A DNA stretch of 64,000 nucleotides from Paenibacillus kyungheensis. Lineage in GTDB: Bacteria > Bacillota > Bacilli > Paenibacillales > Paenibacillaceae. The notes beneath the pieces were generated by a model. That model was not told the DNA's origin. It ran no database searches and saw only the letters and a program-made list of their open reading frames with translations. Shown here piece after piece: positions 1 to 64,000 of the stretch; positions within the stretch are counted from its first letter, which is position 1; each line of letters opens with the position of its first letter. A program made the translations under genes and the position numbers. The DNA is taken from positions 313,501-377,500 of the forward strand of contig NZ_CP117416.1 of the NCBI RefSeq assembly GCF_028606985.1, in the 5' to 3' direction.

Positions 1-459
1 GAAGTTTATGAGTTAAAGCCTATGAGCTATCGTACTAATTCTAAAAAACATGCTTCTGCACTAAAACAACTTAATAATTACGTTAATGGTATAAATGCAA
101 ATGGATTTTTAAATGATCCTAAGGCAACTGCTACAAAAGGAACAAAGTTTAATCCAAATGGATTAGTAATTAATGATCCATTTGATTCAAATAAAGTTAT
201 CAAATTCTATACGTATGATGATGATCCAGGGATGATATATTATGATTCATTAGACAGAGAAAAACCAAATGAAGATTTAAAAGTAGTACCAGAGCCTAAA
301 ACAAGTGAAATATGGGATGCATTATCAGGGTTTTTCGCACCTTCATATCGACCTAATGGAATACCTTTGCCTAATGGACTGCCACCTTTAGGTGGTGACA
401 AAGGAAATGGAGGTTTGACTCCATTTCCAATTCCTATCCCCAAATATATTATTCCATAA
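1..459 (+). CDS. C-terminal end of a polymorphic toxin (REase-like nuclease tip), 5' end outside window
   Basis: The reading frame is already open at base 1 (it reads E-V-Y-E-L-K-P before the first ATG at 22), so this is the 3' end of a longer gene, not a 145-aa protein. The E-x-K in 'YELKP', followed by a helix with 'ALKQLNNYV', resembles the ExK half of the PD-(D/E)xK active site found in restriction-endonuclease-fold tips of polymorphic toxins; this family assignment is inference. The last 50 residues are rich in Pro and Gly and end in 'PIPIPKYIIP'. The stop lies 13 bases before an immunity-like gene, the classic toxin-immunity arrangement. The N-terminal delivery region is not in the window, so the secretion route is unknown. 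Confidence 0.75.
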   Translation, partial: EVYELKPMSYRTNSKKHASALKQLNNYVNGINANGFLNDPKATATKGTKFNPNGLVINDPFDSNKVIKFYTYDDDPGMIYYDSLDREKPNEDLKVVPEPKTSEIWDALSGFFAPSYRPNGIPLPNGLPPLGGDKGNGGLTPFPIPIPKYIIP

Positions 460-472
460 GATGGAGGAGAAA

Positions 473-1165
473 ATGAAAATACTATCAATAATAAAAATAG
501 TAATGAGTAAAGAATTGGAAAAATTAGGTTTCAAATATCAGAAAGAAAACGATGCTTGGTTATTTATAAGAAATAATAATGGGAATGTAGAAGGTATAAG
601 AATTGAAAAAAGTAATTGGGAAAAAAATTCAATAAGGTTTCGTTTTTTTAATAGCGGAGGACAAATCAGTAGCTTTAGATTAACTGGAGAACGTGGAGAA
701 TCATGGTATTACTATGAAAATGAATCTGATTTACGAAATATATTGATTGAAATTTTAGAAATCACTAACAAGTATGCACTTAAATGGTGGAATGAAAATC
801 AGCCTATTGATAGTTATCCCAATGAATTAAGAACAATGTTAAATCATAAAGAAGATTTTCAACTAAGTTCTACTGATCCACAAATGCTAGTTAATGTAGA
901 GGAACTCTTACGCAAACATCCTAAAAAAGATGTAGTGATTGCAATGACTTACTTTTTAGGAAATATATTTATTGAGAACTTAGGTGGAGAGTGGTCATAT
1001 AATGAGAAGAAAATTCCTTATATAAAACACATTGGAGGATTTGATTTTTTGAATCGAGAAATGTATGATCCAATAAAAAATTTTCTAGATTCTCCTTTTT
1101 CAGAAAGTTTATTATCCTATTATAAAAGTTTTGAAGAAACAGTCTCTAACCTCAAACAAGGCTGA
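473..1165 (+). CDS. Putative immunity protein, DUF4304-like paralogue 1
   Basis: A soluble protein of about 230 residues without signal peptide or membrane segment. The ATG at 473 is preferred over the one at 461 because GGAGGA lies between them, 4 bases upstream of 473. The N-terminal half ('LEKLGFKYQKENDAWLFIR') resembles the DUF4304 pattern often seen as toxin immunity; the C-terminal half carries 'KHIGGFDFLN'. Paralogues follow at 1279 and 2201 and share the LGF...WLFIR, W-K-x-x, YFxG and HIGG blocks. Directly downstream of the toxin tip, it is the likely cognate immunity protein. The family name is tentative; the immunity role is inferred from position. Confidence 0.7.
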   Translation: MKILSIIKIVMSKELEKLGFKYQKENDAWLFIRNNNGNVEGIRIEKSNWEKNSIRFRFFNSGGQISSFRLTGERGESWYYYENESDLRNILIEILEITNKYALKWWNENQPIDSYPNELRTMLNHKEDFQLSSTDPQMLVNVEELLRKHPKKDVVIAMTYFLGNIFIENLGGEWSYNEKKIPYIKHIGGFDFLNREMYDPIKNFLDSPFSESLLSYYKSFEETVSNLKQG

Positions 1166-1182
1166 TTTAAAAGTATATTGTA

Positions 1183-1214
1183 TAGCCACATTAATATGTT
1201 GATGTGGCTTTTTT
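1183..1214 (+). terminator. Rho-independent terminator
   Basis: The arms AGCCACAT and ATGTGGCT flank a short AT-rich loop and are followed by a run of six T. It separates the toxin/first immunity gene from the second paralogue. Confidence 0.75.
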
Positions 1215-1278
1215 CTATACATTTTGTAGTATGAATTTAAGTTTCTAGAATAAATATAATTAAGTAGGAGGAGAAAAT

Positions 1279-1977
1279 TTGGATAAGACTATAACTTTGA
1301 AAAAGATAATGTGTAAGCCTCTTATGAAATTGGGATTTGAGTATAATAAAGAATGGAAGTTTATTCGTAAAAGCAACGGATTTGCTGAATACATTTCTTT
1401 AGATCAGAGCCAATGGCAAGACAATGTAATAAGAGTTTATTTTTCAAATGGAGAAAAAACCGTAAGTGCAAAAAGACTAATAGGTGAAAAAGCCAATGAT
1501 TGGTTTGAATTTCATGATGAGAAGTCTTTAGAAAAAGTCTTATTGAGTATTTTAAATATTACAGAAAAATTAGGATTACAATGGTTTAAAGAAAATGTGC
1601 CTAAAATTACTTTTTGCCCGTTTCTAGTTGAGATTTTGGATGGAAAACATCAAGATGAACTAGAGACTTTTTTTAGTTAGACTTTGTTGAAGAGAGATGA
1701 TCCTAATTCTCTTATACACGCAGAAAGTTTTTTGTTAAAGAATTCGAACGAGAAAGATATAGCGAAAATTAGTTATTTTTTTGGTGAATTAATTATTTAT
1801 AATTTAAAAGGAAAATGGGATATTGATGAATTTGGAGTTCCCATTTTAAGCCATATTGGAGGAAAAGAAGGCATGAAAAAAAATCCTTATAAAATTGTGT
1901 CTCGATTTATAGTTAATCCTCAATTAAACGATCTTATAGGGCATTATAATATTTTGAAAGATTTAGTTAAAAAATAA
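1279..1977 (+). pseudogene. Immunity paralogue 2 interrupted by an in-frame amber stop
   Basis: TTG start behind AGGAGGA. The frame codes for 133 residues, meets TAG at 1678-1680, then continues without a shift for 98 more codons to TAA at 1975-1977. The joined product would be about 231 residues, the length of both neighbouring paralogues. The part after the TAG still carries the family blocks ('SYFFGELIIYNL', 'LSHIGG'). So this is one gene with a single nonsense codon, not two genes. The second half has no convincing ribosome site. The 133-aa N-terminal half might still be made. A sequencing error or readthrough cannot be excluded. Confidence 0.75.
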
Positions 1978-1998
1978 GTTTTAGTTATATGCTAAAAA

Positions 1999-2043
1999 AT
2001 ATGATAATCACAAGTAGGTAATTTTTGCTTGTGATTATCATAT
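1999..2043. repeat. Perfect 16-bp inverted repeat
   Basis: The arms 1999-2014 and 2028-2043 are perfect reverse complements with a 13-base loop. No T-run follows on the plus strand, so it is not a standard terminator for the upstream genes; it may cap or protect the 3' end of the transcript. Confidence 0.6.
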
Positions 2044-2200
2044 AATAGTATTAGATTTGATAAATTACATATGATTGAATGTCGAGTTATAGCACTAATC
2101 GAAATTTTCACTAATTTAATATATAAAAATAAAAGATTGGTATAACAGTTTTCTTCTCAGAATTCCCTATGGTTCCTTAGATTAGAGGAGGATTTATATC

Positions 2201-2917
2201 ATGAGTATAAGTAAAATGATTGAACAAATAATGGGAGATAGGCTCAAAAAACTAGGATTTAATTATGAAAAGTCAGAAAATCTTTGGCTTTTCATCAGGA
2301 AAAAAAGTGGAACTACAGAAGGAATTCAAATTGATAAAGGTAAATGGCAGAAAAAAGCATTTAGATTGACCTATTATAAAGATGGAAAATCTATAGATAG
2401 TTTTCAATTTTTAGGTGGAGCTATCACGCAGCAGTGGCATTATTATGAAGATCAAGAATCCGCTCAAAAAATAATAGAGAAATTTTTGGAGATTACTGAA
2501 CAATATGGTTTACATTGGTTTGAGGAAAATGAAGCTAAATATATAAAATTTGATCAAAATATTTTAAGCCAAGATTTTACTAATGAACTGAAAATATTTA
2601 TAGAAGAATATAAGCTTTATTATTCAGATCCTAATTGTTTAAGTAAGATAGAACAAATCTTAGAACAAAATCCTACGCTTGAAAATATTTCTTTGGCAAA
2701 CCGTTTCTTCGGAGAATATATTATTCATCAATTAGGGGCTGAATGGGATTTTCGTCCCAATAATGAAATTTATTTGAATCATATTGGTGGCATAAAAAAC
2801 TTTAATAAAGGAACATTTCGAATTATTGATAACTATATATCTGACCCTAACATGCATTCGATCAATAAAAGTTATCTGACTATAAAAAATACAGTAGAAA
2901 ATATTAAATCATCTTAA
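2201..2917 (+). CDS. Putative immunity protein, DUF4304-like paralogue 3
   Basis: An intact 238-aa protein behind GAGGAGG. It aligns along its whole length with the products at 473 and 1279: 'LKKLGFNYEKSENLWLFIRK' at the N-terminus, a W-K/Q-K block near residue 45, 'RFFGEYIIHQLGAEW' near 165 and 'NHIGGIKNF' near 190. No signal peptide or membrane segment, so it should act in the cytoplasm. The family is not firmly identified. The tandem copies suggest immunity to variants of one toxin type, which is inference from context. Confidence 0.7.
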   Translation: MSISKMIEQIMGDRLKKLGFNYEKSENLWLFIRKKSGTTEGIQIDKGKWQKKAFRLTYYKDGKSIDSFQFLGGAITQQWHYYEDQESAQKIIEKFLEITEQYGLHWFEENEAKYIKFDQNILSQDFTNELKIFIEEYKLYYSDPNCLSKIEQILEQNPTLENISLANRFFGEYIIHQLGAEWDFRPNNEIYLNHIGGIKNFNKGTFRIIDNYISDPNMHSINKSYLTIKNTVENIKSS

Positions 2918-3056
2918 ATTATTTTATTGAAGAAGCTATATCAATCATTACTACATGTGATTAAAAATTTGGGGAAAGTTGAATCTTTTTCAAATGTATT
3001 AGTAGTATTACTTTAATGTGTTTCTAATTCTTCACAATTATTTAGGGAGGAATACA

Positions 3057-3500
3057 ATGATAAGAAATAGTGTCTCCATCTATAAAAGTAAGAAGAATAA
3101 CAATATTTTTATAGTTCCTTCAGGATTTCTGGAAAATGGCATACGAACTACGATCAATAAGCCCATTATTCTAGGTGAGCATTACAATGCAGAAATATTA
3201 GGAGAAAGTTTGAAAAAGGGTTACGATATCATTTCGAATCAGGAGTTTCAAAAAGAAGATATCGGAGTTTTAGTGGTTAATGAAGTTACGGGGATTAAAA
3301 GTTTTTCGAGTTTTTCTAAGCAATATTTTTGCGTTTCTTCTGGTTATGACTCCATGAATGGATATGATTTTTACTCATTGATAAGAGGAAAAGATGGATC
3401 ATATATGTATCCAGCTAACCCTTTCATTGAACTTTCGCCAGATGCTGATTATATCAGTATTGGAGCAGCTATTATTAAAGCTTTTGAATCGTGTGAGTAA
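3057..3500 (+). CDS. Putative CdiI/DUF1436-like immunity protein
   Basis: The ATG at 3057 is chosen because GGGAGGA lies 7 bases upstream; a GTG at 3018 has no ribosome site. The 147-aa product starts 'MIRNSVSIYKSKKNNNIFIV', has a central 'SFSKQYFCVSS', and ends with 'GAAIIKAFESCE'. The short N-terminal beta strand with a tyrosine, and the C-terminal pattern of a small residue followed by an A-I-I-x-A helix, recall the DUF1436/CdiI immunity proteins of contact-dependent inhibition. The match is from memory of the family, not a search, and is moderate. It has its own ribosome site and is followed by a strong hairpin. Confidence 0.6.
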   Translation: MIRNSVSIYKSKKNNNIFIVPSGFLENGIRTTINKPIILGEHYNAEILGESLKKGYDIISNQEFQKEDIGVLVVNEVTGIKSFSSFSKQYFCVSSGYDSMNGYDFYSLIRGKDGSYMYPANPFIELSPDADYISIGAAIIKAFESCE

Positions 3501-3504
3501 CATG

Positions 3505-3540
3505 ATGAGTCTAACTGAGGCATAACTCAGTTGGACTCAT
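3505..3540 (+). repeat. 15-bp hairpin after the CdiI-like gene
   Basis: The arms 3505-3519 and 3526-3540 pair over 15 bases with one G-U and a 6-base loop. The tail is only AT-rich, with no clean T-run, so termination would be inefficient. Confidence 0.6.
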
Positions 3541-3613
3541 AAATAATTTAACAGACGAATTTTTACATAATGAAAATATAGTATTACCTTTATCAGAAGA
3601 TAGGGAGGAAAAC

Positions 3614-4330
3614 ATGTTACAGTTGCACACTATGATACTTTGGTCTAAACCAAAAGAAAAAGATTTTGAGAGTTTAGCTAAAACGGCTTATAGAATAATG
3701 GAAGTGTTAAAAGAATTTGGTTCAGAGGTAGAGCCAAAATATCTAACAGTAAATAGAAAAAAAGATGCTGTTCCTTTTGAATGGAGTTACGAGAATTTTA
3801 GAAATACTTTAAAAAAGGGAGTAAACAAAGAAGGAGGTGTAGAGTTTCCTGAATTAGGATACTCTATTGATTTTTTTTCATCTTTGGAGTCTCAACATTC
3901 TTCAAGTATAAGAATGAAAATAGGAAATCACAATTCCGAATTTGTTGATAATTTAGTGATTCAATTTCCTAAATTTTATTCTATCGAAAAAATAAATCAA
4001 GATAAAGATAAGATCAAAGTGTTATTTAACCAATGTATTCATCTATTTCAACCTTATTGGGGATGCATATCTAATAGTGTGAACATAGATAGATTTGATA
4101 ATTATGCTAAAAATGATAAACCCTCAACCTTGCATTGGCTAAATTATTGGGGAGAAGATATATTAAGAAATATACCAGCCATAAAAGCTATGTCTGTTCC
4201 TGTATATTACACTGAACCGATAGAGAAAGGTTGGTTTATTCAGTTAAAAGATGACCCACTAGACGATACATTAGAGGAAGATGTTCAACTCCAAGCTGAA
4301 GCTAACAAATATTATGGTCTTTTAAGTTGA
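3614..4330 (+). CDS. Putative Imm52-like immunity protein
   Basis: 238 aa, ATG behind AGGGAGGAA. The protein is soluble and has the mid-protein 'YWG' repeats ('FQPYWGCIS', 'LNYWGEDIL') and a C-terminal 'LQAEANKYYG' that I associate with the Imm52 family of polymorphic-toxin immunity proteins. The assignment is from motif memory and is moderate. A relic of a second, related C-terminus lies at 5915-5989. There is no sign of truncation. It presumably binds a toxin tip in the cytoplasm; the toxin is not in the window. Confidence 0.6.
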   Translation: MLQLHTMILWSKPKEKDFESLAKTAYRIMEVLKEFGSEVEPKYLTVNRKKDAVPFEWSYENFRNTLKKGVNKEGGVEFPELGYSIDFFSSLESQHSSSIRMKIGNHNSEFVDNLVIQFPKFYSIEKINQDKDKIKVLFNQCIHLFQPYWGCISNSVNIDRFDNYAKNDKPSTLHWLNYWGEDILRNIPAIKAMSVPVYYTEPIEKGWFIQLKDDPLDDTLEEDVQLQAEANKYYGLLS

Positions 4331-4461
4331 TTCACTGAATTTTATTATTTAACTTAATTAAAATGAGATAGCTGGAGAGGTTAATAGGTTTGAAATATCT
4401 AATTCAACAATATTCATTGAATTAAGAAAGAACAACAATTTAATATTTTAGTACGTTATTC

Positions 4462-5070
4462 ATGAATAAGCTGGAGGTGCTACAGATAGAATATCAATAT
4501 AAGATGATGATCCCTCCATTTGAGATGGATGAATATTCAAAATTAACTAAACAACAAGCGCAAGAGTACTTTGATTGGTTTACAACACAAATTCCAGAGA
4601 GAATTGAGATATTGTTAGGAGCCATAGAATCATCCGGTGAGAAAAATTTAGAACAATTTGATATGACACCAGAATCATTAAAGCCACTTTGGTCATGGTT
4701 AAAGAAGAATATAAAAACTACACCTAAATCTCAGGCTGAAATGAATGAACTAAAAAGAACTCTACCTAATTGGATATTTGAAGATGTAAATGACTGGAAG
4801 CTTGATTCCTCAACATTGGTATTGGCAATGGATGTATCTTTATATTTTGCTGAAGTCTTTCTTAAAAATTATTCAAATCTATATTGGAATATATTAAGCA
4901 AACCTAAATCGCATGTTGATCTTAATAAACCTGTTATTATTGGTTTTAAGAATGCACCCTTATATCCTCCTAGAATTATCCGTAATTCATGTAGTTGCTA
5001 TGCAGAAGGGGATTCAAGTAAAAATTTACTGTCCTTATATGAAGTTTGGAGAAATTTTATAAAAATATAA
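4462..5070 (+). CDS. Hypothetical protein, probable immunity protein
   Basis: 202 aa, soluble. The ATG at 4462 has no clear ribosome site; another possible start is the Met-Met pair at residues 15-16. The C-terminus has 'PRIIRNSCSCYAEGD', with two closely spaced cysteines, and several tryptophans punctuate the middle. I do not recognise the family. Its place between two immunity-type genes, small size and matching low GC support an immunity role, which is inference. Confidence 0.55.
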   Translation: MNKLEVLQIEYQYKMMIPPFEMDEYSKLTKQQAQEYFDWFTTQIPERIEILLGAIESSGEKNLEQFDMTPESLKPLWSWLKKNIKTTPKSQAEMNELKRTLPNWIFEDVNDWKLDSSTLVLAMDVSLYFAEVFLKNYSNLYWNILSKPKSHVDLNKPVIIGFKNAPLYPPRIIRNSCSCYAEGDSSKNLLSLYEVWRNFIKI

Positions 5071-5196
5071 TGACGTAGTGCATAAATTGATTAAGTATGT
5101 GGAGATAAATTAATAAATATTTGTGCCAAGAAATTAATAACATAAATAGGATCTACAAATGAATAGTGCTAACGTTTAAAATAGAGGAGTTTTAAC

Positions 5197-5499
5197 ATGT
5201 TAGAAACTTTTGATTTTAGAGATGGAAAAGTTAATTTTAATTATTTTGGGAAAATAGATTATAATTCGTCTCCGCAAGAAGATGATTATTTTCTTAGTGA
5301 AGATATGTTATCTCTATCATATGCTGATAATAAGTATATTATTGATATAGGTTGGTATGATAGCAACCAAAGTTTTGTGATTAGTTTAATAAAAGATGAT
5401 GATTGGGAATTTCCTCAAAAAAAAGAAAAGGTTAGAAATAAAGAAAAAATAGAAGAAGTGTTAACAAAATTTATAGAGTTAGTTTATGAAAATATATAA
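5197..5499 (+). CDS. Hypothetical small acidic protein, probable immunity protein
   Basis: 100 aa, ATG behind AGAGGAG. The sequence alternates short beta-type stretches ('YIIDIGWYDS', 'FVISLIKDDDWEFP') and ends in a charged helix, a small alpha+beta layout common among immunity proteins. It is strongly acidic at the N-terminal third. No family is recognised. It stands alone with about 125 bases of AT-rich spacer before it. Confidence 0.55.
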   Translation: MLETFDFRDGKVNFNYFGKIDYNSSPQEDDYFLSEDMLSLSYADNKYIIDIGWYDSNQSFVISLIKDDDWEFPQKKEKVRNKEKIEEVLTKFIELVYENI

Positions 5500-5558
5500 A
5501 TTTATTTTTTATGAAATAATATATTTTTTAAGAAAAATGATATAAGGAATGAAAACCA

Positions 5559-5876
5559 ATGTTTACAATAATTTTAGCTGTAGAAGATAATAAAATATTA
5601 GAATCTATCTCAAGACCCCATAATCAAGAGTATCTAATTCAGCATTCAGAGGATTATCCAATACTTAAAGAATTATGTATTGATGATTATGATGTATTTA
5701 ATGAACAGGATACAGACCAGCTAATATTTGAACTTAATAAAATCAAAGAAAACGTAGGAGACATAGAAGATTTAAAGCATATTGATGAAATTATTGGATT
5801 AGCTGAAAAGTGCAGGTTTATAAAGGGAAGTGTAATTGCCTTTAATCCATTCAACGCATCTTTATTAGGAGAATAA
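5559..5876 (+). CDS. Hypothetical protein, family A copy 1
   Basis: 105 aa with a weak ribosome site (AAGGAATG). It is a clear paralogue of the product at 6858: both begin M-x-T-I-I-L, share 'DYDxF', 'QLIxEL', a charged segment with 'DLxHI(D/N)EII', a 'KC' and end in 'FNPF/FTPF'. No membrane segment or signal. The family is not known to me. The pair flanks two copies of another family, giving an A-B-B-A order. Confidence 0.6.
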   Translation: MFTIILAVEDNKILESISRPHNQEYLIQHSEDYPILKELCIDDYDVFNEQDTDQLIFELNKIKENVGDIEDLKHIDEIIGLAEKCRFIKGSVIAFNPFNASLLGE

Positions 5877-5914
5877 TTTTTTAGGAAAAGCTTGTTCTTT
5901 TTATTAAGAAATAA

Positions 5915-5989
5915 ACTAGTTATAATAGGCTAAAGAAAGATCTTGAACTCCAGCTTAAAGCAAATAGATATTATAATCCTATAACCTAA
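5915..5989 (+). pseudogene. Relic of an Imm52-like C-terminus
   Basis: A short open stretch ends in 'LQLKANRYYNPIT' and a TAA at 5987-5989. It lines up with the end of the Imm52-like product at 3614 ('LQAEANKYYGLLS'), sharing L, Q, A, N and the Tyr-Tyr pair in the same spacing. There is no start codon or ribosome site and an in-frame TAA just upstream, so only the 3' tip of a lost gene remains. Confidence 0.5.
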
Positions 5990-6001
5990 TTATCTTAAGC
6001 G

Positions 6002-6041
6002 TAGCTATCTTCTATAAAAAATGATGAAGATCGCTATTTTT
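6002..6041 (+). terminator. Probable terminator
   Basis: The imperfect arms TAGCTATCTTC and GAAGATCGCTA flank an A-rich loop and are followed by TTTTT. It lies after the relic and before the family B genes. Confidence 0.5.
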
Positions 6042-6095
6042 ATAATAAATACCTACATAATTGACTATTAAAATTAAAGAGGGACAACCGACAAA

Positions 6096-6410
6096 ATGAT
6101 TAATAAACAAAAGTTTATTGAGAAAAATAGTAAAAGTGCTTATAGTTCATTGATTGATTTTTTGCATTTAGAAGTTACTGAAGATTCGTTTAACTGGATC
6201 TACGAATTTCTAAGTGTTAAAAACTTTCGTAATGGAGAATACGAGGGTACACAGTATATCCTCAAAAAATTGAATCCAGATGAAATTGTTATTGTTGATA
6301 CAGTGGCAGAAGAATTCAGTAAAGATTTATCTACAACTTATTTTCAATTAAATGTAGCAGAGATGTTATATATTATGGATGAAATAGATAAGTGGAAAAC
6401 AGGGTTTTAA
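6096..6410 (+). CDS. Hypothetical protein, family B copy 1
   Basis: 104 aa, ATG behind AGAGGGA. Paralogous to the products at 6463 and 9602: all share 'DFLxLE/DFLHIE', a 'FLSVxNFR' block, '(N/Q)GEYEG', 'LKKL' or 'LRKL', and a C-terminal 'ILDEIDEW/IMDEIDKW'. The protein is soluble and acidic. The family is not known to me; the array context suggests immunity. The neighbour at 6463 lies only 52 bases downstream. Confidence 0.6.
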   Translation: MINKQKFIEKNSKSAYSSLIDFLHLEVTEDSFNWIYEFLSVKNFRNGEYEGTQYILKKLNPDEIVIVDTVAEEFSKDLSTTYFQLNVAEMLYIMDEIDKWKTGF

Positions 6411-6462
6411 CATAAAGTAGTTTTATTGTACGACAAAATAAGAAAAGGAGAACAAGAATAAC

Positions 6463-6786
6463 ATGAATTTCCAAAAAAAATATTTTATGCTAAAGAATAC
6501 TCAACGTTCATGGGAAGTATTGATTGATTTTTTACATATAGAAATCAAAGAAGAGAATTTTAAAACAATATATACTTTTTTAAAAGTAGGAAACTTTAGA
6601 CAAGGGGAATATGAAGGCAATAAGTATGTTTTAAAAAAATTATATTCTGATGAAGTAATGATTATTGACCTTGCAATAGAAGAAAAGGATAATAATTCTT
6701 CCCCACCACCATTTTGTCTAACCGTAAATGAAATGGTGACTATTATGGATAATATTGATGAGTGGAAAAAGTACAAAATAGAGTAG
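6463..6786 (+). CDS. Hypothetical protein, family B copy 2
   Basis: 107 aa, ATG behind AAAAGGAG. It is the tandem partner of the gene at 6096, with the same blocks ('LIDFLHIE', 'VGNFRQGEYEG', 'NIDEWKK'). The two copies have clearly diverged, so the duplication is not recent. A short proline pair insertion ('SSPPPF') sits where the other copies have a charged loop. Confidence 0.6.
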   Translation: MNFQKKYFMLKNTQRSWEVLIDFLHIEIKEENFKTIYTFLKVGNFRQGEYEGNKYVLKKLYSDEVMIIDLAIEEKDNNSSPPPFCLTVNEMVTIMDNIDEWKKYKIE

Positions 6787-6857
6787 AGAACTTGAAGATA
6801 TCCGAGAAATTAATTAAAGCGATAGATCTTAATAATTCTAAAATATGGAGATAATAC

Positions 6858-7154
6858 ATGATTACAATTATATTAGAATCTAAAACAGTAGACAGAATTG
6901 CAAAAGTCTCACAACTGAATAATGAAGTTTATTTATTACAAAATAAATCTGATTATAAAATTCTAAGTGAATTGTCGACTGTTGATTATGATGCTTTTGC
7001 TAGAGAAGACATGAAGCAATTGATTATAGAACTAGAGATGTTAAAAGAAGATCTTTATGATGAAAAAGATCTACATCATATTAATGAAATTATTGAATTG
7101 ACTGATAAATGCATTAGTATTCCCGATAGCTATCTTATATTTACCCCTTTCTGA
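6858..7154 (+). CDS. Hypothetical protein, family A copy 2
   Basis: 98 aa, ATG behind TGGAGAT. It aligns end to end with the product at 5559 ('VDYDAF', 'QLIIELEMLKEDL', 'HHINEIIELTDKC', final 'FTPF'). It is slightly shorter at the C-terminus than copy 1. With 6096 and 6463 lying between the two A copies, the order A-B-B-A suggests a block duplication or insertion. Confidence 0.6.
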   Translation: MITIILESKTVDRIAKVSQLNNEVYLLQNKSDYKILSELSTVDYDAFAREDMKQLIIELEMLKEDLYDEKDLHHINEIIELTDKCISIPDSYLIFTPF

Positions 7155-7293
7155 AATGCAGTTCTTATAAAAAGAAAATATTAAAAAATCAGATTGAACT
7201 TAGCTATGTTCTGTTAACTACATAAGAATACAGTTACGTTTTTATTGAACATCTATATAGCCAATCACCACTAAAATAAGAGAGGTAATACAT

Positions 7294-7707
7294 ATGTATC
7301 AATATCATGGTTGGGCAGTACTTTCTATAAGTGTAGATGATGAGAGCAATCATATAGAAGATTCTAAAATGTTACTCCAAGTACAAAATTATATTTCTAA
7401 GATGAAAGATAATATTGATATTATTGAGGTTAAAGCTATAAATGGACAGTATCATTTTTTAATGACTGGATTTTCTAATCACAAAATCATAAGTGAATAT
7501 AATCCTATAAATATTTTTAGACATATAGGTATATTAGCTTCTGGTTCATACGGGATATTATATGTTTATGATGATGAAGATTTAGAATATTTTAACGAGT
7601 TTCGAGTGTACGTTCTGACAAGAGGAGACATTTCTGAAAAATCTGATACATATTTATCACCTTTGATTCCAACAGTAGCAAATAAGTCTGAATTCGAGAT
7701 TGAGTGA
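7294..7707 (+). CDS. Imm7-like immunity protein
   Basis: 137 aa, ATG behind AGAGAGG. It begins 'MYQYHGWAVLSIS' and carries 'GSYGILYVYDDED', 'FRVYVLTRGD' and 'DTYLSPLIPT', the ordered motifs I know from the Imm7 family of polymorphic-toxin immunity proteins. The length is typical. It is intact, with no signal peptide, so it should neutralise an incoming toxin in the cytoplasm. This is the best-supported family call in the array; the partner toxin is not in the window. Confidence 0.8.
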   Translation: MYQYHGWAVLSISVDDESNHIEDSKMLLQVQNYISKMKDNIDIIEVKAINGQYHFLMTGFSNHKIISEYNPINIFRHIGILASGSYGILYVYDDEDLEYFNEFRVYVLTRGDISEKSDTYLSPLIPTVANKSEFEIE

Positions 7708-7777
7708 ATATTACTAAATAAAACGATGAATAGGTATACGTTATTTATAGTGATAAGAAAATTGAGGTGATTTACTT

Positions 7778-8134
7778 TTGGTAAAACCTAATCTATTTTG
7801 TAAAGTTTTTATTGATACAGAAATACACCAAGATGAATTATTACATCTGATTAATAGTGAGATATCAGGAGAAGTGAATAAGTTGGAGATCACTAACTCA
7901 ACTTTAATAATTGAAATAAGAAAGAACGTTGAATTTGATAGTGTAAGAAGTGAAAATCTATCGGATGGTTTTTTGTTTTATAAATATTATTTAGAAATAG
8001 AACCATTTTCTGAAGTAGTGGAAAGAGATTATATAAAAGCAGTAGCAGATTTGTTAAAGAAACTATGGGAATCAAACATAGGAGCAGTTGCAGCTTGCGA
8101 CTTTGAAGATTTATTACCTAGAAATAGCAGATAA
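7778..8134 (+). CDS. Hypothetical protein, probable immunity protein
   Basis: 118 aa, TTG start 8 bases after GAGGTG. The product has an N-terminal beta-rich half ('LFCKVFIDTE'), a middle 'FLFYKYYLEIEP', and a C-terminal helix followed by 'AACDFEDLLPR'. The 'ACDFEDxLP' ending is one I have seen in small immunity-type proteins, but I cannot name the family. It is intact and in keeping with its neighbours in base composition. Confidence 0.6.
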   Translation: MVKPNLFCKVFIDTEIHQDELLHLINSEISGEVNKLEITNSTLIIEIRKNVEFDSVRSENLSDGFLFYKYYLEIEPFSEVVERDYIKAVADLLKKLWESNIGAVAACDFEDLLPRNSR

Positions 8135-8279
8135 TTTTTTTGGAATTTTATCTATAACCATAACTCTAGAGCAGATAGGTCTTATAATAGGATTCTAAGA
8201 AATGCAAAAACGAAATTTTGATTACTATTAACCAAGTAGCTCACTCGAAAATATATAAGAAGAATTAAGAAGGTAATTT

Positions 8280-8726
8280 ATGAAAAATAAAAAAGAAAAT
8301 CATGAAATCCCTATTTTATTAGACGCTTTAGATGATCTCCAAAATTCTCAAATGTTAGAAGAAGCTAAAGATGTAGTAGATTCTTTAATAGCAATGAGAG
8401 AACGAATGATTCCTCACCTTAAACTACAACAACGCGATTCGAGTTTTATTCATTATTTTGCGTATTATGTTATTCCCTACTGTGATACAGAATTTGTTGA
8501 ATCTATGTGGAATGAATGTAGTAGTTTTTTCTATAAAGAAGATACTACTGAATATACAGATCTTATAATCCTAGATAGTTTGATTCAGAAAAATATAGAT
8601 GTAGATAAAATAGTTGTTATTTTAAATGATAAATATACTAGAGCATATAATAGTGATCAAAACAAAAGTCTTGTTTTAGACTATTTAAAAGAAGTAAATA
8701 TATTAATAAGAAAAATAAAAAAATAG
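8280..8726 (+). CDS. Hypothetical all-helical protein, probable immunity protein
   Basis: 148 aa, ATG behind AGAAGGT. It is predicted almost wholly helical by eye: a charged N-terminal helix ('EEAKDVVDSLIAMRER'), an aromatic centre ('FIHYFAYYVIPYCD') and a C-terminal Lys/Ile-rich helix. There is no signal peptide or transmembrane segment. I do not recognise the family; the immunity role is inferred from context. Confidence 0.5.
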   Translation: MKNKKENHEIPILLDALDDLQNSQMLEEAKDVVDSLIAMRERMIPHLKLQQRDSSFIHYFAYYVIPYCDTEFVESMWNECSSFFYKEDTTEYTDLIILDSLIQKNIDVDKIVVILNDKYTRAYNSDQNKSLVLDYLKEVNILIRKIKK

Positions 8727-8845
8727 ATTAATTGCGATTTATTTTGACCTGAAGTTAGTCTCTGAAATTGTCTATTACTTGTTTCAAAGTAAGCAATTAA
8801 TAGCTATAGTACAAAGATTATATAGTAAATAAAGGAGATATGAAG

Positions 8846-9204
8846 TTGAGTATAAAAAAAATAATCGACGAATGTGATCCGATTGGACTACTTCCCTATA
8901 CTCCAGTTCAGATAACACTAGATTTTCAATTAGAATGTGGGAAGGCTATTTTGATATTATGATGTCTTATATTCAGCCTATTGCTAATGGAGAAAAAGGA
9001 TTATTTTACTATTATGATACGCATATCGGTTGGTACGATCATTCTCCTTGGAAGCTCCTGGATATTTCAGGCGTTATTAATGAATTACAAAGTATAGACA
9101 AAACACGTTTAGATCAAACATGTTCAGACATTTTAAGTGATATGTATAACTTAGCTTTACAAGCAAAAAAACAAGAAACGTATATTTGGATTACATATGA
9201 TTAG
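8846..9204 (+). pseudogene. Frameshifted immunity-like gene
   Basis: AAAGGAG at 8831-8837 sits 8 bases before a TTG at 8846 that opens a frame reading 'MSIKKIIDECDPIGLLPYTP'; this frame ends at a TGA at 8960-8962. The next frame is open from 8878 and runs to TAG at 9202-9204 with a good protein sequence ('WEGYFDIMMSYI', 'GLFYYYDTHIGWYDHSPW') but no ribosome site of its own. Joining the frames near 8905 gives about 119 residues. The N-terminal 'DPIGLLP' resembles DUF1871-like proteins, a weak resemblance. A sequencing error is the alternative. Confidence 0.6.
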
Positions 9205-9263
9205 TAAATCTATACATTGTTATCGATCTGATTTTGAAAATATTCTAAAAAGGTGAACACAAT

Positions 9264-9584
9264 ATGTCATCAATAAAAATTTATGTTGAAGATGATTCGG
9301 AGTTAGCAAATTTTGAAGCGTTAAACAAAGGTTTTCGGTCAGATGTGTATGTAGAAATAGGACAACTTAGATATAAATTAGCTGTTCACGATATCGTTAG
9401 ACTACAGCAGGATGTTCAATCAGAATACGAGAATTATGGATATTACGAGGTCTATCCAAATTTAATTATTGTAAAAGAAGTAACCATAGAAGAAATAACA
9501 CAAACAGTAACTCATTTATATCAATGTCACTTTTTTGAACACTTAAAACCAATAAACTCGATCGTGCTATGTACAGATAACTAA
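9264..9584 (+). CDS. Hypothetical protein, probable immunity protein
   Basis: 106 aa, ATG behind AAAGGTGA. The sequence alternates short strands ('SSIKIYVEDD', 'VYVEIGQLRYKLAV', 'NLIIVKEV') with a central helix, a small alpha+beta layout. No recognised family. It lies 17 bases before the third family B gene, so the two probably share a transcript. Confidence 0.55.
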   Translation: MSSIKIYVEDDSELANFEALNKGFRSDVYVEIGQLRYKLAVHDIVRLQQDVQSEYENYGYYEVYPNLIIVKEVTIEEITQTVTHLYQCHFFEHLKPINSIVLCTDN

Positions 9585-9601
9585 AATAAAAGGAGAAACA
9601 T

Positions 9602-9934
9602 ATGAAAAAGAAAATTACTAAAGAAGAATTCATTAATCAAAAAGGTGAACTTGCCTATGATGCAATGACAGATTTTTTAAATCTTGAAATCGATGATGAT
9701 TTTATTGAAGTAATGTATTCTTTTTTGAGTGTTGCGAATTTTCGGGTGGGAGAATATGAAGGCAATCAATATCTTTTGAGAAAATTAAATGCACAAGAAG
9801 TTGAAATCATTGATATTGGATCAGAAGGATTTGTTGAAGAAGAAAAGTTATTCAGATTTAATATAAGTGTAGCTGAGTTTTTATATATTTTAGACGAAAT
9901 CGATGAATGGAGAAAAGATTTCTGGAAAAATTGA
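9602..9934 (+). CDS. Hypothetical protein, family B copy 3
   Basis: 110 aa, ATG behind AAAGGAG. It carries the family B blocks ('DFLNLE', 'FLSVANFRVGEYEG', 'LRKLN', 'ILDEIDEW') seen at 6096 and 6463, with an extended N-terminus. It is separated from the other two by 3 kb, so family B was copied both in tandem and at a distance. The next gene starts 12 bases downstream. Confidence 0.6.
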   Translation: MKKKITKEEFINQKGELAYDAMTDFLNLEIDDDFIEVMYSFLSVANFRVGEYEGNQYLLRKLNAQEVEIIDIGSEGFVEEEKLFRFNISVAEFLYILDEIDEWRKDFWKN

Positions 9935-9946
9935 TGGGAGGACCAT

Positions 9947-10129
9947 ATGGAAGATATTTATCATGTAGCGTTAACTGATATGCAAAAGATAAAGCATACA
10001 TTTGAAAAGAATGAATCTCTGTATATTGCTGAGATCGATGGCAAAGAAATTCAGAGCTTAACTGATTATTTGACTCAAATGTCCGATATATTTCAATTTT
10101 CTATTATTTCAGTAAAAGGAGAATTATAA
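9947..10129 (+). CDS. Barstar-like N-terminal fragment, probably truncated
   Basis: 60 aa, ATG behind GGGAGGA. The stretch 'LYIAEIDGKEIQSLTDYL' resembles the first strand and helix of barstar-type ribonuclease inhibitors (strand, 'DGxxI', then a helix). The rest of a normal ~90-aa barstar, including the Tyr-Gly-x-Asn helix that plugs the RNase active site, is missing. The frame ends one base before the next start. It is likely a decayed immunity gene; an independent small protein is possible. Confidence 0.5.
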   Translation: MEDIYHVALTDMQKIKHTFEKNESLYIAEIDGKEIQSLTDYLTQMSDIFQFSIISVKGEL

Positions 10130-10130
10130 G

Positions 10131-10388
10131 GTGGAAATAAAGGTTACGATTCCAGATTATTCGTCTATCAATGGATTGCAATTAGATTGGGAGGAAGATT
10201 TTGAGATCTTTTCTAGCGTAGAAAATGATATCGTTAAGATCAGAGCTAATTCAGCAGGTCTAATTTCACTTGCCAAACACTTACTAATCTTAGCCCAAGC
10301 AGAAGTGCCAACAGGAAGCCATATTCACTTAGATGAATTGAATTCGTTAGAAACAGACTCAGCAGAAATAATCTTAGAGAAAATATAA
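10131..10388 (+). CDS. Imm32-like immunity protein
   Basis: 85 aa, GTG start 8 bases after AAGGAG, which lies inside the end of the barstar-like frame. The motif order 'SLAKHLLILAQ', 'VPTGSHIHLDE', 'NSLE' and a final 'IILEKI' fits the Imm32 family, a small cytoplasmic immunity family with conserved His residues. The length is normal. The one-base gap to the upstream gene suggests translational coupling or a deletion that joined them. Confidence 0.65.
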   Translation: MEIKVTIPDYSSINGLQLDWEEDFEIFSSVENDIVKIRANSAGLISLAKHLLILAQAEVPTGSHIHLDELNSLETDSAEIILEKI

Positions 10389-10502
10389 CTTCAACTGATT
10401 TTCACACTATAAAACAAGCTTTGTTACAGTGTAGAAATATCAAAAAAAGCGCGATTTCACTATATTGCATTTTTTTTAAATAATACGTTTCGATTAATTG
10501 AG

Positions 10503-10970
10503 GTGAATATTACGTTTACATATAAACGAACAAATAAAATTATTGAAGGGACACTGATCTACCGAAAAGAAGATCATTCGTTTGACTTTGAGCCAATGAG
10601 GAGTAGCGATTTTACTATACTTATTGGATATTTAAATATTACATTCGATTCTCATACTAGAGCAGCACGTCAGATATGGGGATTGAATTCTTATGACTCA
10701 TGGCAACATAAAACTTTACAAAAAACCGTATCTTTTAAAGGCGATCTATTATTAGACGCTTCAATAAAGATAGAATCAGGAGAAGCTGAAAGAATTATTG
10801 AAGTGGATACCTGGTCTACTTTTTACGATAAGCAGTCTGGTTGGATTTGTATAGGTCATCCTGAATGCCATCTTGCAGAAATAGCGATCGAATTTGCTTC
10901 TTCTACTATAGCTATTTTAGAAAACTATACCTTGAAAGCTATCTGGCTGAAGCCTCATTTTGTGACTTAA
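10503..10970 (+). CDS. Hypothetical protein, probable immunity protein; start codon uncertain
   Basis: About 155 aa. The only standard start, GTG at 10503, overlaps the ribosome site GAGGTG itself. The next codons are ATT (10509) and ACG (10512); ACG lies 6 bases after the site and may be a mutated ATG or a rare start. The product contains 'IWGLNSYDSWQHKTL', 'GDLLLDASIKI' and 'SGWICIGHPE', and is soluble. No family recognised; it closes the AT-rich array. Confidence 0.6.
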   Translation: MNITFTYKRTNKIIEGTLIYRKEDHSFDFEPMRSSDFTILIGYLNITFDSHTRAARQIWGLNSYDSWQHKTLQKTVSFKGDLLLDASIKIESGEAERIIEVDTWSTFYDKQSGWICIGHPECHLAEIAIEFASSTIAILENYTLKAIWLKPHFVT

Positions 10971-11017
10971 AATAGAGTACAACGAATAGAGATCATATTG
11001 TTAAAAAGTGTTCACAC

Positions 11018-11058
11018 AAAAAAGAGATAGATTCATTTATATGAACCTATCTCTTTTT
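11018..11058. terminator. Bidirectional terminator
   Basis: The arms AAAAAGAGATAG and CTATCTCTTTTT, with extra pairing of ATTCAT/ATGAAC, serve the array on the plus strand and the GNAT gene on the minus strand. It also marks the edge of the AT-rich array. Confidence 0.85.
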
Positions 11059-11067
11059 GATTTTACT

Positions 11068-11577
11068 TTACACCAAGTGCTTATAATACAAATTTGTAGC
11101 ATCTAATCCATCATTTCCAGACTTGGCGTAGTTCGGGATTTGTCCGGCTTGGATATAGCCTAATGACTGATAAAGAAGATTGGAAGGATCTCCATCTCGG
11201 GTATCCAGTACAAGTAGAATACGGTTTTCTTCTGTTGCTTTGTGTTCGATATGTTCCATCAGTTGGCGAGCAGTACCATGACGGCGGTAGTTCAGGTGTA
11301 CCATAAGCTTGGCTACTTCAGCTCGGTGATCTCCATTGGGCTTGGTACATAGATGTAATTGAATCGTACCGGCAATAATATTGTTGATTTTGGCAACATA
11401 CAATAATGTTCCCGGTTGTAGCACCTGTCCCCAGTAAGTATTAGCTTCTGCGTGATCCATAGGGGGAAGAAAACCGATAGATGCGCCTGCATCTACAATC
11501 TGTACCAGCATATCCGACATTTCATCCAGATACGGTTCGATATGTTGTACTTGTTCGATAACAACTGTCTGTAGCAA
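11068..11577 (-). CDS. GNAT family N-acetyltransferase
   Basis: 169 aa, TTG start behind GGAGGTG. Cytoplasmic acyl-CoA transferase of the GNAT fold: the 'AEVAKLMVHLNYRRHGTARQL' segment (near residues 86-106) is motif A, where R-R-x-G-x-A binds the pyrophosphate of acetyl-CoA; 'LVLDTRDGDPSNLLYQSLGY' follows as motif B. The substrate cannot be told from sequence. It is transcribed alone, with a terminator shared with the immunity array. Confidence 0.9.
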   Translation of the reverse strand: MLQTVVIEQVQHIEPYLDEMSDMLVQIVDAGASIGFLPPMDHAEANTYWGQVLQPGTLLYVAKINNIIAGTIQLHLCTKPNGDHRAEVAKLMVHLNYRRHGTARQLMEHIEHKATEENRILLVLDTRDGDPSNLLYQSLGYIQAGQIPNYAKSGNDGLDATNLYYKHLV

Positions 11578-11711
11578 GGGAGCACCTCCATATATAAGTC
11601 AGTAATACTATAGGTTTTATTGTATCGTCTCACCTTTATTGTAAAAATAGTAAAGTGGAAGCGAAATATTTCTACTTTTCGTATCGAATCGGTTTTCTGT
11701 TTTTTAGACGA

Positions 11712-13505
11712 TCAGGTGTCTTGAAACCACAGCGTAGCAAAGTCTACCCATCCTTTAGGATTTACGTGTACTCCGCGCAATGATGGATGATAGATTGTAC
11801 TGGCTGTGCGTACCACTAGAAATGCACTGGTACAGGATTCCTGTAGTAACTGATTAACAGCAACAGACCATTGCATAATAGCTTCCTGTGCAGAAGAAGC
11901 AAGCATATGTTGAGTGAGTTGATCTAATTGATCGACCGTCCGGGCAGGAAGGGAATGTCTGATAAAGTTACGATGTGATTGGACATGTTCTAGTAGGCTA
12001 ATTGGATTGTCGCTAACCATCGCTTCGAATAATATAAGGTCTGCTTGTTCCATCGTGTCCGGTTGTATCGTCTCTGCCCATGTTACAATATGCACCTGTA
12101 TAACGATCCCGAATGTCTGATATTGTTGTTGAAGCCAGTACGCATGTGTAGCATGACGGGCAAACGTATACAAATGCAGTGCTTCTCCAGCATAAGAAGT
12201 TTGTTGTAACTGCGCTACTATATCTTCTGTCATGATATGATATGGTGCTTGCTCTGCTAACGATTCTGCTTGAATATGTAATCCAGATGCAGGACGCAGA
12301 TATGTTGATCCTAGTTCGCGTACCATGTGTAGACGGTCGATGCCCTGTACTAACACTTCACGAAATCTGTGATCTTGCAAAATAGTATCTTTTCGCAGAT
12401 TAAAGGTTAGTGTCGATACCCCTGTGACCGTTTGTGTTAAAGGCATTTCCAGATCGGCAGGAATAGGAAATTCTCCTGTCACTACAGTCAATACACCAGG
12501 GCTAGTCCCAAAGCAAGCTTCTGCTTCGTTCTCAGGTACAATAATAATCTCAATCTGATCGATATGACCTCTATATCCAAAATAAGATGGAAATAATGTC
12601 AGCGTACATTTTCCAGTATGATGAGATACCACCTGATAAGGCCCTGAACCGATCGGCAGTGTATGTTGTGGATGGGTTGAAAGCTCGGATGCAGGAGAGA
12701 TCGAAGCAGCACTATGACTAAGATAGAAAAGAAATAGCGCATTCGGTCGGCGTAGTATTATCTGTATTTGATAAGGATGTATCACTTGAATATAGTCGAT
12801 ATCTTGAACCAACCAGTGATGAACAACAGATGGATCTTGTAATCGGGTAAGGCTAGCATATACATCTTGTGCAGTTAACTCTTGTCCATGGTGAAAAGTA
12901 ATTCCTTTGGTAAGATAAAATGTCCAACAGGTAGCACCTTCGTTAACTTCCCAATGATGAGCAATGTCTTTGGTAAATGTCTGTTGCAAGTGATTGTATT
13001 GCACTAATCGGCTGTAGATTTGATGCACTAGATGCGTATCGAAAGCATACAAAGCGTTAGCTGGCTCTAGCGATACAATCGGTCTATAAATCGGCAACCG
13101 CAATGTCTCGATCACCCGATCTTGTCCAACCTGTTGTGTACTATATCCGAAGTAAGTCATAAGCCATTCTAGAAATAACGGGCGTACAATAGCGAGTGTC
13201 TCATGGGCTTGAAGCCAAGCAAAAGCACTTTGCACATCTCCTTGGAGAACTCGTTCTTTAGCTTCATCTAATAATGCAGTCGTCACCGGATGCAAAAAAG
13301 TTAGTTCAGACGTATTTCCACGACCTCGACCGGAGCGAAATTCGATCCAACGCGCTTGTTCCATTTTGGTAATAATTAATTTGGCATTACGAGGTGTGCA
13401 AAATAAAGCTTGTGCTAATTGATCCATCGTAATATGAAAAGATTGTTGATCTGCATACTGTTGAAAAGCGAATCTGAGCTGTACATAATCTTCGGCTATT
13501 CGCAA
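11712..13505 (-). CDS. SgrR-like transcriptional regulator with fused solute-binding domain
   Basis: 597 aa from a TTG at 13505, placed 8 bases after AAAGGAGAG; the frame stays open upstream but without a ribosome site. Residues ~1-100 form a winged-helix domain ('MDQLAQALFCTPRNAKLIITKMEQ', then a wing with R-G-R-G). Residues ~145-590 are an SBP_bac_5 peptide/solute-binding domain ('GITFHHGQELTAQDVYASLTRL'). This is the SgrR layout: a cytoplasmic regulator that senses a small solute through the binding domain. There is no signal peptide. The nearby secreted binding protein at 14444 is a plausible target. The ligand is unknown. Confidence 0.85.
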   Translation of the reverse strand: MRIAEDYVQLRFAFQQYADQQSFHITMDQLAQALFCTPRNAKLIITKMEQARWIEFRSGRGRGNTSELTFLHPVTTALLDEAKERVLQGDVQSAFAWLQAHETLAIVRPLFLEWLMTYFGYSTQQVGQDRVIETLRLPIYRPIVSLEPANALYAFDTHLVHQIYSRLVQYNHLQQTFTKDIAHHWEVNEGATCWTFYLTKGITFHHGQELTAQDVYASLTRLQDPSVVHHWLVQDIDYIQVIHPYQIQIILRRPNALFLFYLSHSAASISPASELSTHPQHTLPIGSGPYQVVSHHTGKCTLTLFPSYFGYRGHIDQIEIIIVPENEAEACFGTSPGVLTVVTGEFPIPADLEMPLTQTVTGVSTLTFNLRKDTILQDHRFREVLVQGIDRLHMVRELGSTYLRPASGLHIQAESLAEQAPYHIMTEDIVAQLQQTSYAGEALHLYTFARHATHAYWLQQQYQTFGIVIQVHIVTWAETIQPDTMEQADLILFEAMVSDNPISLLEHVQSHRNFIRHSLPARTVDQLDQLTQHMLASSAQEAIMQWSVAVNQLLQESCTSAFLVVRTASTIYHPSLRGVHVNPKGWVDFATLWFQDT

Positions 13506-13659
13506 AATCGCTCTCTCCTTTACACTATCCAAAGCACACCATGAATAAGTTCTACTGTAAAACATAGTAGCAGAAAAGCAAAAGTAAAGAAAAGTGATCG
13601 CTGATAAACAAAATAGATATAATAGATAGTGTATATTGACTGGAAATGGAGATACATAC

Positions 13660-14382
13660 ATGTGGATTGCATTGTTAGTAACAGGAATAGTTTATCTAGG
13701 CTACTGGTTCGTTCAGCGTATGAAGAGCAAGCGATGGAATACACCGATAAAAGTGATTATCGGATTAGATACACCGCCACCTGCTACCTTTTTTGTCAAA
13801 GAAGCCAAGCAACAGGAAGGGATAGACTTTTATCATAAAGCCACATGGTTACGTGTGAAAAGTAACGATTCGATCGCAGTTCAAGTCGAAATCGACCGTA
13901 TTCTAGCACAGATGGATCGCTTTGCTCCATCCCGGCAATCTGTCAGTGAAAAATGGGTGTTTACGACAGTCGAAGAGTGGATACTGGTAAGCAGTTATGA
14001 TCTGCCTTCTCCTGAAGATTATCAGGGGGCGCAACAATTGGAACAACTATTACAATTATTAAGCAGTAGATTTGGAGAAGTTCATTATTTTGCTCATTAT
14101 CAGACCGTTCATTATTACGCATGGGCCAAAGCAATCAACGGGCATTTAATTCGTGCATACGCATACATAAGTACAAAAGAAGATCCTCTCTGGGAAGAAG
14201 GTAGATTAACTCCTGAAGAAATACAGTTAGATTTGGATTTTCGAGATACAGGACGAATCGTGGAGTGGGAAGATAGTATAGAGGAAGAACAAAGCCATAC
14301 ACCTGATGAACATTCGGTAAAATTGATCGCTGCTGCATGGCGAGCTACAAGTGAACAGTCTGCTTTTGAGCCGAAAGGTTGA
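13660..14382 (+). CDS. Membrane-anchored protein of unknown function
   Basis: 240 aa from the ATG at 13660, which follows TGGAGAT; the frame begins earlier but without a ribosome site. One N-terminal transmembrane helix ('MWIALLVTGIVYLGYWFVQRM') is followed by a positive cluster and a soluble domain, so the bulk should face the cytoplasm. The soluble part has 'WVFTTVEEWILVSSYDLPS' and 'VHYFAHYQTVHYYAWAK', then an acidic tail. No family is recognised. It is divergent from the SgrR-like gene, sharing a 154-base intergenic region. Confidence 0.7.
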   Translation: MWIALLVTGIVYLGYWFVQRMKSKRWNTPIKVIIGLDTPPPATFFVKEAKQQEGIDFYHKATWLRVKSNDSIAVQVEIDRILAQMDRFAPSRQSVSEKWVFTTVEEWILVSSYDLPSPEDYQGAQQLEQLLQLLSSRFGEVHYFAHYQTVHYYAWAKAINGHLIRAYAYISTKEDPLWEEGRLTPEEIQLDLDFRDTGRIVEWEDSIEEEQSHTPDEHSVKLIAAAWRATSEQSAFEPKG

Positions 14383-14394
14383 TAGTTATAGATC

Positions 14395-14434
14395 AAAAAG
14401 CACAACTGCGCTACATATGGCAGTTGTGCTTTTG
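14395..14434. terminator. Bidirectional terminator between convergent genes
   Basis: The arms AAAAGCACAACTGC and GCAGTTGTGCTTTT surround a 9-base loop, with A- and T-runs on either side. It serves 13660 (plus) and 14444 (minus). Confidence 0.9.
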
Positions 14435-14443
14435 AATAAGACA

Positions 14444-16042
14444 TTACTTTTTATATCCGTACACAAAGTGAATAGCACCGGAGTAATCTACATATACATC
14501 GTGTACATTCGACTTTTGCAGAAAATACGTATTAAAATAATAAAGAGGGATAGCAACCATCTGATCGGTAAGCATTTTTTCAGCGGCACGATATTCTTTC
14601 ATACGAGCTTTGGCATCAGTTAAGTTGTATGCTTTTGTAATATGAGCATCATAGGTAGCATTTTTCCAACCTGATGTATTTTCACTGTTCCAGGAAGTAA
14701 ATAATTCTAGAAAAGCAGCAGGATCGTTATAATCGGCTGACCACCCACTGCGTGCAATCTGATAGTTTTTCTTTTGCTTGTCTTGTAATAATGTATAGAA
14801 ATTTTCAACTTTTACTTTGATCGTCACACCCAGATTTCTTTTCCACATATCTGTAATCTGATTAGCGACATATTGATTGCCTTCACCATTAGTAATTAAC
14901 GTGATCGATGGCAGAGAAGTGATATGTTCTTCTCTCATTCCTTTTTTCAATAATTGACGGGCGATTTTAGCGCTAGTCTCAAAGTTCGTTACTGGATATT
15001 GTTTACGGAATGTAGAAGTAGCTCCTTTGATTACAGGTGGTACAAATCCATAAGCAGATTTGGGACTAATTAACGAAGAACGTTTGATCGACATCGCAAA
15101 CGCTTTACGGATATTGACATTGTTAAACGGCTTTTTTGTCACGTTAAAAGTATAATAATAGAGCGATGCTGTGTTTGGATAGACTGTTTCTTTTCTCATG
15201 GTGTTAGTCATTTTATAGGTTGGAATATTACTTTCTGTGATGCCTGACCAGTCAATGGCTCCTGATCGGTACATATTATTTTCTTTATCAGGATCGTTGA
15301 TAAAACGGACAAATACTTGATCAAAATGAACTTTTTCTGCTTGAGCATATTGAGGATTACGAGCTAATGTGATGGAGCGTCCTTTGGTCCAATTGGTAAC
15401 GACAAAAGGGCCGTTACTTACAATAGATGATGCTTGGCTCCCCCAATGAGTAGAGGCTGTCATACTTGTAGCATGTACAGGGAAAAAGGCAGGAGACGAT
15501 AATGTTTCGAGAAAGTAAGGCAACGGTTGTTGCAGAACGATTTGCAACGTATGATCGTCTAACGCTTGAAATCCTAATTGGCTCGCATCGGTAAGTGTAC
15601 CTTTATAATAGTCTTGAGCATGAGCAATCGGAAATAACATAGAAGCTAATGGAGAACGGGTTGCAGGTGATAGTACTCGTTGCCATGCGTTGACAAATTC
15701 AGAAGCGACAAGTGGCTCACCGTTACTCCAGCGAGCATCGGCACGTAATGTAAATGTATATGTTTTGCCATCAGGTGAAATGGTCCACGATTCCGCAACC
15801 CCTGATTCTATTGCTCCATTCGGTTGGGTACGCACAAGCCCTTCAAAAATTGCTTCCACAATCGTACTGGTTGTGCTATCGCTGGACAATGCAGGATCAA
15901 GAGTAACCGGTTCCAAATACAGATTAAAACGAAACGTTTTGGCTGTAGTAGTAGCCGCTTGAGTGATGTTAGATGTACTTGTACCAAATAACAATACACA
16001 GGTAAATAAAATCAAAAAACGGGTTATGTAGGTACTTCTCAT
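14444..16042 (-). CDS. Extracellular peptide-type solute-binding protein (SBP_bac_5)
   Basis: 532 aa from ATG at 16042, downstream of AGGAGG; a TTG at 16066 lies upstream of that site and is rejected. N-terminal signal 'ITRFLILFTCVLLFG' leads to 'TQAATTTAKTF'. The mature part is a full OppA/DppE-type domain ('EPVTLDPALSSDS', 'GKTYTFTLRADARWSNGEPL', 'YNDPAAFLELF'). It binds oligopeptides or similar solutes. The lipobox Cys expected in a Gram-positive bacterium is not seen: the one Cys lies inside the hydrophobic core after F-T. No permease or ATPase genes accompany it. Confidence 0.9.
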   Translation of the reverse strand: MRSTYITRFLILFTCVLLFGTSTSNITQAATTTAKTFRFNLYLEPVTLDPALSSDSTTSTIVEAIFEGLVRTQPNGAIESGVAESWTISPDGKTYTFTLRADARWSNGEPLVASEFVNAWQRVLSPATRSPLASMLFPIAHAQDYYKGTLTDASQLGFQALDDHTLQIVLQQPLPYFLETLSSPAFFPVHATSMTASTHWGSQASSIVSNGPFVVTNWTKGRSITLARNPQYAQAEKVHFDQVFVRFINDPDKENNMYRSGAIDWSGITESNIPTYKMTNTMRKETVYPNTASLYYYTFNVTKKPFNNVNIRKAFAMSIKRSSLISPKSAYGFVPPVIKGATSTFRKQYPVTNFETSAKIARQLLKKGMREEHITSLPSITLITNGEGNQYVANQITDMWKRNLGVTIKVKVENFYTLLQDKQKKNYQIARSGWSADYNDPAAFLELFTSWNSENTSGWKNATYDAHITKAYNLTDAKARMKEYRAAEKMLTDQMVAIPLYYFNTYFLQKSNVHDVYVDYSGAIHFVYGYKK

Positions 16043-16248
16043 AAATAAATATATCCTCCTTAACAATAAGTACGTTCCTTCTAGTTATAGCATACTATTG
16101 TGTCAGGTAGCGTATCAATTCTATAATGTCCAACGATACGTTTACACATGTTTATCTATAAATATTCAAAAAAATTGTAATTCATGAACTATTGAAGTCG
16201 GGTAATATAATAATGTAAAGAAGTAAGAGTAAGGAGAGGCTAATAGTT

Positions 16249-17229
16249 ATGAATAAGGTAGAAGTCATACAATCTGCACAGAGTGAATGGACATGGTATC
16301 GAATGAAAGATGTGAAGCTTCTTATGGAGCATCCTGATTTTGATGAACATTTGCAGAAATGGGCGCAGGAAAGCCTGATGTGTACGCACAATCGAATAGC
16401 TTCTATTTATTATAAAGAAAAAGACCAAAATTATATTAGTGGAACATTAGCGATTAATATGAATCCGGATCACTGGGAAGATATCAATATATTGCATTAC
16501 TATATTGATGCGAATCGAATGATCACTATCGGCGATAATACATGGTTGTTACATGATATGAGTAATGAAGAGTGGGATCAATATATTTTGGGCTGTGATT
16601 ATCCAGTCGATGGGTTTATGTTTGTCGTGAATGCGATTATTCGTGCATTTTTCGGGCGAATGGATGAGATTGAGATGCAATTGAAAGAGATCGAATTTAA
16701 AATGAAAGAAAATAATGGCGGGAAATTATTGCGGGAAATTGTAGATTTGCGTAATCAGATGACACGCTGGAACGTGCAGACAGTAGCGCTGAAAGAAATC
16801 CGTTTTGCGATCGAAGAAGTATTCCCTGATCTGGTCAAAGACGCGCAGACATTCCATACGTTAAAAGTAAGATTATCCCGTATTCAAATGCTTCAAACAG
16901 CCTATGAACATGAAATAGATACATTACTCAAAATCGATGATAACGTAGCAAATTACCGTTCTAATAATATTATGAAAACATTAACAGTCTTTACGGTATT
17001 ACTAACACCGATGACCGCCTTAGGTGCGATCTGGGGAATGAATTTTAAAAATATGCCGGAATTAGAATGGAAATGGGGTTATTTAGCTTCATTGATTTTG
17101 ATCTTCGGACTGACTGGCTTAACGTACTGGTGGCTCAAACGTAAAGGGCTGACCGGAGATATTTTGGATATGAATTTAGAACATCAATCCAAAAGTAAGC
17201 GTAAAAAGAATATTCCTCACAGTAAATAG
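16249..17229 (+). CDS. CorA-family divalent cation transporter
   Basis: 326 aa, ATG behind AAGGAG. The long cytoplasmic N-terminal domain with charged helices (residues ~1-260) is followed by two transmembrane helices joined by 'WGMNFKNMPE', the G-M-N selectivity motif of CorA channels; the second helix is followed by a Lys/Arg-rich tail. The family carries Mg2+ (some members Co2+, Zn2+ or Ni2+) as a homopentamer. This is probably one of several CorA paralogues. The universal stress gene follows after 41 bases and may be co-transcribed. Confidence 0.9.
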   Translation: MNKVEVIQSAQSEWTWYRMKDVKLLMEHPDFDEHLQKWAQESLMCTHNRIASIYYKEKDQNYISGTLAINMNPDHWEDINILHYYIDANRMITIGDNTWLLHDMSNEEWDQYILGCDYPVDGFMFVVNAIIRAFFGRMDEIEMQLKEIEFKMKENNGGKLLREIVDLRNQMTRWNVQTVALKEIRFAIEEVFPDLVKDAQTFHTLKVRLSRIQMLQTAYEHEIDTLLKIDDNVANYRSNNIMKTLTVFTVLLTPMTALGAIWGMNFKNMPELEWKWGYLASLILIFGLTGLTYWWLKRKGLTGDILDMNLEHQSKSKRKKNIPHSK

Positions 17230-17270
17230 ATCACAAGATAACATCTCTTATATAGAAGGGAAGGTTGCTT

Positions 17271-17690
17271 ATGTATCCAAAAATATTGTTGGCGGTAGAT
17301 GGCTCCGAACACTCGTTACGAGCAACAACAGAAGCGATCAAGTTGGTATCATTACAACAGTCAGGTGAGATTGAAGTGGTATTTGTAGCGGATTTCGGCA
17401 AAAGTCGTGATGAAGTACTGCGCTATGGAGATATTGATGAATTAGAACTATCTAGACGACAAAAATTATTTCCAATCGAAGAACTTCTGCAACAGCAACA
17501 AGCCGCATATGCGATAAAAATATTACATGGAGAACCCGGACAAAGCCTAATCAGGCACGCTAATGATCATTCTTTTGATCTAGTCGTAATGGGAAGCAGA
17601 GGGCTGGGCTCTTTGAAAGAAATGGTACTCGGGAGCGTCAGCCACAAAGTAGCCCGTGGTGTCAAATGTCCTGTCCTGATCGTGAAATAA
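17271..17690 (+). CDS. Universal stress protein (UspA family)
   Basis: 139 aa from the ATG at 17271 behind GAAGGGAAGG. It starts 'YPKILLAVDGSEHSLRA' and ends with 'VVMGSRGLGSLKEMVLGSVSHKV', containing the G-x-x-G-x9-G-S ATP-binding signature of the ATP-binding UspA subclass. It acts in the cytoplasm as a dimer and is tied to stress survival; the exact role is unknown. It lies close behind the CorA gene and ends at a strong terminator. Confidence 0.92.
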   Translation: MYPKILLAVDGSEHSLRATTEAIKLVSLQQSGEIEVVFVADFGKSRDEVLRYGDIDELELSRRQKLFPIEELLQQQQAAYAIKILHGEPGQSLIRHANDHSFDLVVMGSRGLGSLKEMVLGSVSHKVARGVKCPVLIVK

Positions 17691-17695
17691 AATAC

Positions 17696-17754
17696 AAAAC
17701 ACGTATACATGTGGAGTCTACCCAAAGTCCTCCCATTTTGTATACGTGTTTTTG
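17696..17754 (+). terminator. Rho-independent terminator
   Basis: The arms AAAACACGTATACA and TGTATACGTGTTTT pair perfectly around a 29-base loop and are followed by T residues. Confidence 0.85.
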
Positions 17755-17845
17755 TGTTGTTTCTCAAGTTATAAGCGTACTTCGCATCTCATCATCCTGC
17801 ATATATCTCTGAATTGTCATTTCTATCGTAAAACACTACCTATTA

Positions 17846-18403
17846 TCACTTAGGAACAGATACAGGAACATATTTAGCAACATCTACAGCAACCTGTTCC
17901 AGCTTCGCTTTACCCAGTAAATGATAAGGTGAAGAAATGGTTACATAACGATCATCTAATTTGAATGTTAACATATCTACTTTATCCGGTTTGTACCATT
18001 TGGCTTTGACTTGATTAGAATTAGGAAGAATTACTGTAGTACCTTTGTAATCATAAGAATAATCACGTGGGGATACCGAAACGGTCATATATTTGAACAA
18101 AAAAGTTACTCCATCACCCACACCACTGACTTTGCGAAAAGCATCACCTTTGATCATACGAGTAGGTACATAAGGAGTCTCAAATCCATCAAAGCCTGCA
18201 AAAGCTTGAGTGATTTTTTTCAATTGAGTGCTAGAGTAATCTACATTAGTTACAGGATATTGCTTGTTAGTCGTCGTAGAACTAGCAGTAGTTGCTTTAA
18301 CTTTAACGTTATCTGAATGGGTTGTAGCAGCATGCATGGTAGTTGCTCCTGTCAGAAGTACCCCTGCGATAACCGAAGTTGCGATCCATTTGTGAATATT
18401 CAT
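17846..18403 (-). CDS. Secreted protein of unknown function
   Basis: 185 aa from ATG at 18403 behind GAGGAGAT; an in-frame ATG at 18457 has no such site. A Sec signal peptide ('KWIATSVIAGVLLTGATT' then 'MHAATTHS') is followed by a Thr/Ser-rich linker and a ~130-aa beta-rich domain ('VTFLFKYMTVSVSPRDYSYD', 'LTFKLDDRYVTISSPYHL'). No family recognised. It has no lipobox or anchor, so it is probably released. Confidence 0.75.
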   Translation of the reverse strand: MNIHKWIATSVIAGVLLTGATTMHAATTHSDNVKVKATTASSTTTNKQYPVTNVDYSSTQLKKITQAFAGFDGFETPYVPTRMIKGDAFRKVSGVGDGVTFLFKYMTVSVSPRDYSYDYKGTTVILPNSNQVKAKWYKPDKVDMLTFKLDDRYVTISSPYHLLGKAKLEQVAVDVAKYVPVSVPK

Positions 18404-18762
18404 TATTGTACATCTCCTCTGTTGTGTAATTGTCTTGCTTTTTATATTACACATCAAATGTATCTAACTTAAATACCAATTGTATCCAACTTGTAAATAA
18501 TCACAGCTACTGAAGCAATCATTAAAAAACTGTTGCTAATTTATGACGAATCTTTGGTTGTTACTTTGAGGTAACGATGTTAACTTACATATAGTCGATA
18601 GATGGGCGCCTGAGAATCAATCGATCATCAGCAAAAGATTCCAAATAAATAAACAAGTATGGAAACTTTTCAGCTATGGTGTTCGTCTAATAGACAGGGA
18701 ATAAAGGACAAGCTTGGCAGATAGCGTTTGGCACTATTTCGGGGGAACGAGGATGAATACAA
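18404..18762. other. Divergent intergenic region with a structured leader
   Basis: 359 bases between two genes for exported proteins. The half nearest 18763 holds a hairpin (AAAAGATTCCA at 18633-18643 with TGGAAACTTTT at 18660-18670, one mismatch). I looked for c-di-GMP and other known riboswitch cores and did not find one. Promoters for both genes must lie here but no pair of boxes stands out. Confidence 0.4.
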
Positions 18763-21480
18763 ATGAAAAAGAAGATTTGTTCAGCAGTATTAGTAACAGC
18801 ATTGACGGTAAGCGGAGGTCTACATACACCATCCGTCAGCGCAGCAACACCGATTAAAATTACGATCGATGGAGTTCAGCTAACAACAGACCAGGCACCT
18901 GTAATGTCAGCTAACCGTACGATGGTTCCATTAAGAGGTGTTTTTGAAGCGCTAGACGCAAAAGTACTCTGGAAACAAAGCACCAAAACAGTAACAGCTA
19001 CCAAAGATGGTACAACGATTGTGTTACCACTTGGTTCTAGAACAGCAACAATCAATGGCAAATCTGTTGTATTAGACGTACCTGCAAAGTCGATTAAAGG
19101 ACGAACAGTTGTCCCTTTACGCTTTGTCAGCGAAGCTTTAGGTGAAAAAGTAGGTTGGAACTCATCGACCAAGACAGTTAGCATTACAACCACTAACTCC
19201 AAACCAACAACGCCTACCACACCAACGACTCCATCGACTTCGATCTCACCGGTACCTTATGTGAATACCAAAGTAGTCGGGCAACAAGGAAATGGTAATG
19301 ATTTAGAAATAAGCTTTCCAGCTTCTGCAAGTACAAAAGGAATCAGTCAGTATCGTATTCTAGTAGTCAAAGCCAATAGTAATACATTTAATATCAATAC
19401 CGCACAAAATGTACCGGCAGCGAATTATACAGCTATTCCGCAAGGCAGTAGCAATTATACGATCACATTAATGCCTCAAGCTCGTGATACAGACGGACAA
19501 TTGATTCAGAAAAATGTAAATTACCGTGTCTATGTACTGGCAGTAGGGGCGACTGGATATAACAATGCTTTATCCGTAAGTTCATCGATTGTGTCTCTAG
19601 GTGTAGTCGCTACAGCTTCTGCTATAGCAACCGACGTCAAAGCAAGTGATGTCTCCGACAATGGCGATGGACGAGATTTCTCAGTGACATTTACCAAAGC
19701 AAGCGATGAAAGTAAATTAAGCAATTACCGTGTATTTGTTGTAAAAACGACAAGTGCAGGTAGCTTTAGTTCAACAGAAGCAGCAAAAGTTAGCAGTTCT
19801 AACTATACAACCATTAACAAAACAGGTTCCAATCCAACAACACGCTTAACGAATACCACGCGTGATACATCGGGTGAATTGATTACAACAGGAACAGCAT
19901 ATACGGTATTTGTAGTGTCAATCACAAGCAGTGGCGACAATATTGGTATATCTGCTGGCTCTAATTCATTAACATTAGGACGTACAGTTGAAGCTCCTTC
20001 GATCACTAAAGTAGAAGATGTGAGTAACTACGCAGATGGACGGGATATTCAAGTGACGTTTACCAAGTCTTCTGAAGAATCCAAAATTAGCGGATATCGT
20101 GTATTCGTAGTGCGTAGCAAAGCATCAGGTGACTTTGATATTGCAACAGCTAACGGATTAGCCTCAAGCCGTTATATCGATGTATCCAAAACAGGTAGCG
20201 ATCGCACAGTTACGCTATCGACATCACTGAAAGACAGTGGCGGAGAAGCGATTGCCAATGATGTGCCTTATCGTATCTATGTGATGGCGCTTGGTTCAGG
20301 TTCGTATGCGAATAGCTTATCTTCTGCTTCTTCTACACTTACACTTCAGACAGGTACGCAATCGACAGGAAATGTGAGTGGAATAGCTGTTAGTGATATT
20401 AGCGACTACGGCGATGGACGCGATCTCCAAGTGACATTTAACAAAGCAAGTGATGAAGGATTAGTAAATAACTATCGTGTTATGGTAGTCAAATCAATCA
20501 ATGCGAGCAAATTCAACCTTTCTACAGCCAATAGTGTATCCAGTTCGAACTATTTACAAATTAGCAAAAATGGTTCTAATCGTACGGTAACGTTCAGTGC
20601 AGGTTCCAAAGATGTAAATGGTGATCTGATCAAAAATGGTACTAATTATCAAGTATTTGTTTTAACGACAGGTACAGGAAATGCTTCGGGCAACAATTCA
20701 TTATCAGGCGCTTCGTCTGTTATTACATTAGCTGCCAATGCTGCAACATCAGCTGTTAATACTGTAGCAACAACGAATAGCAATTCAACAAGTACAGCAT
20801 CGGATATTACGTTTAGTTTTGTACCGGCTAACGATACCGGTATTTCTGAATATCGTGTCTATGTGGTACGTGCTGATCAAGCAGGTTCATTTAATGTAAA
20901 TACAGCAAATAATGTAGCTGCGGCAAATTATACACGCATTGCCAAAACAGCAACCAAAGTAACGCAAGCTTTAACAACGAGCACCAAAGATTATAACGGT
21001 AATGCGATTGTCAAAGATGTAGCTTATCGTGTGTATGTGTTAAGTGTAGCCGATGGTTCGGTTCGCTCGGTAAATACATTATCTGGAGCATCAAATGACT
21101 TTACGATCAAGACATCAACGGTAGCGCCGGTTACTAACCTGAATGCGACGGCAACCAATGGGGGAATCAAAGTAACTTTCTCCAAACCATCCGGTGAAAC
21201 AGGTATTGCAAGCTATGCTGTGATGCTGGTACCGTCTGCAAGCTCAAACAATTTCTCATTGGCAGATGCGAATCGTGTGAGTGAACGCAATTATGAGACA
21301 GTCACCAAAGGCGTATATAGCGAGTGGACATTTACAACAACAGATGTTGATATTAATGGCGCTGCTATCCGCTCAGGTGTTGCCTATAAAGCATTTGTAT
21401 TATCTATTGCTGATGGACGTGTAGCGACCGTTAATGCTCTCTCTGTAGCTTCGAGAGAAGCTCAAATCATCGCTCAGTAA
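18763..21480 (+). CDS. Secreted protein: copper-amine-oxidase-N domain plus six ~110-aa repeats
   Basis: 905 aa. Signal peptide (residues 1-28, ending 'SVSAA'); Copper_amine_oxid_N-type domain at ~30-145 ('MVPLRGVFEALDAKVLW', 'VVPLRFVSEALGEKVGW'); a Thr/Pro linker to ~165; then six repeats to the end. Each repeat has a 'xDLxVTFxKASDE' strand, 'NYRVFVVK', 'FxxxTAxxVxxxNY', 'D(x)NGxxI' and 'YRVYVL' blocks. The repeat resembles an Fn3-like beta sandwich, but the fold is inference. In Paenibacillus the N-terminal domain commonly occurs on surface and extracellular proteins and is not an enzyme. No S-layer or LPXTG anchor is present. Confidence 0.88.
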   Translation: MKKKICSAVLVTALTVSGGLHTPSVSAATPIKITIDGVQLTTDQAPVMSANRTMVPLRGVFEALDAKVLWKQSTKTVTATKDGTTIVLPLGSRTATINGKSVVLDVPAKSIKGRTVVPLRFVSEALGEKVGWNSSTKTVSITTTNSKPTTPTTPTTPSTSISPVPYVNTKVVGQQGNGNDLEISFPASASTKGISQYRILVVKANSNTFNINTAQNVPAANYTAIPQGSSNYTITLMPQARDTDGQLIQKNVNYRVYVLAVGATGYNNALSVSSSIVSLGVVATASAIATDVKASDVSDNGDGRDFSVTFTKASDESKLSNYRVFVVKTTSAGSFSSTEAAKVSSSNYTTINKTGSNPTTRLTNTTRDTSGELITTGTAYTVFVVSITSSGDNIGISAGSNSLTLGRTVEAPSITKVEDVSNYADGRDIQVTFTKSSEESKISGYRVFVVRSKASGDFDIATANGLASSRYIDVSKTGSDRTVTLSTSLKDSGGEAIANDVPYRIYVMALGSGSYANSLSSASSTLTLQTGTQSTGNVSGIAVSDISDYGDGRDLQVTFNKASDEGLVNNYRVMVVKSINASKFNLSTANSVSSSNYLQISKNGSNRTVTFSAGSKDVNGDLIKNGTNYQVFVLTTGTGNASGNNSLSGASSVITLAANAATSAVNTVATTNSNSTSTASDITFSFVPANDTGISEYRVYVVRADQAGSFNVNTANNVAAANYTRIAKTATKVTQALTTSTKDYNGNAIVKDVAYRVYVLSVADGSVRSVNTLSGASNDFTIKTSTVAPVTNLNATATNGGIKVTFSKPSGETGIASYAVMLVPSASSNNFSLADANRVSERNYETVTKGVYSEWTFTTTDVDINGAAIRSGVAYKAFVLSIADGRVATVNALSVASREAQIIAQ

Positions 21481-21510
21481 TGCTAAGCGGTATCTATAAG
21501 TTCTGTTCTC

Positions 21511-21553
21511 AAGCAAGCTCTTATCGGTCTTTACCGGTAGAGCTTGCTTTTTG
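21511..21553 (+). terminator. Rho-independent terminator
   Basis: AAGCAAGCTC pairs with GAGCTTGCTT, with an inner ATCGGT/ACCGGT pairing, followed by T residues. Confidence 0.85.
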
Positions 21554-21698
21554 ATTGCTCCATCTGTACTGGTGATTCGGGCAAGAACATTTAGATTATT
21601 GACTCATTATGTCTATTTTTGGTTATGATAAGGAAGGAAGTATTGATTTTTTTTATGAATCATATCTACTTGCCTCCGGGCGGAAAAGAGGGACATTA

Positions 21699-22676
21699 AT
21701 GCAATATGTAAAATTAGGTCGTACCGGTCTCGATGTATCGCGAATTTGTTTGGGATGTATGAGTTATGGAATACCTGATCGTGGAGCACATCCATGGACA
21801 TTAGATGAGCAGAGCAGTCGTCCTTTTATCAAGCAAGCTTTGGAAGCAGGTATTAACTTTTTTGATACAGCCAATGTCTATTCAGATGGAACCAGTGAAG
21901 AGATTGTAGGAAAAGCGCTCAAAGAGTACGCGAATCGTGATGAGATCGTTATCGCTACCAAAGTACATGGTAAAATGCATCAAGGTGCAAATGGTGGTGG
22001 GCTTTCACGCAAAGCGATTATGGCAGAGATTGATCATAGCCTACAGCGTCTAGGAACTGATTATGTAGATTTATACCAGATTCATCGCTGGGACCCGCAT
22101 ACACCGATAGAAGAAACATTAGAAGCTCTTCATGATGTAGTGAAAGCAGGTAAAGCTAGATATATCGGTGCTTCTTCGATGGCATCTTGGCAATTTATGA
22201 AAGCTTTAGATATCAGTAAGCAAAATGGATGGACACGCTTTGTATCTATGCAGAACTATGTTAATTTACTTTATCGGGAAGAAGAACGTGAGATGCTTCC
22301 TCTTTGTAAAGAAGAAGGGATTGGCGTGATTCCATGGAGCCCATTAGCACGCGGTCGATTAACTCGTGACTGGGAAGAAGAAACGTCACGTTCTGAAAGT
22401 GATAGCTTTGGTCAAAGTCTATATGCAGCTAGTGCTGAAGCAGATCGTAAAGTGGTAGAACGGGTAGCAGAGATTGCCTCTGAGCGTAATATTCCACGTG
22501 CACAGGTTGCACTGGCGTGGGTATTGCAAAAAGAACCAGTCACAGCACCAATCGTAGGAGCAACTAAGCTACATCATTTGCAAGATGCAGTTGCGGCTGT
22601 AGATCTTGTTCTAACTGAAAATGAAATCAAGCGTCTAGAAGAGCCATATATTCCGCATCCTGTAACAGGATTCTAA
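21699..22676 (+). CDS. Aldo/keto reductase (YajO/Tas-like)
   Basis: 325 aa from the ATG at 21699 behind AGAGGGA; the frame opens 90 bases earlier without a ribosome site. NADPH-dependent TIM-barrel oxidoreductase. The catalytic tetrad is visible: Asp in 'FFDTANVYS', Tyr in the same motif, Lys in 'IATKVHGK' and His in 'LYQIHRWD'. 'RICLGCMSYG' is close to the YajO type. 'GVIPWSPLARGRLT' and 'APIVGATK' line the cofactor site. The substrate is unknown. It is monocistronic, with terminators on both sides. Confidence 0.92.
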   Translation: MQYVKLGRTGLDVSRICLGCMSYGIPDRGAHPWTLDEQSSRPFIKQALEAGINFFDTANVYSDGTSEEIVGKALKEYANRDEIVIATKVHGKMHQGANGGGLSRKAIMAEIDHSLQRLGTDYVDLYQIHRWDPHTPIEETLEALHDVVKAGKARYIGASSMASWQFMKALDISKQNGWTRFVSMQNYVNLLYREEEREMLPLCKEEGIGVIPWSPLARGRLTRDWEEETSRSESDSFGQSLYAASAEADRKVVERVAEIASERNIPRAQVALAWVLQKEPVTAPIVGATKLHHLQDAVAAVDLVLTENEIKRLEEPYIPHPVTGF

Positions 22677-22689
22677 ATACGATATAAGC

Positions 22690-22730
22690 AAAACTCCAAT
22701 CCTTAATATGTATAGGATTGGAGTTTTTGT
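22690..22730. terminator. Bidirectional terminator between convergent genes
   Basis: The arms AAAACTCCAATCCT and AGGATTGGAGTTTT surround a short loop; A-run and T-run lie on the outer sides. Confidence 0.88.
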
Positions 22731-22758
22731 TATTGTACTATACGTTATCGTAATAGAA

Positions 22759-23835
22759 TTATCCTACATTACAAGCAGTCACCGTTTTGTTTTTACCTGT
22801 GCGTTTGGCTTGATAAAGATAATGATCGACCTGTTCAAATAACTGCTCTTTAGTCTGTTCAGAGCCATAGCTTTGCAGACCGATACTGACTGTAACAGAC
22901 TTGCCATTCATTTCAGGATGTTGTAATTCAGCAACGCCATTACGTATACTTTCTACCAGAGCATAAGCTTCTTCAAATGTCTGATCAAATAAAAGCAACG
23001 CGAACTCTTCCCCACCATAACGGGCGGCAATATCGCTAGAAGACATATGTTGTTGAATCACTTGAGACACTTTCCCGAGAATAGTATCTCCTGCTTGATG
23101 ACCATACGTATCATTAATAGCTTTGAAATCATCAATATCCAATAAAGCCAGATGAAGCTCAGCACCCTTACTAGCATAATCAAAAGCAGTATCATAATAA
23201 TCATGAAAAGAAATTTGATTATATAGATTCGTCAGACCATCTGTTTTGGACAGTTTACTCATGATAGCATTTTTGACAATCAGATCTTGCTTCGCTAACA
23301 TCGTCACCTGTAAATCGGTTAAAATTTCTATACCGCAAGCAACGATAATATGAGCAATACAGGTACTTACAATAATAAAAGCAATCACGGCAATCACATC
23401 AAAGGAAGATAGATAATTGCGGAAGTGTGAATCTGTCAGATACAATGAAGTAAATGCGATAAGTTGTAAGACTGAAGGAAGCCATAATAAACGACGTTTG
23501 AAAAATACGACAGCTGAAAGAATCGGCAACAAACATAGTGCGGTAATAATACGAATATCATAATTTAGATAAATAATCGTCCATGTGATCAGTGTACTTG
23601 CACTAAATAACACGTAAAAAGATAAATGATTCCAACGGACATACATCCATTTTGTGATCAAAGTAACGATGCTCATCCAAAGAGTAGGTAGAATTAGAAT
23701 ATAAATATAGAAATGAGAAGCACTATCGTCATAATCCAAAAATACAAAAGAACCCCACTGAGCAAAAAAGTGGACACTAATGACAATCCAGTATACTCTG
23801 AAAAATTGATGTATCCATTTGGACTGCTTATTCAT
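22759..23835 (-). CDS. Membrane diguanylate cyclase (GGDEF)
   Basis: 358 aa from the ATG at 23835, 4 bases after GGTGAT; a TTG 21 bases upstream is the alternative. Residues ~10-180 hold about six hydrophobic helices; ~195-355 are a GGDEF domain with the active-site motif 'RYGGEEFALLLF'. It should make c-di-GMP from two GTP at the inner membrane face. Just before the motif, the product-inhibition I-site (RxxD) reads S-S-S-D, so the Arg is missing and feedback inhibition through that site is unlikely. No EAL domain is attached. The signal sensed by the membrane part is unknown. Confidence 0.92.
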   Translation of the reverse strand: MNKQSKWIHQFFRVYWIVISVHFFAQWGSFVFLDYDDSASHFYIYILILPTLWMSIVTLITKWMYVRWNHLSFYVLFSASTLITWTIIYLNYDIRIITALCLLPILSAVVFFKRRLLWLPSVLQLIAFTSLYLTDSHFRNYLSSFDVIAVIAFIIVSTCIAHIIVACGIEILTDLQVTMLAKQDLIVKNAIMSKLSKTDGLTNLYNQISFHDYYDTAFDYASKGAELHLALLDIDDFKAINDTYGHQAGDTILGKVSQVIQQHMSSSDIAARYGGEEFALLLFDQTFEEAYALVESIRNGVAELQHPEMNGKSVTVSIGLQSYGSEQTKEQLFEQVDHYLYQAKRTGKNKTVTACNVG

Positions 23836-23976
23836 AACATCACCATACAGCCTCAAGATTTAAAATGCGTAATCTTACACATTCATGTAAAGACAAGTAT
23901 AAATCATTATAGGATCATAAGAAAAGACAAGCTTTACCAAAACAAAAAATATACGTATAGCGGGAGGTAGAATACG

Positions 23977-24528
23977 ATGATCGATCCAAGCTGGTACACA
24001 CAATTAACATTAGAAGATGATGCTTATGATGTGACTGAAGAAGTAACATTTGAAGGAGACTATACATTTCAACTGATGGGGCAAAAGGTTGTGATGCAAG
24101 TAGAGTTTATTCAGGCGATTGACAATGAAGAAGAGATTGAACATCTGACGGCTCCTTCTATAGAACAACAACAGATCTGGGAGCATTATATCGAGCATAG
24201 CGAATATATTCAGCAGCATGTGTTACAGATCGTTTTTGAACATTATCAAAAGATTGAAGAGCGTTATCGTCAAGCATGGCAAATTGATCCGCAAGATCCT
24301 GCTACGATTCAAGAACGAGATCAATCAATTCCGTATATTACACAGCCGGAGCAATTAAAAGCGTATATAACGTTACAAGGATTTCTGATCAAAGAAACTT
24401 CAGCGGAAGCGACGTACTATCTTAATTTTCACTGTACATGGGATACAGAACATGGATTAGGAGTCAAAGTAGTTGATCACCAACCTGTTCATGTGAGTAC
24501 TTTTTATACAGCATACGATATCGATTAA
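23977..24528 (+). CDS. DUF6985-like protein
   Basis: 183 aa, ATG behind GGGAGG. It is a soluble, acidic protein with an N-terminal beta part ('WYTQLTLEDDAYDVTEEV', 'VVMQVEFI'), a helical centre ('YIQQHVLQIVFEHYQKIEERYR') and a C-terminal beta part ('FHCTWDTEHGLGVKVVDHQP'). This order matches what I recall for DUF6985, a family of unknown function often found in gene arrays of the immunity type. No toxin is near it. The assignment is moderate. Confidence 0.65.
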   Translation: MIDPSWYTQLTLEDDAYDVTEEVTFEGDYTFQLMGQKVVMQVEFIQAIDNEEEIEHLTAPSIEQQQIWEHYIEHSEYIQQHVLQIVFEHYQKIEERYRQAWQIDPQDPATIQERDQSIPYITQPEQLKAYITLQGFLIKETSAEATYYLNFHCTWDTEHGLGVKVVDHQPVHVSTFYTAYDID

Positions 24529-24708
24529 ACGGTAATTAACTAATAAAGTATACGCTTACATTTATTGTTTGAAAGCGATTCAGTTCTGTATGCTCTGGTA
24601 TAAGTATAAAGTGAGCCTTATGACCTTAGCGATTGCTGACGAAAAATGTCACCACCTAAGATGAAAGATGCGGTTTAGCGAAATTACAAAAATTACCTGA
24701 TAAAGACA

Positions 24709-24737
24709 TTGTATTTATTCGTGTAATCGGTTATAAT
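24709..24737 (+). promoter_or_regulatory. Probable sigma-A promoter of the cold shock gene
   Basis: TTGTAT (24709-24714) and TATAAT (24732-24737) are separated by 17 bases, predicting a start near 24744 and a 5' leader of about 150 bases, typical of cold shock genes. Confidence 0.6.
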
Positions 24738-24763
24738 AAGAGTAACGAAAACGTGACTGGTAC

Positions 24764-24820
24764 TCACATATTGTAGAGGGTTGTTATGTTAGAAGGCGAA
24801 GAGCCTTGTACAATATGTGA
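24764..24820 (+). promoter_or_regulatory. Cold shock leader hairpin
   Basis: A perfect 12-bp inverted repeat (24764-24775 with 24809-24820) encloses a second 5-bp stem (AAGGC/GCCTT around a GAAGA loop). The Shine-Dalgarno and ATG of an upstream small frame lie in the loop. Long leaders that refold with temperature are known for csp genes; whether this one does is inference. Confidence 0.6.
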
Positions 24821-24914
24821 TTATTCTATTTTATCGGATGTTAATCTTCTGAATAAAGAAGGTCATGTAAATTTAATTTCTTTGGAGGTACTACAATGCA
24901 AACAGGTACAGTAA
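24786..24914 (+). CDS. Possible upstream ORF overlapping the csp start
   Basis: 42 codons: ATG behind GAGGG at 24776-24780, reading '[20 protein letters not shown]' and on through the csp ribosome site, ending at TAA 24912-24914, 19 bases inside csp in another frame. It has acidic residues and a C-x-x-C pair and no rare-codon cluster. No known family. Because translation of it would cross the csp start, it could couple or block csp translation. It may equally be a chance frame in a leader RNA. Confidence 0.35.
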
Positions 24915-25096
24915 AATGGTTTAACGCAGAAAAAGGATTTGGTTTTATCGAAGTTGAAGGCGGAAGCGACGTATTCGTTCACTTTTCTGCTATCACTGGC
25001 GACGGTTTCAAAACTTTGGACGAAGGTCAACGCGTAGAATTCAACGTTGTTGAAGGAAACCGTGGTCCACAAGCTGAGAACGTTGTAAAACTGTAA
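24896..25096 (+). CDS. Cold shock protein (CspA/CspB family)
   Basis: 66 aa, ATG behind GGAGGT. A single cold-shock domain (OB fold) with RNP1 'KGFGFI' and RNP2 'VFVHF', binding single-stranded RNA/DNA as an RNA chaperone. Length and sequence are typical of Bacillales Csp proteins. It is preceded by a ~150-base structured leader, so regulation is probably at the RNA level. The adjacent downstream ydjO is also cold-linked. Confidence 0.96.
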
Positions 25097-25109
25097 TTCA
25101 GTTTATAAG

Positions 25110-25140
25110 ACGCCCTTAACGTTAGTTAAGGGTGTTTTTT
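25110..25140 (+). terminator. Rho-independent terminator
   Basis: CGCCCTTAAC and GTTAAGGGTG pair with a 4-base loop, followed by seven T. Confidence 0.9.
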
Positions 25141-25203
25141 TATTCAAATATTTGTAACTTGTGCAAGAAACAAATAGATATTACTACTGGGAGGGGACTA
25201 CAC

Positions 25204-25422
25204 ATGTACTATTCACGGAAAAATCCATCGCAAGAGATTCCAATGGCAATGACTGATATATGGGAATGTACAAATCCAGATTGCAAAGGATGGATGCGAG
25301 ATAACTTTGCACTTGCAGATGTACCGGTTTGTTCACAATGCAAGTCGCCCATGACCCGCGCTCAAAAAGAATTGCCGGTGTTGGATAATACGAGCTATAG
25401 TAGACCCAACAAAAAGCGTTAA
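25204..25422 (+). CDS. ydjO: Cold-inducible YdjO-family zinc ribbon protein
   Basis: 72 aa from ATG at 25204 behind GGGAGGGG; a longer frame to 25132 runs through the csp terminator and is rejected. Two C-x4-C/C-x2-C knuckles ('WECTNPDCKGWMRDNFA' and 'PVCSQCKSPM') form a zinc ribbon, matching the B. subtilis YdjO pattern. YdjO is recorded as cold-inducible; its biochemical role is not known. It follows csp after that gene's terminator, so it may be transcribed by readthrough or its own promoter. Confidence 0.9.
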   Translation: MYYSRKNPSQEIPMAMTDIWECTNPDCKGWMRDNFALADVPVCSQCKSPMTRAQKELPVLDNTSYSRPNKKR

Positions 25423-25450
25423 TTCGGATGAAGAGTTTATCAACAATATT

Positions 25451-25509
25451 AAAAAGCATTAGTTTACTGATGGATGATTGTGATCCACAGATAGACTGAT
25501 GCTTTTTTT
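25451..25509 (+). terminator. Rho-independent terminator
   Basis: AAAAAGCATTAGT pairs with ACTGATGCTTTTT around a longer loop; a T-run follows. Confidence 0.75.
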
Positions 25510-25594
25510 AATTTAATATCATTTGAGATTAACTGAATATAACAGTCATTTACATAAACAATAGAAAATGATAACTATAATCCAAATATTTGGT

Positions 25595-25633
25595 GTATAC
25601 CTCTTTGCATAAATGATATAACATAGTATACTA
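25595..25633 (+). promoter_or_regulatory. Candidate operator sites upstream of the mannoside regulator
   Basis: Two GTATAC cores (25595-25600 and 25626-25631) lie within 75 bases of the regulator start; the second is in the perfect palindrome TAGTATACTA. A third copy lies before the mannosidase gene (26914-26929). They are candidates for autoregulation. Confidence 0.4.
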
Positions 25634-25668
25634 AATGATAATAGTAAATCTAAATTGAAGGTGATTGT

Positions 25669-26850
25669 ATGGCAGATAGTTCAATATCGCTTAAACCGAG
25701 ATACGAGCAAATGTATTTAACGTTACGTAATCGTTTTCATTCAGGCGAATATACAATAGGGGATAAGATTCCATCGGAGAAAGAATTGATGGAACAATTT
25801 GAAGTGAGCCGGATCACTTCGAAGAAAGCGTTAGATATGTTAGTGCAAGATGGATATATTGTACGGCAACCCGGTAGAGGTTCTTTTGTTATCTATAATG
25901 GAGATCAACTCGAAATGATAGAAACAGAAGATGGAGACAAATATGATGCTCCAAGCAGACCACGTACCGATCGTAATCAGATTGTACTTGGGCTCATTAT
26001 GGAAGATTTTAGCGATAGTTATGGTAAAGAAATGCTGGTCGAAATGGAAAGAACTGCGCAAAAAATGGGTGTATATTTGATGTTACGGCTTTCTTTTTCA
26101 CAGACCGATATCGAAGAAAACGCGATACGAATGTTGAGAGATTATGGAGTTGATGGGCTGATTATTTATCCGACACGCGGGCAAATATTTAATTCAGAGA
26201 TCTTAAAATTGGTAATAGATCGCTTTCCGCATGTACTGGTCGATCGCTATGTCAAAGGGATTGATTCGACGTCGATTAGCACGGATAATGTAGCCGCAGC
26301 AAGCCTGGGTACACATTACTTGTTGGATCAAGGACATCGTCATATCGCGTTATTAACGTCCAAAGTAACCGATAATGTAGCGATTGAAGAACGAATCGAA
26401 GGATTCGTACAAGCCCATGCGGAACGTGGTGTGGTACTGGATCGCTCGTCGTGGTTAACCGATATGTACTGGAATAGTAATCAAGAAGAAGATGAGCAAG
26501 TGCTTGTTCAACATAATGTAGATATGATCCAGCAGATGATCGAAGCACATCCGCAGATCACAGCATTATTTGCGATGCAGTATGAACTAGCATTATTCGC
26601 CAAAGAAGCGATCGAACATATGGGACTGCATATCCCGCAGGACATTTCGATTATTTGTTTTGATAGTCCGCAGGCAAGTGCAGCATTATATCCATTTACA
26701 CATATGCAACAAGATCAACAATCATTAGGCAGATTAGCGATAGAAAATGTACTTGCGCTGATCGAAGGTGCATCATTGCCTAGCAAAATTTCGTTACAAG
26801 CGAACTTGATTCATGGACATTCTGTTGCAGAAGCGTCTGTTCATTCATAA
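25669..26850 (+). CDS. GntR/LacI-type chimeric transcriptional regulator (AraR-like layout)
   Basis: 393 aa, ATG behind AAGGTGAT. Residues ~12-80 are a GntR winged helix ('YEQMYLTLRNRFHSGEY', 'EKELMEQFEVSRITSKKAL', 'IVRQPGRGSFV'); residues ~105-390 are a sugar-binding periplasmic-type domain of the LacI class ('LGLIMEDFSDSYGKEMLVEM', 'IALLTSKV', 'ISIICFDSPQ'). This is the AraR arrangement: a sugar-responsive repressor. Its gene stands just upstream of the mannosidase and CUT1 transporter genes, so a mannose-containing ligand is likely by inference. Confidence 0.92.
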   Translation: MADSSISLKPRYEQMYLTLRNRFHSGEYTIGDKIPSEKELMEQFEVSRITSKKALDMLVQDGYIVRQPGRGSFVIYNGDQLEMIETEDGDKYDAPSRPRTDRNQIVLGLIMEDFSDSYGKEMLVEMERTAQKMGVYLMLRLSFSQTDIEENAIRMLRDYGVDGLIIYPTRGQIFNSEILKLVIDRFPHVLVDRYVKGIDSTSISTDNVAAASLGTHYLLDQGHRHIALLTSKVTDNVAIEERIEGFVQAHAERGVVLDRSSWLTDMYWNSNQEEDEQVLVQHNVDMIQQMIEAHPQITALFAMQYELALFAKEAIEHMGLHIPQDISIICFDSPQASAALYPFTHMQQDQQSLGRLAIENVLALIEGASLPSKISLQANLIHGHSVAEASVHS

Positions 26851-26862
26851 GTAATCTTATTC

Positions 26863-26901
26863 AAAGATGTATCTTGCTTGTTAAGAAGATACATCTTTTT
26901 T
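26863..26901 (+). terminator. Rho-independent terminator
   Basis: AAAGATGTATCTT pairs with AAGATACATCTTT, followed by T residues; it separates the regulator gene from the mannosidase operon. Confidence 0.88.
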
Positions 26902-26913
26902 GCATAGATATAC

Positions 26914-26929
26914 ATTAGGTATACTTAAT
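26914..26929 (+). promoter_or_regulatory. Candidate operator of the mannoside operon
   Basis: ATTAGGTATACTTAAT is palindromic at 14 of 16 positions, 30 bases upstream of the -35 box. It shares the GTATAC core with two sites before the regulator gene. Confidence 0.45.
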
Positions 26930-26958
26930 ATTTTTCTTTAATAACATAATATAATGTA

Positions 26959-27013
26959 TTGACATGTTAATAAGGTGTGATTTATTATATAGCTATAAAT
27001 GTAAGCGCTTAAT
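26959..27013 (+). promoter_or_regulatory. Promoter and cre-like site of the mannoside operon
   Basis: A consensus TTGACA (26959-26964) is 18 bases from TATTAT (26983-26988). TGTAAGCGCTTAAT at 27000-27013 matches 12 of 14 positions of the catabolite-response element consensus and lies in the initially transcribed region, where CcpA binding would block transcription. CcpA control is inference. Confidence 0.6.
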
Positions 27014-27028
27014 AAGAGGGGGATTGCA

Positions 27029-28345
27029 ATGAATGATATCGGAAATGGTGTGTTACCATTCTCTGTTCAACAATTGATAGCAGATGTACAAGCCCATCTT
27101 ACAGAACGTCCCAAGCTCGCACGTATGTTCAATAACTGTATCAGTAATACACTAACAACTACGCTCAAGCCTTTAGAAGATGGAACTGTATTTGTGATCA
27201 CTGGAGATATTCCTGCAATGTGGTTACGGGATTCAGCCGCGCAAGTTAGACCTTATCTTATCCTTGCTAATGAAGATGGAGAGTTAAGTGATCTAGTAGC
27301 CAATGTAGTCAGACGACAAATACATTATATTCAGCTTGATCCTTACGCGAATGCTTTTAATGAAGCAGAGAATGGCAATGGACATCAGGACGATAAGACA
27401 GATATGAGCAAATGGATCTGGGAACGCAAATATGAGATCGATTCGCTATGTTATCCGATTCAGTTAGCTTATCTCTTATGGCGGACTACAGGAAGAATTG
27501 ATCATTTGGATGAACATTTCCGCAAAGCCTGTCATATTATTATGACATTATGGCGTACCGAACAGAAGCATAATGAACATTCACCGTATACGTTTGAACG
27601 AATCGATTGTCCGGTATCCGATACGCTCCCTTATGAAGGCAAAGGAACTCCGGTTGGCTTTACAGGGATGACATGGTCAGGATTTCGACCGAGTGATGAT
27701 GCTTGTGAGTACGGATATTTGATTCCTTCGAATATGTTTGCTGTAGTGGTATTAGGTTATATGGAGCAGATCGCAAGCGAAGTGTATCAAGATGAAGAAT
27801 GGATTTCTCAAGCTTCTCTATTAAAAGCACAAATTCAAGCAGGTATTGAGGAATATGGTATTGTAGATCATCCTGAATTTGGACGGATATATGCTTACGA
27901 GACCGATGGATTAGGCAATTATAATCTGATGGATGATGCTAATGTACCCAGTCTACTTTCGCTTCCTTATCTAGGTTATTGCACGCTAGATGATCCATTG
28001 TATCAAAATACTAGAAAGTTTATACTCAGTCAGCACAATCCTTATTATTATAGCGGTACAGCAGCTCAAGGGATTGGTAGTCCTCACACCCCTCCTCAAT
28101 ATATATGGCATATTTCGTTAGCTATGCAAGCTTTGACATCCCAACATCAATCAGAAATTCTATCTTTGCTACACACTTTGGAAAATACCGATGCAGATAC
28201 TGATTTTCTTCATGAAGGCTTTCATATGGATCGACCGGAAGAATATACACGTGAATGGTTTTCATGGGCTAATTCGTTATTCAGTGAACTGATTTTGACA
28301 TACTGCGGTTATACAGTTCCCAGCGGTAAAATTCAATCGTCATAA
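27029..28345 (+). CDS. GH125 exo-alpha-1,6-mannosidase-type glycoside hydrolase
   Basis: 438 aa, ATG behind GAGGGGG; no signal peptide, so it works in the cytoplasm on imported oligosaccharides. It matches the GH125 (formerly DUF1237, metal-independent alpha-mannosidase) family along its whole length: 'DIPAMWLRDSAAQVRPYL', 'YEIDSLCYPIQLAY', 'FRPSDDACEYGYLIPSNMF', 'GSPHTPPQYIWHISLAMQ' and 'REWFSWANSLFSELI'. Known members are inverting enzymes with an Asp acid and Glu base; the Asp pair in 'PSDDAC' and the Glu in 'REWFSW' are the likely residues. It is the first gene of the operon with the CUT1 transporter. Confidence 0.93.
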   Translation: MNDIGNGVLPFSVQQLIADVQAHLTERPKLARMFNNCISNTLTTTLKPLEDGTVFVITGDIPAMWLRDSAAQVRPYLILANEDGELSDLVANVVRRQIHYIQLDPYANAFNEAENGNGHQDDKTDMSKWIWERKYEIDSLCYPIQLAYLLWRTTGRIDHLDEHFRKACHIIMTLWRTEQKHNEHSPYTFERIDCPVSDTLPYEGKGTPVGFTGMTWSGFRPSDDACEYGYLIPSNMFAVVVLGYMEQIASEVYQDEEWISQASLLKAQIQAGIEEYGIVDHPEFGRIYAYETDGLGNYNLMDDANVPSLLSLPYLGYCTLDDPLYQNTRKFILSQHNPYYYSGTAAQGIGSPHTPPQYIWHISLAMQALTSQHQSEILSLLHTLENTDADTDFLHEGFHMDRPEEYTREWFSWANSLFSELILTYCGYTVPSGKIQSS

Positions 28346-28442
28346 GCTTGTGCAGTAATAGCTATTACGTCATACCCGGTAAATAACACCTTAGATGTCA
28401 CATGATGTTGTACCCAGAATTAACGATAAGGGAGCGATAACG

Positions 28443-29804
28443 ATGGCAAAAGGCAAACGTAAATGGATAGCAGGGTTATTGGTTAGTTTGACTGTATTAA
28501 CAGCAGCATGTTCGAATAACAGCGCAGGAACGAGTGCTTCTGGAGGAGATTCATCGAACAAAGTGGTCAAAGTAGCTTATGGAAAATGGAATGAAACAGA
28601 TAACTGGGGAAAATGGTTAACCAGTGTCAAAACAGAATTTGAGAAAGCGCATCCAGGGGTCACCGTTGAATTGCAACCGATTCAAGGAGCACAATATGCG
28701 ACCAAAATTCCATTATTGATGTCTGATCCAAGTACAGCTCCTGAAGTACTGGCTGAAGATTCTTTTATGATCAATGCAGATAGTGAAGCAGGATATTTGG
28801 AACCGCTTAAAGTAGATAGCTGGTCAGATTGGAGTAATTTTAACGAAGCCATCAAAGCCGCGGCAAAAGGAAAAGATGACAAAACGTATGGCATCCCTTT
28901 CTCTACAGATGTACGTGGATTGTATTACAACAAAGAGCTATTTAAAAAAGCAGGCTTACCGGTTCCATGGCAACCTAAAAACTGGCAAGATATTTTAACC
29001 GCTTCCCAGACGATTCATGAGAAATTACCAGATATTATTCCATTCTGGATGAACTCCGGTAAAGCAGGTCAAGAAGCGACAACGATGCAGACGTTTGAAA
29101 TGTTATTATACGGCACAGAAAATCCGCTATATGAAAATGGCAAATGGATTACACAAAGTCCGGGAATCTTGAGCTCGCTTAACTTTATCAACAATATTTA
29201 TTCTAATGGCTTCGGGCCACCATTATCTCAAGTGCTGACTGCACAAGCAGGTCAAGTGTTAGAAACAGACTTGATGCCGAATCAAAAAGTTGCGATTGCA
29301 CTTAATGGTAACTGGTTGACAGGGACATGGGCATCTTCAGGTAGCAAACCATGGCCAGAAGCGTTAGACGTCTATGATTTTGTCAAAATGCCAACAGAAA
29401 ATGGACAAGCACCTGGATTCACTTCTATGTCTGGTGGCTGGACACTTGCTGTAGGTGCTAAATCTGTAGAAAAAGAATTAGGTTGGGAATTTATTCAACT
29501 GGCTGTCAATGAAAAACACAATAAAGAATTTGCGATGTTAGATGGGGCATTAACACCTCGCCTTGACGTAGCGAAAGACAAAGAATACAGCGAACAACCG
29601 GGTACATTGTATGCCAAAGCGGCTGATTTTATCACTTACACTCATGTTCGTCCAAGCACAGCCGATTATCCTGTTGTCTCTACTGCTATTCAAGAAATGG
29701 TTGAAAAAGTAGTCACTAAAGGGGCGAGCCCTCAAGACGCAATGACCCAATATGCGCAAAGTGTACAGCGTAGCGTGGGTGCAGACAAAACAGAGACCAA
29801 GTAA
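28443..29804 (+). CDS. CUT1 carbohydrate ABC transporter, substrate-binding lipoprotein
   Basis: 453 aa from ATG at 28443 behind AGGGAGCGA. Type II signal peptide with lipobox 'LTAAC', then a Ser/Gly linker and an SBP_bac_1 domain ('EKAHPGVTVELQPIQGAQY', 'YGIPFSTDVRGLYYNKELFKKAGL', 'MSGGWTLAVGAKS'). It would bind an oligosaccharide at the outer membrane face and deliver it to the two permeases that follow. Given the GH125 gene, a mannoside is the likely ligand (inference). Confidence 0.93.
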   Translation: MAKGKRKWIAGLLVSLTVLTAACSNNSAGTSASGGDSSNKVVKVAYGKWNETDNWGKWLTSVKTEFEKAHPGVTVELQPIQGAQYATKIPLLMSDPSTAPEVLAEDSFMINADSEAGYLEPLKVDSWSDWSNFNEAIKAAAKGKDDKTYGIPFSTDVRGLYYNKELFKKAGLPVPWQPKNWQDILTASQTIHEKLPDIIPFWMNSGKAGQEATTMQTFEMLLYGTENPLYENGKWITQSPGILSSLNFINNIYSNGFGPPLSQVLTAQAGQVLETDLMPNQKVAIALNGNWLTGTWASSGSKPWPEALDVYDFVKMPTENGQAPGFTSMSGGWTLAVGAKSVEKELGWEFIQLAVNEKHNKEFAMLDGALTPRLDVAKDKEYSEQPGTLYAKAADFITYTHVRPSTADYPVVSTAIQEMVEKVVTKGASPQDAMTQYAQSVQRSVGADKTETK

Positions 29805-29832
29805 AGGAAGAGCATCGTTCAATCTATGATTG

Positions 29833-29883
29833 GCAGATAAGGTTGAGTAGAGGCGGGATCTAGCGTCGATCAGCCTTATCTGC
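29833..29883 (+). promoter_or_regulatory. Intercistronic stem-loop
   Basis: The arms 29833-29846 and 29870-29883 pair over 14 bases with one G-U. No T-run follows. Such hairpins between the binding-protein and permease genes commonly protect the upstream mRNA, giving more binding protein than permease. Confidence 0.65.
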
Positions 29884-29916
29884 TCGTCAGGATTGTCCGG
29901 TAAAGGAGGGTTCCAG

Positions 29917-30825
29917 ATGGAAGTGTCACATCCGCGTGTGTCCAAACCCAAACGCCATGGAAGTGGTGAGCAATGGCGGGCAGCTTTATTTTTATCCCCT
30001 AGCTGGTTGCTATTGTTACTGTTCTTTTTTGTTCCAACGATTTTGACATTTTATTTTGCTTTTACCAATATGGCACTTACTGGTGCAACAGCAGCCAAAA
30101 CAGAATTTATCGGGTTTGAGAACTTTAAATACATGTTTCAGGATGCTAACTTTCGTACGTCCGTATGGAATACATTAATTTTCTTGATCTTCTCAGCAGT
30201 GATCGGGCAACAAGTGATGGGCTTTATTATCGCTGTAATGATGAACGGTCGCAAACAATGGTTCCGCAGTGTCATTGGTTCGATCGTGATTGCAGGTTGG
30301 GTAGCTCCAGAAGTGGTATGTGCGTTTGTATGGTTTGCCTTTTTAAACGATACAGGAACCGTCAATACTGTTATTGAATCGCTTGGCATGAAGCCGATAG
30401 CCTGGTTGTATACTTTTCCAATGGTATCTGTCATTATCGCTAATATCTGGCATGGTACAGCCTTTTCGATGATGGTATTTCAGGCGGCATTAGGAGATGT
30501 GCCAAAAGAAGTTGAAGAATCAGCGATGATTGATGGTGCTTCAGCATGGCAACGGATGATTCGAATTACGTTACCGATGATTATGGGCTCAGTCACTACA
30601 AATATGGTATTGGTGACATTGCAGACGCTCGGTTCATTTACATTAATCTATGCGTTAACCGGTGGTGGGCCTGGGATGGCGACCGAGACATTGCCTATCT
30701 ATATGTATCATCAAGCTTTTGTAAATTATCAATTAGGTTATGGTACAGCGATCTCACTAATGTTGTTAGTGATCGGTATTGTTGCCAGTCTGTTGTATAT
30801 GCGCATGTTGAAAGTGAAGTTATAA
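29917..30825 (+). CDS. CUT1 sugar ABC transporter permease 1 (MsmF/UgpA-like)
   Basis: 302 aa from ATG at 29917 behind AAAGGAGGG. About six transmembrane helices, the first at 'FLSPSWLLLLLFFFVPTI'; the EAA loop that docks the ATPase is 'EVEESAMIDGASAWQRMIRI' near residue 205. COG1175-type. It forms a heterodimer with the next gene product. No ATPase gene is in the operon; such systems normally share an MsmX/MsmK-type ATPase encoded elsewhere. Confidence 0.93.
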   Translation: MEVSHPRVSKPKRHGSGEQWRAALFLSPSWLLLLLFFFVPTILTFYFAFTNMALTGATAAKTEFIGFENFKYMFQDANFRTSVWNTLIFLIFSAVIGQQVMGFIIAVMMNGRKQWFRSVIGSIVIAGWVAPEVVCAFVWFAFLNDTGTVNTVIESLGMKPIAWLYTFPMVSVIIANIWHGTAFSMMVFQAALGDVPKEVEESAMIDGASAWQRMIRITLPMIMGSVTTNMVLVTLQTLGSFTLIYALTGGGPGMATETLPIYMYHQAFVNYQLGYGTAISLMLLVIGIVASLLYMRMLKVKL

Positions 30826-30838
30826 AGGAGGAGAGACC

Positions 30839-31696
30839 ATGAGCAGTCTAAATCTCGGTAAACGGCGTCGCATGAATCGCTTTGTCGTTGCACGTACGTT
30901 GCCTTATATTATTCTCTCTCTAATCGGTATGTTATTTTTATTACCTTTATTATGGTTGTTATTTGCATCGCTTGATCAAAATGCGACATTAGCTCTCAAG
31001 CTTCCAAGTGCATTTACATTGGATAATTACGTCTCTACTGTTACCAATACCGATAACCAGAAATCGTTTGGTAATGGATTGATATTGGCTGTCGGTCAGG
31101 CACTGCTTGTAGTGGTCGTAGCAGGGCTTGCTTCTTATCCATTGTCTCGTTATCAACTCAAGTATAAACGTTCATTTATGTATATCATTTTATTTGCTAC
31201 AGGCTTGCCAATTACAGCCGTTATGGTGCCTGTTTACCAATTTTTTATCTATTTTCGTATGCAGGATTCGCTCTTTTTTACAGTACTGTTTTTGACTGCA
31301 TCGGCACTTCCTTATTCGATCTGGATGATGAAGAACTTTATGGATTCGGTTCCGCTTGAATTGGAAGAAGCGGCATGGGTAGATGGTGCTTCGATCTGGA
31401 CAACATTGCGATTGGTTATTGTACCGTTAATGTTACCGGGTATTTTTACTGTAGGCATCTTTGCTTTTGCAGGCAGTTGGGGTAACTTTTTGGTACCGTT
31501 TATTTTGTTACAAAGTCCGGATAAATTACCTGCCGCAGTAACGATTTATCAATATTTTGGGCAAAATGGTCTGGTGCAATACGGTACACTTGCTTCGTTT
31601 TCAATTATTTATACGATTCCAGCAGTGGCATTATATATTATCGGACAGCGTTATATGTCGCAAGGATTTAGCTTTGGCGGTGCGAATAAAGGTTGA
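30839..31696 (+). CDS. CUT1 sugar ABC transporter permease 2 (MsmG/UgpE-like)
   Basis: 285 aa, ATG behind AAAGGAGG, 13 bases after the first permease. About six transmembrane helices; EAA loop 'ELEEAAWVDGASIWTTLRLV' near residue 178, followed by 'VPLMLPG'. COG0395-type. The C-terminus ends 'QRYMSQGFSFGGANKG', typical for MsmG-like proteins. It closes the mannoside operon before a strong terminator. Confidence 0.93.
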   Translation: MSSLNLGKRRRMNRFVVARTLPYIILSLIGMLFLLPLLWLLFASLDQNATLALKLPSAFTLDNYVSTVTNTDNQKSFGNGLILAVGQALLVVVVAGLASYPLSRYQLKYKRSFMYIILFATGLPITAVMVPVYQFFIYFRMQDSLFFTVLFLTASALPYSIWMMKNFMDSVPLELEEAAWVDGASIWTTLRLVIVPLMLPGIFTVGIFAFAGSWGNFLVPFILLQSPDKLPAAVTIYQYFGQNGLVQYGTLASFSIIYTIPAVALYIIGQRYMSQGFSFGGANKG

Positions 31697-31732
31697 TCTC
31701 CAATATGCTCTAATGTATTCAAAGCATGTGTT

Positions 31733-31773
31733 AAAAAGAGTGATGATAGCTTGTAGATCATTGCTCTTTTTTT
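31733..31773 (+). terminator. Rho-independent terminator
   Basis: AAAAAGAGTGATGA pairs with TCATTGCTCTTTTT (one mismatch or wobble), followed by a long T-run. Confidence 0.88.
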
Positions 31774-31914
31774 TGATTTGTTGCTCTATATCGAAAATTG
31801 TTGTCAGTTTACATAAAATTTACTGAAATCACTTGGTACAATAGAAGGAGTATTGTATGATATAGGTTGTGAAATCATCCCAATACTTATGAATGGACAA
31901 GGTGAATAAATATA

Positions 31915-32943
31915 ATGAAACCAATAGATTTGCAATATAAGATGCCTGCGGAATGGGAACAACATGAACGTACATTATTATCTTGGCCGATTATGGATTC
32001 GATGGTCTATCCTGATGATTATGCTACTGTATGTGATGGATATGAAGAATTAGTGAGTGCGATTGCTGAATTTGAGCCAGTTACACTGGTTGTGAATCCA
32101 GATGATGTAGACAATGTCAGCAAACGTTTTGTCGGTCAAGCGGTAGACTTTTTGCCACTTGCACATAATGATGCTTGGTTACGTGACAATGGCCCGACGA
32201 TCGTTGTTAATGACAAAGGTGAACGTGCAGGGATCAACTGGCACTTCAATGCTTGGGGTGGTAAATACGAGCCGTGGGATCTGGATGATGCAGTAGCTCC
32301 AGCGATTCTTAAACACTTGAATATTCGTCAATTCGATGCACCACTTGTACTTGAAGGCGGTTCGATTCATGTAGATGGTGAAGGCACTATGCTGACAACT
32401 GAAGAATGTCTGCTTAATACGAACCGTAACCCTGATCTATCTCGCGCAGAGATTGAACAGCATGTCAAAGACTTTACCAATGTAGAACAAATTATCTGGC
32501 TCAATCGCGGACTAGCTGGTGATGAAACAGATGGGCATGTTGATAATGTCGCTTGTTTTGCAGCTCCTGGTAAAGTGATTATTCAAGTGTGTCATGATCC
32601 TGCCGATGATAATTATGAGATCACGCAAGAAAATCTACGTATCTTAAATGATGCTGTCGATGCCAAAGGACGCAAATTAGAAATTATCGAGATTCAGCAA
32701 CCACCTATGGTAATGCATGGTGAGCAACGTTTGACACTGAGCTATTTGAATTTCTACTTCGTTAATGGTGGTATTATTTTACCGGTATTCGGCGGTACAG
32801 CAGAAGAAGCGGATCAACATGCGATGAATGTATTGCAAGACACTTTCCCTGATCGCAAAATTCGTGCCATCAATGGTATGGCTGTGATTCGCGAAGGTGG
32901 TAATGTCCACTGCACAACGCAACAAATTCCTGCTCAAGCTTAA
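31915..32943 (+). CDS. aguA: Agmatine deiminase
   Basis: 342 aa, ATG downstream of AAGGTGAAT. It hydrolyses agmatine to N-carbamoylputrescine and ammonia, a cytoplasmic step of putrescine synthesis. Guanidino-group-modifying fold with 'DAWLRDNGPTIVVND', 'LEGGSIHVDGEGT', 'WLNRGLAGDETDGHVDNVA' (catalytic His) and the C-terminal catalytic Cys in 'REGGNVHCTTQQIP'. Length is normal. aguB follows after 45 bases, which supports the pathway assignment over the related peptidyl-arginine deiminases. Confidence 0.96.
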   Translation: MKPIDLQYKMPAEWEQHERTLLSWPIMDSMVYPDDYATVCDGYEELVSAIAEFEPVTLVVNPDDVDNVSKRFVGQAVDFLPLAHNDAWLRDNGPTIVVNDKGERAGINWHFNAWGGKYEPWDLDDAVAPAILKHLNIRQFDAPLVLEGGSIHVDGEGTMLTTEECLLNTNRNPDLSRAEIEQHVKDFTNVEQIIWLNRGLAGDETDGHVDNVACFAAPGKVIIQVCHDPADDNYEITQENLRILNDAVDAKGRKLEIIEIQQPPMVMHGEQRLTLSYLNFYFVNGGIILPVFGGTAEEADQHAMNVLQDTFPDRKIRAINGMAVIREGGNVHCTTQQIPAQA

Positions 32944-32988
32944 TATAGACCTACATGACCTTACTATAGAAAGGATGATAACAACATC

Positions 32989-33864
32989 ATGAGAAATGTA
33001 AAAGTAGCGGCTACTCAAATGAGCTGTACGTGGGATATCGATGACAACATCCGCAAAGCAGACAAATTGGTTCGTGAAGCGGCAGCGCAAGGAGCGCAAA
33101 TTATTTTGCTACAAGAATTATTCGAGACTCCATATTTCTGTCAGAAAGAAAAAGCAGAATATTATCAATATGCAACTGAATTGGAGCAAAACAAAGCGAT
33201 CAATCATTTCCGTCTAGTGGCGAAAGAATTAGATGTGGTGTTGCCAATTAGCTTTTACGAAAAGAAAAATTATGCGCGTTATAATTCACTTGCTGTGATC
33301 GATGCAGACGGTGAGATTCTTGGCAAATATCGCAAAAGCCATATTCCAGACGGTCCGGGGTATGAAGAGAAATTTTACTTTAATCCAGGAGATACAGGGT
33401 TCAAAGTATGGGATACCAAATATGCCAAAATCGGCGTCGGAATCTGCTGGGATCAATGGTACCCTGAAGCGGCACGCTGTATGGCACTGATGGGTGCAGA
33501 ATTGTTATTTTACCCGACAGCTATCGGTTCTGAGCCACAAGATACATCGATCGATTCCAAAGATCACTGGCAAGCATGTATGCTCGGTCATGCTGGAGCG
33601 AACTTGATTCCTGTGATCGCTTCAAACCGAATTGGCAAAGAAGAAGACGAAGATTCTTCGATCAACTTCTATGGTTCTTCATTTATTGCAGGCGCTCAAG
33701 GTAACAAAATTCAAGAAGCTGATCGGAACAGTGAAGGGGTATTAGTAGCTGAATTTGATCTGGATCAATTGGAAACGCAACGTCTAGAATGGGGCATTTT
33801 CCGTGATCGTCGTCCTGAATTGTACGGTATCATCGGTACGTATGATGGTGAGAAAAAAGTTTGA
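32989..33864 (+). CDS. aguB: N-carbamoylputrescine amidase
   Basis: 291 aa. Nitrilase-superfamily enzyme that cleaves N-carbamoylputrescine to putrescine, CO2 and ammonia. The catalytic triad is visible: Glu in 'LLQELFETPYFCQ', Lys in 'YRKSHIPDGPGY' and Cys in 'GVGICWDQWYPEAAR'. The substrate-specific 'HIPDGPGYEEKFYF' segment is typical of AguB. The ATG follows AAAGGATGA at a slightly long spacing. It forms an operon with aguA. Confidence 0.96.
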   Translation: MRNVKVAATQMSCTWDIDDNIRKADKLVREAAAQGAQIILLQELFETPYFCQKEKAEYYQYATELEQNKAINHFRLVAKELDVVLPISFYEKKNYARYNSLAVIDADGEILGKYRKSHIPDGPGYEEKFYFNPGDTGFKVWDTKYAKIGVGICWDQWYPEAARCMALMGAELLFYPTAIGSEPQDTSIDSKDHWQACMLGHAGANLIPVIASNRIGKEEDEDSSINFYGSSFIAGAQGNKIQEADRNSEGVLVAEFDLDQLETQRLEWGIFRDRRPELYGIIGTYDGEKKV

Positions 33865-33924
33865 TTCACCTATAGATCTAGTGATATACAGCATAATCCA
33901 AAAGCAACTCAAGCTTTTAACTCA

Positions 33925-33966
33925 AAAACACTTTGTTATCTTTCGAGATAATAAGGTGTTTTTTTT
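33925..33966 (+). terminator. Rho-independent terminator
   Basis: The 16-base arms 33925-33940 and 33946-33961 pair with two wobbles and a 5-base loop, then a T-run. It ends the agu operon. Confidence 0.88.
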
Positions 33967-34135
33967 AGGTTCTATCTTTGCCGAGGTTGCATACGTTTTT
34001 GGAGAGATAGCATACATATCGTTATTCTGTTCAGTCTATGTGCTAAGTCATGTGATATGTATGAATTGTTCTTAATGGTTCAATAACGGTTAATACTACA
34101 TTAAAGTATTAACAGACTACTAAGGAGGATGACAG

Positions 34136-34993
34136 ATGACTACTAAACGCCACATTACACTCAAAGACGGAACAGTTTTACCTGCAATTGGACAAGGAAC
34201 ATGGAATATGGGCGACGATTCTTCTCGTAGACAAGAGGAGATCGATGCGTTGAAATATGGAGTAGAATTAGGCATGACGGTGATCGATACCGCAGAAATG
34301 TATGGAGAAGGACGTTCAGAATTGCTTGTAGGTGAAGCGATTCAAGGGATGAGAGATCAAGTGTTTCTGGTCTCCAAAGTCTATCCTCATAATGCAGGTG
34401 GAGATTCCTTGATCCGTAGCTGTGAAAATAGTCTGAATCGATTGGGAACCGACGTGTTAGACTTGTATTTACTTCATTGGCGTGGACGTATTCCTTTGGA
34501 AGAAACGATCAAAGGGATGGAAAAATTGGTACAAGAAGGTAAGATTCGCCGCTGGGGTGTATCGAATTTGGACACAAAAGATATGCAGGAAATGATGAAA
34601 TTACCTAATAGTGACCATTGTGCAACCAATCAAGTATTGTATCATTTGGGATCACGCGGTATAGAAGTGGATTTGTTACCATGGCAAAAAGAACAAGGAA
34701 TGCCGATTATGGCGTACTCTCCACTAGCACAAGCAGGATCGTTACGAAGCGAACTCACTACAGATGCTACAGTACAACAGATTGCCGAGCAACATGGCGT
34801 GCATCCTTTCCAAGTGTTGCTGGCATGGTGTATTCGTGATGGCAATGTACTAGCGATTCCCAAAGCATCCAGCCGTAGTCATGTAGAAAGTAACGCTCAA
34901 GCCGCAGAACTGGTATTAAGTGAAGCAGAAATCGCTCAATTGGATCAAGCTTTTCCTGCTCCAGATCACAAAGTACCATTGGATATTATTTGA
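34136..34993 (+). CDS. Aldo/keto reductase (YeaE-like)
   Basis: 285 aa, ATG behind AAGGAGGA. NADPH-dependent TIM-barrel reductase with 'MTVIDTAEMYGEGRSE' (catalytic Asp and Tyr), 'VFLVSKVYP' (Lys), 'LDLYLLHWRG' (His) and 'VLAIPKASSRSHVESN' (cofactor phosphate site). It resembles E. coli YeaE, a methylglyoxal-type reductase; the substrate is not certain. Its stop is one base from the ATG of the next gene, so the two are translationally coupled. Confidence 0.92.
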   Translation: MTTKRHITLKDGTVLPAIGQGTWNMGDDSSRRQEEIDALKYGVELGMTVIDTAEMYGEGRSELLVGEAIQGMRDQVFLVSKVYPHNAGGDSLIRSCENSLNRLGTDVLDLYLLHWRGRIPLEETIKGMEKLVQEGKIRRWGVSNLDTKDMQEMMKLPNSDHCATNQVLYHLGSRGIEVDLLPWQKEQGMPIMAYSPLAQAGSLRSELTTDATVQQIAEQHGVHPFQVLLAWCIRDGNVLAIPKASSRSHVESNAQAAELVLSEAEIAQLDQAFPAPDHKVPLDII

Positions 34994-34994
34994 T

Positions 34995-35492
34995 ATGTAC
35001 CACTATCGGTTCACCAGTAGCTGGAAGATGGAGACGCCAAGAGAGCAATTGTGGGAACTTGTGGATCATTTTGAAGATATCGATTTCTGGCAAGGGGTAA
35101 GCTTTGCGAAAATAAAGCAAACTGGAGATGCGAATGGAGTTGGCGATGAGTACGAGTGTACATTTCGCACCAAAATGTTATTCAAACTCAAAATTCTGCT
35201 AAAAGTAGCTGATAAAAGCAAACCCAATCAGTTTAAATTAATGGTAGAAGGCCCGCTAGCTGGCGAAGGCACCTGTTTTTTAGAAGAATTAGATCATGGA
35301 CAGGCGACATTGATTCGTTGTGTCTGGGAAGTCCGTTTAGATCACTCTATGTTGCGAATGAGCAATCCAGTTATGCGCCCTGTCTATGTATGGAGTCATA
35401 ATAAAGTGATGGATGAAGGGGTAGCAGGAGTAGGTCGACATTTGCAAGCCCGCGTATCTGAAGCTTCTCATATTACCAAAATATATCGTTAA
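34995..35492 (+). CDS. SRPBCC-fold protein 1
   Basis: 165 aa from ATG at 34995, one base after the stop of the reductase. A START/Bet-v1-like (polyketide cyclase/dehydrase) fold that encloses a hydrophobic ligand: an opening strand ('YRFTSSWKMETPREQLWELV'), the 'DIDFWQGVSF' loop, a central sheet and a long C-terminal helix ('SHNKVMDEGVAGVGRHL'). It is a paralogue of the next gene product (shared 'CWQGVSF/FWQGVSF', 'GxGDxY', 'RTK', 'HNxVM'). The ligand is unknown. Confidence 0.85.
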   Translation: MYHYRFTSSWKMETPREQLWELVDHFEDIDFWQGVSFAKIKQTGDANGVGDEYECTFRTKMLFKLKILLKVADKSKPNQFKLMVEGPLAGEGTCFLEELDHGQATLIRCVWEVRLDHSMLRMSNPVMRPVYVWSHNKVMDEGVAGVGRHLQARVSEASHITKIYR

Positions 35493-35539
35493 TACATCGC
35501 TGATGATCAGGCAACAATTTTTACACAGGGGGCATCATT

Positions 35540-36001
35540 ATGGGGAAATATGAGTTCACCGAAAGCTGGTTACTGGAAGCAAGCACGCATGAGGTGTGGG
35601 ATTTGATTAAAGATTTTGAGAAATTGCATTGCTGGCAAGGCGTGTCATTTCAGCGGTTGCAAGAAGGTGCCAGCAAAAATGGAATAGGCGATAAATATAG
35701 AATGAATATGAGAACCAAGCTCTGGTATACGATTTCGCTTGATTTTGTAGTCACTGAAAAGCAAGAACAGACGCTGATTTGTCTGGAAGCTTATGGTGAT
35801 CTTAGCGGTCAAGGGATATTCCGATTGCAAGAAAGTGGAGCGTATACTCGTCTGGATTACGACTGGCAAGTACACACTAACAAACCATGGATGCAGCGCT
35901 GGGAACCGTTATTGCGTCCTCTTTTTATCTGGAATCATAATCGTGTTATGGGGGAAGCAGTGCGAGGTATATCTAATCAATTGGGCGCGCGTCTGGTATA
36001 A
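35540..36001 (+). CDS. SRPBCC-fold protein 2
   Basis: 153 aa, ATG behind AGGGGGC. Same fold and order of motifs as the gene 47 bases upstream: 'YEFTESWLLEASTHEVWDLI', 'LHCWQGVSFQRL', 'GIGDKYRMNMRTK', 'IWNHNRVMGEAV'. The pair is a tandem duplication that has diverged; they may form a heterodimer or handle related ligands. Cytoplasmic. Confidence 0.85.
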   Translation: MGKYEFTESWLLEASTHEVWDLIKDFEKLHCWQGVSFQRLQEGASKNGIGDKYRMNMRTKLWYTISLDFVVTEKQEQTLICLEAYGDLSGQGIFRLQESGAYTRLDYDWQVHTNKPWMQRWEPLLRPLFIWNHNRVMGEAVRGISNQLGARLV

Positions 36002-36036
36002 TCAATAGATACTAATCAGATGCAGGAAGTGAATAT

Positions 36037-38043
36037 ATGTACCAAAAAGCAGTGCTACGGCTACTATTAATCATACTAATTATGGTGATTGCAGGATGTA
36101 ATCACCAAGCGAGTGATGAAGAAAATTCGTACCGAATCGATGATGTAAATGTTCGAGCTTTTGTTTTACCGAATGGGAACTTGGATGTGCACGAGTTTTA
36201 TACGTATACCTTTTTAGATGCTTTTCATGGAACTACTCGTTCTATAGGTCAACAAGGTCATAGGGGTATTTCTAATTTTCAAGCCTATGCTATTCCTAAA
36301 GGAGACAGTATACAGTCTATTATTGAACATCCTGAACGTTTAGAATTGTTACCGGTTCAGCAGTATAGTAACAGTAAGCTAGATACCTACCAAATTTTCA
36401 AGTCTTCTGTACATGAGACTCAATCTTTTTATTATCATTATGAAATTCAACAGGTTGTACATAAATATACAGATATTAGTGATCTTTACTGGTCTTTTTT
36501 TGATCAACAGAATAGTAGCACACTTCACAATGTCCAAATTAGTATTACATTACCGCAAAAAGGCTCTATACAAGATATACATGCTTATCTCAAAGACAAG
36601 TATGGCGGAACGCTTTTCTTTGATCAAAATCGAACCGTTTATTATGAAAATAAAGAACTTCCTGCACATCGAGTATCAGAAATACGTATATTATTTCCAG
36701 CGCAAATGATGTCTAATATGCAGGCACAACCGATTTTAGCCAAAGATTCACTAATTAGTGAAGAAGACACATTGGCTATAAAATATGCATCAAGAACTGC
36801 AAACTTAGAACAGTTACGATCCATTTCAAATCTTGTTATGATTGGGTTCATTCTTCTTATTATCGGTGGGTTAATCTGGCGAATCTATCATCGTCGTCGT
36901 GCTAAAAATGCTCGCTTCGCTGTCGGAGAGTTAGAACATACAGATCCTTTATTATTGGCTTATTTGTGGCATCCAGGTCAGATTATACCTGAAGATATTA
37001 TAGCTTCGTTATTCTCTTTGTATCGTCGGAATGTAATTACTATAGAGACTGTTCCGATTCGACTTAATTATCTTCATGATAGTACAGCACCGGATTATAC
37101 ATTACGCTTCTCAATTAAAGATGTGATTTCTATCCCTCTGCAAAAAGATGAACGTTATTTGTTAGAATGGCTTTTCACTGACTCTCAACGCAGTTTTACA
37201 TTAGATACTTTAGCAGGACCGACTTCGCAAGAAAAGCATGATCCAGAGCGGATGGAGTATTATCGTGTTCAATATAAAAAATTTTATAAACATTATCGAA
37301 AATGGAGCAAACAAGTCAAGAAACGGCTAGATTGGAATAGCTACTATCATGCGCCTATGCTGTTGTCTCCTATATGTATTATTCTAACGCTACTACATGC
37401 AGGGATGCTGGCTTATTTATACGTGATAGATATTTTGCCGTCGTTCACAACTACTATAGGATTAACTAGTCTAATCATCATGACAGGAATTACGATCGTA
37501 TATTATCGTTCCAAATTCGTATTTACGTTATATATGATCGTATATGTATTGATACTGACACTTGGTGTGACTATATCCGAGGTATACACTCTGTTACTAT
37601 GGTGTAGTATTTTATTATTAATAGGACGTTATGTATTACCTAATAAAGTATGGACAGCTCAAGGATTGCCTTATCGTTATGGAATTAAGTCATTTCGCGA
37701 GCAATTACGTACAGGTGGTTATACACATGAAAATAATCCAGAACAGTTAGATCTATTACTCCAATACAGTATTATTTTGAAAGAGGGTACATCTTTTTTA
37801 GCTACACATCCTCAACTCACTAGTTACCAACATATGAGTCAGACGGTTCCATTACTGTCTTGGGCAGAAATAAATACTTATACCATTCAATACACGTATC
37901 AGACGATGAGGAGATCCACATATTCTCCATCGGATCCTTCAACAATCTATACTCCTAATTATCGTAACGATTCAGATCAAAACCATTCCGATTCTTCTTC
38001 TAATCATTCTTCAGGTGGCGGCGGAGGAGCAGGTACTTTTTGA
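36037..38043 (+). CDS. DUF2207 membrane lipoprotein-like protein
   Basis: 668 aa, ATG behind AGGAAGTG. N-terminal signal with a lipobox-like 'VIAGC' at ~18-22; an extracytoplasmic DUF2207 beta domain to ~260 ('YRIDDVNVRAFVLPNGNLDVHEFYTY' region); a transmembrane helix at ~265; a cytoplasmic part; two to five further helices at ~445-530; and a Ser/Gly-rich end 'SSGGGGGAGTF', the usual ending for this family. The function of the family is unknown. Confidence 0.88.
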   Translation: MYQKAVLRLLLIILIMVIAGCNHQASDEENSYRIDDVNVRAFVLPNGNLDVHEFYTYTFLDAFHGTTRSIGQQGHRGISNFQAYAIPKGDSIQSIIEHPERLELLPVQQYSNSKLDTYQIFKSSVHETQSFYYHYEIQQVVHKYTDISDLYWSFFDQQNSSTLHNVQISITLPQKGSIQDIHAYLKDKYGGTLFFDQNRTVYYENKELPAHRVSEIRILFPAQMMSNMQAQPILAKDSLISEEDTLAIKYASRTANLEQLRSISNLVMIGFILLIIGGLIWRIYHRRRAKNARFAVGELEHTDPLLLAYLWHPGQIIPEDIIASLFSLYRRNVITIETVPIRLNYLHDSTAPDYTLRFSIKDVISIPLQKDERYLLEWLFTDSQRSFTLDTLAGPTSQEKHDPERMEYYRVQYKKFYKHYRKWSKQVKKRLDWNSYYHAPMLLSPICIILTLLHAGMLAYLYVIDILPSFTTTIGLTSLIIMTGITIVYYRSKFVFTLYMIVYVLILTLGVTISEVYTLLLWCSILLLIGRYVLPNKVWTAQGLPYRYGIKSFREQLRTGGYTHENNPEQLDLLLQYSIILKEGTSFLATHPQLTSYQHMSQTVPLLSWAEINTYTIQYTYQTMRRSTYSPSDPSTIYTPNYRNDSDQNHSDSSSNHSSGGGGGAGTF

Positions 38044-38181
38044 GAAATAACGATTTGCTTTCATATATATTTAACATTATGTTTACTTCATTAAAGATCG
38101 GGTAAGTTGTAGATAAGCAATACACACAGGAATCAAATGAAATGAACGTATATATTGAATAGGATGAAGGAGGAAATGAAA

Positions 38182-38349
38182 ATGACTGGAAGAAAAGCGT
38201 TATGGAGTGCTATTGGAATGGGTGCGGCGTACCTTATGCGTAACAAAAGTGCACGCGATAAAGTGATCTCTCAAGTTCGTCGTGTAGCAACGTCGATGCG
38301 TGATAAGAAAAATGGTAATTCATCCAACACAACGAACAATAACTATTAA
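38182..38349 (+). CDS. Small basic protein with a hydrophobic N-terminus
   Basis: 55 aa from ATG at 38182, 8 bases after AGGAGG; earlier in-frame ATGs overlap the ribosome site. It has a short hydrophobic stretch ('ALWSAIGMGAAYLM'), a basic middle ('ARDKVISQVRRVATSMRDKK') and an Asn/Thr tail. It may lie at the membrane. No family firmly recognised. A terminator follows directly, which supports a real transcript end. Confidence 0.7.
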   Translation: MTGRKALWSAIGMGAAYLMRNKSARDKVISQVRRVATSMRDKKNGNSSNTTNNNY

Positions 38350-38375
38350 TAGATTAGATCATAAAAAGACAGATC

Positions 38376-38418
38376 AAACGTCTACAACGTATGCTTTATA
38401 CGAGGTGGGCGTTTTTTT
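38376..38418 (+). terminator. Rho-independent terminator
   Basis: AAACGTCTAC pairs with GGTGGGCGTTT with wobbles, plus an inner CGTAT/ATACG stem, followed by seven T. Confidence 0.85.
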
Positions 38419-38458
38419 ATTGACAAATACCAAGTTATCAGATAGGATTTAAAAATAA

Positions 38459-38476
38459 ACCGACTGACGAGTCAAT
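38459..38476 (+). promoter_or_regulatory. Candidate TetR operator
   Basis: The palindrome GACT-GACG-AGTC within ACCGACTGACGAGTCAATC lies just before the TetR-type gene, where autorepressors of this class usually bind. The site is inferred from symmetry and position only. Confidence 0.4.
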
Positions 38477-38551
38477 CAAGGGGTTGATCGTATCGATCAT
38501 ACAACGTTAAGTTCTCGTGAACAGGATGCGATAGAGAAGCGTGAAAAGTTA

Positions 38552-39145
38552 ATGCAGATTGCCCTCAAGCAATTTGTTGATGCTGGTTATCATGCAACTA
38601 AAGTGTCTGATATTGTTGCAGAAGCAGGGGTAGCGCAAGGAACGTTTTACTGGTATTTCAAAAGCAAAGAAAGTATAGCACTTCAAATTATAGAGCAAGG
38701 TAGACAGCAGTTATTGGAAGTGATTGGTGTAGGTTACCGTACCCATTCAGGTACTGCCGATGATATGGTGCAAGCTTCGGAGAAATTGTTATATCGATTA
38801 TTTCAATTTGCCGAGCAACACACTCATTTGATGCGCATGTTGCTTGATGGTACAGGATTTAGCGAAGCAGTACGGGAACAGATTATGCTTACCCGTTCAC
38901 AGATGGAGCAAGGATTTGTGCAAAATATTCAGCGGGCGATAGAGTTAGAGATGTTACCTGTACATACGGAAGCATCTGTAAGGGCAGCTTTTCTAATGAG
39001 TCTGATCGAAGGGGTAATTGTACGCTGGTTGTTCAGTTCAGGTACAAGTGCATCTTCTTCAGGGCTGGTGAATCATACCGCTGAACAATTGGCAAAAGAA
39101 ACAGCACGTTTTGAATTTTATGGTCTGCTGGGCAGAACCGATTAA
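38552..39145 (+). CDS. TetR family transcriptional regulator (N-terminus probably longer)
   Basis: 197 aa from ATG at 38552. The N-terminal helix-turn-helix ('KVSDIVAEAGVAQGTFYWYFKSKE') is a clear TetR_N domain; the rest is a helical ligand domain. The ATG lacks a ribosome site and would start inside the first helix. The frame is open further up, and AAGGGG at 38479-38484 precedes an in-frame ATC at 38492; no ATG, GTG or TTG is available there. Initiation at ATC would add 20 residues. Downstream genes encode an amino-acid transporter. Confidence 0.88.
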   Translation: MQIALKQFVDAGYHATKVSDIVAEAGVAQGTFYWYFKSKESIALQIIEQGRQQLLEVIGVGYRTHSGTADDMVQASEKLLYRLFQFAEQHTHLMRMLLDGTGFSEAVREQIMLTRSQMEQGFVQNIQRAIELEMLPVHTEASVRAAFLMSLIEGVIVRWLFSSGTSASSSGLVNHTAEQLAKETARFEFYGLLGRTD

Positions 39146-39159
39146 AGGAGAATACAATA

Positions 39160-40032
39160 ATGAAATCATTACGTCGTACGTCTACACCGATCGTTTGGGC
39201 AATGTTACTTATGGTGGTATTGAGTGCTTGCGGTAATGCGGCTCCACGTTCTACAGCTACTGATCCAGCGAGCAATACCAGTGCAGAGACTACAGCCACC
39301 GCTACTTCAGGTAATACACTGGAAGCGATCAAATCTGCTGGTGTACTGAAAGTCGGATTAATGGGCACATATGCACCTTATAATTTTTTGAATGCAAATA
39401 AAGAAGTAGACGGATTCGATGCAGATATCGCCAAAGAAGTAGCCAAGCGTCTGGGCGTCAAAGCTGAATTTACAACACAAGCTTTTTCAGGATTGATTCC
39501 AAGTCTACAAGCAGGCAAGTTCGATGCGATTATCAGTCAGGTCACAATTACAGACGAACGTAAACAACAATTGGATTTCTCTGACCCGTATATTACCAAT
39601 CAGGTCAAAATTATCGTGAATGCTAACAATACAGATATTACAAAGCTAGCTGATTTTAAAGATAAAAATATCGGTGTAGGTCTGGGAACAAATGATGAGA
39701 CCTACCTACGTACAGAAGTATTGCCACAAGTCGGTAACTTTAATATCAAAACGTATAACGATGTAATCACTTCTTTACAAGATTTGAATGTAGGTCGTAT
39801 TGATGCCACGATCAACAATATTTATGCTCTCAAACCTATCGTTGAAGAAAATGGATTCAAAATCAAAGCTGTCGGTGATGCAATCAAATCCGACCAAGCT
39901 GGTATTGCGATTCGTAAAGATAATCCTGACCTTTTAAAAGCACTGAACAAAGCGTTAACAGATATGAAAGCAGACGGTACGTACGAGACTATTTTTGTAA
40001 AATGGTTCGGTGAAAAGCCTGCTGCTGAATAA
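39160..40032 (+). CDS. Polar amino-acid ABC transporter, substrate-binding lipoprotein
   Basis: 290 aa, ATG behind AAAGGAG, 14 bases after the regulator. Lipobox 'VLSAC' and an SBP_bac_3 domain: 'GVLKVGLMGTYAPYNFLN', 'DGFDADIAKEVAKRLG', 'FDAIISQVTITDERKQQLDF' and 'GRIDATINN'. It binds a polar amino acid on the outer face. The sequence and the OsmC gene in the unit would suit cystine or a related sulfur amino acid, but the ligand cannot be read from the sequence. Confidence 0.93.
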   Translation: MKSLRRTSTPIVWAMLLMVVLSACGNAAPRSTATDPASNTSAETTATATSGNTLEAIKSAGVLKVGLMGTYAPYNFLNANKEVDGFDADIAKEVAKRLGVKAEFTTQAFSGLIPSLQAGKFDAIISQVTITDERKQQLDFSDPYITNQVKIIVNANNTDITKLADFKDKNIGVGLGTNDETYLRTEVLPQVGNFNIKTYNDVITSLQDLNVGRIDATINNIYALKPIVEENGFKIKAVGDAIKSDQAGIAIRKDNPDLLKALNKALTDMKADGTYETIFVKWFGEKPAAE

Positions 40033-40048
40033 TAACAATTATTAAAGC

Positions 40049-40104
40049 TTGATCAGGACTGCGTTCACTACGGTGCGCAGTCTTCTGTTTTACCATGATC
40101 AAGA
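40049..40104 (+). promoter_or_regulatory. Intercistronic hairpin
   Basis: GACTGCG/CGCAGTC forms an inner stem, and CTTGATCA (from 40049) with TGATCAAG (to 40104) forms an outer stem. It lies between the binding-protein and permease genes, where it can raise the ratio of binding protein to permease. Confidence 0.5.
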
Positions 40105-40119
40105 GAGGAGATTATAGAT

Positions 40120-40764
40120 ATGCAATTAGTATGGGATAACCTACCTTTTCTTTTAAAAGGTGCAGGTTATACATTGTTGATTACGATCATATCCATGTTT
40201 TTCGGATTGATTATCGGGGTGATCGTAGCGATTGCGCGTATGCAAGGCAACCGTCCGATTCGCTGGATTGCCCGGTTCTATGTATCTATTATTCGGGGGA
40301 CGCCGGTGCTTGTACAGCTAGTGATCGTGTATTACGGGCTGACTGATTATGGAATTACACTGGATGCGATTCCTGCCGCTTGTATTGCTTTGAGTATCAA
40401 TATTGGTGCGTATTTATCAGAGACTTTTCGCGGAGCGATTCTTTCGATTCCAAAAGGGCAGACCGAAGCGGCTTATGCAACAGGGATGACATCAGCACAG
40501 ACGATGTGGCGTATTATTTTACCACAAGCGGCACGTACAGCGATTCCACCGATGGGAAATACATTTATCGGTATGCTTAAAGAAACGTCATTAGTATCGG
40601 TTATTACGGTCACCGATCTATTGCGATCTGCTGATTTGTTGATTGCTCAATATTATGTATATATGCCTTTTTATATTGGAATTGCGATCATGTACTGGAT
40701 TATGAGTACGATATTCTCAACGATTTTGGAACGTATTGAACGACGATTGGCTAAAGCATACTAA
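40120..40764 (+). CDS. Polar amino-acid ABC transporter permease
   Basis: 214 aa, ATG behind AGAGGAG. HisMQ-type permease with about five transmembrane helices and the N-terminal 'FLLKGAGYTLLITIISM' start helix; 'FYVSIIRGTPVLVQLVIVYYG' and the EAA-type loop 'GQTEAAYATGMTSAQTMWRIILPQA' are diagnostic. It acts as a homodimer with the ATPase that follows. Confidence 0.94.
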   Translation: MQLVWDNLPFLLKGAGYTLLITIISMFFGLIIGVIVAIARMQGNRPIRWIARFYVSIIRGTPVLVQLVIVYYGLTDYGITLDAIPAACIALSINIGAYLSETFRGAILSIPKGQTEAAYATGMTSAQTMWRIILPQAARTAIPPMGNTFIGMLKETSLVSVITVTDLLRSADLLIAQYYVYMPFYIGIAIMYWIMSTIFSTILERIERRLAKAY

Positions 40765-40785
40765 AACGAATGTGAGGGAAGTATT

Positions 40786-41532
40786 ATGATCCAAACTCGT
40801 GGATTGTCCAAAACATTTGGTACACATCAAGTATTACATGAGATAGATCTGGATGTACAAGCAGGCGAAATTGTTGTACTGCTAGGCCCCAGTGGTTCAG
40901 GAAAAAGTACATTACTGCGCTGTCTAAACGGATTAGAAGATCTAAGCGCAGGTTCGATAGAAGTGAACAGTATTCAAGTAACTAGCACGATGAAGCTGAA
41001 AGAACGTCAGCACAAAATGCTCCAAATTCGTAGACAGACAGGTATGGTATTTCAACAATTTAATTTGTATCCTCACAAAACAGCACTCGGAAATGTAACC
41101 GAATCTCTCCGAATGGTCAAAAAGCTAGAAGCGACTCATGCTCGGCATGTCGGCGAACGAGTATTGGATCGAGTAGGCTTATTGGAAAAGAAAGATCAAT
41201 ATCCTTCAAGGCTGTCAGGAGGACAACAACAACGTGTCGGTATTGCTCGTGCATTAGCGATGGAGCCAGACATTATTTTATTTGATGAACCAACATCGGC
41301 ACTTGATCCAGAATTGGTAGGAGAAGTGTTGGATGTTATGAAATCTCTAGCGCAAGAAGGAATGACGATGATTGTTGTTACCCATGAGATGAAATTTGCC
41401 CGTCAGGTGGCGAATAAAGTGATTTTTATGGATGAGGGACGCATTATCGAGCAGTCTGATCCTGAATCTTTTTTTGAACGACCTGTAACAGAAAGAGCGC
41501 AACGTTTCCTTAGTAAAGTGATGGATTATTAA
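40786..41532 (+). CDS. Polar amino-acid ABC transporter ATPase (GlnQ-like)
   Basis: 248 aa, ATG behind GAGGGAAG. Walker A 'GPSGSGKST', signature 'LSGGQQQR', Walker B '[12 protein letters not shown]', and H-loop in 'VVTHEMKFA'. It powers the transporter encoded by the two genes upstream. The length and motifs are complete. Confidence 0.95.
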
Positions 41533-41559
41533 TATAATATACGAAAGCAGGTAGAGATC

Positions 41560-41985
41560 ATGAACGTAACTACAGTATGGAATGGTAAAAGAGCATTTGA
41601 AGCAGTAGGTCCTTCCGGTTATCCAATCGGTATGGATGCTACAGCCGCGTATGGTGGTGATGGTAAAGGCGCAACACCAATGGAATTATTGCTTGCGGGT
41701 CTAGCAGGATGTATCGGTATTGATATTACAATGATTTTAGATGCGTTTTTGCATAATATTGATAAAATTGAGATCGAAACGGAAGGTACGCGCAAAGAAG
41801 CTATGCCTAAAGGATTTACTGCGATCGATCTTATTTTCAAAGTAGATGGAGATATTCCAGATTATCGTGTGTGGAAAGCGATTCAAATGGGCAAAGAAAA
41901 GTATTGTGCTGTCTCTGATTCACTAAGTGCAGATATTCATTATCGTCTGATTTTGAATGGTGAAGAAGTGGTACAACCTGCTTAA
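41560..41985 (+). CDS. OsmC family peroxiredoxin-like protein
   Basis: 141 aa, ATG behind GCAGGTAGA. It has 'GKGATPMELLLAGLAGCIGID' with the first redox Cys and 'EKYCAVSDSL' with the second, the paired cysteines of OsmC/Ohr-type thiol peroxidases. It lies 27 bases behind the ATPase in the same operon, linking thiol chemistry with the transporter. It is YhfA-like rather than Ohr by the short loop; the substrate peroxide is unknown. Confidence 0.9.
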   Translation: MNVTTVWNGKRAFEAVGPSGYPIGMDATAAYGGDGKGATPMELLLAGLAGCIGIDITMILDAFLHNIDKIEIETEGTRKEAMPKGFTAIDLIFKVDGDIPDYRVWKAIQMGKEKYCAVSDSLSADIHYRLILNGEEVVQPA

Positions 41986-41989
41986 TAGT

Positions 41990-42031
41990 AAAGAGATATC
42001 TTGTTGCTTATACAAGATATCTCTTTTTTTA
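41990..42031 (+). terminator. Rho-independent terminator
   Basis: AAAGAGATATCTTGT pairs with ACAAGATATCTCTTT, followed by T residues; it ends the TetR-ABC-OsmC operon. Confidence 0.92.
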
Positions 42032-42190
42032 TATCATAAGCGTGATCTTGAATCGGAATAAGTGAAAAATTATACATAATAAAGATAGTCAACGACTATT
42101 CGTTAAACGCATTAAAGGGTAGTTTATACATATGAAAGCTTTCCGATTCTCAATTGCGAAAGTGCGTACGGCAACATGGAGGGGAATACA

Positions 42191-45100
42191 GTGATTAACC
42201 ATTCAGAACAAAATCAATTGATTTATGAACATATATATCGTATGTCTCCTTTTGGGATTGCTGTTATTTCACCTAAAGATGGAGCTTGGTTACAGGTGAA
42301 CCCTGCTTTTTGTAAAATGCTTGGTTACTCTGAAGAAGAAATGTGCCGGATGCGTGAAGAAAATATTACTTGTTTGGAAGATCAATTCCAAATCGGATAT
42401 CAAAGTATATATGCACAAATGAAAGAAAACCAATCCGAACAATATCATACAGAACATCGGTATTTGCACAAAAAAGGTCATTTAATCTGGACTTCTATCG
42501 ATATTTCGATTATTTATGATATGCAGCATCAACCTTTATATTATATTGCTCAATTTCAGGATATTACTTCGCAAAAAGAACATGAAATGATTATTGCGGA
42601 GAATGAAGATTTATATACTTTAATTACCGAGAATGCGCGCGATTTGATTTCATATAGTACGCCGGATGGGATATTGCGTTATGTGTCAGATTCATTTTAT
42701 GCTGTGCTAGGCTATCATCCTGAAGAAATGATCGGGCAAGATCGAATGCAATATTATCATCCTGATGATGCATTACAAATGAAAAATAGCGGGAATACGT
42801 ATCTAGAATGGGGTACGATGACCCGTCGTCTTAAACATAAAAAAGGACATTATTTGTGGTTCGAGATTTTATTTCAAGTGGTACGCAATGATCAAGGAGA
42901 GATCGAGAAAGTTCTAGGTGTTGGACGTGATGTGAATGAACGCAAAAAGAATGAAGATCGACTGGTTGAAGCTCAGCGCATCGCGCATATTGGAGCATGG
43001 GACTGGGATATTTCGAATGGTTCCTTTAGTTTTGCAGAAGAAACAAGACGTTTGTTTGGATATGCATTTAGAGCGGAAGAGCCTTATAGCGAAGATATTT
43101 TGAAAATGATCCATCCTGAAGATCTACCGGATTTCCGTAAAGCGATTCGTTACACGATGCTTACTGGTGAAGGTGGCGAACATATTTACCGGATTATTTT
43201 AGCCGATGGTACGATGAAATATTTGCAGTCTCACTGGAGTGCAGCACTTGATGATCGAGGTCAACCGATTCATATTATTGGGATGACTCAGGATATTACA
43301 GAGCGCACACGTATGGAAGAACGTCTCAAAGATAGTGAACGTAATTATCGCTTGATCTCAGAGCAATCGCTAGATTTTATATCACGTAATTCTGTAGAAG
43401 ATACTACGTATCTGTATTGTTCACCAGCTTGTTATTCTATTCTGGGTTATCAGCCGGATGAGTTAGAAGGAACACCAGCGATAGAGTATATTCATCCTGA
43501 TGATGTAAGTGATATCAAACAGTATATGACCTTGAATCTGCAAGGAGAACAGCCTCAACCGATTACGTATCGTCAGCGCCACAAATCAGGTAGCTACGTA
43601 TGGATGGAGTTGTCCGGTCGCTATGTATACGATGAACATGGCAATATTCAAGAGATGGTGTCGATTGCGCGTGATATTAATGAGCGCAGACAGGCGGCTT
43701 TGTTAATCGAAGAAAGCGAACAACGGTACAAATCGTTATTTGAATATAATCCAGCAGGGGTATTTTCATTTGATGTGAATGGACGTTATACCACTGTTAA
43801 TTCTAATATGGAAAAATTACTAGAACGTACAGAAGCCGAACTGATCGGTATGCCTTTTGAACCGCTGGTCGCTCCTGAAAATATTTATGATACAGCGGAA
43901 CATTTTGAACTGGCTTTAAAAGGAAAACCGCAGACGTATGAATCTCAGATTATTTTGAAAAATGGAGATCGGCGCGCCATCAGTCTGGTGAATGTGCCGA
44001 TTGTGGTAGATAAGCAAATTGTAGGTGTCTACGGTATAGCGACAGATATTACTGAAATGAGAAGGTATATTGAACAGATCGAGAAATTGAGTAATGAGTA
44101 TACACTGATTCTGAATTCAGTCTCTGAAGGTATCTTCGGTCTGGACAATGAAGGCGTCGCTACCTTTATTAATCCGGCGGCAACGCGGATGTTAGGCTTC
44201 CATGCACGTGAGTTGATTGGTAAACATCTGCTGGATATGTTCCAGCTAGCTCATCCAGATGGAGGGCCGTATGTAGCGAAAGAAAATCCGATCTATGTTG
44301 CTCTATTAGAAGGTTGTTTTCATGAAGAACAGGAAGCGATTTTCTGGCGTAAAGATGGTTCCAGCTTTCTCGTATCGTATCGTATTACACCGATCTGGGA
44401 TCGAGGTAAGCGCAAAGGTGCTGTTATTGTATTTAATGATATTACGAATGAAAAGCAAATTATTCGTGCCAAAGAATTAGCGGAACGTGCTGATCGTGCG
44501 AAGTCTGAATTTTTGGCTATTATGAGTCATGAGATTCGGACACCGATGAATGGGATTATCGGCATGACAGGATTATTAGCAGATACACCACTGGACGAAG
44601 AACAATTGAGCTATACCGAAATTATTAAAGACAGCAGTGATGCGTTACTGCATATTCTGAATGAAATTTTAGATTTCAGTAAAATAGAAGCCGGTAAAAT
44701 GGTGCTGGATCATGAACCGATTGATCTAGTGATGTTAGTCGATAGTGTACTGGATCTATTCACTTCTCGTGCTGCTGAAAAAGATATTCAGTTAACTTAT
44801 CATGTCGATAACCGCGTACCTGCTTCAGTCGTCGGCGATGCGTCTCGCTTGCGACAAGTGTTGGTTAACTTGGTTAGTAATGCGATTAAATTTACCGATC
44901 AAGGAAGTGTACGATTGTCGATTTCGCTATTAGATATGCGCTCGACAGGAGAATGTATTTTGGAGTTTGAGATCAAAGATACCGGAATCGGTATATCTTC
45001 TGACAAACAGGATAAACTGTTCCAATCGTTTTCTCAGCTTCATCCTGCCATCAACCGTAAGTATGGAGGAACAGGTCTAGGTCTAGCTATTTGTAAAAAG

Positions 45101-45655
45101 CTGATCGAGCTGATGGGTGGTTCGATCGATGTGGATAGCGAAGAAGGGCAAGGAGCAACATTCCGTTTTGTAGTTCCTTTCAAACCATTTGAAGAACCGA
45201 AGGCTATTGAAGCTATAGGGACAAATAGCGAACAACAGAACCGTTATATGATGCCTGAATTTAAGTATGGCCCTTTACGGATTCTACTGGCAGAAGATCA
45301 TCCCGTTAATCAGAAATTAATGGTAGAGATTTTGAAAAAGATTGGTTATCAAGCAGATGTAGCGAATAATGGACGTGAAGCATTATCGGCGGCTATCGCT
45401 CATCCTTACGATATTATATTTATGGATATACAAATGCCTGAGATGGATGGTATTGAAGCTACACGTAATATCCGGGAGCGTCTAACCGAACAAGAGCAAC
45501 CGGTGATTATTGCGGTGACTGCTTTTGCACGAATGGAAGATCGTCAAATGTGTTTGGACGCAGGTATGCAAGACTTTATTAGTAAACCATTACGCTTTCC
45601 CGATATTGATCGTGCATTACAACAATATGCTAAATATATTCAGCAATCCGAATAA
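42191..45655 (+). CDS. Multi-PAS hybrid sensor histidine kinase with receiver domain
   Basis: 1154 aa from a GTG at 42191, 6 bases after GGAGGGG; the ATG at 42176 lies upstream of the site. About six PAS/PAC units fill residues ~5-755; HisKA near 770-840 with phosphoacceptor His in 'MSHEIRTPMNG'; HATPase with 'LVNLVSNAIKFT' (N box), 'DTGIGI' (G1) and 'GGTGLGLAI' (G2); and a receiver at ~1030-1150 with Asp in 'FMDIQMPEMDG' and Lys in 'FISKPL'. No transmembrane segment is visible, so the signal is likely cytoplasmic. No HPt or partner regulator is adjacent. Confidence 0.94.
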   Translation: MINHSEQNQLIYEHIYRMSPFGIAVISPKDGAWLQVNPAFCKMLGYSEEEMCRMREENITCLEDQFQIGYQSIYAQMKENQSEQYHTEHRYLHKKGHLIWTSIDISIIYDMQHQPLYYIAQFQDITSQKEHEMIIAENEDLYTLITENARDLISYSTPDGILRYVSDSFYAVLGYHPEEMIGQDRMQYYHPDDALQMKNSGNTYLEWGTMTRRLKHKKGHYLWFEILFQVVRNDQGEIEKVLGVGRDVNERKKNEDRLVEAQRIAHIGAWDWDISNGSFSFAEETRRLFGYAFRAEEPYSEDILKMIHPEDLPDFRKAIRYTMLTGEGGEHIYRIILADGTMKYLQSHWSAALDDRGQPIHIIGMTQDITERTRMEERLKDSERNYRLISEQSLDFISRNSVEDTTYLYCSPACYSILGYQPDELEGTPAIEYIHPDDVSDIKQYMTLNLQGEQPQPITYRQRHKSGSYVWMELSGRYVYDEHGNIQEMVSIARDINERRQAALLIEESEQRYKSLFEYNPAGVFSFDVNGRYTTVNSNMEKLLERTEAELIGMPFEPLVAPENIYDTAEHFELALKGKPQTYESQIILKNGDRRAISLVNVPIVVDKQIVGVYGIATDITEMRRYIEQIEKLSNEYTLILNSVSEGIFGLDNEGVATFINPAATRMLGFHARELIGKHLLDMFQLAHPDGGPYVAKENPIYVALLEGCFHEEQEAIFWRKDGSSFLVSYRITPIWDRGKRKGAVIVFNDITNEKQIIRAKELAERADRAKSEFLAIMSHEIRTPMNGIIGMTGLLADTPLDEEQLSYTEIIKDSSDALLHILNEILDFSKIEAGKMVLDHEPIDLVMLVDSVLDLFTSRAAEKDIQLTYHVDNRVPASVVGDASRLRQVLVNLVSNAIKFTDQGSVRLSISLLDMRSTGECILEFEIKDTGIGISSDKQDKLFQSFSQLHPAINRKYGGTGLGLAICKKLIELMGGSIDVDSEEGQGATFRFVVPFKPFEEPKAIEAIGTNSEQQNRYMMPEFKYGPLRILLAEDHPVNQKLMVEILKKIGYQADVANNGREALSAAIAHPYDIIFMDIQMPEMDGIEATRNIRERLTEQEQPVIIAVTAFARMEDRQMCLDAGMQDFISKPLRFPDIDRALQQYAKYIQQSE

Positions 45656-45667
45656 AGGAGGAGTCAC

Positions 45668-46438
45668 ATGAAGCGCAAACTATTAATAACAGGCGCAAGT
45701 GGTGTGATTGGGAAGAGTCTTTATCAAGGGTTACAACAAGAATATGATGTACTGGCAACAGATATTGAAGGCGATACAGCACAAGGGATACAACCATTAG
45801 ATATTACTGATGCAGAGCAAATCAAACAAAAAACGGTAGGGATTGATACGATATTGCATATAGCCTGGCAAAAAGATGAAGATGACTTTTTGGGCGTAGC
45901 TTTACCTGTCAATGTAACCGGTGCTTATCATTTGTTTGAAGCCGCCAAGCAAAATGGCGTTAAACGGATTATTTTCGCAAGTTCGAATCATTCTACAGGC
46001 TTCTATCAAGTAGGAGAAACGATAGATGTAAATGATCCGTATCGCCCTGATAGTATTTATGGCTTGAGTAAATGTTATATTGAATTGTTAGGACGTTTGT
46101 ATAGCGATCAAAATCATCTTTCTTCTTTCAATATTCGTATTGGAAATTTTCCTGGTGATGATCGACCTCATTCAGAACGTGCTACTCATATCTGGATCTC
46201 TGAACGTGATCTACTTCAGTTGGTGAAATGTTGTATAGAAGCACCAGCAGAGCGCAAATATATGAATCTGTACGGTACATCAGCGAATACAGATAATTAT
46301 TATAATATTGATTATTTAGCAGAAGAGATTGGTTATCGTCCTCAAGATGATGCTACCGAGGTATTGGCTGCTGAGAATCAAAAGAAAGAACAACTTCCGC
46401 AAGATGAGACATTATTTCAAGGTGGGCAAGAAGGATAA
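45668..46438 (+). CDS. NAD-dependent epimerase/dehydratase family (uronate-dehydrogenase-like)
   Basis: 256 aa, ATG behind AAAGGAGGA, 12 bases after the kinase. Extended SDR fold: Rossmann 'TGASGVIGKSLYQGL', Ser in 'FASSNHSTGFY', and Y-x3-K in 'SIYGLSKCYIELLG'. The short length and the 'SNHSTGFY' and 'RIGNFPGD' blocks are close to uronate dehydrogenase-type proteins. The substrate is not certain. It may be co-transcribed with the kinase because no terminator lies between them. Confidence 0.88.
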   Translation: MKRKLLITGASGVIGKSLYQGLQQEYDVLATDIEGDTAQGIQPLDITDAEQIKQKTVGIDTILHIAWQKDEDDFLGVALPVNVTGAYHLFEAAKQNGVKRIIFASSNHSTGFYQVGETIDVNDPYRPDSIYGLSKCYIELLGRLYSDQNHLSSFNIRIGNFPGDDRPHSERATHIWISERDLLQLVKCCIEAPAERKYMNLYGTSANTDNYYNIDYLAEEIGYRPQDDATEVLAAENQKKEQLPQDETLFQGGQEG

Positions 46439-46458
46439 TTATCATAAAAAACAACAAC

Positions 46459-46516
46459 AAAAGCCAGTTGTCTTCGTATCTGATATGTATTCAGACTTGA
46501 AGATAACTGGCTTTTG
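46459..46516. terminator. Terminator between convergent genes
   Basis: AAAAGCCAGTT and AACTGGCTTTT pair, with further GTCTTC/GAAGAT pairing inside. It may serve both 45668 (plus) and 46544 (minus). Confidence 0.8.
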
Positions 46517-46543
46517 TATAGTATTGCGGATATTAATGATTGA

Positions 46544-48130
46544 TTATACTTTGAACACAGAAGCAGCAGTATTAAGCTCTTCTGCTAATTGGGCTAACGA
46601 GTGAGAAGTAGCGGCTGTTTCTTCAGAAGCGGCAGCAGATTCTTGACTGGCTGCGGCAATCGATTCTACAGCAAACATAACTTCATTAGCTTGAGCAGCT
46701 TCTTCTTCGCAAGCCGCCGCAATTTCATTGACTTTAATAGCAGAGTCATTTACTACATTCACAATTTTTTGGAATGCTTCTTCAGTATGAGCAGATTGAG
46801 TTACACTGTGAGTCACTGCTTTGACACTGGACTGCGTATTTTTTTGCATCACTTTGATAATCGTGGCAATTTGTTTGGTAGCATCGATACTACGTTCAGC
46901 TAATTTACGCACTTCGTCTGCAACAACAGCGAATCCTTTCCCTTGATCACCTGCACGAGCAGCTTCAATAGCGGCATTTAGCGCAAGTAGATTCGTCTGA
47001 TTCGCAATATCGTCGATAACACTAATGATTTCACCGATACGCTGAGAATCATCTTCTAATTTATTCATAGAATCACTGACTTCATTCATCGACACTTTAG
47101 ACTCGCTAACAATTTGTTTACCTTGTTCAGCCATATCTACTGTAAGGTTAGATAATTCAGCCGCACCGCTTGCACTTACAGCCACAGAATCAATAGCCGC
47201 AGAGAGCTCTTTGAACAATTCAGTAATCATTGAAGCAGATTCAGCTTGCGTATTGCTGGTGTTCGCAATCTGCTCTGTACTTGCTGATATTTCTTGTGAA
47301 GAAGCCGCTACATTTTCTGAAGATAAAGTAATCCGTTCGATCAATTGGCGTAGATTGGTAGCCATCGTGTGAACCGATGTAGATAACTGTCCAACTTCAT
47401 CTTTATTTTTATTTTCCAAACTTTCACTAAGATCGCCTTTAGCATACTTGGAGATTAAATCCGTAAGCTTACGTAGTGGAGAAGAAATGCTACGCGAGAT
47501 TATAGAACCTAGCAAAATACTAAATAACGTAACCAGAATCAAAGAAATAATAGTGATTTTGACACAAGCAACATAGCTGTCTTCAATCTCTTGACTGGCT
47601 TGTTGAGCAAGATTCGAATTGTTATCGATCATTACGGCGATGGCATCAGCCACCTGATCGCCTACAGGTTTTAGTGTGTTGTCTTTGTAGTTGTTAAAAA
47701 CAGTTAGATTATTAGCCTGTGCTAATCGTGTAGCTTCTTCGTATAAGACTAAGTAATCTTTGTATGTTTGATTAAATTTATCCAGATTCGCTTTTTCTTT
47801 TTCAGTAGTGATTGAATTGCCATATGTTTGAGCCAAACTTTCCATATTCGTCTGGAAATCTTTCATTTTGGTCAGTAAGGCTAATTTTTTCTCGGATGTC
47901 TGTGCTGTACTCACATCCCGCACAGCTACACGCAATCGCTGATAATAGACTTCGATTTGCGATAAATCTTTTACTGCTACGAGATTATGGCTATACATAT
48001 TCTTAGCTTTGTTGTTCAGATCTTTTAAATTTTGCAAACTGTATAATCCGAAACTAACAAAGATTAAGGTAATAATTAAAAAAGCAGAGATAATTTTTGT
48101 TGCTGTTCTCAAATTCCGAAACCACTGCAT
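46544..48130 (-). CDS. Methyl-accepting chemotaxis protein
   Basis: 528 aa from ATG at 48130, 7 bases after GGGAGG. Transmembrane helix 1 at ~11-31, a four-helix-bundle sensor domain outside (~35-185), transmembrane helix 2 at ~190-212, HAMP at ~213-265, and a signalling domain with the hairpin tip '[25 protein letters not shown]' broken here as 'AIEAARAGD' and '[12 protein letters not shown]'. The common Glu in A-G-E is Asp here. It signals to CheA/CheW for taxis; the ligand is unknown. It stands alone. Confidence 0.95.
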
Positions 48131-48383
48131 ACCCAAACCTCCCAAATGCATAATGTAAACATGATATATATTTCGACACTATATGATAATTCTTAATAGG
48201 AAATTAAAACTTTTGTACCAAAAATTAAAAAAAATAAATATTTTTAATACATTTTCTTCATATTTCCACATTATGACGTTGATAGCAGACTTGTTTCTGG
48301 ATCAGGAATAAAGGGGATAAAACTATAAGAAGTATTCATTTAAAATATATTTGCAGGTTCATGCAAAAAAGGAGATTATACGA

Positions 48384-48665
48384 ATGGAAAAAGTAATCGA
48401 GACAGAACAAGGGTTAGCATTGCAAATAGATGGTGAAACGAAAGCTGAAATAGGATTTAGTGATTATGATGAGCAATCGATAAGTATCGATCATACTTTT
48501 GTATCCGAAGAATTACGCGGGCAAAAAGTAGGGCAAGATTTGGTGAAAAGAGCAGTCGATATTGCTCGCAAGCAAGGAAAAACAGTTGTCCCTGCTTGTT
48601 CTTATGCATTAGCATTATTCAAACGCAATAAAGATTATCACGATATCTGGCGTAAAGACGTATAA
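48384..48665 (+). CDS. Small GNAT-type N-acetyltransferase (YjdJ-like)
   Basis: 93 aa from ATG at 48384 behind AAGGAGA; an upstream in-frame start lacks a site. The minimal GNAT core is present: 'IDHTFVSEELRGQKVGQDLVK' with the R-G-x-x-x-G acetyl-CoA loop, then 'VVPACSYALALFKRN'. This is the short COG2388 class seen in YjdJ. Substrate unknown. Confidence 0.9.
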   Translation: MEKVIETEQGLALQIDGETKAEIGFSDYDEQSISIDHTFVSEELRGQKVGQDLVKRAVDIARKQGKTVVPACSYALALFKRNKDYHDIWRKDV

Positions 48666-48774
48666 AATCCAAACAACCTCAAAATGTTCAAACTGTTGTC
48701 ACCAAAGGGCTTACCCTCAACTCCAATATAAAACTATAATGAGAGTATGAACTTGAAAGATGGGGAGCGTCTGC

Positions 48775-49341
48775 ATGGATAAAAATACACAGCCTAATGT
48801 GGCAACACCAAAAACGAATAAAAACTTTGCCGGAATTATTATTACTGTATCCGTTATTGCTAACGTTATTATTTTGTTGTTATTTTTCTCACCAGCAATA
48901 GGTTACAAAGGTACAGTCGATTTTGATATTACGTTATTGCCACGAATGAATGCGATCTTTAACAGCTTTACCTTTATTTTTCTAGTAGCAGCTTTAATAG
49001 CGATTTTGAGAAAAAATATTAAAGTCCATCGCGGCTTTATTTTAGCGGCTTTTTCATCGACATTGTTATTTCTAGTCACTTATCTAACGTTTCATTATCT
49101 ATCACCAGAAACCGCTAAATTTGGTGGCGTAGGTATTGTGCGTCCTATCTATTTCTTTATCCTGATTACACATAGTTTCTTAGCTGCGATTATTGTACCG
49201 CTTGCTTTGTTTGCTCTGGTATGGGGATGGACGATGCAGATTGCAAAACACAAAAAAATTGTACGTTGGACAATGCCAATCTGGTTATATGTAAGTTCTA
49301 CAGGTGTTATCGTATATCTGATGATGGCACCGTATTATTGA
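48775..49341 (+). CDS. DUF420 membrane protein (YozB/CtaM-type)
   Basis: 188 aa from ATG at 48775 behind GGGGAGCG. About five transmembrane helices with conserved His residues ('KVHRGFILAAF', 'FHYL', 'THSFLAAI') that fit the DUF420 family. The S. aureus member CtaM is needed to mature heme-A cytochrome oxidase; whether this protein has that role is inference, as no oxidase genes are near. Confidence 0.88.
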   Translation: MDKNTQPNVATPKTNKNFAGIIITVSVIANVIILLLFFSPAIGYKGTVDFDITLLPRMNAIFNSFTFIFLVAALIAILRKNIKVHRGFILAAFSSTLLFLVTYLTFHYLSPETAKFGGVGIVRPIYFFILITHSFLAAIIVPLALFALVWGWTMQIAKHKKIVRWTMPIWLYVSSTGVIVYLMMAPYY

Positions 49342-49365
49342 TCACTTTGGATAACTGAACACAAC

Positions 49366-49402
49366 AAAAAGAACCGCAGCGATCCGGGCTGCGGTTCTTT
49401 TT
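49366..49402. terminator. Rho-independent terminator, usable on both strands
   Basis: AAAAAGAACCGCAGC pairs with GCTGCGGTTCTTTTT around a short loop; serves 48775 and possibly the convergent 49444. Confidence 0.92.
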
Positions 49403-49443
49403 GTATAGAAAAATAATGATAAAGTTATTGTAAAAGCTGTATC

Positions 49444-49746
49444 TTATACAATACCGTCTTTGTAATTGTTCTGCCAGTGTTTGTCGCCTTTGTGTGTGAA
49501 GTCTTCTACTGTTCTTTCCAATGTTTCTACCAATTGTGCTTTGATCTCAGCGATTGTATCACGATATACGCGTTCTTCGTTACCGTTGATTTTGTCACCG
49601 TAGATTGCTAGAGAAGCTGTATATTGGCGGTGTTTTTCAACCAATTCATCAATAGATTCTAATGCATGCTCTACATACCGAGTGATAGATTGTTGGTCTT
49701 TTGGAAGCATATCACGAAGTTGTTGTACTTTACTTGTGTTTGTCAT
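49444..49746 (-). CDS. Hypothetical helical cytoplasmic protein
   Basis: 100 aa, ATG behind AAGAGGTGA. It is almost wholly helical and charged ('ITRYVEHALESIDELVEKHRQ', 'YRDTIAEIKAQLVETLERTV' regions), with a possible coiled coil in the middle and an ending 'KHWQNNYKDGIV'. No Cys, no signal peptide. The family is not recognised. It stands alone, with convergent and divergent neighbours. Confidence 0.7.
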   Translation of the reverse strand: MTNTSKVQQLRDMLPKDQQSITRYVEHALESIDELVEKHRQYTASLAIYGDKINGNEERVYRDTIAEIKAQLVETLERTVEDFTHKGDKHWQNNYKDGIV

Positions 49747-50357
49747 TTTCGGTCACCTCTTATTATTAATTGTAAATTTACATTAACACTTTTTCACATT
49801 AATTACCTTAAATTCGGATTAAATTTTGACAAATTTATGAACGAACTATAACGACAGTCCAATAAAGTGTTGATACATAAGGGAAAAAATATATATATGA
49901 TCAAGACCTTTGAATTAGGTTAAAGGTCATTGTTTACTGAAAAATGATGTGTCCAATGTGTGTCTGTTAATGTCTATACTATCATTTCGGTAGAATTATT
50001 TTCAAATGTTATAGCAAATACTACTTTAGTCACAATTTGTCGATAAATAGGAACTATGTCCTACTTAATTTCCTATAGCCGTATATTTACTATTTTTTCT
50101 AGTACTATTCTAGTATAAATCTTTATACATAGTATAAATTTACATATAAATCTATGATATACATTATAACCTCTTTTCCAAATAATTAACCTGTGATACA
50201 GTAACGGTCAGATTGTCTATAACTAAAAACACATCGCAAAAGGGGACGTCTTGTAGCAAAAAGACCTATTCAACATCAGAACAATGGTGTAAAGAAGATT
50301 ATAATGTCTATGATCAACAGCACATCGAACAAATTCTAATAACGAGGACGGTGAATT
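49747..50357. other. 611-base AT-rich intergenic region
   Basis: No convincing gene. It holds a short hairpin (49905-49913 with 49920-49928) and an FNR/CRP-like half site TGTGATA near 50192 without a matching right half. An ORF at 50213-50401 overlaps the next gene and lacks a ribosome site. The promoter of the FNT gene must lie here, but I cannot place it. Confidence 0.5.
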
Positions 50358-51149
50358 ATGGAAGTACAATCACTACGACAGGTCGAAAAGTTAGCACTTG
50401 AAAAAAATCGGATCTACAAACAAAGCAAGCTTCGTTATTTATCGCGTTCGATGCTTGCCAGTATGTTTATCGGATTTGGCGTTATTGTCGCATTCAAAAC
50501 AGGGAACTTCTTTTATGCGGTTGAGTCTCCTATGGCGTACCCGATGGCTGCGTTAACGTTCGGAGCGGCGATCATATTGATCTCTTATGGCGGTGGAGAC
50601 TTATTTACAGGAGATACCTTCTACTACTCCTACGCGGCGATACGGCGTAAGCTGAAGTGGTTAGATGTGATCAGGATGTGGATCACAAGTTATTTTGGGA
50701 ATATACTCGGAGCATGTGCATTTGCGTTGCTGATTTTTTTAACAGGATTATATGCAGATCATTCGGTCAATGCGTTTCTGTTAAATGTCGTTCAGCACAA
50801 AATGGAAGCGCCTACGATGCAATTGTTTTTCCGCGCTATTTTGTGTAACTGGCTTGTCTGTCTGGCTTTCTTTATTCCGATGGGCTTGAAAGGCGATGGC
50901 GCCAAACTATTTGCTATGATGTTATTTGTATTTTGTTTCTTTATTTCGGGATATGAGCACAGTATCGCGAATATGTGTACATTTGCGATTGCTCTGGTAG
51001 TTGATCATCCATCTACTATTAATTTTGCAGGGGTTATTCATAATCTTATTCCGGTAACACTCGGAAATTTGATCGGTGGAGCGATATTCATGTCGACGAT
51101 GTACTATTATGTTAATAAGCCATTTATGGATGAAGAACACGAGGCATAA
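50358..51149 (+). CDS. Formate/nitrite transporter (FNT) family channel
   Basis: 263 aa, ATG behind GAGGACGGTGA. About six transmembrane helices with FNT marks: 'SMLASMFIGFGVIVAF', 'GGDLFTGDTFYYSYA' (the usual L-F-T-G-N has Asp in place of Asn), 'CNWLVCLAFF' and 'ISGYEHSIANM' with the pore-lining His. It would be a pentameric channel for formate, nitrite or a related small anion; the substrate cannot be told. No formate or nitrite enzymes are near. Confidence 0.92.
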   Translation: MEVQSLRQVEKLALEKNRIYKQSKLRYLSRSMLASMFIGFGVIVAFKTGNFFYAVESPMAYPMAALTFGAAIILISYGGGDLFTGDTFYYSYAAIRRKLKWLDVIRMWITSYFGNILGACAFALLIFLTGLYADHSVNAFLLNVVQHKMEAPTMQLFFRAILCNWLVCLAFFIPMGLKGDGAKLFAMMLFVFCFFISGYEHSIANMCTFAIALVVDHPSTINFAGVIHNLIPVTLGNLIGGAIFMSTMYYYVNKPFMDEEHEA

Positions 51150-51166
51150 ATCAATCAAATACTGAT

Positions 51167-51205
51167 AAAAGACCAGCCATGATCATCATGTGGCTGGTCT
51201 TTTTT
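51167..51205 (+). terminator. Rho-independent terminator
   Basis: AAAAGACCAGCCA pairs with TGGCTGGTCTTTT around an 8-base loop, followed by T residues. Confidence 0.93.
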
Positions 51206-51335
51206 ACTGAATAGTCTTAAAGAACTAAAAATATTTTTAAATTTTAATGAATGTGTGTTTATTCGACAAAATATTGGTTATAATTATATAGTAGTGAGAC
51301 TTATTACACGTGTCCAACACAAAGGGAGAGCCAAC

Positions 51336-51881
51336 ATGAGTGTTTATCAATTTTCTGCAAGAGCTATGAATGGTAAAGAAGTATCATTAGAAGAATATAA
51401 AGATCAAGTTATCTTAGTCGTAAATACAGCAAGTCAATGTGGTTTTACATTCCAATATGAAGATTTACAAAAGTTGTATGATCGTTATAAAGAAAAAGGT
51501 TTAGTGATTTTAGGCTTTCCTTGTAACCAATTTGCAGATCAAGAGCCTGATGGTAATGATAAAGTAGAAGCATTTTGTATGTTGAATTATGGTGTATCGT
51601 TCCCAATGTTCCAAAAAGTAGATGTGCGTGATCAAAATGCTCATCCATTGTTCAAGTATTTGGTAGAACAGAAGTCATTTGAAGGATTTAATATGAATCA
51701 TTCCGTATCTAAATTGATGGTACAATTGCTGAACGAGAAGCATCCAGAATATTTGCCAGGCGATTCAATCAAATGGAACTTTACTAAATTCCTAATCGAT
51801 CGTAACGGTGAAGTGGTTAAACGTTTTGAATCGACAACTGATCCTTTGGATATGGAAGAAGATATCGAAGCACTGTTATAA
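51336..51881 (+). CDS. Glutathione peroxidase family (thiol peroxidase)
   Basis: 181 aa from ATG at 51336 behind AAGGGAGAG; earlier in-frame codons lack a site. The motifs are those of a Cys-type Gpx: peroxidatic Cys in 'NTASQCGFTFQYEDL', 'GFPCNQFADQEP' (Gln), and Trp/Asn in 'KWNFTKFLIDRNGEV'. In Firmicutes such enzymes usually reduce peroxides with thioredoxin rather than glutathione. It is monocistronic. Confidence 0.95.
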   Translation: MSVYQFSARAMNGKEVSLEEYKDQVILVVNTASQCGFTFQYEDLQKLYDRYKEKGLVILGFPCNQFADQEPDGNDKVEAFCMLNYGVSFPMFQKVDVRDQNAHPLFKYLVEQKSFEGFNMNHSVSKLMVQLLNEKHPEYLPGDSIKWNFTKFLIDRNGEVVKRFESTTDPLDMEEDIEALL

Positions 51882-51946
51882 AATTGTAATCCACTATAAT
51901 GTAAGCTATAAATATAAACGACATGATCAATGAATTGAATATATAG

Positions 51947-51986
51947 TAAAAGCCTGGCAGGATTTTGTCCTAGCAGGCTTTTTTTG
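51947..51986 (+). terminator. Rho-independent terminator
   Basis: AAAAGCCTG...AGGA pairs with TCCT...CAGGCTTTT, followed by a long T-run; ends the peroxidase transcript. Confidence 0.88.
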
Positions 51987-51991
51987 TGCAT

Positions 51992-52028
51992 AAAAAAACC
52001 GACATCTTCACATATGAAGTATCGGTTT
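51992..52028 (-). terminator. Terminator for the minus-strand small gene
   Basis: Read on the minus strand, AAACCGATACTTC and GAAGATGTCGGTTT pair around ATATGT and are followed by seven T. It is placed to end the transcript of the 52-aa gene at 52147. Confidence 0.75.
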
Positions 52029-52146
52029 GAGGAACAGATTGTGGTGATAGATTCAACCATTCCAATCTTCCTTATATATAGTATAACAAGATCATTCATA
52101 TGATCTTTATTCTCAGTAAAAAGGATACTTTTTGATTCTTAACAAA

Positions 52147-52305
52147 CTATGCGCGTGTTCTAGAAGGAGTCTGGCTATGTTTCATATATTCTAATTTACG
52201 AATAATTTCTTTTTGCCATTTAAGATCGCCAATACGTACGGCAAGGTTGAGAAGATCCAGATAATCATCTACTTGTAGTGAAGTCTTCTGTGTCATTACG
52301 TTCAT
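52147..52305 (-). CDS. Small protein of unknown function (52 aa)
   Basis: ATG at 52305 preceded by AAAGGAGC, TAG at 52147-52149. The product begins 'MNVMTQKTSLQVDDYLDLL' and continues as an amphipathic helix ('GDLKWQKEIIRKLEYM') to a basic tail. A ribosome site upstream and a terminator oriented for this strand downstream support a real gene. No family recognised. It should be a small, soluble, helical protein. Confidence 0.65.
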   Translation of the reverse strand: MNVMTQKTSLQVDDYLDLLNLAVRIGDLKWQKEIIRKLEYMKHSQTPSRTRA

Positions 52306-52587
52306 CGAGATTCCGGCTCCTTTGAAGTTAAAATAGGTTACTGTGCTCCATCAACATCTATATTATCATTTCATTATCAGTTGACTAGGAATGATAATCA
52401 TTATCATAAATTTATTGTAAACATTAATACAGTCAATTGCAAATGAATTATTCAATTTTTATTAAAAATAAGTATATATTTCGATATGTTCACATGATGT
52501 CCATACGTGAGACATGTCATAATCCGTTGCAAACACGTACAATAGTGATCGCAAAGATCAATTTTTACGTAAGTAAAGGAGAGTTAT

Positions 52588-53421
52588 ATGTCGTATACCA
52601 AAATTAAATGGATCATTTTATTTTTACCTACAGTAACGATTGGCTTATGGGAATATATTCGTCATCAATTTCTAATGCCGTATCTCTCGATGGAAGTGGG
52701 TAATTGGTTATCACCGGTTATTATCTATGTGGTCAGTGTTACTTTGCTACGGCAATTATTTGATATGTTAGAAAATACGCGTGCAGCGCTCGATCAAGAG
52801 CGGATCGTCAAAGGAAAATTGGAAGAACGTCAGTTGCTCGCTGGAGAACTGCATGATGGAGTAGCTCAATCTTTGTTTTTACTCGGCGTAAAGTTAGATC
52901 GAGCGAAACGGATGTATGATGATCCACATGTACAGGAAACGCTTAACGATATCAGTCGCACAGTAAGTGAAGCCAATCACGATGTACGACAAGCGATTGC
53001 TGATCTAAAGCATGTTCCTCGTAGTGGAGCAACAGAAGAAGTGTCACTTGCTTATCGTGTCTGGGAAATGATTCCGTTAGCCGGTGTAAAAACAGAATTA
53101 GATTGGAAGTTAGACGATCAATATATCCAACCTGAAGAACAAGCAGAACTATTAGCTTGTATACGAGAAGGGTTATTGAATATTCACAAACATGCGCATG
53201 CTCAGCAGGTCTGGATACATAGTGAAGGCAATGAGAATGGCTGGCAGATTGTGATTGAAGATGATGGAGAAGGATTTCATGAACAGTCTTTGCAATTGCC
53301 CGGTCGATTTGGCTTGAAAATTACGGCTGAACGTGCACAGTGGAGAGGATGGGCATTTGCTTTGCAACGTCAACAAGAACGAACTTTATTTATCATCAAA
53401 GGAGGTAATCGTGATGAATAG
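52588..53421 (+). CDS. NarL-type sensor histidine kinase
   Basis: 277 aa, ATG behind AAGGAGAG. Two hydrophobic helices at ~8-25 and ~40-60 anchor it in the membrane with very little outside; a short coiled coil leads to HisKA_3 with phosphoacceptor His in 'LAGELHDGVAQSLFLLG', then a HATPase with 'EGLLNIHKHAHAQQVWI' and 'EDDGEGF'. Small kinases of this shape sense through the membrane or a partner protein. The cognate regulator overlaps its end. Confidence 0.93.
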   Translation: MSYTKIKWIILFLPTVTIGLWEYIRHQFLMPYLSMEVGNWLSPVIIYVVSVTLLRQLFDMLENTRAALDQERIVKGKLEERQLLAGELHDGVAQSLFLLGVKLDRAKRMYDDPHVQETLNDISRTVSEANHDVRQAIADLKHVPRSGATEEVSLAYRVWEMIPLAGVKTELDWKLDDQYIQPEEQAELLACIREGLLNIHKHAHAQQVWIHSEGNENGWQIVIEDDGEGFHEQSLQLPGRFGLKITAERAQWRGWAFALQRQQERTLFIIKGGNRDE

Positions 53422-54076
53422 TGTACGTGTCTTAATCGTCGATGATCATGCTCATGCACGCGAAGCAACGCGTGTAATTTTGTCTGAAGATCCAATGTTC
53501 AATATTGTAGGTACAGCGACAAGCGGTCAGGAAGCGTTAGAGTTCACCGAGCAATGGATGCCTGATCTGATTTTGATGGATATTTCAATGAAAGGGATGG
53601 ATGGGTTAGAAACGACTCGTCTGATTAAACTTAGATTTCCTTATATCAAAATTATTATGATGACTGTATCCGATGATGCCGCCCATCTATTCGAAGCGAT
53701 TAAGCAAGGCGCACAAGGATATATTCTCAAAAGCTTGCCGCCTTCAATGTGGTTGGAATATTTGCGTAGTGTTGTGCTGGATGAAGCAGGGCTTAGTCAA
53801 GAGATTGCACTGCGTATTCTGCAACAGTTCCCATCGACCAAAGTGCAAAATGATCCGGTAGCGAACACTTTAACACCACGTGAACGAGAAATTTTGCACT
53901 GGGTATCGTCAGGGCTGACCAATCGAGATATTGCGGCAGAGCTTAGTATTTCAGAGCAAACGGTCAAAAATCATCTCAAAAATTTACTACACAAATTGCA
54001 ATTAGAAAATCGAGTACAATTGACAAGATATGCGATTGAGCATGGATTAGCGTCAGATCAGCTCTATCGTCCATAA
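53414..54076 (+). CDS. NarL/LuxR-family response regulator
   Basis: 220 aa from ATG at 53414, which overlaps the kinase stop by 8 bases and follows GGAGGTAATCGTG; an earlier in-frame start lies deep in the kinase. Receiver domain ('VRVLIVDDHAHAREATRVIL') with phosphoacceptor Asp in 'LILMDISMKGMDG' and Lys in 'GYILKSLP'; C-terminal LuxR helix-turn-helix ('TPREREILHWVSSGLTNRDI', then 'SEQTVKNHLKNLL'). It pairs with the overlapping kinase. The copper genes follow after 134 bases. Confidence 0.94.
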   Translation: MNSVRVLIVDDHAHAREATRVILSEDPMFNIVGTATSGQEALEFTEQWMPDLILMDISMKGMDGLETTRLIKLRFPYIKIIMMTVSDDAAHLFEAIKQGAQGYILKSLPPSMWLEYLRSVVLDEAGLSQEIALRILQQFPSTKVQNDPVANTLTPREREILHWVSSGLTNRDIAAELSISEQTVKNHLKNLLHKLQLENRVQLTRYAIEHGLASDQLYRP

Positions 54077-54209
54077 TCTTTTCAAATTTAAGCCATATTT
54101 GTAACAGATATAGCCCTATATAGTCATGTTCAGAATGTACTCACTTCGATACTATAGAGATTGTGATTGCACAAAACGGACTTCATAGAAGGCATCTCAC
54201 ATAAAGTAG

Positions 54210-55946
54210 GTGAATCATATTTATCATACATCAATTTATTTTTCGATAACCAAGCGAAGATTGTTGTTACCTGTATTGCTAGTCCTTTTGAGTATTTGTA
54301 GTGGATTATCCTTTCCACAAAGCACTTCGGCTCATTCGTATGTGCAACAATCTGTCCCTGCTCAAAATGAAGTGCTAGACAAAGCACCTGACAAAATCAC
54401 ATTATTATTCAATGAATCGATACAGCCTGCGTATTATCAGATTGTATTGATGGATTCGTCCGGTCAAAAAATAGACGGAGTCAAAGCTGTTATTGATAGT
54501 AAAAATGCAGCTCTATTAGAAGCAAACATTCCGGTAAAGCTTGCTGATGATATTTACAATATTTCATGGAAAGCGGTCTCAGGAGATGGACATCCGGTAG
54601 AAGGCGGAATCGTTTTTCAAGTCGGAGACGGTGCTGGCAAAAAAATGTCAGACGCGCCGACTACACTACCAGATAGTAAATCGGTCAATCCATTATTGAT
54701 TGTAATGCGGTGGTTACAGTATACCGGTCAATCATTAGTATTAGGATTACTTGCGTTATCACTATTTTTATTACCGGCTCGCTTACGTACATCTGAAGCA
54801 ACAACATGGATGCGTCAGCGTCGATATGCGTTATTTTTATGGATAGGGATGGCATTAACAGTGGTTGCGTTATTGGTTCAATTGCCACTACGCATTGCCT
54901 GGAATGCAGATATTCCGGTTATGCAGACTACAACTGAATTAGGCAATACATTCCGCGAAACGACTTTCGGTCAGGTATGGTTGATCCAGATGATCACTGC
55001 TGTACTGATCGTTATTCTGGTAGCTTTGTATGCGCATAGCAAGCTTGCAACTGCTGCGAAGCGTGCTATCGGAATGATTGCAATTGCTTTGATGATTGTA
55101 CAATTGCTCGCCAAATCACTGGATGGACATGCTTATGCAGAACCGTATGCCGGCATTGCGATTGCGGCTGATTTTATCCATCTGGTCTCGGCTCTAGTAT
55201 GGAGTGGTGCACTGGTAGCGATGGCGGTATTTGTACCGCGTATTGTAGCTCCTTTTACAGGAGAAGAACGCAAAACGGTATATTGGAGTATTGTGCGCCG
55301 CTTCTCATGGTGGGCGATTATATCGGTAGCGGCTTTATTGGTTACTGGTATTTATGGAAGTATTATTTATCTGCCTAGTCTGATGGCGCTGTTCAATACC
55401 GCTTATGGGTTGACGCTACTTGCAAAAATGTTGTTATTCCTTGTGATGGCGGCATTCGGTGCCATGAATTATGTCAAAGGACGCCAGCAAAAAGAAGAGC
55501 TTGGCAAAGACTTGATGTGGGAAGTGTTAACTGGCTTTGTGATCTTGATGCTAGCGGCGGCGCTGGTGCATCTTTCTCCTCAAGCTGCTCCGATCAGTAA
55601 TGGAGCGACACCGAAGCAGACCGTACAGACACAAGAAGTCGATGGATATGAGATTAAATTAGAGGTTCCTCAAGCGCAGATGGGTAGCAATAATTTTATC
55701 GTATCTGTTAAAAACAAAAATGAAGCCAAACCTGTAGATGTCGAACAAATTACATTAACGATGAATCATATGGACATGGCGATGGCTCCTACTGAAATTC
55801 TGCTTACAGCCAGTGATGGCAAAGATGGAGTCTATCAGAAAACAGGTATGGTGAGTATGAATGGTAACTGGCATGTCAAAGTTCATATTTTGACCAAGTC
55901 TTTAGATACGATTGATACTGAATTTACGCTACGGATTGGTCAATAA
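54210..55946 (+). CDS. ycnJ: CopC-CopD fusion copper protein
   Basis: About 578 aa; GTG at 54210 is at the ribosome site, and an ATT 9 bases on is better spaced, so the exact start is uncertain. Signal peptide ending 'STSAHS', giving a mature N-terminal His; CopC domain at ~40-145 ('LFNESIQPAYYQIVLMDSSG', 'VSGDGHPVEGGIVFQV'); about eight CopD transmembrane helices at ~165-460; and a C-terminal outside domain with 'MNHMDMAM' at ~520. This is the YcnJ layout, linked to copper uptake in B. subtilis. ycnI follows; the usual repressor YcnK is not here. Confidence 0.92.
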   Translation: MNHIYHTSIYFSITKRRLLLPVLLVLLSICSGLSFPQSTSAHSYVQQSVPAQNEVLDKAPDKITLLFNESIQPAYYQIVLMDSSGQKIDGVKAVIDSKNAALLEANIPVKLADDIYNISWKAVSGDGHPVEGGIVFQVGDGAGKKMSDAPTTLPDSKSVNPLLIVMRWLQYTGQSLVLGLLALSLFLLPARLRTSEATTWMRQRRYALFLWIGMALTVVALLVQLPLRIAWNADIPVMQTTTELGNTFRETTFGQVWLIQMITAVLIVILVALYAHSKLATAAKRAIGMIAIALMIVQLLAKSLDGHAYAEPYAGIAIAADFIHLVSALVWSGALVAMAVFVPRIVAPFTGEERKTVYWSIVRRFSWWAIISVAALLVTGIYGSIIYLPSLMALFNTAYGLTLLAKMLLFLVMAAFGAMNYVKGRQQKEELGKDLMWEVLTGFVILMLAAALVHLSPQAAPISNGATPKQTVQTQEVDGYEIKLEVPQAQMGSNNFIVSVKNKNEAKPVDVEQITLTMNHMDMAMAPTEILLTASDGKDGVYQKTGMVSMNGNWHVKVHILTKSLDTIDTEFTLRIGQ

Positions 55947-56009
55947 GCTGTGGTACAACAGGCAGATTATATTATGCCTGTATGATATATAAAAAAGGGA
56001 GTATGACGA

Positions 56010-56777
56010 ATGAAAAAAAACTCGGTATTTACCAAAATGATCACAATCGGTTCAGCAGTTATGGTCGCAGGATTACTAACATTTAGCAGTATTGCAAGTG
56101 CGCATGTTACGGTCAAACCTGCTCAATCAATGCCTTCCGCCTGGGAAACGTATACGATCAAAGTACCTTCTGAAAAAGATTTGCCAACGACTAAAGTAAC
56201 ATTAAAAGTACCGGAAAACTTATCTTTCAAACAATATCAACCTGTACCGGGTTGGAAAACAACAACTGAAAAAAATGATGCTGGTGAAATTACATCGATC
56301 ACTTGGGAAGCAGAAAGTGGCGGGATTGAAGCAGGTCAATTTCAGCAATTTGTATTTGTAGGTGAAAATCCAGCTAAAGATGGCGAATTAGCATGGGATG
56401 CGTACCAATACTATAGCGATGGTAGCGTAGTCGAATGGACTGGCAAAGAAGGAAGCGAACTTCCTCATTCGATTACTACGATTACAGAAAATGCAGCTAC
56501 GACAACACCGGCGGCTCCTAAAACCGACGGACATGATACAGCAACAACCGAAGATACTGCGACAGCTACAGATGAAGCGGCTGGAACAGATACTACAACG
56601 GAAAGCACACCAGCGACAGGCACAACAACAGATACTGCGGCTTCAAATGATATGAACACGATGCCGATGGAACAACCGGCTAGCAGTAATGGTCTACAAG
56701 TAACGACATTGATTATTTCGATTATTGCCTTAGTATTAGGTGGAGTTGCTGTAATGAATTCACGCAAACGCAAATAA
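56010..56777 (+). CDS. ycnI: YcnI-type copper-binding membrane protein (DUF1775)
   Basis: 255 aa, ATG behind AAGGGAGT. Signal peptide ending 'IASAHVTVKPAQ', so the mature protein begins with the conserved His of YcnI; a beta-sandwich DUF1775 domain at ~35-160 with 'WETYTIKVPSEKDLPTTKV' and 'YQYYSDGSVVEWTG'; a Thr/Ala/Pro-rich linker at ~165-225; and a C-terminal membrane helix with 'RKRK'. It faces outside and binds copper, acting with ycnJ 63 bases upstream. Confidence 0.93.
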   Translation: MKKNSVFTKMITIGSAVMVAGLLTFSSIASAHVTVKPAQSMPSAWETYTIKVPSEKDLPTTKVTLKVPENLSFKQYQPVPGWKTTTEKNDAGEITSITWEAESGGIEAGQFQQFVFVGENPAKDGELAWDAYQYYSDGSVVEWTGKEGSELPHSITTITENAATTTPAAPKTDGHDTATTEDTATATDEAAGTDTTTESTPATGTTTDTAASNDMNTMPMEQPASSNGLQVTTLIISIIALVLGGVAVMNSRKRK

Positions 56778-56808
56778 AAAAGTACCATAAAAAGACATTT
56801 TATCTTCT

Positions 56809-56866
56809 AAAGCCAAAAAGATTGAGAACTTAGCTGTCATTGTTCTTGATCTTTTTGGCTTTTTTT
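56809..56866 (+). terminator. Strong rho-independent terminator
   Basis: A 21-bp stem with two G-U pairs (56809-56829 with 56842-56862) and a 12-base loop, followed by T residues; it ends the ycnJ-ycnI transcript. Confidence 0.92.
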
Positions 56867-57007
56867 ATGCAGAAAAACTCATTTTCATAAAAAAAATTAA
56901 TATTTTTGTTAAAAAACCTTACATATCTATTGTATCCTGTGCATATTTTTTTTATACTGCATTAAACGAAAATGTCGTATTATGATCTTAAAATGGAGGG
57001 AATGCTA

Positions 57008-58540
57008 GTGAGTCAAACACCAGTACAATCGCCGTCAAGTCCAGGAAAAATATTTACATGGGTCGAGAAGATCGGTAATAAAATTCCTAATCCATTTTTA
57101 CTGTTTGTGTATTTGATCATTATTTTGATGTTAGCGACAGCTATTTTGTCGTGGTTGCATGTGTCGGTAAAAGATCCGACGAATGGAGAATCAGTTGTTG
57201 TCAAAAACTTGCTTAGTGCAGAAGGCATTCAGTGGATTCTACCTAATATCATCAAAAATTTTAGCGGATTTACGCCTTTAGGTTCGATTCTGGCATTGGT
57301 ATTAGGAGCAGGATTAGCAGAAAAAGTAGGGCTGTTACAAGCGTTAATGTTGAAAATGGCTTCTCGCGTCAGTGCCAAGTATGCCAGTTATATGGTGTTG
57401 TTTATCGCCTTTTTCAGTCACATTTCTTCAGATGCAGCGTTAGTCATTATGCCTCCACTGGGAGCACTAATGTTCCTAGCAGTAGGTCGTCATCCGATTG
57501 CAGGCTTGATGGCGGCTATTGCAGGCGTAGGTTCTGGATTTACAGCGAATTTACTGGTGGTGACGACAGATGTATTGCTATCTGGAATCAGTACAGAAGC
57601 CGCCAAAGCAGTAAACAGCACGATTAGTGTCAGTGTATTGGACAACTGGTTTTTTATGGCGACATCGGTTATTGTGCTGACGATTACAGGAGCAATCGTT
57701 ACCGATAAATTTGTAGAGCCTCGATTGCCTAAATATCAAGGAACCGATCAAGACAAGATGGAAGCTTTGACGCCTATTCAAAATAAAGGTCTACTTGCAA
57801 GCGGTATAGCGGCAATTGTATTTATTGGTGTGATGTTATTATTGATTTTGCCTAGCAACGGTATTCTTCGAAATCCCGAAACAGGTTCGATTGTGCCTTC
57901 GCCATTTATGTCTGGTATTGTGCCAATTATTATTATTTTCTTTTTTGTAGTTGCTGTTACTTATGGTGTTGTAACCAAGCAGATTCGTAATCAAGGCGAT
58001 ATTCCACTGTTGTTGATTGATCCGATGAAAGGAATGGCTGGCTTTATTGTGATGGTCTTTCCATTATCTCAATTTGTGGCTTTCTTCAACTGGAGTAATA
58101 TGGGGAAATTTATTGCTTTAGGATTAACAGATATATTAGAAAAAACAAATATGACAGGCATGCCTGCTTTTCTAGGATTGATGTTCTTGTCTGCTCTACT
58201 ATGTATGTTTATCGCCAGTGGATCAGCGATCTGGTCGATTCTGGCACCTGTATTTGTACCGATGTTTATGTTGCTCGGTTATCATCCAGCATTTGCGCAA
58301 ATGATCTTCCGTATCGCTGATTCGTCAGTGATTCCTTTCGCTCCAATGTCACCATTCCTTCCATTGTTTTTAGGATTTTTACAGCGATATCAGAAAAATG
58401 CACGTTTAGGCACGTATTATTCACTTATTTTACCGTATCCGATCGTTTTCCTGATCGTCTGGTCGTTGATGTTGATTGTCTGGTATATGTTAGGGCTTCC
58501 GATTGGCCCGGGTGTGTATCCGCGATTAGCTGATTCATAA
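57008..58540 (+). CDS. abgT: AbgT family p-aminobenzoyl-glutamate transporter
   Basis: 511 aa from GTG at 57008, 7 bases after GGAGGG; the ATGs at 56972 and 57002 lie before or on the site. About twelve transmembrane segments and AbgT blocks: 'VEKIGNKIPNPFLLFVYLI' near the N-terminus, 'LVLGAGLAEKVGLLQALM', 'FFSHISSDAALVIMPPLG' and 'ADSSVIPFAPMSPFLPLF'. The family imports p-aminobenzoyl-glutamate (a folate breakdown product) or exports sulfonamides; the linked abgA/abgB genes favour import. Confidence 0.95.
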   Translation: MSQTPVQSPSSPGKIFTWVEKIGNKIPNPFLLFVYLIIILMLATAILSWLHVSVKDPTNGESVVVKNLLSAEGIQWILPNIIKNFSGFTPLGSILALVLGAGLAEKVGLLQALMLKMASRVSAKYASYMVLFIAFFSHISSDAALVIMPPLGALMFLAVGRHPIAGLMAAIAGVGSGFTANLLVVTTDVLLSGISTEAAKAVNSTISVSVLDNWFFMATSVIVLTITGAIVTDKFVEPRLPKYQGTDQDKMEALTPIQNKGLLASGIAAIVFIGVMLLLILPSNGILRNPETGSIVPSPFMSGIVPIIIIFFFVVAVTYGVVTKQIRNQGDIPLLLIDPMKGMAGFIVMVFPLSQFVAFFNWSNMGKFIALGLTDILEKTNMTGMPAFLGLMFLSALLCMFIASGSAIWSILAPVFVPMFMLLGYHPAFAQMIFRIADSSVIPFAPMSPFLPLFLGFLQRYQKNARLGTYYSLILPYPIVFLIVWSLMLIVWYMLGLPIGPGVYPRLADS

Positions 58541-58609
58541 AAAAACGATTAGATCGATTACTATATGCTTCAAATATAAGATGCACATTTAACAAGGAGA
58601 TGAACTTGC

Positions 58610-59869
58610 ATGTTAAACATCATTGAATTACGCCGAGATTTGCATCAACATCCTGAATTGGGATTTACCGAATATCGTACAGCTTCGATTGTTGTACAGA
58701 CTTTAAAATCGTTAGGGTATGACGTGATCTATGGGCAAGATGCGATTGATGGAGACAGTCGGCGCGGATTACCAAGCGACAAAGTACTGGAAGAATCGTA
58801 TCAACGTGCACTAGAACATGGCGCTGACCCAGATATTGTAGGTAATATGCGTGGTGGATATACGGCGGTCGTCGGCACGTTAACAGGAAAGCGTTCAGGG
58901 CCGACACTGGCTTTTCGTTTTGATATGGATGCACTGCCTATTGTAGAAAGTAAAGATCAAGATCATTTTCCACAACAACATACATTTGTCTCGCATTTTC
59001 CAGGGAATATGCATGCTTGCGCGCATGATGGTCATACAACGATCGGACTGGGTGTTGCAGAAGCGTTAAGCCAGCAAGAGTTCGCGGGAACGATCAAGTT
59101 GATTTTTCAGCCAGCCGAAGAAGGGGTACGCGGTGCTTATGCTATGGTCGAAAAAGGGATATTGGACGATGTGGATTATCTATTTTGCGCTCATCTGGGT
59201 TGTGAAGTGCCTACCGGTCAATTGCATGGAGGAACAACAGGCTATCTGGCAACGACCAAGTTAGCAGCCCATTTTCAAGGAGTAGCTTCGCATGCAGGAG
59301 CAACACCGGAAAAAGGACGGAATGCACTGCTTGGAGCGGCAACCGCTTTGCTTAATATTCATAGTATTCCACGATATAGCACAGGAGATACACGAATCAA
59401 TGTAGGGGTACTGGAAGGCGGTACAGCGGCCAATATTATTCCTGAACATGCGCGTATGGTTATCGAGACTCGCTCTGAATCGGAAGAGGTCAATAGTGAG
59501 CTAGAGCAACGTGTGCGTACAATTATTGAACATAGCGCAGGTATGCATGGATTGGAGTATGACGTTGAAGTAGTAGGTGGAGCCATACCGATTACTTGCG
59601 ATGAAGATATGATACAAATTGCTCGAGAAGAAGCGGTCGGTATCGAAGGTGTGCATACAATTCCTGAAGAAAGTGCTTATTCTACCGGCAGTGAAGATGC
59701 CAGTTATATGTTACGACGTGTGCAGGAAAATGGCGGTAAAGCGACTTATATGATTATAGGAGGCAGTAATCCTGCTCCTCATCATCATCCGAAGTTTGAT
59801 ATTGAAGAAGCGGCATTACCGATCGGAATCGAATGGTTCCGCCGAATCGCGATGCGTATTCTGCGTTAA
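58610..59869 (+). CDS. abgA: p-aminobenzoyl-glutamate hydrolase subunit A (M20 amidohydrolase)
   Basis: 419 aa, ATG behind AAGGAGATG. M20D metallopeptidase with zinc ligands in 'FRFDMDALPI', 'HACAHDGHTTIG', the Glu pair in 'FQPAEEGVRGA', 'HLGCEVPTG' and the terminal 'APHHHPKFDIEE'. The insert 'RRGLPSDKVLEESYQRALEH' matches AbgA rather than general M20 enzymes. With AbgB it cleaves p-aminobenzoyl-glutamate to p-aminobenzoate and glutamate. It follows abgT after 69 bases. Confidence 0.92.
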   Translation: MLNIIELRRDLHQHPELGFTEYRTASIVVQTLKSLGYDVIYGQDAIDGDSRRGLPSDKVLEESYQRALEHGADPDIVGNMRGGYTAVVGTLTGKRSGPTLAFRFDMDALPIVESKDQDHFPQQHTFVSHFPGNMHACAHDGHTTIGLGVAEALSQQEFAGTIKLIFQPAEEGVRGAYAMVEKGILDDVDYLFCAHLGCEVPTGQLHGGTTGYLATTKLAAHFQGVASHAGATPEKGRNALLGAATALLNIHSIPRYSTGDTRINVGVLEGGTAANIIPEHARMVIETRSESEEVNSELEQRVRTIIEHSAGMHGLEYDVEVVGGAIPITCDEDMIQIAREEAVGIEGVHTIPEESAYSTGSEDASYMLRRVQENGGKATYMIIGGSNPAPHHHPKFDIEEAALPIGIEWFRRIAMRILR

Positions 59870-59952
59870 AATCGTCCAAGCTTCTTTTGCCCATAGAACT
59901 TGATATAATAAGAAGTAACGTATATTCAAGTGTGAGGACAAAGGAGAAGATG

Positions 59953-61314
59953 ATGACGTATCGATTCGGTATCGTGGGGCCACTCCCATCTGTAGAACGT
60001 ATTTTAAATCTGACCCGGGATCTAGCGGACGATGTAGAATTTGTGGCGATGGTCTATAATCATCCACGAGAAATTCCACAAATCTTAGAACAGTATCGTT
60101 CCACAGTCAAAGGCTGGCTATTTTCAGGGCCTATTCCGTTATCAGTTGCAAGCCCTTTTTTGAAAGAACATGAATTAACAGCTTATTGTAAGCCTGCTGG
60201 TTCAGGATTATACAAAGCTTTATTACAAATGAATATGGATTATCATATTCGGGATCACCGCTATTCGGTTGATATTATTCGTTCAGAAGACTTGGATATG
60301 CACGAGTCTTTTGCTGAAGCAGGATTGCCGATCGACCAAGTGTATCTCAATATATTTGAAGGCTCGGATGAACCGGAGACATTAATTCAATTTCATATGG
60401 ATAAATGGAAAAGCGGGCAAAGTGTAGCGGCATTAACCTGTATGCATTTTGTCTATGCTGCTCTGCAAGAACAAGGGGTTCCAGTGTATCGTTTGACGAC
60501 AAGTTCGCAAGATATTCGGCAAGCCGCCAAGCTACTGATTCAGCAAGCGAGAAGTTCTTATTTTAAAGATACTCAGATCGGGATTCATATGATCGAAGCC
60601 GATCTACTTAATCATCGCTCGCTAACCGAATCTACTTCGTATGGATTGCAGTATGCTGAATTACGGATTAAAACCGTACTTTTGCAATTGTGTGAACATA
60701 TGGATGGTGTGCTGGTGGACAAAGGAAATGGACGCTACCAGATATTTAGTACACGTGGAGCGATTGAACGTGAATTATCGAGACTGCATCATAGTATCGA
60801 GCAGATTGCTCTGGAGATTGAAGTGGAAGTGTCTGTAGGAATAGGGTATGGAGACACAGCGTTAGCCGCGGAGAATCATGCGCTACGTGCTCTTCAGCAA
60901 AGTAAACAACAAGAATCGTCTTCACACATTATTATTGTGCAAGATAACGGTGTGATTCGTGAAGCAGTAGGACAGATCGAAGAATGGAGTTATAGTTCTC
61001 GTTCTCTAGATCGAGCATTATTGTCTCAACTGAACGAAGCTAATATCAGTGTCAAAACGTACAAAAAAATCGAAGCACTGACACAGCGGATGAACTGGGA
61101 TGGCTTCACAACCGCTCAACTTGCTCAACATTTGTCTATGACTGTGCGTAATGCCCAACGGATTATGAGTAGCCTTTGTCACATTCATCTTGCCGAGGTA
61201 GAAGGCGAGGAGCTACAAGCGCTACGAGGGAGACCACGCAAAATTTACCGTTTAACTCAGGTGCATGGTTCTGCTGAAGTATCACTTGAACAAACAAACC
61301 ACAGTCTAGATTAA
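59953..61314 (+). CDS. Predicted regulator of the abg operon: sensor domain, cyclase-like domain, winged helix
   Basis: 453 aa from ATG at 59953, 6 bases after AAGGAG. An N-terminal Rossmann-like part ('RFGIVGPLPSVERIL', 'VKGWLFSGPIPLSVA') recalls sensor domains of the PrpR-N kind. The middle (~265-345) looks like a GGDEF/GTP-cyclohydrolase III-type cyclase fold ('VSVGIGYGDTALAAENHAL'), without the catalytic G-G-[DE]-E-F. The C-terminus (~370-445) is a winged helix ('TTAQLAQHLSMTVRNAQRIM', 'RGRPRKIYRL'). It lies inside the abg operon. No characterised homologue known to me; regulation of abg genes is inference. Confidence 0.75.
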   Translation: MTYRFGIVGPLPSVERILNLTRDLADDVEFVAMVYNHPREIPQILEQYRSTVKGWLFSGPIPLSVASPFLKEHELTAYCKPAGSGLYKALLQMNMDYHIRDHRYSVDIIRSEDLDMHESFAEAGLPIDQVYLNIFEGSDEPETLIQFHMDKWKSGQSVAALTCMHFVYAALQEQGVPVYRLTTSSQDIRQAAKLLIQQARSSYFKDTQIGIHMIEADLLNHRSLTESTSYGLQYAELRIKTVLLQLCEHMDGVLVDKGNGRYQIFSTRGAIERELSRLHHSIEQIALEIEVEVSVGIGYGDTALAAENHALRALQQSKQQESSSHIIIVQDNGVIREAVGQIEEWSYSSRSLDRALLSQLNEANISVKTYKKIEALTQRMNWDGFTTAQLAQHLSMTVRNAQRIMSSLCHIHLAEVEGEELQALRGRPRKIYRLTQVHGSAEVSLEQTNHSLD

Positions 61315-61324
61315 AGGGGGAGTC

Positions 61325-61675
61325 ATGTTGGATAAGAAGCTTATTTCATTTAGTAACGGGATCAAATTATATTACATTATCGTAGCGGCTGTCTGGGTTT
61401 TTCTGATGATTCGCAAATCAAATCTGATGACACAAGGTGCGAGTACTGCTCAGCAACAATCGTTGTATGTAGCAGTAATAACAGTGGGGATTTTGGCTAT
61501 CGTGCCTGCTCTGATTCTGGCATGGAGAGGATTGTATCGCTGGATAAGCAAAGCACCTGATGTGACTGTGCCTATGCGTCGGTTTCTTTTAATTATCAGT
61601 ATTCCGATGTTGCTGGTGATCGGTTATATGGTGGAATTGATTCTTATTATGATTTTTGTAGGCTTAGGAGGATAA
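61325..61675 (+). CDS. Small membrane protein in the abg operon
   Basis: 116 aa, ATG behind AAAGGGGGA, 10 bases after the regulator. Three hydrophobic helices ('LYYIIVAAVWVFLMI', 'YVAVITVGILAIVPALILAW', 'FLLIISIPMLLVIGYMVELI'); there are few charged residues outside the loops. It may help the transporter or hydrolase. No family recognised. The next gene starts four bases after its stop. Confidence 0.75.
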   Translation: MLDKKLISFSNGIKLYYIIVAAVWVFLMIRKSNLMTQGASTAQQQSLYVAVITVGILAIVPALILAWRGLYRWISKAPDVTVPMRRFLLIISIPMLLVIGYMVELILIMIFVGLGG

Positions 61676-61679
61676 TATT

Positions 61680-63083
61680 ATGATCAATACCGATACGATT
61701 CATCGCTCTATTGATGATCGTCAACACAAATGGACAGCGATGAGTGATCAGATCTGGGAATATGCAGAGACTCGTTTTGAAGAAAAGCAATCTGCTGAAT
61801 TGTTATGCCTTGCTCTAGAGCACGAAGGATTCCATGTGGAGCGTGGAAGTGGAGGTATTGAGACTGCATTTATAGCCAGTTATGGAAGTGGTCAACCTGT
61901 AATCGCTTTGTTAGGGGAATATGATGCATTATCCGGACTTAGTCAGCAATCAGGTAGTGCAACTGAACAAGCGATCGTGGCAGGTGGCAATGGTCATGGA
62001 TGTGGTCATAATCTGCTTGGAACAGGTGCATTAGCGGCGGCGGTTGCTGTTAAAGATTATATGGAGCAACATGGATTAGCCGGAACGGTTCGTTATTACG
62101 GTTGTCCTGCGGAAGAAGGCGGCTCTGGCAAAACATTTATGGCGCGCGAAGGATTATTTGACGATGTGGACAGTGCAGTCACATGGCATCCTATGGATTA
62201 TCATAGTGTGATGTCGGTTCATACGCTGGCGAACTTTCAGATTTATTATAAATTTAAAGGCAAAAGCGCTCATGCCGCTGCAAGTCCGCATCTGGGAAGA
62301 AGTGCGCTTGATGCGGTAGAACTGATGAATATTGGTGTGAATTACTTGCGAGAACATATTATTCAAGAAGCTCGTATTCATTATGCAGTGACTCATACCG
62401 GTGGTTTATCGCCTAATGTGGTACAAGCAAATGCAGAAGTGCTGTATCTGATTCGTGCGCCTCATGTACGAGAAGCCGCTGATATTATGGAAAGAGTTCA
62501 TGATATCGCTAAAGGTGCAGCACTGATGACAGGCACAGAAGTAGAGATTGTATTTGATAAAGCATGTTCAAATATTATTCCGAATACCACGCTAGAACAG
62601 GTTGTGTATGACCAATTTGCTCAATTTCCGATTCCTGAACATACTTCAGAAGAATTAGCATTGGCTACTGCGGTGCAAAATACATTAACAGCGCAAGAAA
62701 AAAAGGGCAGTCCACATCTACCAGCTACCCTTCAGGGTAAAGTGTTAGCAGATCATGTGAATCCATATCTGCATGGACTCATGTTATACGGATCAACCGA
62801 TGTATCAGATGTAAGCTGGATTACGCCTACAGTGCAGTGTACAACCGCTTGCTTTGCTATTGGTACGATGCCTCATAGCTGGCAATGGGTGACGTTAGGA
62901 GCAACTTCTATTGCTCATAAAGGTATGCTCTATGCCAGTAAAATTATGGCGGCTACCGCTATCGAAATTATGCAAAATCCTCAATTGCGTCAAACTGCAC
63001 AAGCAGAACTAAAAGAGCGATTGCAAGGCGAGACGTATGTATGTCCGATTCCGGCAGATGTTGTTCCTTCTGCGACCAAATAA
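61680..63083 (+). CDS. abgB: p-aminobenzoyl-glutamate hydrolase subunit B (M20 amidohydrolase)
   Basis: 467 aa, ATG behind GGAGGATA, four bases after the membrane protein stop. M20D peptidase of AbgB type: 'QIWEYAETRFEEKQSAELL', 'LLGEYDALSGLSQQSG', 'GNGHGCGHNLLG', 'YGCPAEEGGSGKTFM', 'AASPHLGRSALDAV', and the closing 'YVCPIPADVVPSATK'. All the metal ligands of the family are present. It pairs with AbgA as a heterodimer. Confidence 0.94.
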   Translation: MINTDTIHRSIDDRQHKWTAMSDQIWEYAETRFEEKQSAELLCLALEHEGFHVERGSGGIETAFIASYGSGQPVIALLGEYDALSGLSQQSGSATEQAIVAGGNGHGCGHNLLGTGALAAAVAVKDYMEQHGLAGTVRYYGCPAEEGGSGKTFMAREGLFDDVDSAVTWHPMDYHSVMSVHTLANFQIYYKFKGKSAHAAASPHLGRSALDAVELMNIGVNYLREHIIQEARIHYAVTHTGGLSPNVVQANAEVLYLIRAPHVREAADIMERVHDIAKGAALMTGTEVEIVFDKACSNIIPNTTLEQVVYDQFAQFPIPEHTSEELALATAVQNTLTAQEKKGSPHLPATLQGKVLADHVNPYLHGLMLYGSTDVSDVSWITPTVQCTTACFAIGTMPHSWQWVTLGATSIAHKGMLYASKIMAATAIEIMQNPQLRQTAQAELKERLQGETYVCPIPADVVPSATK

Positions 63084-63097
63084 AATCAGTAAGATTC

Positions 63098-63156
63098 AAA
63101 AGCAAAAAGCTATCTATTTAGAGTATATGTACTCCTGATAGATAGCTTTTTGCTTT
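63098..63156. terminator. Bidirectional terminator between convergent genes
   Basis: AAAGCAAAAAGCTATCTAT pairs with ATAGATAGCTTTTTGCTTT (19-bp), with a T-run on the plus side and A-rich on the other. Confidence 0.92.
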
Positions 63157-63194
63157 GTTTTCAACTATTGAATACTGTACCTCTAGTTAAAACC

Positions 63195-64000
63195 TTATTG
63201 CAGAGATTCGACTTCAAATACAGGGATCGTGATATTGGATTCTAGATTGGCAGGAGCATCAGGAGCGTCTACTCCATAGTCTGGTTCTTGTAGTAATCCT
63301 GTTTCGTCTGTTGATTCTGGTGTTCCATTTTCTTCGGTAGGTGTATTATTTTCACCTGTAGAATGGGTGTCGCCAGATCCTAATGTGTTAGTAAATGGTT
63401 CAAATTCACCTCGGAATACACCGGAGACAACGAAGGAACCTGTACTCCAGTTCAATTCTCCTCGAAGACGAATATATTGCTCTCCGACTAATGCAATCGC
63501 TCCTCGATCATCTGCATCAGTAGATACGATATTGACTTCAAATGACACAGGCTCATTAAGATAGCTTGTTAGTGTACTTCCATCAATAGAAGTATATTCA
63601 TTCTGTGTCTCGGTACGTGTGTACTCTCCATCTTCATTACGGGCATAGATAGCAGTCTGTCCTTTTTCTAAATCAGATGGATTTTGTACTTGTATCGTTT
63701 GATTGTCACCGATTGTATATCCATCAGCTTCGACAGAAAGCAACGCACGGAACCCACTAGGTTCAACCGCATAAAAAGAAAAAGTAGCTGTACGATCTGT
63801 AGTAGGTTCGGATTGAATTTCGATCACAGGTTGATCAGGTGTCCCTAATTGATTCACGATCGCTAGACTACGGATCTGAGACGCTTGTTGTGCAATCTCT
63901 CCAGACAGAATACTGGTATCACCATTAGCTGTCATTGTGCCAATATAGAGATGATTCTCAGCATCAGTGGCCAGCGCATAGACATCTGCATTAAGTCCGT
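63195..64000 (-). CDS. C-terminal part of a secreted-type protein with propeller-like segment (5' end outside window)
   Basis: The frame is open to the right edge (it reads 'GLNADVYALATDAENHLYIG' before the ATG at 63935), so the true start is outside the window. That segment looks like one blade of a beta propeller ('VYALATDxxNHLYIGT'). The rest (about 250 residues) is beta-rich with 'YAVEPSGFRALLSVEADGY', then a Thr/Glu/Gly linker and a final segment ending 'FEVESLQ'. No signal can be assessed. Probably extracellular; function unknown. Confidence 0.7.
   Translation of the reverse strand, partial: GLNADVYALATDAENHLYIGTMTANGDTSILSGEIAQQASQIRSLAIVNQLGTPDQPVIEIQSEPTTDRTATFSFYAVEPSGFRALLSVEADGYTIGDNQTIQVQNPSDLEKGQTAIYARNEDGEYTRTETQNEYTSIDGSTLTSYLNEPVSFEVNIVSTDADDRGAIALVGEQYIRLRGELNWSTGSFVVSGVFRGEFEPFTNTLGSGDTHSTGENNTPTEENGTPESTDETGLLQEPDYGVDAPDAPANLESNITIPVFEVESLQ

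What the first reader, a model, noticed from the sequence alone, without database searches (positions are those of the whole stretch)
1..10970. Dense orphan-immunity island behind a polymorphic toxin tip
About twenty consecutive short plus-strand genes, each usually with its own ribosome site, sit in an AT-rich block that ends sharply at a bidirectional terminator near 11,020. Recognisable or likely immunity families (Imm7, Imm32, Imm52, CdiI/DUF1436, barstar-like) are mixed with at least seven unrecognised ones, paralogue sets and relics. This is the layout expected for an immunity reservoir of a recombining toxin locus. The unknown members are candidate new immunity families.
Basis: partly seen in the sequence, partly recalled or inferred. 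Interest (0 to 1): 0.75.

Follow-up and report, generated by a model that had tools for sequence, protein, structure and literature searches.

The report
Orphan immunity genes behind Rhs toxin
Behind a bacterial surface-toxin gene lies a row of about twenty small genes that most likely make antidotes to toxins of rival strains; such antidote stores are known, but this one is long and most of its antidote families were unnamed.

Summary
Window 461-10970 carries 20 plus-strand ORFs of at least 85 aa (about 0.1 expected by chance), mostly with ribosome sites, at 29% GC against 40% beyond, and ends at a bidirectional terminator (11019-11058). It is the tail of a WapA/Rhs-type locus: an intact YD-repeat gene (frame about 1,815 aa), three partial-core/tip cassettes, then this toxin-free tail. 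Of 15 sequence groups, two are Pfam immunity families (Imm7, Imm32). Relatives of nine groups (Imm32 and eight without an immunity name) sit directly behind Rhs toxin tips in other Paenibacillaceae; six of these nine tip types match no Pfam or NCBIfam family. No tip or core remnant was found inside the tail, and no phage relative in the searches made. Best reading: a heterogeneous polyimmunity locus, a known kind, fed by displacement of tips with loss of toxins. g06, g14, g15, g16 and g19 remain unassigned; 35 of 56 g08 relatives have no Rhs core within 10 kb. Unexpected: members of three groups also occur as cassettes in integron-like arrays (attC-like sites, XerA/IntI-like recombinase) of other Paenibacillaceae; the window itself has no such site.

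The parts
1..459 (+). 3' end of a displaced Rhs toxin tip, PD-(D/E)XK-like
   Evidence: Continues L004 11839-12459; stop between core and tip; PDDEXK_9 E=0.05, below cutoff; related tip before a g02 relative in G007, G012, G003 and, weakly, G176
461..1165 (+). g02, cognate-type immunity gene of that tip; weak DUF4304 match
   Evidence: Relatives directly behind the related tip in G007, G012, G003 and G176; DUF4304 E=5e-4, below cutoff
1184..1209 (+). terminator-like hairpin after g02
   Evidence: the number of such sites in the region (3) is no more than in shuffles (2.5)
1279..1977 (+). g03, paralogue of g02 split by a stop
2201..2917 (+). g04, paralogue of g02
3018..3500 (+). g05, likely start 3057; a remote relative sits behind a CDI EC869-like nuclease tip
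3614..4330 (+). g06, unassigned; PADLOC PDC-M17B relative
4462..5070 (+). g07, immunity family; relative directly behind an Rhs tip in Paenibacillus oenotherae
5197..5499 (+). g08, immunity family of the HGHPI-type tip; paralogue u9 upstream of the window
5559..5876 (+). g09, immunity family
6096..6410 (+). g10, immunity family
6463..6786 (+). g11, paralogue of g10
6858..7154 (+). g12, paralogue of g09
7294..7707 (+). g13, Imm7 (PF15585)
   Evidence: E=1.1e-31
7778..8134 (+). g14, unassigned; a relative shares a locus with a g05 relative in G049
8280..8726 (+). g15, unassigned, all-helical model of middling confidence
8743..8823 (+). relic resembling the 3' end of a u8-type immunity gene
8840..9204 (+). 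g16, doubtful or broken gene
9264..9584 (+). g17, immunity family of a Tse2-like tip
9602..9934 (+). g18, paralogue of g10
9947..10129 (+). g19, short, doubtful
10131..10388 (+). g20, Imm32 (PF15566)
   Evidence: E=7.2e-16; relative directly behind an Rhs tip in G015
10503..10970 (+). g21, immunity family
   Evidence: relative directly behind an Rhs tip in G075
11019..11058 (.). bidirectional terminator closing the island

Best explanation
The island is a heterogeneous polyimmunity locus at the far end of a WapA/Rhs-type toxin locus. Shown: an intact YD-repeat toxin gene with its own immunity candidate is followed by partial-core cassettes with other tips, then by a toxin-free row of about 20 small genes in 15 sequence groups. 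Shown in relatives: members of nine of these groups are encoded directly behind Rhs toxin tips. Inferred: new tip/immunity modules recombine into the main gene through the conserved core, older modules are pushed downstream, toxin parts decay and immunity genes are kept. Inferred: the kept proteins bind and block matching tips delivered by neighbouring strains, and give cover when a tip is acquired again.
Confidence: 0.88

Rival explanations
1. The tail was filled mainly by import of single immunity genes without toxins, for instance from integron-like cassette arrays present in other Paenibacillaceae, not by tip displacement.
For: Members of the g08, g10 and g17 groups occur directly before attC-like sites in G092, G017, G073, G087, G101 and G141. 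The tail holds no toxin remnant. g08, u9, g02, g04 and g12 are nearer to an outside relative than to their paralogue.
Against: 0 attC-like sites in the window, L004 or L005, and no tyrosine recombinase found there by a motif. Only 6 of 100 relatives are followed within 700 bp by such a site, while 27 of 100 follow Rhs cores.
Confidence: 0.15
2. A prophage or phage-defence module of small unknown genes.
For: g06 matches PADLOC candidate PDC-M17B (E=4.4e-10); g09 has one weak PHROG match (E=0.0022).
Against: No near DNA match of 400-11000 in 50,697 phage records, none by protein for g02, g07, g10 and g13, none in viral contigs for the g10 and g09 groups, g06 and g14; 9 of 10 genes scanned have no PADLOC match. 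The other genes were not tested against phages by protein.
Confidence: 0.03
3. Decaying debris: genes left behind by displacement and no longer under selection.
For: g03 is split, 8743-8823 is a relic, g16 and g19 are doubtful.
Against: Most reading frames are intact and 15 of 21 models have ribosome sites. The protein database holds seven relatives of g15 at 84-97% identity and three of g14 at 78-79%, besides one at 99% that may be the window's own protein.
Confidence: 0.08

Closest known systems
Heterogeneous polyimmunity loci (Zhang et al. 2012, PMC3482391)
   Same: Tandem same-strand immunity genes of unrelated families without toxin genes between them; the paper's example holds 19 immunity proteins of 13 superfamilies
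   Different: Here the row is contiguous with a toxin locus and its displaced tips; only 2 of 15 groups are Pfam immunity families; Pfam found no SUKH gene
rhs loci with dissociated tips (Jackson et al. 2009, PMC2935791)
   Same: Partial cores nearly identical to the main core, dissimilar tips, low-GC trough downstream
   Different: Enterobacterial; here some 20 immunity genes without tips follow
V. cholerae T6SS orphan immunity arrays (Kirchberger et al. 2017, PMC5361080)
   Same: Old immunity genes kept downstream while effectors are replaced
   Different: T6SS there, YD-repeat protein of WapA type here; longer and more mixed array here (the paper's worked example has six immunity genes)

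Membership tests
[quoted passage not shown]
   About 20 genes, gaps 1-223 bp; immunity role by association for 9 groups plus Imm7 by Pfam
Heterogeneous polyimmunity locus | No toxin genes or cassettes between the immunity genes | tested here: met
   None of 71 tips, and not the main core, matches 460-11100 better than E=0.11
Heterogeneous polyimmunity locus | Several unrelated families | tested here: met
   15 groups by all-against-all comparison
Heterogeneous polyimmunity locus | Gene content varies between strains | not testable with these tools
   Whole genomes are held one per species
Rhs/WapA locus with displaced tips | Partial cores with dissimilar tips behind an intact gene | tested here: met
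Sequential-displacement immunity array | A tip on the main gene in one genome is found displaced in another | tested here: met
   Reversed order of two tips between G000 and G007
Sequential-displacement immunity array | Paralogues in one genome do not cluster together | tested here: inconclusive
   By best score: true for g08, u9, g02, g04 and g12; false for g10, g11, g18 and the two parts of g03; g09 nearly a tie. No tree was built
Integron cassette array (window) | attC-like sites after the genes | tested here: not met
   0 sites in the window
Prophage module | Phage relatives of the genes | tested here: not met
   Part of the genes tested: without a match; one weak PHROG match for g09

The most novel reading that the evidence does not exclude
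Paenibacillaceae carry integron-like cassette arrays, run by a XerA/IntI-like recombinase that appears to lack the IntI-specific segment, and these arrays hold and move immunity genes against Rhs/WapA toxins, including members of three groups of this island. Immunity would thus spread without its toxin, by a dedicated cassette system, and feed reservoirs such as this one.
Probability: 0.5. Interest if true: 0.78.

Novelty: new member of a known kind. Interest (0 to 1): 0.5.

Why it matters
The island gives a ready list of immunity families with named partner tips. Six of the nine partner tip types match no Pfam or NCBIfam family, so these are candidate new toxin/immunity pairs that can be tested one by one. 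The locus also shows, in one stretch, the steps from intact toxin to displaced tip to immunity only. The integron-like arrays seen in relatives would, if confirmed, give a vehicle by which immunity spreads without its toxin.

Tried and rejected
Pfam, NCBIfam, PHROGs and PADLOC scans left most island genes unnamed; PHROGs and PADLOC were given 10 genes each, not all. Searches of PDB sequences with six groups gave nothing convincing, nor with g13. Foldseek found no good match for the g07 model (best E 1.6) or the g15 model (best E 0.4); the g15 model is weak (pLDDT 77). The second look by VIA-align put 3hlz far above the rest for g07; families absent from that list are not excluded. Rfam found nothing at gathering thresholds in six loci with the attC-like repeats. 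Sigma-70-like sites (70 against 74.5) and terminator-like sites (3 against 2.5) are no more frequent than in shuffles, so I make no operon claim. A tyrosine recombinase was sought in the window, L004 and L005 by one motif only and not found; the same kind of motif, too strict, found no recombinase beside the arrays until loosened. Paper searches: Paenibacillus with WapA and immunity protein gave 0 papers; integron, Paenibacillus and attC gave 6 and chromosomal integron with Paenibacillus gave 4, none with a title or abstract start on such arrays (listings only); integron, cassette, polymorphic toxin and immunity protein gave 2 (listing). These cover one open-access library only.
Full report
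Place and organism. The window is G000:C1:313501-377500 of a 5.26-Mb single-contig genome. I infer a member of the Paenibacillaceae; its own name was not obtained.

Observation. The tail is also the longest of its kind that I saw: 22 consecutive plus-strand ORFs (60-300 aa) over 11.2 kb after the last Rhs core, against at most 14 after any of 69 other cores in the fetched loci. Those loci were mostly chosen because they hold relatives of island genes, and some runs are cut by locus ends.

Upstream. An intact YD-repeat gene runs from L005 8361 into L004 784. It is followed by its immunity candidate u2, by u3, by a pair that looks like regulators by eye (u4, u5), and by three partial-core cassettes whose cores end near L004 6064, 8137 and 11811. 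The partial cores are 90.5-93% identical in DNA to the main core. Tips and immunity genes there are AT-rich (29-38% GC), cores 42-47%. The third cassette has a stop between core and tip; its tip fills window 1-459. I describe this and mend nothing.

Groups. All-against-all comparison gives 15 groups: g02/g03/g04, g05, g06, g07, g08 (with u9), g09/g12, g10/g11/g18, g13, g14, g15, g16, g17, g19, g20, g21. Pfam names g13 Imm7 (E=1.1e-31) and g20 Imm32 (E=7.2e-16). DUF4304 is matched weakly by g02, g03 and g04, below its cutoff. NCBIfam names none of 20 proteins scanned above a cutoff.

Test of the toxin link. Eight groups were searched in 148-197 genomes of the same family group and all 100 non-self matches were examined in context. 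Rhs core within 2 kb upstream on the same strand: g10 2 of 7, g09 5 of 10, g02 4 of 10, g08 11 of 56, g05 1 of 4, g06 0 of 3, g17 3 of 9, g21 1 of 1; together 27 of 100. Seven of the 100 had under 2 kb of upstream DNA, of which three still showed a core. A pretoxin HINT match within 2 kb upstream: 11 of 100. An Rhs core on either strand within 10 kb: 40 of 100. From 407 core matches in 148 genomes (summed, 6.1 Mb per genome assumed) the chance rate is about 0.045 per 100; other small ORFs of the same 88 loci reach 79 of 885, a control inflated by other immunity genes in those loci. g15 had no relative in 197 genomes and 9 proteins in the large database. g13, g14, g16, g19 and g20 were not searched this way.

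Partner tips. 71 tips were extracted and L204 was added. g02 group: tips related to window 1-459, in G007, G012 and G003, and by a weaker match in G176. g08: tips ending in a shared HGHPI stretch, in seven loci (L131, L132, L135, L136, L153, L176, L180). g09: related tips in L075 and L078. g10: L090. g20: L198. g21: L152. g07: L204 of Paenibacillus oenotherae, one of three loci found; L206 (Cohnella ginsengisoli) has no Rhs core in reach and a split frame. g17: L146, a tip with a PT-HINT domain (E=2.9e-31) ending in a Tse2-like domain (E=2.5e-4, below Pfam's cutoff). g05: a remote relative behind a CDI EC869-like nuclease (PF21111, E=1.3e-13). The tips of g07, g08, g09, g10, g20 and g21 have no Pfam match at E<=0.001 and none in NCBIfam for the ones scanned (L131, L152, L078, L090, L204, L198).

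Relics. Against 460-11100 the best of 71 tips reaches E=0.11, and the four tips of the window's own type, whose rows one search did not print, give nothing at E<=1. The main core's best match is E=1.3.

Displacement. In G007 a tip like window 1-459 with a g02 relative is on an intact main gene, and the tip that is on the main gene of G000 is a fragment farther down, followed by u2 and u3 relatives. So the two genomes hold the same two modules in reversed order. A g07 relative and a u8 relative lie toward the end of that G007 array.

Integron-like arrays in relatives. Several relatives of island genes lie among imperfect palindromes that start TAAC and end GTTA. A pattern scan found them in 10 of 96 loci, none in one shuffle of each locus (1.6 Mb in all), none in the window (the palindromes were counted there on both strands). 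In extended stretches, with a somewhat wider pattern that was not itself shuffled, there are 89 sites in 10 genomes; the four bases after one site are the reverse complement of the four before the next in 50 of 65 neighbouring pairs, against a mean of 4.6 and a maximum of 14 in 5,000 shuffles. By established knowledge this linkage between neighbouring sites is what integron cassettes show. A full-length tyrosine recombinase lies within about 2.5 kb of sites in G092, G006 and G021, and broken or partial copies near those of G073, G087 and G004. It matches NF040815 (XerA/integron integrase; above the cutoff in one of three) and TIGR02249 (integron integrase) below its cutoff, in two separate stretches; my inference that the IntI-specific segment is missing rests on that gap. 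XerC and XerD models match nearly as well, also below their cutoffs. 51 cassette proteins (of 62 ORFs listed; 11 short or oppositely oriented ones dropped) include one WapI-like immunity protein, TIR, HicB, NUDIX and acetyltransferase families. Members of the g08, g10 and g17 groups sit 53-220 bp before such sites (6 of 100 relatives). I could not search the window's genome for these sites.

Literature seen. PMC3482391: find passages and the whole section on polyimmunity loci. PMC2935791: abstract, outline and the section on displacement. PMC5361080: abstract with the start of the introduction, and the model section. PMC3792639: one passage. All other papers: search listings only.

Verdict. 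The island is a long heterogeneous polyimmunity locus tied to a WapA/Rhs-type locus: a new member of a known kind, with nine groups tied to partner tips. What is strange, and deserves its own study, is the second vehicle seen in relatives.

Noticed in passing
L157, L189, L091, L165, L162/L216, L166, L220, L218, L093, L149: Integron-like arrays in other Paenibacillaceae: 89 attC-like sites in 10 genomes, neighbouring sites linked by complementary ends in 50 of 65 pairs, with a XerA/IntI-like recombinase or its remnant near six arrays; cassettes include immunity-type genes.
   Followed up: partly
G000:C1:4813644-4813958 (L199): A second full-length YD-repeat toxin gene on the minus strand with a different tip.
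   Followed up: no
L004 2260-3801: A pair that looks like regulators by eye (u4, u5) after the main toxin; relatives follow a g02 relative in G176, L084 10869-12230.
   Followed up: no
window 13636-14382: A plus-strand gene beyond the terminator is related (27% identity, E=1.7e-17) to the gene that follows the g07 relative in the G007 array, L074 8272-7667; possibly one more family shared with such arrays.
   Followed up: partly
window 3614-4330: g06 matches PADLOC phage-defence candidate PDC-M17B (E=4.4e-10); two nearby g06 relatives lie in G012.
   Followed up: partly
L189 around 6800-7300 and on: Tandem repeats beside the cassette array of G073 (54 matches of one seed).
   Followed up: no
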